From a virus: 31,288 nucleotides of DNA. Under the pieces are notes generated by a model. It was not told the DNA's origin, made no database searches, and saw nothing but the letters and a program-made list of their open reading frames with translations. This document shows, in pieces, positions 1 through 31,288 of this stretch. The stretch spans positions 1 through 31,288 of the IMG/VR virus record IMGVR_UViG_3300005515_000039; one strand, written 5' to 3'. Position 1 is the stretch's first letter, and each line of letters starts with the position of its first letter. Position numbers and translations under genes: made by a program.

Positions 1-2
1 GG

Positions 3-185
3 TTTCGGTTTCAGGAGAGCAAGGCAAGGATCAACGCGATCCGGCATAGGGTCGAGGGGGAGATTAGGCTGCGCGGGATTTCGCGGCTTGCGCGGCCGGG
101 ACTGAACCGGCTTGTCAGCATCCTGCAGGAGCGGCTTTGGTTTTGGCGGCTTTGTCATGCCGCCATCCCATCAGCAATGTCTTAA
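3..185 (+). CDS. Possible 3' end of a gene entering from the left
   Basis: An open frame enters from the left edge and stops with TAA at 183-185. It gives about 60 residues, rich in Arg, Leu and Ile, with protein-like composition (it includes RINAIRHRVEG and LNRLVSILQERL). No start codon or family is recognisable. The last part runs through the first copy of the 145-217 direct repeat, which looks regulatory, so the final residues may be accidental. If real, this is the C-terminus of an early-region gene on the same strand as the small operon at 620-1367. It may equally be non-coding. Confidence 0.25.
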   Translation, partial: FRFQESKARINAIRHRVEGEIRLRGISRLARPGLNRLVSILQERLWFWRLCHAAIPSAMS

Positions 186-217
186 AAAGCAATTGCCCAA
201 TTCGTGTTATTGACTTC
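145..217 (+). repeat. Direct repeat, copy 1
   Basis: This 73-base block aligns without gaps to 451-523, with 15 mismatches by hand count (58 of 73 identical). Conserved parts are a hairpin core GGCGGC-tttgtcat-GCCGCC, the block CTTAAAAAGCAATTG and the end GTTATTGACT. Weaker similarity extends upstream (TGCAGNAGCGG at about 124 and 424). The block lies in front of a candidate small transcript that ends at the terminator at 359-386. Confidence 0.75.
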
Positions 218-386
218 GGCCACGACGCGGAGCCCGAAACCGGGAAACGAACTCAAAAAAATCTGTCGGCACGGGAACAATATGCTCCGTTGATCGTAAA
301 ACCTTCGGGTCGTGCGGAGATTCGTTACACTTCGCTGTATGCGACCCACCTCAACCTTAGCCCCGCTCCATTGTGGGGCTTTTTTT
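218..386 (+). ncRNA. Candidate small RNA between repeat copy 1 and a terminator
   Basis: No convincing gene lies here. The stretch contains a foldable element at about 308-352, with outer arms GGGTCG/CGACCC and inner arms GCGGAG/CTTCGC (one G-U pair). It is followed at once by an intrinsic terminator at 359-386. A promoter-like TTGACT sits at 211-216, but no good -10 is visible. The layout (regulatory repeat, structured stretch, terminator) suggests a small transcript. The call rests on structure and position only. Confidence 0.3.
359..386 (+). terminator. Intrinsic terminator
   Basis: AGCCCC at 359-364 and GGGGCT at 375-380 form a six-pair stem around a ten-base loop. The stem is followed directly by a T run to 386. 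This is a textbook Rho-independent terminator for plus-strand transcription. It isolates whatever is transcribed from repeat copy 1 from the operon behind repeat copy 2. Confidence 0.8.
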
Positions 387-450
387 GTGTCTGCGGTCTC
401 GCCAGACTTGCAGCGCACCTTCGTGCAGCAGCGGTTTTGAGGACATGCGA

Positions 451-523
451 GGCGGCTTTGTCATGCCGTCAGTTCAGCAGCAACACCTTAAAAAGCAATT
501 GACCTAGATGGGTTATTGACTCC
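451..523 (+). repeat. Direct repeat, copy 2, upstream of the 620-1367 operon
   Basis: Second copy of the 145-217 block, about 306 bases downstream, with the same hairpin core (one arm G-U paired), the same CTTAAAAAGCAATTG and the same ending TTATTGACT. A weak promoter reading is TTGACT at 516-521 with ATATTG/TATTGG near 539-545. It lies about 100 bases before the start at 620, as expected for an operator/promoter of the left operon. Confidence 0.7.
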
Positions 524-619
524 TCCCGCCACGAGAACATATTGGGAACACCGTTGGTGCGGCAGCAAACCCAATCCATCGACATGCGGCGGTCAAAAAA
601 ATCTCTAGCGAGGATCCGC

Positions 620-919
620 ATGATTTTCCGAAAGCCCAATTTCCAAGGAGACTACTTCGTCCATGCCATCGACATCGTCGACAAGAGGGGAAAACTCGTC
701 GACCACATCGGCGGTATCAATAATGTCGTGGTGGCAAATGTCGCCTTCGAAGAGCTGCGGCACTACCATTCCAAGAACGACGTGCTGATTTTACGCGATG
801 GCGCCAGGGTGATGCGCAGATCAAGGGGATTCGATCGCGATCGCGAACGGTTGATGGAGAGCAGCAGAACATCAGACCCATGGGAAAAGGATGACGATGA
901 GGGGCTTTGGCCGGAATAA
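620..919 (+). CDS. Conserved-looking small protein of unknown function
   Basis: A 99-residue protein starting MIFRKPNFQGDYF. The frame is open further upstream (TTG at 542, ATG at 584), but the folded-looking part begins at the ATG at 620, with AGGA just upstream. The N-terminal half alternates beta-strand-like segments (FVHAIDIVDKRGKLVDHIGG, then NNVVVANVAFEEL). The C-terminus is highly charged, with Arg- and Asp-rich runs. No catalytic motif or membrane segment is seen and I do not recognise the family. It opens a plus-strand operon with the genes at 923 and 1179, three bases before the next start. An early or accessory phage gene is likely. Confidence 0.6.
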   Translation: MIFRKPNFQGDYFVHAIDIVDKRGKLVDHIGGINNVVVANVAFEELRHYHSKNDVLILRDGARVMRRSRGFDRDRERLMESSRTSDPWEKDDDEGLWPE

Positions 920-922
920 GCT

Positions 923-1168
923 ATGGCGCGCGGGCAATCACCTATCGAGCGGCCTGGGCCGACAGCCACGATTGACGATATCCCCATCTGGTATGCGCTG
1001 GTTGCAGCGTGTCCGGATTGCCCGAGGGGTACCGTCATCGATCGTGAGCCGCTGATAAGGCGATACGGCAAGAACGCGCGGCTGCACGATCTGGAGCGGC
1101 AGCTTAAGTGCACGAAGTGCGGAGGCCGAGGCCGCTGCAGGTTTGCGGCCAAGAAGATACCAAGGTGA
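923..1168 (+). CDS. Small Cys-rich putative zinc-ribbon protein
   Basis: An 81-residue basic protein with two CxxC knuckles, C30-P-D-C33 and C63-T-K-C66, plus C72. The roughly 30-residue spacing fits a zinc ribbon. The C-terminus (CRFAAKKIPR) is strongly basic, which suggests nucleic-acid contact. Proteins of this shape are common near replication or regulatory genes of alphaproteobacterial phages, usually without an assigned role. The start lies three bases after the previous stop, and the stop at 1166-1168 is ten bases before the next start, so the three genes probably share a transcript. Zinc binding is inferred from the cysteine pattern only. Confidence 0.65.
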   Translation: MARGQSPIERPGPTATIDDIPIWYALVAACPDCPRGTVIDREPLIRRYGKNARLHDLERQLKCTKCGGRGRCRFAAKKIPR

Positions 1169-1178
1169 CGAGGGGAAT

Positions 1179-1367
1179 ATGAGCGATACCGACAAGCCGG
1201 CGCTGACGAATGCGCCGCAAATGTATGTCCATTATTGCGAGGAAGGCGGATGCAAGGAGTGGGGAGGTTTCGGCCGCAGCGCCACAAAGGACGAGGCTCC
1301 TCGCTGGTGGTGCTGGGAGCACTTCCCCGATCACTTTAAAGGCGGCTGGGTCGTCAATTCGAGGTAG
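1179..1367 (+). CDS. Small Cys/His putative zinc-binding phage protein
   Basis: A 62-residue protein starting MSDTDKP. This start is preferred over an upstream ATG at 1143 because GAGGGGA lies just ahead of it. The core has the pattern C20-x4-C25-x-x-WGG-x-G ... W-W-C45-x2-H48, a CCCH-type site in an aromatic-rich context. Similar short C-x4-C-x2-WG ... WxCxxH proteins are frequent in phages of alphaproteobacteria, with unknown function. Its stop lies 14 bases inside the 3' end of the convergent minus-strand gene, so two operons end tail to tail here. Confidence 0.65.
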   Translation: MSDTDKPALTNAPQMYVHYCEEGGCKEWGGFGRSATKDEAPRWWCWEHFPDHFKGGWVVNSR

Positions 1368-1908
1368 GGCGGGCCGAGACCTTTGTCTCGACCGGCCGCA
1401 GGTGCCAGTCGACGCGGCCCAGTTCGTCGAGTTGATCCGAGAACAAAAGAAGCGTCGTTGCTGCGATAATGCCGGAGAGGATCACAGCGACGATCGCCCG
1501 CGCGATGTTATCCCGCGGCACTCGCGCACCTTCCGTACCGCGCGCCAGGATCATCAGGAAAACGGAAAATGCACCCATGACCATGATGACGCCGGTGACC
1601 GGCGAATAGACCAGATAGTCGGGTCTGCCAGTCCATCGCAGGATGTTGCCCCACAACCGCTGCACTGACATGAAGAACAGAATTTGGAATATGCTGAATG
1701 CGAAGAAATCGGCATAGTCCTGCCCGTCTCGCATCGACCGCGCTGCCGGCTTGAACCATTGCACCATCGCCACAAGGCAGGAGCCCATGACCAGCGCCGA
1801 GGCGACCTCCTGGAATTCGTACCAGGACAAAATGGAAGCGGATAGCCAGGTCATCAAAGCTGTGATGAGGAATAGGTAGGCGATCAGGCTCCGGCGCAGT
1901 CGTTTCAT
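1354..1908 (-). CDS. Polytopic membrane protein at the end of the late operon
   Basis: A 184-residue protein with about five hydrophobic segments: roughly residues 9-28, 35-52, 68-85, 100-120 and 134-156. The tail is short and soluble. I do not recognise a family. It is the last of three genes linked by ATGA overlaps (its ATG overlaps the upstream TGA at 1905-1908) directly downstream of the spanins. It may therefore act with them in membrane disruption or lysis control, or be a late-expressed accessory (exclusion) gene. Its 3' end contains a CGAGAC-cttt-GTCTCG hairpin at 1375-1390, which could help stop converging plus-strand transcription. Confidence 0.65.
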   Translation of the reverse strand: MKRLRRSLIAYLFLITALMTWLSASILSWYEFQEVASALVMGSCLVAMVQWFKPAARSMRDGQDYADFFAFSIFQILFFMSVQRLWGNILRWTGRPDYLVYSPVTGVIMVMGAFSVFLMILARGTEGARVPRDNIARAIVAVILSGIIAATTLLLFSDQLDELGRVDWHLRPVETKVSARPTSN

Positions 1909-2102
1909 TTGGCATGCCTTTCATCGAGCTTTTTCAAGGTTTCCTGGGCGATGCGCCGCGCCCAGTGCATTTGCATTGCATGATCTGCCAGGGCTTCGGT
2001 TAGCCTGCCTTCCGCCTCGTTCAGCTGCTGGCGCTTGTCTTCCGAGAGCAATGGGCGCACCCTCTGATCGCTGCGGGGCTTCAAGAACGGGAGCAGCTTC
2101 AT
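1905..2102 (-). CDS. Small charged helical protein, unknown
   Basis: A 65-residue protein, highly charged and predicted mostly helical (LSEDKRQQLNEAEGRLTEAL onward). It has no membrane segment and no cysteine. ATGA overlaps link it to the membrane proteins on both sides (2099-2102 and 1905-1908), so production of the three is probably coupled. A cytoplasmic partner or regulator of the flanking membrane proteins is one possibility. No family is recognised. Confidence 0.6.
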   Translation of the reverse strand: MKLLPFLKPRSDQRVRPLLSEDKRQQLNEAEGRLTEALADHAMQMHWARRIAQETLKKLDERHAK

Positions 2103-2383
2103 GCCATCTCCTTTTTGGCTTGGACGGCGAACTGCACTTTCTGGGTCGCCGTGAAATCGGTGATCGCATCGATAATCTTCTGATATTCGACCACCCGCTT
2201 TTCGGTCAGCGCCTCAAATTCCTTCCGCATGTGCGCGACATCGCTGTCGTATCGCTTCCTGTCCTTGCCGCGACCGTGCTGGGAAAGGAGAAACAGCCCG
2301 AGGAACAACAGCGTCGTGAAGCCCAACACCCCTTGAGTGAAGGCGTATTCGGTGAATAATTTTATGATGCCGACTTCTTCCAC
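2099..2383 (-). CDS. Single-span membrane protein with coiled-coil tail
   Basis: A 94-residue protein starting at a GTG, with GAGG nine bases upstream. One strong hydrophobic segment spans about residues 16-35 (GVLGFTTLLFLGLFLLSQ), followed by a basic stop-transfer (GRGKDRKR) and a long helical, probably coiled-coil, tail. The form is compatible with a holin/antiholin-like or other accessory lysis protein, but a more typical holin already sits at 3469-3723. Its ribosome site overlaps the stop of an 11-codon mini-ORF (2395-2430), suggesting coupled initiation. Confidence 0.6.
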   Translation of the reverse strand: MEEVGIIKLFTEYAFTQGVLGFTTLLFLGLFLLSQHGRGKDRKRYDSDVAHMRKEFEALTEKRVVEYQKIIDAITDFTATQKVQFAVQAKKEMA

Positions 2384-2394
2384 GCGTTTCCGCC

Positions 2395-2430
2395 TCAGGT
2401 GATGGGATCGAAATTTTTAGCGTCGGCCAT
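2395..2430 (-). CDS. Eleven-codon mini-ORF, possible leader peptide
   Basis: ATG at 2430 lies two bases after the o-spanin stop and reads MADAKNFDPIT before TGA at 2395-2397. GGGAA lies upstream as a possible ribosome site. The GAGG assumed to serve the GTG start at 2383 overlaps this stop codon. Ribosomes finishing the mini-ORF would therefore be placed to reinitiate on the downstream membrane protein. Translation is not proven. Confidence 0.3.
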   Translation of the reverse strand: MADAKNFDPIT

Positions 2431-2432
2431 GC

Positions 2433-2744
2433 TTAGTTTCCCGACTTTTGATATCGGCTGGTGAGGTCGTCATAGAACTGCACCACCCTCCCCTGGCGCG
2501 CGTTGGCGCGATCGAGCGCCTGTCGCTCGCGGGCGAGGATCGCAATCAGCGGCTGGCCTTCCACGACGGGTGCGTGGGCTTCCTGCTTGCGGAGGTCATC
2601 GGGAAGCGGCGGAAGAGCAATACCGGCTTGCGCCTGCCCTTTGGTGGTAGCCGCACTGTTGAGGCGCTCAGTGGCGGAGCAGCCAGTCACGATCAGCAGC
2701 AGTGACAGCGCAAGCGCGGTTCTTTTCCGAAAGCTGGAGCTCAT
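2433..2744 (-). CDS. Rz1: Outer-membrane spanin lipoprotein (Rz1-like)
   Basis: A 103-residue lipoprotein. A basic N-terminus (SSSFRKR) and hydrophobic stretch (ALALSLLLIVTGC) end in a lipobox with Cys22, so the mature protein would be anchored in the outer membrane. The mature part has a Pro-rich segment (ALPPLPDD) and ends in a helical region. The first 77 bases overlap the 3' end of the Rz-like gene in another frame, the usual overlapping spanin arrangement. It should pair with the inner-membrane spanin to fuse inner and outer membranes at lysis. The start MSSS at 2744 is chosen because it gives an intact signal peptide. Confidence 0.85.
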   Translation of the reverse strand: MSSSFRKRTALALSLLLIVTGCSATERLNSAATTKGQAQAGIALPPLPDDLRKQEAHAPVVEGQPLIAILARERQALDRANARQGRVVQFYDDLTSRYQKSGN

Positions 2745-3030
2745 AGGATTGGATCTCGGTTTCGAGTGTGTCTTTGGCCGTCTGCTCGGCAGCCTCGGCG
2801 GCCGCGAGGCGCTTGCGGTGCTCTTCGCTGGCCTGGGCGGCGGCGTTGCGCTGGCGCTCCATCTCGGCCGCCTGGGCTTCGGCTGCAGTCTTCTCGGCCA
2901 GCAGGACGTAGCCGGCGCGCGCCTCACGCGCCGCCGAGGGATAGCCGATCGAAACGGCATAGAGGTGATAGAGCATCAGGCCTGCGGCCACGCCTGCCCC
3001 GAGCTTGAGAGCGTCCACAAATCCGAACAT
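2668..3030 (-). CDS. Rz: Inner-membrane spanin (Rz-like)
   Basis: A 120-residue protein with one N-terminal membrane segment (about residues 8-30) followed by a long Ala/Glu/Arg-rich periplasmic coiled coil and a short C-terminal region with a Cys. This is the architecture of i-spanins. Its ATG shares one base with the stop of the endolysin gene (TGATG at 3028-3032), so the two are translationally coupled. The o-spanin begins inside its 3' end. The longer open frame upstream is an antiparallel-frame artefact of the endolysin gene; the MFGFVDA start gives the signal anchor. Confidence 0.85.
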   Translation of the reverse strand: MFGFVDALKLGAGVAAGLMLYHLYAVSIGYPSAAREARAGYVLLAEKTAAEAQAAEMERQRNAAAQASEEHRKRLAAAEAAEQTAKDTLETEIQSYELQLSEKNRACAVTAADRDWLLRH

Positions 3031-3494
3031 CAAATCCCCTCGAGGCAGAACTGACGTTCCTTCTGCCGGCGCCGGGTCAGGCCCGGGAAGACGATGCCGG
3101 CGGCGCGATTCCACTTCAAAAGCGCCTCGCAGCCCTCCGCCGTCTTGCCCTGATTGATGAGCTTTACCGCGCTCGAGCCGCAGGCGGCTTTGACGCCGAC
3201 GTTGTAGCTGAATGAGGTCAGCGCGACGAAACGGGCATCCGGCAGCGGAACCTTGACGCATTTCTCTATCCCGGCCGCATAGGTCTGCAGCTCCAGAGAC
3301 AGCAGCGCCTTGCACTGCTCCACCGTCTTGTAGTCCCCCGGTTTCACTCCATTGGTGCTGCCGTAACAGATCGTCCACGGCTGCCCTCGTGTCGCCGGAT
3401 CGGGATAGGCGTTCTGCCGCAGCCCCTCGAACGATCCAACGAGCGCCACGGCCATAGCCGCGGCGGCACTACCCTTCTGCAGGCGGTTTGCCAT
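3030..3494 (-). CDS. Endolysin, GH24 lysozyme with SAR-like N-terminus
   Basis: A 154-residue phage lysozyme. It hydrolyses the MurNAc-GlcNAc bond of peptidoglycan. The GH24 signature is visible: E23, eight residues, D32, then WTICYGST with T41 the likely third catalytic residue. The D-to-T spacing is three residues longer than the usual five. Residues 8-22 (GSAAAAMAVALVGSF) form a weakly hydrophobic Ala/Gly-rich segment just before the catalytic Glu, typical of signal-arrest-release endolysins exported by the host Sec system. The start at 3494 has AGGAG upstream and lies 26 bases inside the holin gene. Confidence 0.9.
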   Translation of the reverse strand: MANRLQKGSAAAAMAVALVGSFEGLRQNAYPDPATRGQPWTICYGSTNGVKPGDYKTVEQCKALLSLELQTYAAGIEKCVKVPLPDARFVALTSFSYNVGVKAACGSSAVKLINQGKTAEGCEALLKWNRAAGIVFPGLTRRRQKERQFCLEGI

Positions 3495-3723
3495 TCAAAT
3501 CTCCTGAAACTTTTTGCTGGACGAAGATGCGGGCGATGATCGCCGCGACAGCCAAGAGGCCGGTGATCGCCGACATGGCGAGCTGGATGTAAATGTTCTT
3601 CGCCACCCAGGTTGCGGCGACGAAGGTATAAATCGGCTCGAGGATGATGAAGAACAACGCCAGCACCATCAGCCGCACCGACCAGGCACGCTTGAGCACC
3701 TCGCGCCAGTTATGGACGAGCAT
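3469..3723 (-). CDS. Putative holin
   Basis: An 84-residue protein with a basic N-terminus (NWREVLKRAWSVR) and two membrane segments, about residues 15-37 and 43-68, ending in a short charged tail. Small two-span proteins directly upstream of an endolysin are typical holins. This one resembles the short 'NWR..L..AWSVRLM' holin-like proteins of alphaproteobacterial phages (the DUF7940 type, from memory). It has a good AGGAG ribosome site. With a SAR endolysin the holin would depolarise the membrane and trigger release. It overlaps the endolysin start by 26 bases. Confidence 0.75.
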   Translation of the reverse strand: MLVHNWREVLKRAWSVRLMVLALFFIILEPIYTFVAATWVAKNIYIQLAMSAITGLLAVAAIIARIFVQQKVSGDLNGKPPAEG

Positions 3724-3783
3724 GGGTAGTCTCCTGTTTGGGGATGACGGCTTCAGCCGTTATGTGGCAAGCGGCAGAGGACG

Positions 3784-5001
3784 TTACGCCGCAAGCCTCG
3801 CTTCGAAGTAGGGGTCTACGTAAGGCACCATACCGGCGGACACCTTGGCTGCCATGTTGGCGTGGGGGGTGCTGCCAGGGTGGATTTCATCGTTCGGATA
3901 GGTCGTGTAGTCGCCTGCCTCTGCGATGATGTCATGGTACTTGTCCACTAGACCATCAGCTTTTGCCGCCAGCCACGCGTTGTAGTCATTGCGGACTGTG
4001 TTCTGGGCGCCCGTGAGGGTGCCTCTGGGGATGATCGAAGAGGCGTGGACTCGGAGGTAGCAACCATACGGCCCCACGATGGAGCGGGCATAGGCGGCCA
4101 AGTCCGTGAAGCGGGCCTTCATGGTCGCAAGGTCTGCCGACGCTGCGATGTCGTTAGTGCCGAGCTGGATGAAGATGTCCGTGACGTAGGGCCACAGGAG
4201 CTTCTGGACCGGCGCAACGGCAACCATCTGGTTCTGGATCTTATTGGCGTCGATGCCCTGCTTGTGCCACGGGAAGCAGTGCCCGTTGACCGACCTCATC
4301 GCACGGGCGAAGAAGCCCTGCGTGGAAGAGGTGTTCGTGTCGTCCTTGAAGTAGCCGATGCTGTCCAGGACGCCAATGACGCATGCCATGGGGACATAAG
4401 GGATACCCAGGACCATGGCTGGAGGGCAAGCTGGGCCTGCCGAGGTACCCGAGTTGTTTAGTACGCCACCACCTGCTCTGAGGAGCTGTGAGCCCCCTGT
4501 CGTTCGTAAGCCCTGGGAGCCAACGCCGTTGTTGGTCACTGAGGACATGGTGTCCGTCACCAGGGGGACCGTGCGGTAGAAGCCGCTGTAGTTGGTGGTG
4601 TCTGCGTCCCACTCCATACCCGCTACGGGGTCTGTGAGGATGATCTCGCCGGGGTTAGTTACCCCAGTGTTGCCCCCAGCGTAGAGTGACCTCACCGGGG
4701 TATTCACACCAGTCAGCTTCTCGGCTGCTCGTTGCCACGTCATCGTGTTGGCGGGGGACTGGATCTCAACGCCTGACCCCGGGGCCACATAGGCGTGAGC
4801 ATCCAAAAACCTGATGTTCTTGACCTTGGCGGGTCCGACTACGTGACCATTCCGGCCCTGCCCGTTGGTATTGCTACCTGCAAGGGCAACTGGGGGAGCG
4901 TTAGGGAAGTACGTATCGCCAGTCACGAGCTGGAGTCGGAAGGGGTCTGGATAGCCGCGTTTTGAGAGCAGCAGCCGCCTTGTTGCGCGCGCGACTGCCA
5001 T
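3784..5001 (-). CDS. SGNH/GDSL-type hydrolase, probable virion-associated esterase
   Basis: A 405-residue protein with SGNH hydrolase blocks: VLDSIG with nucleophile S214 (block I, with Leu where Gly of GDS is usual), LGTND with N283 (block III), and D371-E-I-H374 (block V). The family removes acyl groups from lipids or polysaccharides. Sited with the tail fibres, it probably deacetylates host exopolysaccharide or O-antigen during adsorption, but the substrate is not visible. The first ~200 residues carry no recognised domain and may attach it to the tail. Codons such as AGA, CTA, GTA and TCA are used more freely than in neighbouring genes, suggesting a different origin. It starts one base after the upstream stop. 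Confidence 0.75.
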   Translation of the reverse strand: MAVARATRRLLLSKRGYPDPFRLQLVTGDTYFPNAPPVALAGSNTNGQGRNGHVVGPAKVKNIRFLDAHAYVAPGSGVEIQSPANTMTWQRAAEKLTGVNTPVRSLYAGGNTGVTNPGEIILTDPVAGMEWDADTTNYSGFYRTVPLVTDTMSSVTNNGVGSQGLRTTGGSQLLRAGGGVLNNSGTSAGPACPPAMVLGIPYVPMACVIGVLDSIGYFKDDTNTSSTQGFFARAMRSVNGHCFPWHKQGIDANKIQNQMVAVAPVQKLLWPYVTDIFIQLGTNDIAASADLATMKARFTDLAAYARSIVGPYGCYLRVHASSIIPRGTLTGAQNTVRNDYNAWLAAKADGLVDKYHDIIAEAGDYTTYPNDEIHPGSTPHANMAAKVSAGMVPYVDPYFEARLAA

Positions 5002-5002
5002 T

Positions 5003-5776
5003 TTAGACGTCCACGCTATGCAGGGTGATCTTGTAAACTTCGCTGTTGGCCGCCGGCGTGTAGCCGCCGGCTGTCACTAGATAGGCAGAGATATCGGCGG
5101 TCACGAGCTTCATCTGCTTGTTGACGCCGGTAAAGTCGCAATAGAGCGTACCGCCGCCGACAAGGACCGGAGCGCCGAGATCGATGAAGCAAAGGAAGGG
5201 TCCGCGGTCCGTACCCGCCCAGGTGAACGCCGCATTATCGGCGATGGCTGATGGAGGTGCGGAGCTGTAGAGATAGAGCCGGAAGCTCGTCATCCCGGAT
5301 GGGATCGCCGCGATATCAACTTCCAGCTCGGCCCGGGTGATCAGGATCGATCCTCCCGACTTGCCGATCGCCGCGAAGTTCAGCACCCCGCCCCCCGTCT
5401 GCCCAACGACGTCGCCCGCCGTGTAGGCCGTCACGTTCGCTGGCCTGGTGAGTGTCACCGCGACATCATGCGCCGTCGATTTCTGGTCGACCGGTATGGC
5501 CGGCTGATCGGTCGCGATGTTGACGGCTGGGCTCTGTGCCACCGTTCTCACACCGAGCTGCGCAACCAAGCCGGTGCCGAGCGAAGCGGTGACGGCATCA
5601 ACCGAGGCTTTGACGGCATCAACCGAGGTCTTAAGCGCCTTTGTGCGCTCAAGCAGCGAATTCGCCGTTGGGTTTGCCGTCACCTCTCCGAGAAGCTTTG
5701 CGATCGCCGTCAAGGTTGCGACATCGATCGGGTCGCCATTGGCGTCGAGAACTGTAGCCTGATCCACTTGTGCCAT
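5003..5776 (-). CDS. Phage structural protein of the fibre region
   Basis: A 257-residue protein. Residues about 20-75 are helical with heptad-like repeats (the near-duplicate KTSVDAVKASVDAVTASLG), probably a trimeric bundle. The rest is a beta-rich module beginning TLTRPANVTAYTAGDVVG. That module, with later pieces like PSGMTSFRLYLYSSAPPSAIADN, recurs in many phage structural proteins of unknown role. It starts immediately after the stop of the second tail tube gene with no spacer, and it precedes the SGNH hydrolase. A fibre, adaptor or minor decoration protein is likely. Confidence 0.6.
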   Translation of the reverse strand: MAQVDQATVLDANGDPIDVATLTAIAKLLGEVTANPTANSLLERTKALKTSVDAVKASVDAVTASLGTGLVAQLGVRTVAQSPAVNIATDQPAIPVDQKSTAHDVAVTLTRPANVTAYTAGDVVGQTGGGVLNFAAIGKSGGSILITRAELEVDIAAIPSGMTSFRLYLYSSAPPSAIADNAAFTWAGTDRGPFLCFIDLGAPVLVGGGTLYCDFTGVNKQMKLVTADISAYLVTAGGYTPAANSEVYKITLHSVDV

Positions 5777-6796
5777 TTAAATCACCTGTCCGATGTACTG
5801 GGAGTTGCCGATGGAACTGAAATCGAGAGAAGGCGGCGCCGGAGGAGCCACAGGCGGGTTGATCCCGCCGAAGGTTCGCGTGATCGCCATCGTCGCGGTT
5901 GAGGTCGGATCGAGAATTGCTGTGAACGGAACTTCCATGACGACAGCCCGGCCGTTGCCCGGGCCGATCGGCGAGCCGTTTGTCAGCTTCACTTTGGGGA
6001 TGCTGATTTCGTAGGAATTGTTGACCGCATCGGTAAGCGTTGCTGCTATCCCGATGTCCGAGTGGTCGATGATCGCTTGATAGAGATCCGCGCTCTCGAA
6101 GACCGCCGTCAGGCTGCCCGTCACGTCGAACAGGCCCAGGCCGAAATCGTAGACCTCATATCGCCCGACAACGTCGACGGCGTAGAGGTTGTTGTTCACC
6201 CTGATGGAAAGCGACTGGAGCTTGGGTGTGGCTGCGAGGCCTGTTATCGAAAGAGACGCGACGTTCAACGCCGCATTGAATACTGGCGTCGTCGTGGCGT
6301 CGATATACGTCGATCCTGAGACTACTGTTGTTGCCGGATCGGGGCTTCCGACACCGAGAATCCCCCAATTTGCCGTGACGTTCTGTTTAGCGTTCAGCTG
6401 GAGATCGAGAGTGTTGATCCGGCACCCTAGGTAACGGGTGAACACATCAGTCACGCCCATTTCGAACCGCTTCTCAAAAGCCAGCGTCTTTACCTGGACG
6501 CTGTTCTTCAGAGCGGATCCCGACCAAGATCCACAAAGGAGGGCAGCGAACCAATCATCGAAGGTGAAAAAGGAAAGGAGCGTGTTGACGGGGCCGGTCA
6601 CCTGCCGTCCAACGTCCGTGACATCAGTCCGATTACGATCGTCCCGAACCTCGTCGGAGCTGATCGTCTGCTTATCCAGCGTCAGCCCCTCGCTGACGTA
6701 ACGGGCGGTCTGCCAAGACGGATTCGCGGGGATAACGCCCGGCGTCGTCTCTTTGACAAACGCGAGCTGCGTCTGTGAGCCGTGGGCTACAGTCAT
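5777..6796 (-). CDS. Second tail tube protein paralogue with C-terminal extension
   Basis: A 339-residue homologue of the tail tube protein at 18714-19646. By hand alignment 210 of the first 310 residues are identical without a gap, including long perfect blocks such as DLQLNAKQNVTANWG and GPGNGRAVVMEVPFTAI. It then continues for 29 extra residues with a PPVAPPAPP linker and an aromatic end. The start is placed at 6796, not the in-frame ATG at 6808, because it matches the paralogue and GGAG lies in the same place. The position among fibre genes suggests a specialised subunit rather than the bulk tube: a fibre collar, tail-surface adaptor or alternative tube. That role is inference. No frame damage is seen, so it is probably functional. 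Confidence 0.85.
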   Translation of the reverse strand: MTVAHGSQTQLAFVKETTPGVIPANPSWQTARYVSEGLTLDKQTISSDEVRDDRNRTDVTDVGRQVTGPVNTLLSFFTFDDWFAALLCGSWSGSALKNSVQVKTLAFEKRFEMGVTDVFTRYLGCRINTLDLQLNAKQNVTANWGILGVGSPDPATTVVSGSTYIDATTTPVFNAALNVASLSITGLAATPKLQSLSIRVNNNLYAVDVVGRYEVYDFGLGLFDVTGSLTAVFESADLYQAIIDHSDIGIAATLTDAVNNSYEISIPKVKLTNGSPIGPGNGRAVVMEVPFTAILDPTSTATMAITRTFGGINPPVAPPAPPSLDFSSIGNSQYIGQVI

Positions 6797-6823
6797 ATTA
6801 GGCTCCATCTATCGGGATTGCCC

Positions 6824-6862
6824 ACGTCTTCAGACGTTGGCGGCGCGCTTGCCTAAGACGCG
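6824..6862 (-). promoter_or_regulatory. Two-hairpin leader of the second tail tube gene
   Basis: Read on the minus strand: CGCG-T-CTT-aggc-AAG-CGCG (6862-6844), then ACGTCT-ga-AGACGT (6837-6824), then GGAG and the ATG. Both hairpins have counterparts in the leader of the first tube gene at 19675-19714. The second keeps its stem through a G-C to T-A change. Confidence 0.6.
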
Positions 6863-6872
6863 GATCTGGCGA

Positions 6873-7439
6873 TCATGTAGTCGGCGCGGGCCATATCACG
6901 GCATCGTAGGCGGCCTGTGCCGCGTCGGCGTCCTCGGCCGATGCGATCGCCGCTTTACCGCCAAGGCGCGCGGATTCGATCTCGGCGCCGATCATCTGCC
7001 ACTGCGCATAGGCCGCGACTACGATCTGAGCCACTTCGGCGAGACTGTCGGCTGTAATTCCAACCTCTGCCGAAAGCATAGGGAAATCGCTCGGCTGCGG
7101 ATCCTCGGAAGCAACAAAGGCCTTCGCCTCTGCCGCCTTCGCTTGATAGGTCATGGCCTGCCCGGCTCCAGGCGTGATGTATTTCAGCCGCTCGAACTCC
7201 GCGGCGGTGTCGAGCGCGCTCCTCAGCTGCACTTTCAGCTCTTCTAGCGTCGGCTCCGGCGGCGTTGGCTCTTCCGGGTTTTCCGGACTTTCCGGCTGAT
7301 GGACCCCAAAGCCCCCGTCAATGCTCACGACAAGACCGTTGATCATGCCGTCGATCGCCGCCGCATATTGCTCGTTGGTGATCTCAAGAGCGCCGGGAAA
7401 CGGGTCTGTGGCGACCTTTCCATTGGCTGCGTACGGCAT
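6873..7439 (-). CDS. Tail-fibre-associated protein, possible fibre assembly chaperone
   Basis: A 188-residue protein. The N-terminal 50 residues carry a motif common in tail-fibre assembly proteins (PYAANGKVATDPFPGALEIT, then a 'Y..AI.GM..G' helix). A Pro/Glu-rich linker (SPENPEEPTPPEPT) follows, and then a long helical domain containing ERLKYITPGAGQAMTYQAK, a sequence style common to DUF4376-like or fibre assembly proteins. Its ATG overlaps the stop of the upstream fibre gene (TAATG at 7437-7441), consistent with a dedicated chaperone or cap of that fibre. Exact role not established. Confidence 0.6.
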   Translation of the reverse strand: MPYAANGKVATDPFPGALEITNEQYAAAIDGMINGLVVSIDGGFGVHQPESPENPEEPTPPEPTLEELKVQLRSALDTAAEFERLKYITPGAGQAMTYQAKAAEAKAFVASEDPQPSDFPMLSAEVGITADSLAEVAQIVVAAYAQWQMIGAEIESARLGGKAAIASAEDADAAQAAYDAVIWPAPTT

Positions 7440-8299
7440 TATGCGATCCTCATATAGGCTTTGACGCTTAAGTTTTTCATGCGGGTTTCCGTGGCGGTAC
7501 GCGCGACAAGCGCCGCATTGAAACCTATTGTTCTCATGGCGATGTCAGCGCCGCTCACAGCGACTGGCGTAGCTTGTCCGTTGGCACCGCTATCAAACAT
7601 TGCCCCGCCATAATTCGTCACCATTTCGCCGCCGCCGCCGGCGTTGGTGCGGCGAAGATCAAACGTGCCGCTGATGTTTTGAACGGCGTCGTTCTGAGTG
7701 TTGTTGGGGGATGTAGACGGGCGCTCGATTCGGCTTTCCGTATTCAACAAGTGGATCGTTTGCCCAAGCATGGGTGACGAGGCATAGTTGATCACGGCGG
7801 TAGCCGCTACCAGCGGCGCCGATCCGGACACGCTCTCAGTCGTCAGTTTTCCGTTGTTGAAGGCGCCGACCCCGGTTAGGCCCGACGTCAACTCGATCCA
7901 GATTGTGTCGGACGTCGTGGAAGGAGGAATGTCGACACCGGTAAGCCCGGTGTTCAACATAATCACTTCGCCGATGGCACGCGATCGCCATTTCAACACC
8001 GGATTGGTAAGAGCGGCGGCTATTGCGTCGGCGTTTGTCCCGTCGCTATAGGTGATTTTTCCAGTCGCAATATCCAGCGTTAGAACGAGATTATCGTCCG
8101 AGCCATCGTAGAAATAGAGCTTCCGCTGACCGGCGGTGGCGGTCGAGACCCAAAACGATCCGTCGACTGCATAGGCCGGACGCGAGGAGCCTGAATGGCC
8201 ACTCACCACAGCCTTGAAATTGTCGTCGATCCGCGCTGCCATCGTTGTTGGCGACGCGGGGCCGACTGTCGGGACGCTGAAGATTGCCGCCTGACTCAT
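7439..8299 (-). CDS. Tail fibre protein
   Basis: A 286-residue protein. The N-terminus (MSQAAIFSVPTVGPASPTTM) leads into SRPAYAVDGSFWVSTATAGQRKLYFYDGSDD, the short repeat-type module seen at the virion-proximal end of many fibres. The rest is beta-rich, Gly/Ser/Thr-rich and aperiodic, as expected for a trimeric receptor-binding tip. The start at 8299 overlaps the stop of the tip protein by ATGA. No reverse transcriptase or variable repeat is nearby, so there is no sign of targeted diversification. Confidence 0.75.
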   Translation of the reverse strand: MSQAAIFSVPTVGPASPTTMAARIDDNFKAVVSGHSGSSRPAYAVDGSFWVSTATAGQRKLYFYDGSDDNLVLTLDIATGKITYSDGTNADAIAAALTNPVLKWRSRAIGEVIMLNTGLTGVDIPPSTTSDTIWIELTSGLTGVGAFNNGKLTTESVSGSAPLVAATAVINYASSPMLGQTIHLLNTESRIERPSTSPNNTQNDAVQNISGTFDLRRTNAGGGGEMVTNYGGAMFDSGANGQATPVAVSGADIAMRTIGFNAALVARTATETRMKNLSVKAYMRIA

Positions 8300-11200
8300 T
8301 GGACGTATCCATATCCTTTTGCCACATAGTCGAAAGTTCGCGCTACCGGCGCACCCGACGCATTTCGGAAGATGATTGTGAAGCCGCCCGACGTCTTGCC
8401 GGTGATCTGGTAGTAGTCGCCGGTCTGCATGTTTTGGGCTGCTATGGAGACGCCACTGAGCACGTAGTACGCCGGCGAAAAGCCGACCGTGAGGCCGCTT
8501 GTCGACACGACCAGGTCGTTCTCGGCAATCACCCGATCCGGCATATCGACCGTGACCGAAAGCGTTTCCACCACGGGTGTGACGTCGAATTGCTGCGAAA
8601 GCAGTCGCGCGCGGAATCGGTAGGCGCGCGCCGCAACGTCTGACGTCACCAGCTCCGCCCAGTCGCTCCATGCCGGGCTCCCCGAAGGGTCGTCCACCGT
8701 GGATGAGATCTCAACCCGCACATTCCACAGTGCATCCGAGGCCATTCCAAAGAATTCAGGAATGTCGAACCAGTCGCCGCGCTTAAATAGGTCAAGACTG
8801 GCGACGAGGCCGTAGGCCGACACTTCGGCGCTCACTCTGGATGTATGCACCTCGCCGAGGTCGATGATGTCTGCGAAATCGTAAACTCCCTCGGTCAGGA
8901 AGCCGCTGATCGACAAAAAATAGTCTTCGACAGAGAACCAGTCGGCCAACTCGAACAAGTTGGTGGCCGTATCGAGCTGCAGAACGCCACCGAGAGCAAC
9001 AACGCCGCTCTTGGCGCCAAGGAAGTCCGGCGCATCAGCCATCGCCTCGACGGCGTTGAAGGCGGTCAGCGGATTGACGGTGCTGACGATCAATGCCGCA
9101 TTTACCGATTGAAGACCGGCGAAATTGACCGCTTTAATCAAGTAAGTGCCGACCATTGCCGCGACCTGCGTCTGAGAACCGATGACGTTGGTTCGCAGGG
9201 TCGATGCAGTCTGCCATGTCACCCCGCTGATCGAGGGAGAAAAGCGGATCTCGCAATGTGAAAACGCCTGGTCGGCCTGCAGCGTCCATTGCAGCAGGGC
9301 GATATCGCCGCTGATCCCGATCCTGAAATCCTGCACATCGGCGGGGTTCGAGGCGAGGATGCTGCAGATAAACGACCCGATCAGGAAACCAGAAAGCTCC
9401 CCGCTTGCGAACACAGCACGAATCCTCACATCGTAGACACCAGTCGCCAGATTGACGATGCGAGCCTGAGGCGCGCTCACACTTGGTATCGTGATCCAGA
9501 ATTCGTCGCCGGTGGCTCGATACTGCACGATATAGGACGCCCCTGCTCCAGCATTCGGCGCCTGCCATGCTAGGTCGACCGCCGATGTCGCCGGCGACGT
9601 CGTCCAGATCGTCTCGACATAGGATAGACCTGTCGGAGCCGAGGCTCGGTAGTCCGGAATGGGCGCGATGCCCGTCTGGAATGGCGGTATCGTACCGGTA
9701 TCGGCCTGCATGATGCCGGGGGCATCATCCACCAGCTCCAGCCGCGCGGAGAGATCCTGCCGTGCCGTGATGCTCTTCACGCGCAGGACGACGCTTTCGA
9801 ACCCCTTTTCTCCGAAGAGAGCGAGATCACCAGGCGCCGGCAAGTCACCAGCATCGGAAAACTCGAAGGTGTCGAACTCGCCGTCGGCCCCAACGATCGT
9901 CCTGACGATCGACGAGCCGTCGGCGGCACGGAACCGCATGGAATAGGTCTTGCCGGACTGCATCGTCAGCAGATCGTCGAGGACAACGCCCTCTGGCGAG
10001 GAGATGACCGTTCGCACCCTGGCCGTCCCGGCGCCCCACATGACGACGTCATGATTGACGCGCACGCGATCGCCGCGCGTGCACACCAGATGCTCGAAGT
10101 CGGTATCAAGCGAATAGGTCTCCCGCTGCAGCCGCAGCTGCGCGATGTGATAGCGACCATGCTTCCAGATCAGGTTCGGATCAGTGACGCCTGAGAATTC
10201 GATGCCTTCCAATTTTGTGGCATTGCTTTTGTTGTAGCCGTCGTCATAGACAACCCGCTCGTCGTTCAGATAGCTGTTGTCTCGATTGATGAATTTGACC
10301 CGGAAGGCATGCGGGAGATCCGCGAAAGCCCGAACCGACGAGAAGTTGGCAGAGTTACGCGGCGAGAAATGCTGCACGATGGGCGAATCTGGCACATCCC
10401 AGACAACTCCCCACCGACCATCGCGATAAGATACGGCTGCCCGGCCGGCCGCGGCTATTTCTGTCAGCCGATCATAGACCGATTTTTGTTCACTCGCGAC
10501 TAGGTCGAACGTAAAACCCCTCGCCAAACAATATGCGCGCCACGAATGGATGCTGTCGAAATCAATTTGTGCGTCCGGCACCGGCCGCGCATTGCCGTTG
10601 CCCCTGAGGACTTGCATGAAATGGTCTGCAGGGTTCCTGGTATCCTGTGCGTGCAGCCAGGCCTCGCCGTCCCAGATCGGGATTTTAGGGGTGGCGAGGC
10701 AGTTGAAGGTGTTGACCGTACCATTCAGCTGTCCAGTTGCCTTGATCCGCATGGCGATCAGCGTCAAGGGTTTCGGGAAGTTGATGACCGGCTCGTTCCG
10801 TCGCCCGCGAACCGCGGTCCAGTAGACCGTCTCTGAGACGTTGTCCTTGCCTACGTAGTCAGGTGTCGATTTGCGGGTGCGGACATCATACTTCCCGCGC
10901 GCTACGCCATTGGCGAGTGTCCGGCGCACCGCCTGCGGTGAATTCGAAGTCAGGTCGATCGTGCCAAGCGAGAGCCATGTGCTGCTCGTCGAGAGTTTGT
11001 ACTGAACCTCCACCCAGACCGTATAATAGACGCGATTGCCTTTCGACGTGTATCGATACGTTCCGTTCGGCGCGCTCACATCAACCGAGATCTCATCGAT
11101 GTCGTCCGCGGTCGTCCGCTCGACCCAGCCTGTCGGGCCGTCGAGGAGAACGGAAACATCCTCCTGATAGACTGGCTTTGTGTAGAGCGTCAGCGGTGTA

Positions 11201-11928
11201 GCGGTGTGGTCCTCAATGATCTCGATGTTCAGATTTTCGAACTTCGATATCGGCGTCTCACCAATCTTCAAATCGGAAACGGCGATCGGCCCGTAGCCGA
11301 CAACGAACAGCATCCGCAAATATTGATCATCGCCGACAAGTTCGGTGTAAGCTCCGGCCGCATACGGTGGTGAGATGCGGTGCACCCCGAAGATTTCGGG
11401 TATCGCCCCATATTGAGCTGCAGTGTTTTGCGCGCCTCCGATCGAATAGAGCGTTTTGGCAGACGGCAGAGAATCCGGCTTGGCCACCGGAAAAAGCGCG
11501 TTGATGATCAAAGAGCCGGCGATGGAAATGCCAGCTCCGATCAGGCCGGTCGCCACACTCGCTGCTGCACCCGTAAGGCCGAGGAGCGTGCCGGCGATCC
11601 AAGGCGCTGCCACCGCTGCGAAGATGGCGACGACCAGGCCAGCAATCATGCGTAGAGCACCCTTGCCGGGCACCTTGACGATGACAACGGAGACGCCTGG
11701 CTTCACGCGCACGCGCGGCCAATTCCGCTGCTCGATCACATGGCCACCGAGGGAGATATGCAGCCGCACCGGATCGAGCCCGCAGCATGAGATAATCTCA
11801 TCGATCGACAGACCGGCCGGCACCACGACATGCTCGCGGTGCTGGCGCAGCGGCGATCGACGGATGTAGACATCGACCCTTTCATCTGGCGCGATAATCT
11901 GGGCATCCGCGTTGCGGACGGTCAGCAT
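8296..11928 (-). CDS. Tail tip host-specificity protein, I/J-type fusion
   Basis: A 1210-residue central tail tip protein, the counterpart of lambda gpJ. The first ~150 residues look like the separate lambda gpI: a beta-grasp-like start (LSIDEIISCCGLDPVRLHISLGG) and a very hydrophobic Gly/Ala region (about residues 92-148). The J-like hub follows, starting near AKTLYSIGGAQNTAAQYGAIPEIFG. A fibronectin type III-like domain lies at about residues 755-845 and beta-rich segments fill the C-terminus, probably carrying receptor contacts. It starts seven bases before the stop of the NlpC/P60 gene and overlaps the fibre gene by ATGA. Confidence 0.9.
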   Translation of the reverse strand: MLTVRNADAQIIAPDERVDVYIRRSPLRQHREHVVVPAGLSIDEIISCCGLDPVRLHISLGGHVIEQRNWPRVRVKPGVSVVIVKVPGKGALRMIAGLVVAIFAAVAAPWIAGTLLGLTGAAASVATGLIGAGISIAGSLIINALFPVAKPDSLPSAKTLYSIGGAQNTAAQYGAIPEIFGVHRISPPYAAGAYTELVGDDQYLRMLFVVGYGPIAVSDLKIGETPISKFENLNIEIIEDHTATPLTLYTKPVYQEDVSVLLDGPTGWVERTTADDIDEISVDVSAPNGTYRYTSKGNRVYYTVWVEVQYKLSTSSTWLSLGTIDLTSNSPQAVRRTLANGVARGKYDVRTRKSTPDYVGKDNVSETVYWTAVRGRRNEPVINFPKPLTLIAMRIKATGQLNGTVNTFNCLATPKIPIWDGEAWLHAQDTRNPADHFMQVLRGNGNARPVPDAQIDFDSIHSWRAYCLARGFTFDLVASEQKSVYDRLTEIAAAGRAAVSYRDGRWGVVWDVPDSPIVQHFSPRNSANFSSVRAFADLPHAFRVKFINRDNSYLNDERVVYDDGYNKSNATKLEGIEFSGVTDPNLIWKHGRYHIAQLRLQRETYSLDTDFEHLVCTRGDRVRVNHDVVMWGAGTARVRTVISSPEGVVLDDLLTMQSGKTYSMRFRAADGSSIVRTIVGADGEFDTFEFSDAGDLPAPGDLALFGEKGFESVVLRVKSITARQDLSARLELVDDAPGIMQADTGTIPPFQTGIAPIPDYRASAPTGLSYVETIWTTSPATSAVDLAWQAPNAGAGASYIVQYRATGDEFWITIPSVSAPQARIVNLATGVYDVRIRAVFASGELSGFLIGSFICSILASNPADVQDFRIGISGDIALLQWTLQADQAFSHCEIRFSPSISGVTWQTASTLRTNVIGSQTQVAAMVGTYLIKAVNFAGLQSVNAALIVSTVNPLTAFNAVEAMADAPDFLGAKSGVVALGGVLQLDTATNLFELADWFSVEDYFLSISGFLTEGVYDFADIIDLGEVHTSRVSAEVSAYGLVASLDLFKRGDWFDIPEFFGMASDALWNVRVEISSTVDDPSGSPAWSDWAELVTSDVAARAYRFRARLLSQQFDVTPVVETLSVTVDMPDRVIAENDLVVSTSGLTVGFSPAYYVLSGVSIAAQNMQTGDYYQITGKTSGGFTIIFRNASGAPVARTFDYVAKGYGYVQ

Positions 11929-12314
11929 GGGTTATACCTGAAGTAACCGGCGATGCGGCTTCGCCAGCGCATGCCACCCATCCGTTCGATCTGCGAGGGA
12001 TGCGGTCCCTCCGAATGCAGCATCTGCCCATTGCCGATGAACACCCCGACATGGCTTTCGTCGCGACCGACGCGCATCAACACGCAATCTCCCGGCGCCG
12101 GCGCCTTGACCTCTACCCAATGCTGGGCCTTTTCGGCACCGATCAGTTGCGAGATCTCGCGTCGGTGGAAATCCACGTCGGTCATTTCGGCTGAATACGA
12201 GGGGATCGGCGTGCCGCGGACGTCCCGGAAATAGAGGAACAGGATGCCCCAGCAATCTGCACCGTCGTAATCGCGACCGTGCGGCACATAGGGAATCCCG
12301 ACAAATCTCTCCAT
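11922..12314 (-). CDS. NlpC/P60 tail tip peptidase (gpK-like)
   Basis: A 130-residue cysteine peptidase domain. The catalytic set is visible: C21 in DGADCWG, H88 in ESHVGVFI and H100 in MLHSEG. The family cleaves peptide links in peptidoglycan. In lambda the equivalent domain is the C-terminal half of gpK; here the metal-dependent JAB half is absent. It probably works at the tail tip during assembly or cell wall entry. The ATG at 12314 overlaps the upstream stop (TGATG). Confidence 0.88.
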   Translation of the reverse strand: MERFVGIPYVPHGRDYDGADCWGILFLYFRDVRGTPIPSYSAEMTDVDFHRREISQLIGAEKAQHWVEVKAPAPGDCVLMRVGRDESHVGVFIGNGQMLHSEGPHPSQIERMGGMRWRSRIAGYFRYNPC

Positions 12315-12814
12315 CAAAACAGCCCCGGAAACGCACCGGGCGTGAACTGCCCGGCCGGATGCGGTTCATTGATCAAGGGATCGGCAACAATGGTGTTCGA
12401 GATAGTGAGATCCTCGATCGTCGCATCCGACATCTGAAGCACCGGCACAGTTATCTCCACCGTGTCGGGGTCTGAGGCCATGATGATTTCCAACTTGACG
12501 CTCGGTGGCGTCGCGAAGGTACGCAGGAGCACCACCAGCGTGCGGTCGATATTGTCCAACGTCAGCTGCACCCGTGGAGCGCTATCGCTCTTGTCGTCCG
12601 GGAGGGTGAACTCGAACGGCAGGAAGATATACTGTTCGCCCCGACTTTCAGTCCCGTAGATCAGCGGATCCTCCGAAAGACGTGTGGTCGGATCGCTGGA
12701 AATATAGATCGGCTCTTCCAGGCTCTCGTGCGTCACCGTCAGGAGGCAGATCGGAACCTCGTCCGTCTCCTGCGCATAAATAGCGCTTCGAAACGCCGCG
12801 CTCAGATCCCTCAT
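12314..12814 (-). CDS. Minor tail protein, DUF1833-like (gpL position)
   Basis: A 166-residue beta-rich protein starting MRDLSAAFRSAIYAQETDEVPICLLT. The style (early 'A..A..A..T.E.P..LLTI.H', then 'I....PT' and a central 'F.L..P...' region) matches the DUF1833 minor tail proteins that occupy the gpL position next to NlpC/P60 proteins in rhizobial siphophages. No Cys cluster for an iron-sulphur centre as in lambda gpL is seen. The start at 12814 overlaps the upstream stop by ATGA; the longer open frame upstream belongs to the neighbouring gene's shadow. Confidence 0.75.
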   Translation of the reverse strand: MRDLSAAFRSAIYAQETDEVPICLLTVTHESLEEPIYISSDPTTRLSEDPLIYGTESRGEQYIFLPFEFTLPDDKSDSAPRVQLTLDNIDRTLVVLLRTFATPPSVKLEIIMASDPDTVEITVPVLQMSDATIEDLTISNTIVADPLINEPHPAGQFTPGAFPGLF

Positions 12815-13164
12815 GGCAACACCTCGAGACCGATTTGCACGCGCCAAATAATCCCGATCGGCGTATAGGAAGCCGGCTGGCGCATCCTTACCAACAGCGG
12901 CGAGCCGCCATGGGGATCGGGGAAATTGAAAGCTTTCGAACGATCTTTGATGTCGTTCTTCACGAAAGACTTAAAGGCCTGACGCTGAGCCTCGCTCATC
13001 TCCATGCTCCCGGTGATCGGCTGGACGTTCGATGTCGTGCGCCGGCGAACCTTCGCCGGCCCGACTGACACGTTGCTCGCGAGAAGATTGTCGGCGTCCT
13101 CTTCAGAATAGCCGTCCTTCAAGAAGGCCTGCGGCAGTTCGGCCGGCCAAGATGGGACTGTCAT
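12811..13164 (-). CDS. Minor tail protein (gpM-like)
   Basis: A 117-residue protein starting MTVPSWPAELPQAFLKDGY, a typical opening for the small tail protein that follows the tape measure (lambda gpM position). It contains a 'RRRTTSNVQPITGSMEMSEAQ' segment, an 'F..F...D' helix and a C-terminal beta segment (IIWRVQIGLEVLP). It overlaps the tape measure stop by ATGA and the next gene likewise. It probably joins the tape measure/tube to the tip complex. The assignment is mainly positional. Confidence 0.75.
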   Translation of the reverse strand: MTVPSWPAELPQAFLKDGYSEEDADNLLASNVSVGPAKVRRRTTSNVQPITGSMEMSEAQRQAFKSFVKNDIKDRSKAFNFPDPHGGSPLLVRMRQPASYTPIGIIWRVQIGLEVLP

Positions 13165-16100
13165 CGGCGCGCGAGCCCTTCCGAAAGACCGAATTGCGAC
13201 TTCGCTGCTCTGCGCGAGCTCGAGCCAGGTGTGTTGAGTTTGGCGGCAACGACCTCGTCGATGACCACGTCGAACTGCGGGCCGTCGTTCGTATCGCGCC
13301 GCTGCGTCCGGACATTCGATGAGGTGTTGTTGATGACGTTGAATTTCACATTCAGGTTCGCCGCAGATCTCGATGCGAGAAGCCCTTCCGTCACCTTGTT
13401 GGGAACGACCTGCGCGCCACGCGGGAGGTTCACCAGCTCTCGGCCGTTTTCGCCGACCATGGCGACGCCGCCAGGCGCATTATCGGTACCGTTTGCATAG
13501 CCGCGGACAAGGAAGCTGCCGAATGTCGTATTCGGCGCCCAGAGAGCGCTTGTCGGCGAAATGCCGCCAAACAATTTCCCAAGGCCTCCGAGGCCTCCGG
13601 ATGGACTGTTGACGCCATTTGCCGCCGCCATGAGCTGCTGCGAGAACTGGCCGATGCCATTCCCAAGGTTGCCCAGGCCCTGCGCTGTGTTGTTGACGGC
13701 CGGCCCGAGACTGTTGAGGCCGCCACCAAATCCACTCAGACCCTTCGTTGCGACGCTAGCGGAAGAACTGAGCTTGTTGACCGCATCGGCGGCGCTCTCC
13801 ATGTTCTGGTTGGCACCGATCCCCTGCCACTTGCTAATTCCCGCCTTGCCGGCGCCATACCACGCGCCCCAGCCGTTTTTGGCCGCATGGTCGAGCGCGA
13901 AATCAACGCCTGCAGGCCCATTCGCAGCGACAGCCGGATCGAGGCCGGTTTTCGCCATGAATGAGTTCCCAAGACCCCCGCCCTTATAGAGCTGGAATGG
14001 ACCGAAGGACGGCTCCTGGACGCCATTCTTGAAATAGTTTGACTGCAAGTTCCAGCTGCTGAGACCACCTTCAGAGCGCGCAACAGCAAGTGCTGTGCTT
14101 GGATCGATGCCGCGCTGGGCAGCCGCCTTGGCAATGTAGGAAGCGATATCCGTTTGCGGGATCTGCGTGATCGTGGATTTGACAGCTTGGTCGATAAGAC
14201 CGCCGCGCCGGCTGAGCGTCTCAACGGACGGCAGCACGGCAGAGGTGACGTTGCCGGTAACGACGCCTGGCAGGTTCTGGTTGGCTGCCGCGGGAATGTT
14301 GCCGTTGGCGCTAAGGAGGCCACCGAGCGCTCCAGCCGTCCCGCCGTTGATTACGACGTTCGCGGCGGTGACGTTCATTGCACCGACGCTGCGATCGCCG
14401 AGGAGTCCGCCTAGTGCGCCGCTTCCGCCCTTGGCCAGGTCAGAGAAGGTTCCGAGGTTAGTTCCGAAGGCACCATTTTTCAGCGGGTTGGCCACGCCTA
14501 GCTCAAGAACCGTCTTCGTGACGTCCTTCAGCACGCTGTTCAAGACATCGACCGGCTTTTCACCATTGACGATACCGTCGACGACAGTGTCGATCGCGCT
14601 GGTACCGGCATTGCGATAGGTATCCCAGGCATCCTTGCTGCGATCGAGGGCGAGGTTCTGATCCACAATGGCGCCTGCAACTTCGCGGATTGCTGCCGCC
14701 TGCTTCCCCGCGGCATCGATGCCAAGATCACGGATCTTCCGCTCGGCATCGAAGCGCGCCAGCGTTTGCGCCTGGACGGCCGGCGTCTCGCCGACGACGG
14801 CTTGCTGAGCCCGCAGACGCTCCAGCGCGTCGGTTTGGCTCTTGATATAGTCGGTCGCCGAGGCCTGCCGCTGCTCCTCTGCCAACCCGGCGTATGACCG
14901 CCGCAGATCGTCGAGGATTTCCTTCAGTTCAGTCTTTCGCTCGCCTTCGGCCGTGTCGTAAGCCAAAACGAGGGGGCGAAGCGCCAATTCCTCCTGAAGC
15001 TTGCTCTGCGCCTCGCCGCGCGTAATCGTCCCGGCGGCAACCTGCTGGTCGAGCTTCAGCCGGATCGCCAGTTCGGATTGCATGTCGGCGATTTGCGAGC
15101 GATTGCCGGAAAGGAACTCCTCTATGGCCATCGTGTAAGCGCGCTGCGCCGCCGCATTGGCTTCCGTGGCGCTGACTTCCTGCAGACTGAGCTCGATACG
15201 CGTGCGGCGCTGGATCAGCTCAGCGCGCAGGATCGGATTGCGTTCGTTGCTCGCGGCGATATCGAGCTTCTCGATCTCCGTCAGGCGCGTCTGGCGGCTG
15301 AGCAGCGCCTCAAGCAGCGTCTTTTTAGCCTCGAGGGCGGAGTTGATGCGCTCCTCCTGCTCCGCGCTTGTTCCGGCCCGCTGCGCCTCGAGCGTCGCGA
15401 TCTGATTTTGCAGCGTCTGGATCTGCATCAGATTGCCGACGGCCGGCGACTGGTCGGCGACGCCAACGGCGGCAACGCCTGCGTTGGACAGCCGGGCGCT
15501 TTCGCGATCGCGCGCTGCCTGCTCGTCGCGCTGGCGCTTCTGCTCCTGCAACTCCTGCAGGCGGGTCGAGTCCGCGAAGGGCTGAAGATTGGTCGGCGAG
15601 AAGAGGCTGAACAAACTGGAGAGCGGATTGCTCTTCAGCCGCTCCTGCACCTTCTCGGCTTCCGCGATCTGCTCTTCCAGCGAAGGGCCATAAATGGAGC
15701 GGTCTACCGCCTGCCCGAGCTTATCGAACGCCCAACCCGCGAAGGTACCAACGTTTTGCCAGGCCCGGCCCAGTGCGGTTGTGGCTTCGGTCGCCTTGGC
15801 AAGCCGGTTCGGCAATGCATCAAGCAGCACGCTCTGGGCTTCGGTCAGGCGGTTCTGCGCTGCGAGGTTCGAAGCATATTCGGCCGTCTTGGCGTCGATC
15901 AGACCGTATTGCCGCGAAAGGGCCTCAGCCGCGATAGCAGGATCGGCAAACATCTGCGCCAGGGTCTCCCCGGCTTTCGACGAATCCTGACCGATGGTAA
16001 CGCCGAAATTCTTCGAGATCCCGATCAGGCGCTCGTAGTTCTCCGATCCGATCTTGCCCGTCCGGAGGAACTGAACCTCCATATCTCGAGCCGCTTTGAT

Positions 16101-17720
16101 CGAGATGCCGGCAGCAGCGGCGCCGGCTTGGGCGGATGCTTCAAGCTGATCCCGGCTGCCCGCCACAGCGCGGCCCAGGCCGCTCGCCGCTGTGTCCACC
16201 GCCTTAACCGAGACGATGTAATCGTTCCACGCCTTGGCGGCGGTTCCGAGGACGGCGACGGTGCCGGCGATCGCCAGCGTAGCTGCGCCAGTCGAACTGA
16301 CCAGGCTCTTGATTGCCGTGCTGTCGGCCGCGAAGATCTGCGCGATCTGCGGTCCCTGCTGAAGCGCGACCTGAGAAAGCGGCATACCGAGCGCGAGTGA
16401 CTGCGCAACGTCGGTGCCCTGATAGAGCAGGTTCGTCAGCTGATAGCTCGGCAATCCGCTGACGCCGCCCTTCTTCTGGCGGTTCAGCTCTGTCGAATAC
16501 GCGTCGTAACGCTGACGGGCGACCAGCTGGGCCCTGCCGAGCTCTTCGGTCGAGATCGCGCCGCGATCCGCGAGGCTCTGATACTCGGCCAGTTCGGCGT
16601 TCAGACGGCTTTGCGCGGCGCTCAACGGGTCGATCTGCGCGCGCACGGCGGCAACCTGCCGCTCGAGCTGCTCGGCCGCCTGCGCACTTTCCTCGAAAAC
16701 GCTCGCGGAAGCACGCGCCGACGTGCCGTAACCGTTGATCCCGAGGCGATCATTCAGATCGGACGAGAACGACGCCCCCTGCTGCTGCCGGCGAAGCCTG
16801 TCCAGTTCATCCTGCTGGGCGAACTGCTGCGCGAAAACGGCTGCGGAGTCCCGTGCCGAGGTCCCTGCCCCGCCGGAGAAGCGACGGTTCAAATCGGCCG
16901 CGAAATTCTGGGCCTCCTGCTCCGCACGCATGCGGGCAATTTCGAACTGGCGGGTGAAGACGGCGGCCGACTGGGCTGCGGTGTTATCGTTCGCCGAGCC
17001 AACACCCAGGCGCTGGTTGAATGCGGACTGAGCGCGATCGGCCGCCTGCGCTTCCCTCGCCTCCTGCGCAAGCCGGGCATACTCTTCGCGCTGGCGCTTG
17101 GCTGCGGCGGCAACCGCATCATGCTTCGTGACGATCGCCTCGAGCGCGCGTTCGTATCCGCCAGTGATTTGCACGCCGAGGCGCTCGGCTTCTGCCAGAT
17201 CATTGAGTTCACCCGAGAGTCGCTGCGCGGAAACGTAGGTGGGGTCAAACTGCTGGCGTAGCTGCTCGATCCGCGCGGACATCGCCGTCGCGGACTCGGC
17301 GACCGTGCTCTGGCTCAGCCTGGAATTGACGTTCTCGATCGCCGACGCGAGGCCGGTGTAGCCGCGCTTGGTCAGCTCGGCCGCATCGGCAACCAGGCCG
17401 AACCGCTTCTGCAGGCCGGTATAGATCAGCTCAAGGTGCTCGACAGAAGCGGCGCTGGTATCCTGCGAGCGCGCAAGACGAACGAGTTCGGAGTTGAACT
17501 TGGCGGCGTTGCCGTAGCCGTCGACATAGGTTCGGCTCAGGCGCTCGAGCAGCGGGACGGCCGAGGATACTTTGATGGTAAGACCGTCGACGGCCTGGCC
17601 GGCAGCCCTGCTTGAATCCGTCCCTGCGCGATCGGCGGCGACCTTTTGGTTCATGCCGGCGACATATCGCCCGGCATCGAAATCAGATGTGACGCGCAGA
17701 GTGCGCAACTCTACAGCCAT
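13161..17720 (-). CDS. Tail tape measure protein with embedded muralytic domain
   Basis: A 1519-residue protein, the largest gene of the window and directly after the G/GT chaperones as usual. The N-terminus (LRVTSDFDAGRYVAGMN) is typical. Long helical, Ala/Gln/Arg-rich segments include three related units of about 40-45 residues at roughly 230-350. A hydrophobic region lies at about 470-510. Residues about 1190-1310 resemble a lysozyme-like transglycosylase: IAKAAAQRGIDPSTALAVARSEGG with likely catalytic E1217, then FGPFQLYKGGGLG and NGWGAWYGAGKAGI. It sets tail length and probably opens peptidoglycan locally during DNA entry. A Gly-rich tail and an ENGRELVNLPRGAQVVP-type segment near the C-terminus are usual for phage tape measures. 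Confidence 0.93.
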   Translation of the reverse strand: MAVELRTLRVTSDFDAGRYVAGMNQKVAADRAGTDSSRAAGQAVDGLTIKVSSAVPLLERLSRTYVDGYGNAAKFNSELVRLARSQDTSAASVEHLELIYTGLQKRFGLVADAAELTKRGYTGLASAIENVNSRLSQSTVAESATAMSARIEQLRQQFDPTYVSAQRLSGELNDLAEAERLGVQITGGYERALEAIVTKHDAVAAAAKRQREEYARLAQEAREAQAADRAQSAFNQRLGVGSANDNTAAQSAAVFTRQFEIARMRAEQEAQNFAADLNRRFSGGAGTSARDSAAVFAQQFAQQDELDRLRRQQQGASFSSDLNDRLGINGYGTSARASASVFEESAQAAEQLERQVAAVRAQIDPLSAAQSRLNAELAEYQSLADRGAISTEELGRAQLVARQRYDAYSTELNRQKKGGVSGLPSYQLTNLLYQGTDVAQSLALGMPLSQVALQQGPQIAQIFAADSTAIKSLVSSTGAATLAIAGTVAVLGTAAKAWNDYIVSVKAVDTAASGLGRAVAGSRDQLEASAQAGAAAAGISIKAARDMEVQFLRTGKIGSENYERLIGISKNFGVTIGQDSSKAGETLAQMFADPAIAAEALSRQYGLIDAKTAEYASNLAAQNRLTEAQSVLLDALPNRLAKATEATTALGRAWQNVGTFAGWAFDKLGQAVDRSIYGPSLEEQIAEAEKVQERLKSNPLSSLFSLFSPTNLQPFADSTRLQELQEQKRQRDEQAARDRESARLSNAGVAAVGVADQSPAVGNLMQIQTLQNQIATLEAQRAGTSAEQEERINSALEAKKTLLEALLSRQTRLTEIEKLDIAASNERNPILRAELIQRRTRIELSLQEVSATEANAAAQRAYTMAIEEFLSGNRSQIADMQSELAIRLKLDQQVAAGTITRGEAQSKLQEELALRPLVLAYDTAEGERKTELKEILDDLRRSYAGLAEEQRQASATDYIKSQTDALERLRAQQAVVGETPAVQAQTLARFDAERKIRDLGIDAAGKQAAAIREVAGAIVDQNLALDRSKDAWDTYRNAGTSAIDTVVDGIVNGEKPVDVLNSVLKDVTKTVLELGVANPLKNGAFGTNLGTFSDLAKGGSGALGGLLGDRSVGAMNVTAANVVINGGTAGALGGLLSANGNIPAAANQNLPGVVTGNVTSAVLPSVETLSRRGGLIDQAVKSTITQIPQTDIASYIAKAAAQRGIDPSTALAVARSEGGLSSWNLQSNYFKNGVQEPSFGPFQLYKGGGLGNSFMAKTGLDPAVAANGPAGVDFALDHAAKNGWGAWYGAGKAGISKWQGIGANQNMESAADAVNKLSSSASVATKGLSGFGGGLNSLGPAVNNTAQGLGNLGNGIGQFSQQLMAAANGVNSPSGGLGGLGKLFGGISPTSALWAPNTTFGSFLVRGYANGTDNAPGGVAMVGENGRELVNLPRGAQVVPNKVTEGLLASRSAANLNVKFNVINNTSSNVRTQRRDTNDGPQFDVVIDEVVAAKLNTPGSSSRRAAKSQFGLSEGLARR

Positions 17721-17769
17721 TTGTCTATCCTTCGATACGGGGTGATATGGCCAGCGCCGGAACGCGCCG

Positions 17770-18129
17770 CTATTCCTTGTCGGTCTTCAACCGCTCGGCC
17801 TCGATCTCAAGGAAAACTCGATCGAGAGCGTACATGGTCTGGAGAAATCGCCCGAAGTCGTTTCCGGTGATGCCGTGATCCCGGGCATAGGTGCTGAGGG
17901 CCACGTAGGAGATGGGCGTTTGGCCGCCGAAGGCGCCGTAGAACCGGTCGTAACGGAGGGCGTCGAAGGCTCTAAAATAGAGATCGTGCCACGGACGCGG
18001 CTTGAAGCCGCGATCCGATGTTGTCTGAAGCCATGCCTCTTCTGGATTTTCGTCCGCAATCTCGCGAAGCCATTCCGATATTTCTGCCGCCTCCTCGCGT
18101 CCTAGTCGGTGACGGAAGGCGGCAATGAG
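17770..18129 (-). CDS. Tail assembly chaperone T extension, made by -1 frameshift
   Basis: This frame has no convincing start of its own. It continues the G protein after a -1 slip at GGGAAAC (18129-18135). The first codon after the slip is CTC at 18129, giving LIAAFRHRLG onward. The extension is 119 residues, so the GT product would be 134 + 119 = 253 residues. The T part is helical and contains WHDLYFRAFDALRYDRFYGAFGGQTPISY, as expected for chaperones that bind tape measure and tube subunits. The stop is TAG at 17770-17772, 49 bases before the tape measure start. The lambda G/GT precedent is established; use of this site is inferred from sequence. Confidence 0.85.
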   Translation of the reverse strand, partial: LIAAFRHRLGREEAAEISEWLREIADENPEEAWLQTTSDRGFKPRPWHDLYFRAFDALRYDRFYGAFGGQTPISYVALSTYARDHGITGNDFGRFLQTMYALDRVFLEIEAERLKTDKE

Positions 18130-18530
18130 TTTCCCTCTTCGGCCGCGGTGTATTCGACTTCGATCTGGCTGATCTTTGCCGCGCACCATCCGATTGCCTG
18201 AACCACGACGCGGTATTCCGGATCGCTCAGCGTCGCCAGCGCCAGTTCCGGCGTATAATCCTCATCCAGCCCCTCCCATCCGTGAAGGATGTGTTCGGCG
18301 TACAGCGCGCCGAGCTCGGCGTTGATGACTTCGGTGGGAACTGGCGAGTCTCCATAGATCTTTCCGACGCGCTGGAACATCAGACCGCGAGCCGTCTCGT
18401 ATTCCGGCATAGTCAAAGCAGAAACGTTGAAACGTACCCCTTCCCAGTCGGGAAAGGGTATCCAATCACCCTTCTTCTCTCGTTCCAGGTTTGCCTTCAG
18501 GCTTGTCAGCTTCAGTTTCCGCGATGTCAT
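18102..18530 (-). CDS. Tail assembly chaperone G
   Basis: A 142-residue protein in the usual place between tail tube and tape measure. It has a basic N-terminus (TSRKLKLTSLKANLEREKKG), an aromatic segment (WIPFPDWEGVRFNVSALTMPEYE) and a helical acidic C-terminus. It is made in full when ribosomes do not slip at GGGAAAC. The short form (G) and the frameshift form (GT) together organise tube subunits on the tape measure before polymerisation. The start at 18530 lies 65 bases inside the upstream gene, which points to coupled translation. Confidence 0.85.
   Translation of the reverse strand: MTSRKLKLTSLKANLEREKKGDWIPFPDWEGVRFNVSALTMPEYETARGLMFQRVGKIYGDSPVPTEVINAELGALYAEHILHGWEGLDEDYTPELALATLSDPEYRVVVQAIGWCAAKISQIEVEYTAAEEGNSLPPSVTD
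18129..18135 (-). other. Programmed -1 ribosomal frameshift site G GGA AAC
   Basis: On the minus strand the G frame reads GAG GGA AAC, giving a canonical X XXY YYZ heptamer G GGA AAC at codons 133-134 of G. Slipping back one base pairs with GGG AAA and enters the T frame, which is open to 17770. The G frame stops only nine codons later. Lambda uses the closely related GGGAAAG at the same place between its G and T genes. Confidence 0.85.
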
Positions 18531-18714
18531 TGGTGCTGCTTTCTTCCTCGGCTACAGGCGCGTCTTGGGTGAGCTTCTTGGCGCGCATGAGTTTGATGAA
18601 ATCTGCCGGCATGGGCTCGCTTTCCACGCCGGCGGTGAAGTGGGTTTTGACGTCGTTCGGAAAGCCGGTGAACGACACTGCAGGAATGAAGGTGCCTTTG
18701 TACTTGCCAGCCAT
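18466..18714 (-). CDS. Small protein between tail tube and chaperone G
   Basis: An 82-residue protein. The N-terminal half (AGKYKGTFIPAVSFTGFPNDVKTHF) looks beta-rich and structured. The second half is acidic and disordered (EEESSTNDIAETEADKPEGK). The ATG at 18714 shares a base with the tail tube stop (TGATG) and is preferred over a GTG one codon upstream. It overlaps gene G by 65 bases. Position and coupling indicate a small tail protein or tube cofactor. No family assigned. Confidence 0.65.
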   Translation of the reverse strand: MAGKYKGTFIPAVSFTGFPNDVKTHFTAGVESEPMPADFIKLMRAKKLTQDAPVAEEESSTNDIAETEADKPEGKPGTREEG

Positions 18715-19646
18715 CACGCAACCGCCCTTGTTACGACCAGAGTTGCTGCGGCGGTTGTGTCGATGATGGCGGTGAAAGGCACCTCCATTACAACGGCGCG
18801 ACCGTTTCCGGGACCGACGGGCGAGCCGTTTGTCAGCTTCAGCTTCGGAACAGAGAACGTGTACTTATTGCCGGTGCTGGCGCCGATCGTGAAGGTCAGC
18901 GACAGATCGCTGTGATTGATGACCGCGTCGAACAGATCCTTGTTCTCGAAGATCGCGGTCATGGACCCCGAGACATCGAAAAGGCCGAAGCCGAAGTCAT
19001 AGGTCTCGTATTGGCCAATGGCATCAACGGCGTAGACGTTGTTGTTGATGCGCAGCGAGAGCGCTTGCAACTTCGGACTTGCCGTTACGCCGGCGATAAC
19101 GAGCGAACCGACATTGAGGGCGGCATTCAGGACCGGCGTGGTGGTCGGATCGGTGTAGGTCGCCCCGGTGACAATCGCAGTATCCGGATTTGGACTGCCA
19201 ATGCCCATCAGGCCCCAATTGGCGGTAACGTTCTGCTTCGCATTCAACTGCAGGTCCAGCGTGTTCACCCGGCAGCCGCGGTACCGGGCATAGACGTCGG
19301 TCGCGCCCAGCTCGAATGTTTTTTCGAACGCCAGCGTCTTCACGACATTGCCGTTTTTCAGGACGTTGGTCGCCCAGTCGTTCGCGAGCAAGGCGCTGAG
19401 CCAATCGTCGAACGTGCCGTATGACAACAGCGTGTTGATCGGGCCAGTGACCTGGCGCCCGACGTCGGTCACGTCGCTGCGATTCCTGTCCGGCCGAACT
19501 TCGTCAGACGACACCGTCTGCTTGTCGAGCGTGAGGCCTTCGGTCACGTAACGCGCTATTTTCCAGGTCGGCGTCGCCGGGATTGTGCCCGGTACCGCCT
19601 CCATCACGTACGCAAGGCGTGTCTGCGAGCCGTGAGCTACAGCCAT
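18714..19646 (-). CDS. Major tail tube protein
   Basis: A 310-residue tail tube subunit starting MAVAHGSQTRLAYVME. It includes the GLTLDKQTVSSDEVRPDRN segment common to this tube family (phage_tail_3-like, 'T..SEEIR.DR...D...G...G'). It follows the terminator-like gene and precedes the small 18466 gene, G/GT and the tape measure, which is the standard place. Its ATG at 19646 is fixed by GGAG upstream. A close paralogue lies at 5777-6796. The protein should polymerise into stacked hexameric rings around the tape measure. The 96-base leader before it is one of the few real gaps in this operon and contains two hairpins. Confidence 0.9.
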   Translation of the reverse strand: MAVAHGSQTRLAYVMEAVPGTIPATPTWKIARYVTEGLTLDKQTVSSDEVRPDRNRSDVTDVGRQVTGPINTLLSYGTFDDWLSALLANDWATNVLKNGNVVKTLAFEKTFELGATDVYARYRGCRVNTLDLQLNAKQNVTANWGLMGIGSPNPDTAIVTGATYTDPTTTPVLNAALNVGSLVIAGVTASPKLQALSLRINNNVYAVDAIGQYETYDFGFGLFDVSGSMTAIFENKDLFDAVINHSDLSLTFTIGASTGNKYTFSVPKLKLTNGSPVGPGNGRAVVMEVPFTAIIDTTAAATLVVTRAVA

Positions 19647-19674
19647 GATAAGGGCTCCATCAGTGGGAAGGGCG

Positions 19675-19714
19675 CGTCGTCACGACGGGCCAGTGCGCGC
19701 TTGCCGAAGGCGCG
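19675..19714 (-). promoter_or_regulatory. Two-hairpin leader of the major tail tube gene
   Basis: Read on the minus strand: CGCG-C-CTT-cggc-AAG-CGCG (19714-19696), then CGTCG-tga-CGACG (19687-19675), about 30 bases before the ATG. Both elements recur in front of the second tube gene at 6824-6862. The high demand for tube subunits makes an RNA-stability or translation-enhancing role possible; this is inference. Confidence 0.6.
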
Positions 19715-19742
19715 TGTTCGGCGTCCGGACGGGCCGGAAGTG

Positions 19743-20159
19743 CTATGATCCAGTGGTGTCGCGCCGATCGAAGCCGATCGTCAGCGTCATCGCGAAGAAG
19801 TTGGGAAAGTCCCTGCCCGGCTCGCCGCTGCCGATCGACATGCGCTGAAAGTTCATCGTGTCGACTGGATGCTCGCGGAACAGGTTCGAAAGACGCTTTG
19901 CGATCGCCCTCGCCTCACGCGATCCGGTACCGTCCGGAACCATGACGTGGAAATAAGCAGCGCCATCCTCGACCCACTCATTCTGTCCCGGCGCGCCAAA
20001 GGTGTCCTGCTCGAGCAGATCTCCGACGATCTCGACATAGACGAACGCCGTCTGGGAATCTGGATCGCTGACCTTGTCGTTCTCGTAGATCACGACCGTC
20101 TCCGACCAGGAGTCGAAGAGCACCTCGCTGATCGCGTCGAAAGCTTCCGGACTTGCCAT
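19743..20159 (-). CDS. Tail terminator-like protein
   Basis: A 138-residue protein just upstream of the tail tube, the usual site of the tail terminator (lambda gpU, DUF4128-like). Visible features are an N-terminal helix (AFDAISEVLFDSWSE), alternating beta strands with a conserved-looking FVYVEIVGD segment, then an 'EARAIAKRLSNLF' helix and a C-terminal strand FFAMTLTIGFDRR. It would cap the tube and join it to the head. The ATG at 20159 follows the upstream stop with no spacer. Confidence 0.7.
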   Translation of the reverse strand: MASPEAFDAISEVLFDSWSETVVIYENDKVSDPDSQTAFVYVEIVGDLLEQDTFGAPGQNEWVEDGAAYFHVMVPDGTGSREARAIAKRLSNLFREHPVDTMNFQRMSIGSGEPGRDFPNFFAMTLTIGFDRRDTTGS

Positions 20160-20810
20160 TCAAAGCACCATGGACATGATGACGGCGGGATAGCTGATTG
20201 GCATGCCCGCCTGCCGATCTTTCCGTCGTCCCTGGCTGTGCTTAAGCACGTAAGGGATTTCCGGATGAACGCCGGCGGCGATATCCAGCCACTTGGTTTC
20301 GAAGAGGTACCCGGCTCCCGTCCGCCCTTCGTTCCCAAAGCGGCGCGCCAGCGCGCGCTTTGTGCCGTCGAAGATCGCAAAACGCTTGGTGCCGAGCAGA
20401 CCAGCCTCAGCCTTTCGAATGTAGGGCTGGAAGTTGGTGACGATGACCTCGGAGGCCGCGGCCACGTCGGTGTCGTGGGGCACGACCTCACCGTTGACCA
20501 CGACGATGAATGAGTTGCGAAAGCGGCCACTGCGCACCGGCGAGCGGCGCTGTAGTTCCGAAATCGCATAGGCGATAATCTCAGCCCATAGCGAGAACTG
20601 GTAGACGATCGGGCCCGGCGCGATAACCTCGTCTTCGGACTGCGCCAGCCGACCGTTGACGTAAAGCTGGTAGCTCTTGCTCGCGCCGCCGACCTGAGCC
20701 CGGCGCAGTTCCGATCGCGCGAAGTCGGCAAGCGCCTTGTTGATGGCTGCCGGCGCGATGCCGGCAGTGGCCAACTGAATTTCGCGCTCAAAAGTCTCGA
20801 ACGTTGCCAT
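20160..20810 (-). CDS. HK97 gp10-like head-tail / tail completion protein
   Basis: A 216-residue protein in the position of HK97 gp10 or lambda gpZ. The part around ELQRRSPVRSGRFRNSFIVVVNGEVV is characteristic: in gp10-like proteins a 'R.P..TG.L..S' loop follows a long helix. It also has several basic segments. It overlaps the upstream gene by one base (TGATG at 20808-20812). It should help complete the head-tail joint. Confidence 0.75.
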   Translation of the reverse strand: MATFETFEREIQLATAGIAPAAINKALADFARSELRRAQVGGASKSYQLYVNGRLAQSEDEVIAPGPIVYQFSLWAEIIAYAISELQRRSPVRSGRFRNSFIVVVNGEVVPHDTDVAAASEVIVTNFQPYIRKAEAGLLGTKRFAIFDGTKRALARRFGNEGRTGAGYLFETKWLDIAAGVHPEIPYVLKHSQGRRKDRQAGMPISYPAVIMSMVL

Positions 20811-21157
20811 CAGCCGCCTATCATCAGTTTCATGCGCACCAACTCGTTGCGCATCTTGTAGCGTTTCGGCAATTCGACGTTCCGTTCCTTGCCGTCGACC
20901 ACGATTTTGTCGCCCTTCACGATCGGCAAGAAGCCTCCAACATGCGTTGGGCTTAGGATGACGTTCGAGAACGTGCTGTCGATGCTGCCGGCAAGTTCCT
21001 CCGCCTCGAGCGGGCGGACGAAAGCCGGAACGGAGACTTCAATTTTCGGCCGGGGATTGCCGGTCGCAGCCGTATAGCGCCGAAGAATGACGGTCTCTCC
21101 GGACTCGTCGAGTGTTCGATCAAGCTCAGCGATCGCTTCCGCGGGCGTGATCATCAT
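20810..21157 (-). CDS. Head-tail joining / head closure protein
   Basis: A 115-residue beta-rich protein. The order connector, closure, gp10-like, terminator matches HK97-type phages, and the pattern ILSPTHVGGFLPIVKGDKIVV (a short barrel ending in a 'GD.IV..G' turn) suits head closure proteins. It starts at 21157 with an ATGA overlap with the connector gene. A second ATG lies one codon later. The call is mostly positional. Confidence 0.65.
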   Translation of the reverse strand: MMITPAEAIAELDRTLDESGETVILRRYTAATGNPRPKIEVSVPAFVRPLEAEELAGSIDSTFSNVILSPTHVGGFLPIVKGDKIVVDGKERNVELPKRYKMRNELVRMKLMIGG

Positions 21158-21804
21158 GCGATCAGCACATTTCGATAGAGCGCCAGGCGGGCCAGGAGAT
21201 CTGGCGGTACCGGCGAAAGCTCGGTGCCGGGGATCGCGCCCACCCAGAAATCAAGCTTGCGGGTCTGAACGTCCGGCACTTCGATGCTTTCCGACTTCAC
21301 AAGCGGGTCGCGAGAGCTGGAGGACAGCCTTAAATGAGCGAGATCGGCGGCGATCGCGACCAGATCGGGGGGAACATCAGCCAAACCCGCGACATATGTC
21401 ACCTCGATCGTGCCGTTCTGCCAGCACCACGGGCGGCCGCCATTCACTCGTATGAGGATCCCGGCGCCGCGGTTGATGAAAAAGTCGCTGCTGTTGACCG
21501 CCGACGAAAGCTCCGTGACGGTTGCGGACACGATAAACCGGCGTGACAGCAGTATTTCGTCGTCGCAATGCTCGTTCCAGATCGTCTCGACGATGGTTTC
21601 AGCCTTCAACGACGGGACATTGATGCCATCGGAGGCCACGTTGCATGCGATCGCGATTTCGGCCGAGATCTGCAGGCCCAGCTGGGTGAGCTTGGCATCT
21701 TGCGACGTGTCGCCGGCACCTAGACCGGCTGCCTCCCGCAATTGCGGCAAGGTGAGCAAGGAAGGGCTCGGCGCCGGCACGGTAACGGTAAAGTTCTGGC
21801 GCAT
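21154..21804 (-). CDS. Head-tail connector (gp6-like adaptor)
   Basis: A 216-residue protein. The opening helical stretch (LTLPQLREAAGLG...DAKLTQLGLQISAEIAIACN) resembles HK97 gp6-type adaptors that bind the portal. Beta segments follow (WCWQNGTIEVTYVAGLADVPPDLVAIAADLAHL), a very common pattern in this family ('G.I.V.Y.AG....P..L..A..........R'). It is preceded by a 45-base gap with a hairpin. It probably forms the ring below the portal. Confidence 0.8.
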   Translation of the reverse strand: MRQNFTVTVPAPSPSLLTLPQLREAAGLGAGDTSQDAKLTQLGLQISAEIAIACNVASDGINVPSLKAETIVETIWNEHCDDEILLSRRFIVSATVTELSSAVNSSDFFINRGAGILIRVNGGRPWCWQNGTIEVTYVAGLADVPPDLVAIAADLAHLRLSSSSRDPLVKSESIEVPDVQTRKLDFWVGAIPGTELSPVPPDLLARLALYRNVLIA

Positions 21805-21826
21805 CTGAGCCCTTCCAACGATCAGT

Positions 21827-21844
21827 GCGGCGCCGGAGCGCCGC
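21827..21844 (-). other. Intergenic hairpin before the connector gene
   Basis: GCGGCGC at 21827-21833 and GCGCCGC at 21838-21844 form a seven-pair GC stem around a four-base loop. It fills the short gap after the 21850-22572 gene. There is no T tract on the minus strand, so it is more likely an RNA stabiliser or partial attenuator than a full terminator. Confidence 0.5.
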
Positions 21845-21849
21845 CGTGG

Positions 21850-22572
21850 TTATTCCTGCTGGGCCTTCGGCTTGAGGGCGTCGACATAATCGTCCTTGGT
21901 CCTCAGGCCAGTCAGGTCGACTTTCTTCAACTCGGCATAGGCTTCGAGGTCACCCTTGTTCATGGTCTTGAGCTCGGCCTCGCTCAGTTCCTTTGGCTGC
22001 GAAGTAGGAAGCGGATCGCCGAACTGATTGGTGGCCTTGTTCTCGCCCGCCACGTTGGTGCCTCCCTGGCTCGCTGCATCCTGCTGCTGGGCCGCGGCAT
22101 CGGCCTGTATTTGCTGCTGCTGGACAGCGGCGGCTGCGGACGGCGGCGTTGCCTGGCCTGGCGCGGAAAGCGGCTGCTCGAAGACGCCGGAGTTCGGATC
22201 GACGGCGGTGATCGCCTGCGCGCCTTCGAATTCCCGCAGCATCTGAGACTTGGCTTCCGAAATGAGGACCGCATGGACCATATTACCGGAGAACGGCGTG
22301 CCGCTGCGCGCGATGATCGCCTTGAGATCCTCATCGGAGGCAGCGCTGAGACGCTTGTCGAGAGCGTCGATGATGCGTCGGTTCAGCTCTTCGTCGGCGG
22401 GAGTGGCGGAATTGCTCGTTACGGCCTCGATGAAACCGGCATCCTTCAGGCCATGAAACGTCGTGTCCTGAACCGTGTAGCCGGCCGGCGGGAAGTCGTC
22501 ACCAGCCTTGAGATGCAAGAAATTTGCCCCATCGAACGCGAATGGGAAGCTCTGCTTCACTGTGCCTTTCAT
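21850..22572 (-). CDS. Head-region protein with C-terminal HeH/SAP-like motif
   Basis: A 240-residue protein. The N-terminus resembles small head-region proteins (KGDTV-like 'F.LKAGDDFPPAGYTVQD'). The middle is a low-complexity Ala/Gln linker with QQQQ and QQQ runs. The end, LSEAELKTMNKGDLEAYAELK followed by GLRTKDDYVDALK, looks like a HeH/LEM or SAP-type helix-extension-helix, a small fold that often binds nucleic acid and occurs in phage head-region proteins. It has an AAGGA ribosome site. The role is unknown; capsid-DNA or assembly contact is a guess. Confidence 0.65.
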   Translation of the reverse strand: MKGTVKQSFPFAFDGANFLHLKAGDDFPPAGYTVQDTTFHGLKDAGFIEAVTSNSATPADEELNRRIIDALDKRLSAASDEDLKAIIARSGTPFSGNMVHAVLISEAKSQMLREFEGAQAITAVDPNSGVFEQPLSAPGQATPPSAAAAVQQQQIQADAAAQQQDAASQGGTNVAGENKATNQFGDPLPTSQPKELSEAELKTMNKGDLEAYAELKKVDLTGLRTKDDYVDALKPKAQQE

Positions 22573-22606
22573 GGCGGAAGTCCTTCTGAATTTGTGGTGG
22601 AGGAAA

Positions 22607-22633
22607 CCGACGCGCCAGCGCGTCGGCGTTTTT
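22607..22633. other. Intergenic hairpin between two head genes
   Basis: CCGACGCG at 22607-22614 and CGCGTCGG at 22619-22626 make an eight-pair stem with a four-base loop. A T run (22629-22633) follows on the plus strand and a short TTT on the minus strand. In the late (minus) transcript it sits between the decoration-like and HeH genes and may lower downstream expression. Confidence 0.5.
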
Positions 22634-22661
22634 CATCCGCCCTCGGTGCCCCCGACGTTGA

Positions 22662-23087
22662 TTAGGCCGGCGGGTTTGCCGTCGGCCGGAGATTCTGCTT
22701 GCCGAGGATCCAGACCGCCGCAAGGAAGACGTTGCCGGTATTGCCGGTCGGGGTGATCGTCGCACGGACATACTGCTTGCCGCCCGTGTAGCCGACTTTG
22801 CGGATACCGTTGTCGGCAGCGAAAGTGAATCCCGCGAGCGTCAGGCTCCCGTTCATCTGATCGGCCGGTACCGCCGTTGCGTCGGAAAGGTTCGCGGCAT
22901 CGCCGTGCTCCATTGTCACTGCAAATGTCGCATCAGCGTCGGCGATGTCTCCGAGGATGATCGCGAGCGCCACGGCTTCCGCGCCGAGACGATTGAGGAT
23001 CTGCGTGACGAGAGCGGTGTTGTCCGTGGTCGCGGCGGCCGGCGAAATCGCCCGCTTGAAGTCGAGATTGTTGATCAGGTCCCGCAT
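22662..23087 (-). CDS. Putative capsid decoration or head protein
   Basis: A 141-residue protein beginning MRDLINNLDFKRAISP. This start is preferred to an ATG four codons upstream because GGAGG lies five bases ahead. The rest (TDNTALVTQILNRLGAEA, ADADATFAVTMEHGDAANLSD, KQYVRATITPTGNTGN) matches a widespread beta-rich phage protein family found directly downstream of major capsid genes. A decoration or capsid-stabilising role is likely from position but not demonstrated for the family as I know it. Confidence 0.65.
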   Translation of the reverse strand: MRDLINNLDFKRAISPAAATTDNTALVTQILNRLGAEAVALAIILGDIADADATFAVTMEHGDAANLSDATAVPADQMNGSLTLAGFTFAADNGIRKVGYTGGKQYVRATITPTGNTGNVFLAAVWILGKQNLRPTANPPA

Positions 23088-23141
23088 GGGAGCCTCCATG
23101 AAGACCGGCGCGCGGCGCGCTGACCGGATGGTGGTTGGGAA

Positions 23142-23163
23142 CGGCGCGGCCGGAACCGCGCCG
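23142..23163 (-). other. Hairpin after the major capsid gene
   Basis: CGGCGCGG at 23142-23149 and CCGCGCCG at 23156-23163 form an eight-pair GC stem with a six-base loop, ten bases after the capsid stop on the minus strand. There is no T tract. It could protect the capsid message from 3' decay or reduce read-through. Confidence 0.5.
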
Positions 23164-23173
23164 AGCGAAGCGG

Positions 23174-24553
23174 TTAGGCCGAAACCACCTGCAGGGCGTA
23201 GGCCTCGAAGTCGACGACGTCGCCGCCGACACGCTGGCGCGTGTAGAACTCGACGAATGGCTTCGAGGAATACGGATCGCGCAGGGTGCGGATGCCGAGG
23301 CGGTCGACGACGGTGTAACCGGCACGGAAGTCGCCGAATGCTACCGGCAGCGCGCCGGCGCCTACAGACGGCATGTCATCGGCGCGCCGGATGTTGTAGC
23401 CAAGCAGGACAGAAGGCTTGCCAGCTTCGAGGCCCGGGCGCCAGATATACTGGTTCTGGTTGTCCTTGAAGAGCATAACAGCGCCGACGGTGCCGCGCTT
23501 CATCAGCCAGTTCGCGTTGGCTAGGTACTTGTCCTTCAGCGAGAAGGTCATCGTAACCAAGCCATCCGGCGTCAGGGCCGTTGCGTTGCCGGACGCCACC
23601 TGGGCGATGGTGCCACGCACACCGGCCGAACCGGCCGGATAGGTCAAGATGCCACGCGGCTTCTTAATGCCGTTGCCCGAGACGAACGCCAAGGCGCGCA
23701 TGCGGGCGAACTTTTCCGAAACCTTCCGCTCGAGCCATGCTTCGATATCGATGCCGGCATCTTCGAGCAGCTGCTGCGTTGCCTTCGGCTTCGCATAGAT
23801 CTCGAAAACCGGAATACGCTGGACGCCCACCTGCGGGGTGGATGTTTCGGGACGCGCGTCCGTCTCACCTACCCAGCCGGCGCCGGCTTCGTCCGTGTCG
23901 ACCGCGATTTCGATCGCGTCGGTCGTGATGGTCTCGTGATAGGCGAGCTCATCGAGAGGCGACGTTTCGTAAATCTTGGTGATGATCCGGGAGCTGGTCG
24001 CCGTCGGCGTCAGGTAGCCGCCGTCCGGGTCAGAGCCGACCAGCATGGCCTTCTGCTCTTCGAGGGAGAGCATGTTCACCTCGCGGCGAAGGGACATTTT
24101 GAAGGCGTCTTGGTAGGCTTTGTACTCTTCGATGTTGGTGTCTTCGGGCTTCAGGCTGGTGTTGAGCTTCAGCTCGCCACGACGTGACATCGCAGTGCGC
24201 TTAAACTCGGTCGCTTCCAGGATCAGCTTGCCCTGGTCGCCGCCGTTGCCGCCGCCTGGACGGTTCAGCTTCTTCTCGATTTCGAGGATCGCCTTGGCCT
24301 CGGTTTCGGCCTTTGCGAGAATCTCGGCGACCTTCTTCTCGATCGCCTCGTGCTTGGCTTCGACGCCGCGGGTCAGGGCCTCGAGATCAGACTTGAGCTG
24401 GGTGCCGTCGCCGGCAGACTTACCGGCCCTTTCGGCCAGTTCGCGGACTTCCTTCAGATCCTTTTCCATGCTGGTCTGAAGCGACTTATAGTCCTCACCG
24501 ACGCGCTTCACCTCGCGCTGGACATCGTCCAGCACGTCCTTGATATCGGGCAT
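23174..24553 (-). CDS. Major capsid protein, HK97 fold
   Basis: A 459-residue HK97-type capsid protein. Residues 1-100 are almost pure charged coiled coil, the delta/scaffolding domain normally removed by the prohead protease. A Gly-rich linker (GGGNGGDQG, about 100-108) and then the capsid fold follow. Recognisable family segments are GGYLTPTATSSRI, AGWVGETDARPE and PVFEIYAKPKATQQLLEDA-type, then LLGYNI and IRTLRDPYSSKPFVEFYTRQRVGGDV at the C-terminus. GGGAGG lies just upstream of the ATG. The protease gene is immediately upstream, as in HK97. Confidence 0.95.
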   Translation of the reverse strand: MPDIKDVLDDVQREVKRVGEDYKSLQTSMEKDLKEVRELAERAGKSAGDGTQLKSDLEALTRGVEAKHEAIEKKVAEILAKAETEAKAILEIEKKLNRPGGGNGGDQGKLILEATEFKRTAMSRRGELKLNTSLKPEDTNIEEYKAYQDAFKMSLRREVNMLSLEEQKAMLVGSDPDGGYLTPTATSSRIITKIYETSPLDELAYHETITTDAIEIAVDTDEAGAGWVGETDARPETSTPQVGVQRIPVFEIYAKPKATQQLLEDAGIDIEAWLERKVSEKFARMRALAFVSGNGIKKPRGILTYPAGSAGVRGTIAQVASGNATALTPDGLVTMTFSLKDKYLANANWLMKRGTVGAVMLFKDNQNQYIWRPGLEAGKPSVLLGYNIRRADDMPSVGAGALPVAFGDFRAGYTVVDRLGIRTLRDPYSSKPFVEFYTRQRVGGDVVDFEAYALQVVSA

Positions 24554-24578
24554 AGCGCCCTCCCTTATGAGATGTTGG

Positions 24579-25277
24579 TCAACCTGCCCGGAGCTTCTTC
24601 AGCTCTTCGAGCAGTTCCACCGCCGCCTTCTCATCACGAGAGGACGTCGTGGGTTGGCCCTCAGCCTCACGCTGAAGGTGCTTCTTCACGATTGCGACGG
24701 CCTTCACGGCATCGTCACGTGACAGAATGGTTTTCAAATCGCGCTCCAGATCGCGCGGATTGAGAAGATCGAGCGCCTTGACCTGGCCGATCAACGCCTT
24801 GTCGTTGGATCCCCATGTCACGATGCTGACCTCCTTGAGGTCGATCTCGTGCAGGACGCGATAAGGGTCCGTGGGCTTGGTGCCCATGGTGTATTTCGTG
24901 GCGCGATAGCCGATCGAGAGGCCGTCTAGTTCGCCGGCTTTCAGACCTTCATAGATCATCTGGCCGCGATCGGTATTGAGTGCAAACAGCTCGCCCGAAA
25001 CCTTCAGGCCCTTGCTGTTTTCCTCCATCGAGGTCCACTTGCCGATCGGCAGCATGTCTTCGACCGGGCCGTAAAAGCCGCCGTGCTGCAGCAGCATCTT
25101 CGGCAGCTTGCTCTTGCCTTCCCACTCGCGCAGGGTCGCCTTGAAAGCGCCCTTCTCGATTACGTCGCCGTGGGAATCGAGGTTACCGAAAACCGCGCCG
25201 TAGCCGGAAAACGTGCCTTCCTTCGCCGAACCGCCCTCGAACTTGACCTCGATAAGCCCGGTTTCAAGATGATCCAT
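24579..25277 (-). CDS. HK97-type prohead protease
   Basis: A 232-residue serine protease of the herpesvirus/HK97 type that matures the procapsid. Family landmarks are FSGYGAVFGNLDSHGDVIEKGAF near the N-terminus, H65 in MLLQHGG and S121 in DGLSIGYRA, the expected catalytic pair. The C-terminal ~70 residues are charged and helical and may act as a scaffold-binding tail. The ATG at 25277 follows the portal stop by two bases. Confidence 0.92.
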   Translation of the reverse strand: MDHLETGLIEVKFEGGSAKEGTFSGYGAVFGNLDSHGDVIEKGAFKATLREWEGKSKLPKMLLQHGGFYGPVEDMLPIGKWTSMEENSKGLKVSGELFALNTDRGQMIYEGLKAGELDGLSIGYRATKYTMGTKPTDPYRVLHEIDLKEVSIVTWGSNDKALIGQVKALDLLNPRDLERDLKTILSRDDAVKAVAIVKKHLQREAEGQPTTSSRDEKAAVELLEELKKLRAG

Positions 25278-25279
25278 GC

Positions 25280-26587
25280 CTATTCTCCAGGTGGCGGCAG
25301 CGCCGGCGTCGCCGGCGGGGTGAGAAGTATCGGTTTCCCGTTTTCGTCGATGGCGACCATGTTCGCCGGCACATAAAGGCGATCGCCGCCGGTGACTGGT
25401 GGAAGCTCGTCGAATCCGCGGATTTCGTTGGGAGTGAGCCAACCCGGGCTACTCTTCCCAAGGGCAGTCGAGTTGTATTCGCCCTTGTCCTTCATGGCAG
25501 GGCTAAGAAAATCGGCATCGACAAATCCGGTATAATACCCCTTCTGCCGCTGCTCTTTCTTCAGCAGGAAGAGGTCGCCGGAACCGCCGAAACGGCGATG
25601 GATCGGCCGGATGCAGTGAACAAGATGGGCCAGAAACATCTGCTCGGCCGAGGCGAACGTCGCGTTCTTGTCGCCGGAGAAGCCGATCATGATCGGCATT
25701 ACGCGAAGAACTTCGCAGATCCGCTCGACCTGGAATTTTCTGGTTTCGACGTGCTGCGAGTCCACGCCCGTCATCTGAATGGGAGAGAACTTGGCTGCAC
25801 GGTCGACGACCATGATCTTGCCGGTGTTCTCAGCCCCGCCGAAATGGCGGCGCACCCACGCCGCAAGCTTCACGAGCCCGGCTTCGCCGATCGCGCCGTC
25901 CGTAGAAAGCACACCACTCGGCCGGGCGCCATTGCGGTGGAACATCGCGTGGCTCTCTTCCGTCGCCAACGCCAGACCGATTGCCTCGGCAGCGTAACGA
26001 ACGATGTTCAACCCCTCGATCGTGTCCCAGGACGGCCCTTTTACATGCCAAATCTGATCGCCAGGCACCGTTTGCGTGGTGCCGTCGATGCCAGTCAGCG
26101 TATATGTCCGCGTGTAGTCCGTGTTGACCTTGCAGACGACGCGGGCGGGATCCAGCAGGATCATCTCGACGATCTCGCCGCGAACCTTGTTGAGGAACGC
26201 ATAGGAGCGACCGGCCAAATCGACGTGGAAGCTCTGCGTCTCCCGAAACTCGAGGCTCGTCATCCACTCGTTCGGCGCCGTCGCCAACAGATCGTAGAGC
26301 GGTTGGTCGCGAGCTTCCCTGCGATCGACCACTGTCTTGCCGTTCACCGACTTCTCGGTTCGCTGGTAGAGCTTCCACGGTACCGTCGCGAGGCCGTCGG
26401 CGCGGACGCGGCAGCAGGCAAGCACCGTCGTCACGCTAAGAGCGGACTTCCAATTGACCGAAATGCCAGTCTTCGAGGTGGCGAATCGGCCGAAGAAATC
26501 GGCCCACATCTGGTCGACCAGACCGTAACGGCTTTCTTCCTTCCGCTCACCGCCACCGCTGAAGAGCGAACCAAAGAAGCCCTTCAT
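25280..26587 (-). CDS. Portal protein, HK97 family
   Basis: A 435-residue portal. The start at 26587 (MKGFFGSLFSGGGERK) is chosen because it overlaps the upstream stop by ATGA and gives the usual N-terminus. Family landmarks are SALSVTTVLACCRVRADGLATVPWKLYQR, the DQIWHVKG segment and GVDSQHVETRKFQVERICEVLRVMP, followed by SAEQMFLAHLVHCIRPIHRR. It forms the dodecameric DNA gate at one capsid vertex and binds the terminase and the connector. The C-terminus is Pro-rich. Confidence 0.95.
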   Translation of the reverse strand: MKGFFGSLFSGGGERKEESRYGLVDQMWADFFGRFATSKTGISVNWKSALSVTTVLACCRVRADGLATVPWKLYQRTEKSVNGKTVVDRREARDQPLYDLLATAPNEWMTSLEFRETQSFHVDLAGRSYAFLNKVRGEIVEMILLDPARVVCKVNTDYTRTYTLTGIDGTTQTVPGDQIWHVKGPSWDTIEGLNIVRYAAEAIGLALATEESHAMFHRNGARPSGVLSTDGAIGEAGLVKLAAWVRRHFGGAENTGKIMVVDRAAKFSPIQMTGVDSQHVETRKFQVERICEVLRVMPIMIGFSGDKNATFASAEQMFLAHLVHCIRPIHRRFGGSGDLFLLKKEQRQKGYYTGFVDADFLSPAMKDKGEYNSTALGKSSPGWLTPNEIRGFDELPPVTGGDRLYVPANMVAIDENGKPILLTPPATPALPPPGE

Positions 26588-26799
26588 GCCTGCGACCTCG
26601 GCGCTGTCAGCAACGCAAAGGCGATCATGAGCACGCCGGCGACAATAAATCCGGCCGGCGCGAAGATCAGCCACGCGCCATAAGCGATAGCCCCGGCCCC
26701 GATGAGACCGATGCCGTCACGGAGAAGCGCCGGAACAAAGGCCGCAGCGATCAAAACAGCCAACCGCAGAACGCGACCGGCGAACCTAAGGAAGCGCAT
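26584..26799 (-). CDS. Small two-span membrane protein between terminase and portal
   Basis: A 71-residue basic protein with hydrophobic segments at about residues 12-26 and 31-64, probably two or three spans. TGGAG precedes the start. It overlaps the portal start by ATGA and begins 14 bases after the terL stop. Small membrane proteins occur at this site in several siphophages without a known role. Membrane interference with superinfecting DNA is one possibility. Confidence 0.6.
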   Translation of the reverse strand: MRFLRFAGRVLRLAVLIAAAFVPALLRDGIGLIGAGAIAYGAWLIFAPAGFIVAGVLMIAFALLTAPRSQA

Positions 26800-26813
26800 A
26801 CGGTTGCTCCAAA

Positions 26814-28676
26814 TCAGAATGTGTTTGCCATCGCCTCGTCGAGGGCGGCCATTTCGGCTGCGATCTTGGCCTCGAGCGCGTCGAGATCCTCTTCGCTATC
26901 CCAGACGGACTGTTCGCCGGTTTCGCCGAGGTCGGCGGCGCCGGCGAGCATCGCCAAGACCGTCATGCCGTCGATGCGGCCACGCTGGTGCTTCTTAATG
27001 AAGAACCGATTGTTCTGGGCGTCCGGCTGGATCGCCGCGTTACCGGAGCACCATTTGGTGATCGGGCTTTCGTCGATGACGATCCGGCGCTGCAGGATCC
27101 TGTCCTCGAATTTCTGCAGCGACCGCGGCATCCAGAGCGCCTTCTTCGACTGCATGCCGAGGCGCCCCTGCCCGTGGATGATAATCTTCAGGCCGGAACC
27201 GATCTCGCCTTCCGGCTCCCAGACCCATGTTTCCAGGCCGACGTTGTCGCATGCCTTGCGGAAGTCGGTCAGGAACGCGGGGTCAACGACCATCGCGGCG
27301 ACGTTGCGCTGCGCGCGGATGCGTTGGATCAAGACGGCAATGAATTCGTATTCGATCGACCGGCCGGGTACCAGATTGAGGAGCGGGGGAATGGCCGCCG
27401 CCCACTCGACATACTGGGCGTGATCTTCTTCGGCCTTTTCCTTCAGCTTCTCAGCCGGCTTCCAATATTGCACCGCCGCGTGCAGGACGTCATCGCTGTC
27501 CACCCAGCCGATGCCCAGCGCCGTTAAGTCGTTCTTTTTCGACAAATCGAGGCTGAGCAAAACGTCGGCGTCGTCGGCGTCGGCAATATCGACACTGCCC
27601 TGCACCGCTTCCCAGAAATCGAGATCGATCCAGTATTCAGACGACCCGACCGGCACGCCGAAGTAAAGGCGCTCCGTGCTCAAGCGCATGCCGACCGAGT
27701 TGCGGGCCGAGTTGACCTCGATCCTGACATTCTCGATCGGGAACGTGATGCCGAGGCACGGCATCGATTTCTTCCAGCAGCTCTCGTCTTCGAACGGCTT
27801 GTCGTTCGGATCGACGCGAGCGATGAAAGCGAACGCGGAATCATCAACCGCCTCACCGCGCAGGATGCGTTGGTGGAGCTGGCTCCATTCCGTCGCGACC
27901 GGTTGATCCGCTGCCGGCGTGTTCGTCGACATCCACAGTAGGAAATCGCCCGGCATTTTGGCGCCGGCGGATTTCCATGTCTTCAGGGCGCCGTCCGATT
28001 TCCACTCGTGTATTTCATCGGCCGCTACATAGGACGGTCGCGGGCCGTTGACCTTCTCGTCACCAGCGAGTGATCGGAACTTCGATCCGCTCTCTGGATG
28101 CTCGAGCATCCATATCATGTCGCCGGTACCGCGCGTCAGAATCGTGCCGCGCGAGACGAGGCTTTCGCCGTCGAACTCCGCCTCCGGCATTTCCGCCAGC
28201 GCCATCGCCGCGGCGTCGCCGAACAAGACGTTCGCCTGGTTCCGGTCCTTCGCGATCGCATAGCACTCAGCGCGCGGGATGCCTCGAAAGCCCATCGTGT
28301 AGAGGCCTAGCGCCGCCGCGACCGGCGATTTGATCTGGCCCTTTCCGGCTTCGATCCATGCCGTTCGGTACCGGAGACGGTTGCTGTCCTTTCGGTACCA
28401 GCCGTAGAGCGAGCCGACGACGAACGTCGTGTAGCTGGGCAGGTGGAATGGCTCTCCGGCCTTCGCTCCTGCCGTGACCGTGAGGCAAGACGGGAAAAAG
28501 CCCAGAGCTTTCCTGGCGGCTTCAGGCCGCCATTCAAGGCCGCGTTCGTGGCAGGTTTTCAGATCGTTCAGATGCCGCTGGCAAGCCAGTCGGCCGAAAT
28601 GTCCGGACGTGACCCAACCGTCGACGACTTCCTGAGCCCAGAATGTGACGGGATCACTTACTTCCAAGGTAGTCAT
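26814..28676 (-). CDS. terL: Terminase large subunit
   Basis: A 620-residue packaging motor. The ATPase part shows a Walker A-like AGKGQIKS at about 110-117 (variant, following RTAWIE) and a Walker B YVAADE at 216-221. The nuclease half has an acidic strand LLSLDLSKKNDL near residue 370 and further Asp residues towards the C-terminus (VVDPAFLTDF, DGMTVLAML). The N-terminal ~100 residues match the Terminase_1-type pattern ('A...V..WV....V.GK..AGKP..L'). The start overlaps the terS 3' end by 23 bases. It cuts concatemeric DNA at cos or pac and drives it through the portal. Confidence 0.95.
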   Translation of the reverse strand: MTTLEVSDPVTFWAQEVVDGWVTSGHFGRLACQRHLNDLKTCHERGLEWRPEAARKALGFFPSCLTVTAGAKAGEPFHLPSYTTFVVGSLYGWYRKDSNRLRYRTAWIEAGKGQIKSPVAAALGLYTMGFRGIPRAECYAIAKDRNQANVLFGDAAAMALAEMPEAEFDGESLVSRGTILTRGTGDMIWMLEHPESGSKFRSLAGDEKVNGPRPSYVAADEIHEWKSDGALKTWKSAGAKMPGDFLLWMSTNTPAADQPVATEWSQLHQRILRGEAVDDSAFAFIARVDPNDKPFEDESCWKKSMPCLGITFPIENVRIEVNSARNSVGMRLSTERLYFGVPVGSSEYWIDLDFWEAVQGSVDIADADDADVLLSLDLSKKNDLTALGIGWVDSDDVLHAAVQYWKPAEKLKEKAEEDHAQYVEWAAAIPPLLNLVPGRSIEYEFIAVLIQRIRAQRNVAAMVVDPAFLTDFRKACDNVGLETWVWEPEGEIGSGLKIIIHGQGRLGMQSKKALWMPRSLQKFEDRILQRRIVIDESPITKWCSGNAAIQPDAQNNRFFIKKHQRGRIDGMTVLAMLAGAADLGETGEQSVWDSEEDLDALEAKIAAEMAALDEAMANTF

Positions 28677-29142
28677 CGGCGGCGCGCTTCTTCCTTCCGG
28701 ATCTTGGCGGCGCCTTCTCGGCTCGGCCGCGCTCGGTCGGCGGGATGCCGAGTTCGCGCTCGGCGGCCATGACCCGCTTCATCGCAGCGTCGGCGATCGC
28801 CTTGTAAGGGTTGTGCATCATAACTTTCGTCTTCGGTGCTGGCGTCATGACGCCGTAGCGGGCGACGTGCGCCTCGGCCAATTTCCAGTCGGCGTAGGCG
28901 CCGGCCGCCATTTCGATCAGCACATCATTGTCGACGTCCAAAAGCCCTTTTCGAGCAAGGCTTTGCGTGAGAGTCTTCCAGCGTTCGCTTGCGATCTTCG
29001 CGCGACGTTTGCCCCATTCCTTCACGTTGATAGTCATAAGCCAGTTCGGCTCATCGATTTCGACGTCCGGCACTTCGGCACCGGGGAACGGGCCCGGCAC
29101 CACATTCGATGGCGGGGTCGGGTTGGGTTTTCTGCCTCGCAT
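28654..29142 (-). CDS. terS: Terminase small subunit, P27 family
   Basis: A 162-residue protein starting MRGRKPNPT, the typical opening of P27-type small terminases. It has a helical core (WKTLTQSLARKGLLDVDNDVLIEMAAGAYADWKLAE) with the family pattern and a basic C-terminal tail (GRAEKAPPRSGRKKRAADDY). It recognises the packaging site and regulates TerL. It is the first packaging gene on the minus strand after the plus-strand cassette at 29230-29934. Confidence 0.9.
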   Translation of the reverse strand: MRGRKPNPTPPSNVVPGPFPGAEVPDVEIDEPNWLMTINVKEWGKRRAKIASERWKTLTQSLARKGLLDVDNDVLIEMAAGAYADWKLAEAHVARYGVMTPAPKTKVMMHNPYKAIADAAMKRVMAAERELGIPPTERGRAEKAPPRSGRKKRAADDYLGSK

Positions 29143-29174
29143 TCCAGCGATCCTCAGGTGAATATTTGGACTGC

Positions 29175-29202
29175 TTGAAACACGCAGATACCGTTGTACG
29201 AT
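29175..29202 (+). promoter_or_regulatory. Sigma-70-type promoter of the plus-strand cassette
   Basis: TTGAAA at 29175-29180 (five of six consensus) and TACGAT at 29197-29202 (four of six) are separated by 16 bases, about 30 bases before the ATG at 29230. It points away from terS and would give the cassette its own expression, possibly in the prophage state. Confidence 0.6.
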
Positions 29203-29229
29203 CTACCAAGTAATGGTTGGGGAAACTCT

Positions 29230-29934
29230 ATGAAGTCTGACAAAAGAAAGTGGATATTGGCCGCCGACCAGGCAAGAACCTTTAAGGAGGATACAGAGCA
29301 GAAACGAAGAAACCATTGGTGGGAACGATTTGCGGTACTCGTCTCTGCGCTCGCATTAGTTGTCTCAGGAATCAGTACCGGCATCGCTGCATACCAAACG
29401 AGCTTGATTAAAGATCAGCTCACAGCAACGGACAGAAACAGGGCCACTGAAGCACTTTACGATGCTGTTGTTCAGACTTGCGACGTCGTACTTAAAGCGA
29501 TGCCATACGGAAGTAAGGGCGGACCCTTCAAGCGTTTGAGTGGCCCTACGGACGGGAGTGCTCCGTCGCTGACAACCATCAGCCGATCAAATTTGGAGCG
29601 GATGTCAAATGGAGATCGAGCTGCTGTGCTCGATCGGATGAATGAGGCGCGTTCCGCAGTTAGTCACGCCCATGCGCACCTTCAGCTTTGGATACCCGCG
29701 GAGCGGCAAGATAGCCTTGACCGACTCATGGGCGGAATAAACCTCCAAATATCGCCAATCACTCTAAAATGGGACAAGGATCCCGACCAATTTTACATCT
29801 GGCTTCTGCAATCTCGTTGGTACTGCACAGCGATTCCCGAGAGTGTCAGCCAGTGGGCACTAGGCGAGGAGCCTTACCTAAACGCCAAGAACACCATAAT
29901 GTTTGACGACGATCCTAGACTGATCGCGAAATAA
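29230..29934 (+). CDS. Membrane-anchored moron protein, unknown
   Basis: A 234-residue protein. The ATG at 29230 has GGGGAA six bases upstream; a TTG at 29194 overlaps the promoter and is rejected. It has a charged cytoplasmic N-terminus of ~30 residues, one membrane segment (about 33-54, AVLVSALALVVSGISTGIAA) and a helical region (YQTSLIKDQLTATDRNRATEALYDAVVQTC), then a soluble domain rich in Trp and aromatic residues. It uses more A/T-rich codons than its neighbours and faces the opposite way, with its own promoter and terminator. This is the profile of a moron, often superinfection exclusion or host-fitness genes. No family recognised; function not claimed. Confidence 0.75.
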   Translation: MKSDKRKWILAADQARTFKEDTEQKRRNHWWERFAVLVSALALVVSGISTGIAAYQTSLIKDQLTATDRNRATEALYDAVVQTCDVVLKAMPYGSKGGPFKRLSGPTDGSAPSLTTISRSNLERMSNGDRAAVLDRMNEARSAVSHAHAHLQLWIPAERQDSLDRLMGGINLQISPITLKWDKDPDQFYIWLLQSRWYCTAIPESVSQWALGEEPYLNAKNTIMFDDDPRLIAK

Positions 29935-29941
29935 TCATCGT

Positions 29942-29977
29942 GAGGGCGCTTTCGGACCGAAAGGGGGGCCTCGTATT
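29942..29977 (+). terminator. Terminator of the plus-strand cassette
   Basis: Eight bases after the stop, GAGGGC...GCCTC arms enclose a perfect inner repeat CTTTCGG-a-CCGAAAG (29949-29963). A T-rich tail GTATTTTG follows. It closes the cassette on the plus strand and also protects it from late minus-strand transcription running in from the right. Confidence 0.6.
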
Positions 29978-29984
29978 TTGATTG

Positions 29985-30055
29985 CTGCGAACATGAAGGC
30001 CCCGGACGGTGGCGCCCCCCACCCGCTCCAGACATTCGACCGCCCCCCCGGGGGC
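29985..30055. other. GC-rich gap, candidate cos / packaging site
   Basis: No gene. The stretch contains GGCCCCGGACGG-like GC blocks, a run of six C (30015-30020), a run of seven C (30043-30049) and the palindrome CCCCCGGGGG (30045-30054). It lies between the HNH gene pair and the moron/terS, the usual cos location in HK97-type phages with HNH proteins. No cut site can be read from sequence alone. Confidence 0.35.
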
Positions 30056-30306
30056 TATCGGCGAGGCGGCGGCGCTCGATCTGGGTTTGGGTGGAGGTCT
30101 TGACCGATGACCACTGAAACGCGCTGGTTCACTTCGAGCGCTTCCGCTGCCCTATTCAGATCCGTTGCGCGGGCGTCGAGCACGTTGGCCTTGCTGTTGT
30201 GAGAAGCAGCTTCGTTCAGCAGGGCGAGCGCTGTCCGCCTGCTCTTGTCTGCTAGCTCGCGATCTGCTTTCGCCTGCTCACGCAAATGGATGATCGCTTC
30301 GTTCAA
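30055..30306 (-). CDS. Small coiled-coil protein linked to HNH nuclease
   Basis: An 83-residue protein, almost entirely helical with Ala/Glu/Arg heptads (LREQAKADRELADKSRRTALALLNEAA), ending in a Pro-rich basic tail. Its ATG overlaps the HNH stop (ATGA at 30303-30306), so the two are co-translated. It ends directly at the CCCCCGGGGG palindrome. A packaging cofactor or structural helper of the HNH protein is possible. No family known to me. Confidence 0.6.
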   Translation of the reverse strand: MNEAIIHLREQAKADRELADKSRRTALALLNEAASHNSKANVLDARATDLNRAAEALEVNQRVSVVIGQDLHPNPDRAPPPRR

Positions 30307-30632
30307 GGCTTGCTCCTATGCCAAGGGTGGCGAGGGTCGAGGGGCGCACCGTCCACGGTGCAGCCCTGCACCACGACATTGCCACCACGTCGACGAGCTC
30401 CGCCGCGTTGCTCTTTCACCTGCCTGTCATGATAGCCGCAGAATGTGCGCGTGTTGCCGATCACGTCTAGGGCCGTGGGATGATCCACATTCGGGCGGGT
30501 GACGACATGGTCGCAGACAAGGCGGTCAGTCCGACCGCAGCCAGGCACAACGCAGCGCCAGCCGTCGCGGTCATGGGTGGCGCGCTTGAGCGCCTTCCAA
30601 TGTGTGGAATCGTAGTAGCGGTTGCGTGCCAT
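30303..30632 (-). CDS. HNH endonuclease of the packaging module
   Basis: A 109-residue HNH nuclease starting MARNRYYDSTHWKALKRATHDRDGW, the typical N-terminus of phage HNH proteins. Metal and catalytic residues are visible: C27 and C32, D41-H42, H51, N60, C65 and H68, then the QVKE end. The C-terminus (GAPLDPRHPWH) is also common in this family. HNH proteins next to terminase genes are established helpers of cos cleavage in HK97-type phages. The frame is open to 30692, but homologous starts favour 30632; no strong ribosome site is seen there. Confidence 0.85.
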   Translation of the reverse strand: MARNRYYDSTHWKALKRATHDRDGWRCVVPGCGRTDRLVCDHVVTRPNVDHPTALDVIGNTRTFCGYHDRQVKEQRGGARRRGGNVVVQGCTVDGAPLDPRHPWHRSKP

Positions 30633-30688
30633 TGCAGCATCTGCCCATGAAATAGGCGTCCTAATCACCAGCGAATGTTGCATTCTCA

Positions 30689-30707
30689 CCATGAACGCGA
30701 TTCATGG
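30689..30707. promoter_or_regulatory. Perfect inverted repeat between divergent genes, possible operator
   Basis: CCATGAA-cgcga-TTCATGG is a 19-base perfect dyad with seven-base arms. It lies between the HNH gene (minus) and the 40-residue gene (plus), where a dimeric regulator could control one or both. A second weaker dyad GCGCC...GGCGC surrounds AAAGCTTT at about 30732-30752. No repressor gene is in the window to pair with it. Confidence 0.45.
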
Positions 30708-30799
30708 AACATCATTGAACGCACCGTCTTGCGCCTAAAAAGCTTTGGCGCATTATGCGGCAGCAGGCAGCACCGCTTTCTTTTGGTGAAAGGTGCGCC

Positions 30800-30922
30800 A
30801 TGCAATCCGACAGTCTCACGATTTCCGTTCTCGGAATGAACGCCACGGCAAGCGGGCAATTTGCCATTGCTGCATTGGTGGCGATCTTCGCAACCGTCGC
30901 CCTGCTACGTCTTCGGAAATGA
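30800..30922 (+). CDS. Forty-residue single-span membrane peptide
   Basis: MQSDSLTISVLGMNATASGQ is followed by a membrane segment (about residues 20-36, FAIAALVAIFATVALL) and a basic end RLRK. AAAGG precedes the ATG at a normal distance. It is transcribed away from the HNH gene. Small peptides of this shape are common in rhizobial prophages and easily missed. Role unknown: a regulator of a membrane complex, a toxin-like peptide or an exclusion peptide are all possible. Confidence 0.55.
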   Translation: MQSDSLTISVLGMNATASGQFAIAALVAIFATVALLRLRK

Positions 30923-31085
30923 AAAAGGCGGCCAACCCGGAAGGGCGACCGCCTGTCGATAGACGCAAATCAAGCATCCGCAGCGATATGACTCGTTAAC
31001 TCGAAATCTGTCAACACCCCCTGCTGAACCTGAACGCCATCCTCAAGCCCTCAACCCGTCACCCGATTACCTATCTCAAAACCCT
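30923..31085. other. Gap with a minus-strand promoter candidate
   Basis: No gene. The minus strand shows TTGACA (31014 to 31009, full consensus) and TCATAT 17 bases on (30991 to 30986, three of six consensus). It is a candidate promoter for transcription towards the HNH/packaging genes. It would run antisense through the 40-residue gene. Confidence 0.4.
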
Positions 31086-31113
31086 GTAGAGAGGCGCTTG
31101 ATAGCGCCTCTAC
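31086..31113. terminator. Strong hairpin, possible bidirectional terminator
   Basis: GAGGCGCT (31091-31098) and AGCGCCTC (31103-31110) pair around TGAT, with three more outer pairs (GTA/TAC) after a two-base bulge. AT-rich sequence follows on the plus strand and GGGTTTTG on the minus strand. It separates the phased repeats from the TTGACA promoter candidate. Confidence 0.5.
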
Positions 31114-31131
31114 TAGGTTAAGATATAAAAA

Positions 31132-31288
31132 TTCCGCGCGTGCGTGCGCGAGGCCGCTGCCGATTTTCCGCGCTTTTTCCGCGACCTTTCCGCAGGGCGA
31201 TTTCCACACCCCTTATAGAGTAACGCAACCAGCCGCGTGAAAAGCCGATTTTCCGCATTTCTTCCGCACATATTCCGCTGATCTTCCG
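31132..31288. repeat. Helically phased TTCCGC repeats (iteron-like), running off the edge
   Basis: TTCCGC occurs at 31132, 31166, 31177, 31188, 31251, 31262 and 31273, and a truncated copy at 31284. Within each cluster the step is exactly 11 bases. Both clusters open with the same 13-mer GCCGATTTTCCGC (31159-31171 and 31244-31256, 85 apart). No gene covers the region, and an 11-base step cannot reflect codons. An AT-rich TATAAG (minus strand, 31217 to 31212) lies between clusters. Confidence 0.75.

Follow-up and report, generated by a model that had tools for sequence, protein, structure and literature searches.

A tail tube is usually seen as being encoded by one gene, with fused Ig-type domains as its only decoration. 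Contractile systems also have tube paralogues dedicated to the tip, such as the initiator rings gp48/gp54 of T4 and Afp5/Pvc5, which have a fixed place between the tube and the baseplate hub. Siphophage tube subunits may carry C-terminal extensions that project outside the tube, and in SPP1 the plain and C-terminally extended subunits, gp17.1 and gp17.1*, are present at 3:1 in one tail (PMC8718954). The extended SPP1 form arises by a frameshift from a single gene, and its FN3 domain is dispensable for infection. The tubes of lambda (gpV), T5 (pb6) and YSD1 also bear a C-terminal Ig-like addition that projects outward (PMC8718954), in each case as a folded domain of the sole tube protein. Phages K1-5 and G7C and KP32-type Klebsiella phages attach receptor-binding proteins to the virion in a modular fashion through short conserved peptides (PMC6872550), which the second receptor-binding protein carries N-terminally.

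Here we analysed a 31,288-nucleotide virus record (IMG/VR IMGVR_UViG_3300005515_000039; "the window" denotes this whole stretch), which encodes exactly two tail tubes, tube1 in the canonical position and tube2 as a separate gene about 12-13 kb away. As in SPP1, a plain and an extended tube form are encoded in one genome. Unlike in SPP1, the extended form is a separate, diverged gene with a 30-residue Pro-rich arm and a docking-type tag, and we found neither a frameshifted form of a single tube gene nor a C-terminal Ig/FN3 domain. Tube2 shares a C-terminal addition with the lambda, T5 and YSD1 tubes, but no second domain was found in it, and it coexists in the genome with a plain tube1. The peptide-docked systems are comparable in that a short conserved peptide is linked to variable receptor-binding genes, and in that the third gene here likewise starts with a shared basic peptide; the tag itself, however, is C-terminal on diverse carriers rather than N-terminal on a receptor-binding protein. 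In the literature we found no siphophage described as having two genes for its tail tube, and as far as we searched only the phages treated here have a second, tagged copy. Acinetobacter phage Ab105-2phi is listed with two tube places. Judged from sequence, what appears to be new is the use of a separate tube gene as carrier, and a tag that tubes, the head closure protein and small Ig-like proteins have in common.

An intact second tube gene in the tail-fibre cluster

An earlier note on this DNA had described a complete second tube gene, free of frame damage, within the tail-fibre cluster, and both points were confirmed. The tube2 frame contained no internal stops, and its product matched PF18906 (Pfam E-value 7.6e-43, compared to 5.3e-47 for tube1) with 147.5 bits against a curated cut-off of 27, the profile covering the whole tube domain, as well as phrog_290 (E 7.9e-72), to which tube1 also belongs. 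The same PF18906 family includes a tail tube whose structure has been solved, PDB 8xan_B (annotated as major tail structural protein; E 1.2e-57). By BLASTP, tube2 and tube1 shared 210 of 307 residues (68%, E 8e-169); the 210 identities and the lack of gaps reported earlier were exact, while the aligned length was 307 rather than 310. The 29 residues by which tube2 exceeds tube1 (339 versus 310 aa) are due to a C-terminal extension. An AlphaFold2 monomer of tube2, predicted with seven relatives, was poor (pLDDT 46), and no claims about the fold are drawn from it. A GGAG Shine-Dalgarno sequence lies immediately 5' of the tube2 start, and an in-frame ATG at 6808 falls within this Shine-Dalgarno region.

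Genes for a J-type protein, a tail fibre and a small protein precede tube2, and the gene at 5003-5776 and a GDSL-type esterase gene follow it (Table 1). The fibre gene start overlaps the J stop, while the start at 8671 proposed by the ORF caller falls inside J. Tube1 is flanked by a gene in the tail-terminator position and by two frames in the chaperone position; the latter share 88 nt, read in different frames, an arrangement like that of lambda G/GT with its programmed frameshifting. A scan for promoters and terminators around tube2 yielded nothing.

Both tube genes are preceded by a leader of about 65 nt with two small helices, ending in AUGGAGCC, and within the window this element precedes only these two genes. 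One pair of helix 1 occurs as C-G, A-U and U-A. The element was also present at L058 2000-2066, L149 1972-2038 and L010 9931-10000. Over 66 nt, the tube2 leader of the window was 84% identical to that of tube2 in the relative G923 and 71% identical to the window's own tube1 leader. The element is absent from Rfam, no Rfam match was found anywhere in the window, and the leader folding energies were not exceptional.

Table 1. Features of the two tube loci in the window.
Feature	Position	Strand	Description
Tube2, second tail-tube protein	6796-5777	-	CDS of 339 aa plus stop; PF18906 over residues 6-290
Tube2 5' leader, two small helices	6797-6863	-	same element before tube1
Tube2-specific C-terminal extension, residues 310-339	5780-5869	-	GGINPPVAPPAPP, linker plus tag
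Tag SLDFSSIGNSQYIGQVI	5780-5830	-	common to unrelated carriers in other Rhizobium phages
GGACAGGTG	5783-5791	-	nucleotide-invariant at 13 tag loci; Shine-Dalgarno-like site for next gene
Partner protein, next gene after tube2	5003-5776	-	conserved head, helical stretch, C-terminal beta jelly-roll-like domain
GDSL-type esterase/hydrolase	3784-5001	-	Pfam/PHROG matches; basic N-terminal peptide MAVARATRRLLLSKRG
Small gene between fibre and tube2	6873-7439	-	phrog_32459, family without known function; 72% in G923
Tail fibre-like protein	7439-8299	-	PHROG match; likely start MSQAAIF at 8299
J-type central tail fibre / tip protein	8296-11928	-	phrog_31, 7e-133
Tube1, canonical tail tube protein	18714-19646	-	310 aa; PF18906, phrog_290
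Tube1 5' leader	19647-19716	-	paralogous to tube2 leader
Gene in tail-terminator position	19743-20159	-	assigned by position and an earlier reading from sequence alone
Two chaperone-position frames, overlapping	18102-18530, 17770-18189	-	assigned by position

Recurrence of the tube pair and similarity of tube2 to the resident tube

The earlier note had proposed a search for tube pairs in related rhizobial phages, and the pair did recur. Including the window, we found double tubes in five records representing four lineages of phages and prophages of the Rhizobium group, one record being 99% identical to the window. This record, G001 (IMG/VR 2935901341), has the pair in the same order, with tube2 99% and tube1 100% identical to those of the window. 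The corresponding values were 87% and 94% in G002 (IMG/VR 2509276021) and 77% and 86% in G007 (Rhizobiales isolate AFS095166); the fifth record, G923, is described below. The tube2 frame was intact and the tag present in all five. The tag was absent from nine single-tube viral records (G003, G004, G005, G925-G927 and G929-G931) even with two mismatches allowed, and neither the tag nor the 5003-5776 gene was found in 20 kb of the single-tube prophages G231, G478, G455 and G532. Relatives lacking tube2 therefore lacked the tag too, as well as the 5003-5776 gene where 10-20 kb were examined. Tube2 and the beginning of 5003-5776 persist in G002 and G007, where the esterase gene has given way to others; the flanks turn over faster than tube2. 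The dN/dS ratios of tube2 (0.09-0.12) and tube1 (0.087-0.11) indicate that both are under equal purifying selection, and tube2 is thus not a decaying duplicate.

G923 combines tip genes like those of the window (J 79%, DUF1833 80%, the 6873-7439 gene 72%) with a different shaft, its tube1 being 49% identical and its tape measure up to 44% identical in pieces. Its tube2 was identical to its own tube1 at 257 of 307 positions (84%), compared to 52% identity with tube2 of the window. G007, in which J is equally diverged (79%), resembles the window in shaft type, and its tube2 is 77% identical. In a phylogenetic tree, support for the G923 pair as a clade was 99/96; window-type tube2s made up a separate clade (100/100) beside window-type tube1. 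The arms of the window and G923 tube2s nevertheless both start with GGI and end in PSLDFSS..NSQYIGQVI. The simplest reading of these sequences would be a single tagged-tube locus whose body was rebuilt from the sequence of the resident tube as shaft and tip came together; the alternative is two separate duplications. Under either origin the tube2 body stays close to tube1, which is what joint assembly in one tail would predict.

We also compared substitutions between the window and G923 pairs. Convergent tube1-to-tube2 changes numbered six, with 6-7 in controls, and thus showed no excess. Differences between tube1 and tube2 dipped at residues 34-75, with nominal p values of 0.002 and 0.03 for a range that was chosen after alignment. 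Variable positions shared by the two pairs were considered as a signal and rejected, as they reflect ordinary rate variation.

A C-terminal tag linked to the head of the next gene

The extension in the window comprises 30 residues, FGGINPPVAPPAPP-SLDFSSIGNSQYIGQVI, and consists of a Pro-rich linker followed by SLDFSxxxNSQYIGQVI; it contains no Pfam domain and no Ig/FN3 domain. It was present in all tube2s and absent from tube1 and every single-copy tube inspected, which end at about ...ITRAVA-stop after 302-313 aa (TRAVA-stop in the tube1 ORF itself). In a tblastn search of 50,697 phage records, the extension matched Rhizobium phages only, the matching segment being the C-terminal end of a 47-aa protein encoded by N4-like (Schitoviridae) phages; a consensus query additionally matched myophage PPF1. 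The gene following the tag is a 5003-5776 homologue in the N4-like phages, with up to 48% identity, and likewise in PPF1.

A search with the pattern NSQ[YF]xGQVx-stop, which asks nothing about neighbouring genes, returned nine stretches in 2.9 million viral contigs, G001 and G002 among them; of the 397 genomes of the order that were searched, it matched one, G007. In all nine contigs the tag was the C-terminus of an ORF, and a gene bearing versions of the head MAxVxxIxV[KL][DN]AxGxxxxV[AP]T lay 0-1 nt downstream or overlapped. Carriers of the tag include window-type tube2 and the second tube of G923, and also the head closure protein Hc1 (PF05521, phrog_25) in L144 and L057, which in L144 occupies its canonical place between Ad1 and Neck1. 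Small proteins carry the tag in L056, in L060 (with a weak cadherin match) and in L143, where the gene follows Mu-like baseplate genes. Small Ig-like carriers were found in L142, directly after the tape-measure and other contractile-type tail genes, and in PPF1, after baseplate genes. In L142 and L143 the cassette follows an Ig-like carrier instead of a tube, yet its products are 69% (5003-5776) and 74% (esterase) identical to those of the window. The proteins behind the head differ between tagged contigs, which links the tag to the head rather than to the distal domain. On this sequence evidence, the tag is a mobile module found on unrelated carriers.

Several further observations concern these loci. 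The tagged Hc1 proteins of L144 (4869-5318) and L057 also match the first 100 positions of phrog_10356, an 852-position profile, which perhaps points to head closure being naturally fused with a large decoration. PPF1 (KJ746502), an isolated temperate Rhizobium phage, has the cassette of tag carrier, 5003-5776 homologue and esterase at 22184-24651, where PPF1_30-32 are annotated merely as hypothetical proteins. A candidate second tag/head pair occurs in L064-L068, L071 and L077, just upstream of a 5003-5776-like gene; the small proteins end in STAGQPTGLLLxLTKAS (or GTPIGLLLxLTR), and the next genes start with MADNxxVTPGxGxxIAADDVGGV.

Across the 13 tag loci, codons for LDFS and NSQY varied synonymously (pN/pS 0.22 and 0.07), and Ser codons within them switched between the AGY and TCN classes. 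The conservation of NSQ[YF]xGQV is partly imposed, because the search pattern demanded it for most of the 13 rows; LDFS was not demanded by a second pattern, nor was the choice of GGA, CAG and GTG codons. Retention of LDFS and NSQY despite synonymous change and Ser class switches indicates that the peptide itself is selected. GGACAGGTG, by contrast, was invariant to the nucleotide, indicating that the last codons are selected also as DNA. It resembles a ribosome-binding site for the following gene, and a role of the tube2 3' end in translational coupling is likely as well. A search with the head pattern identified a divergent tag in L151/L159. Among the divergent versions, PSLNFGLSANSGYVAIIPL precedes MSIQVKDATG in L151 and PSLDFSVASNSMYLALV precedes MTQITVKDAS in L072, both lacking the GQV end.

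In the window, the head of the 5003-5776 protein reads MAQVxxxTVLDANGDPxDVATLTA; it is predicted to be followed by helices and a confident beta jelly-roll-like domain. When the tag and this protein were fused by in-silico read-through of the TAA, AlphaFold scored the C-domain above 90 and the tag low, in blocks of 50-62. The jelly-roll-like domain occurs widely in phage contigs, where other N-termini precede it. The module is nevertheless rare, a close 5003-5776 homologue occurring in one of 395 genomes of the family. The predicted domain aligned to the trimeric cement proteins of Pam1, GP4 and KHP40 with Z values of 7.7, 7.6 and 7.3, which lie within background for beta sandwiches, and Foldseek/VIA gave middling scores against many beta-sandwich coats. 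We found no sequence relationship to these cement proteins, and the 5003-5776 gene differs from theirs in its placement in the fibre cluster. These model-based matches, and those to tail fibres of Agrobacterium phage 7-7-1, should be taken as only suggestive.

The third gene has a shared basic start, MAxxxRxxRRxL..., in most of these phages and is variable thereafter; its products include a GDSL esterase and proteins of 772, 492 and 433 aa. A conserved start followed by variation is the usual behaviour of receptor-binding proteins. Together with the replacement of the esterase by other genes in relatives, and its 74% identity in L142/L143, this pattern suggests that the 3784-5001 product is a probable variable receptor-binding or depolymerising protein. 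Basic starts MAVARATRRLLL, MALTNRKRRILM, MAINNRLRRILQ and MAIRGQARRVIG were seen across phage types, the basic start occurring in the window gene, L004, L019, L058, L142, L143 and L053-L055.

Tube2 as a possible mounting point for host recognition

On balance, we think that tube2 is probably a paralogue of the tail tube, retained as a mounting ring through which a host-recognition module is plugged into the tail, because its tag is common to unrelated structural proteins and a fibre-like gene always comes next. The tube-fold body of tube2 would assemble with tube1 in the tail, either scattered or as a ring close to the tip. Its Pro-rich arm at the C-terminus would extend outward from the tube wall and display SLDFSxxxNSQYIGQV, on which the conserved N-terminal head of the 5003-5776 protein may dock. 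This protein would in turn hold the product of the variable third gene, here the GDSL-type esterase, probably a surface-binding or surface-degrading protein. The earlier suggestion of a specialised ring, for example for fibre attachment, is supported by the transferable, tube2-only tag in front of a fibre-like gene, and becomes more specific. Its companion statement, that tube2 must coexist with the normal tube, gains indirect support from the similarity of the tube2 body to the resident tube1.

Other explanations account for parts of these data. Tube2 could be a tip initiator or collar whose own shape matters, with the tag incidental; its location among tip genes and the tip-dedicated paralogues of contractile systems speak for such a ring, but the body follows the resident tube1 in G923 instead of diverging toward a new interface, the tube pairs share no convergent changes, and the tag also occurs on carriers that are not tubes, making this unlikely. 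Somewhat more doubtful still is that the extension simply arose when the tube gene was joined to a segment for translation coupling, with the next gene's ribosome-binding site as what is conserved. Although the invariance of GGACAGGTG at 13 of 13 loci fits this idea, LDFS and NSQY upstream of it are conserved as peptide, the divergent tags do without the GQV end, and the retention of a whole tube gene would be left unexplained.

Covalent fusion of tube2 to the 5003-5776 protein by stop-codon read-through is suggested by the in-frame stop-ATG after the tag in the window (TAA then ATG), G001, G002, G007, L056, L057 and L144. The relative frame is +1 in L060, L142, L143 and the N4-like phages, however, and G923 has a TAATG overlap; such variation argues against a conserved fusion, the next gene has its own ribosome-binding-like site, and we consider read-through very unlikely. 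An alternative tube, which the earlier note had also considered and which would replace tube1 in some particles as a tail variant, fits the full-length, intact fold of tube2, but tube1 is present in every case and equally constrained, and the tag cassette would go unexplained; we give it hardly any more weight than the least probable reading, a recent non-functional duplication. The earlier note had taken regular decay or absence of the copy in relatives as the sign of such a duplication. Despite the 68% identity between the copies, synonymous divergence between the window's two tubes is saturated (dS 5.2, dN 0.25), selection is equal across lineages, and none of the double-tube records in the clade has a damaged tube2, so that the data contradict it.

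Beyond this locus, we tentatively propose, at slightly less than even confidence, that Rhizobium phages of all tail types share a plug-and-socket system, in which a C-terminal SLxFSxxxNSxY tag that can be welded onto almost any virion ring or surface protein mounts a common adaptor-plus-receptor-binding cassette. A tagged tube may then be re-converted to the resident sequence when the shaft changes, which would preserve assembly. If the mounting-ring reading is true, a second tube gene serving as a mounting point for host recognition would amount to a novel mode of tail decoration. The tag would act as a portable handle, which could explain the movement of a receptor-binding cassette among phages with sipho-, myo- and podophage tails. 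A more general question also becomes testable, namely whether tube paralogues co-assemble and how their compatibility is maintained.
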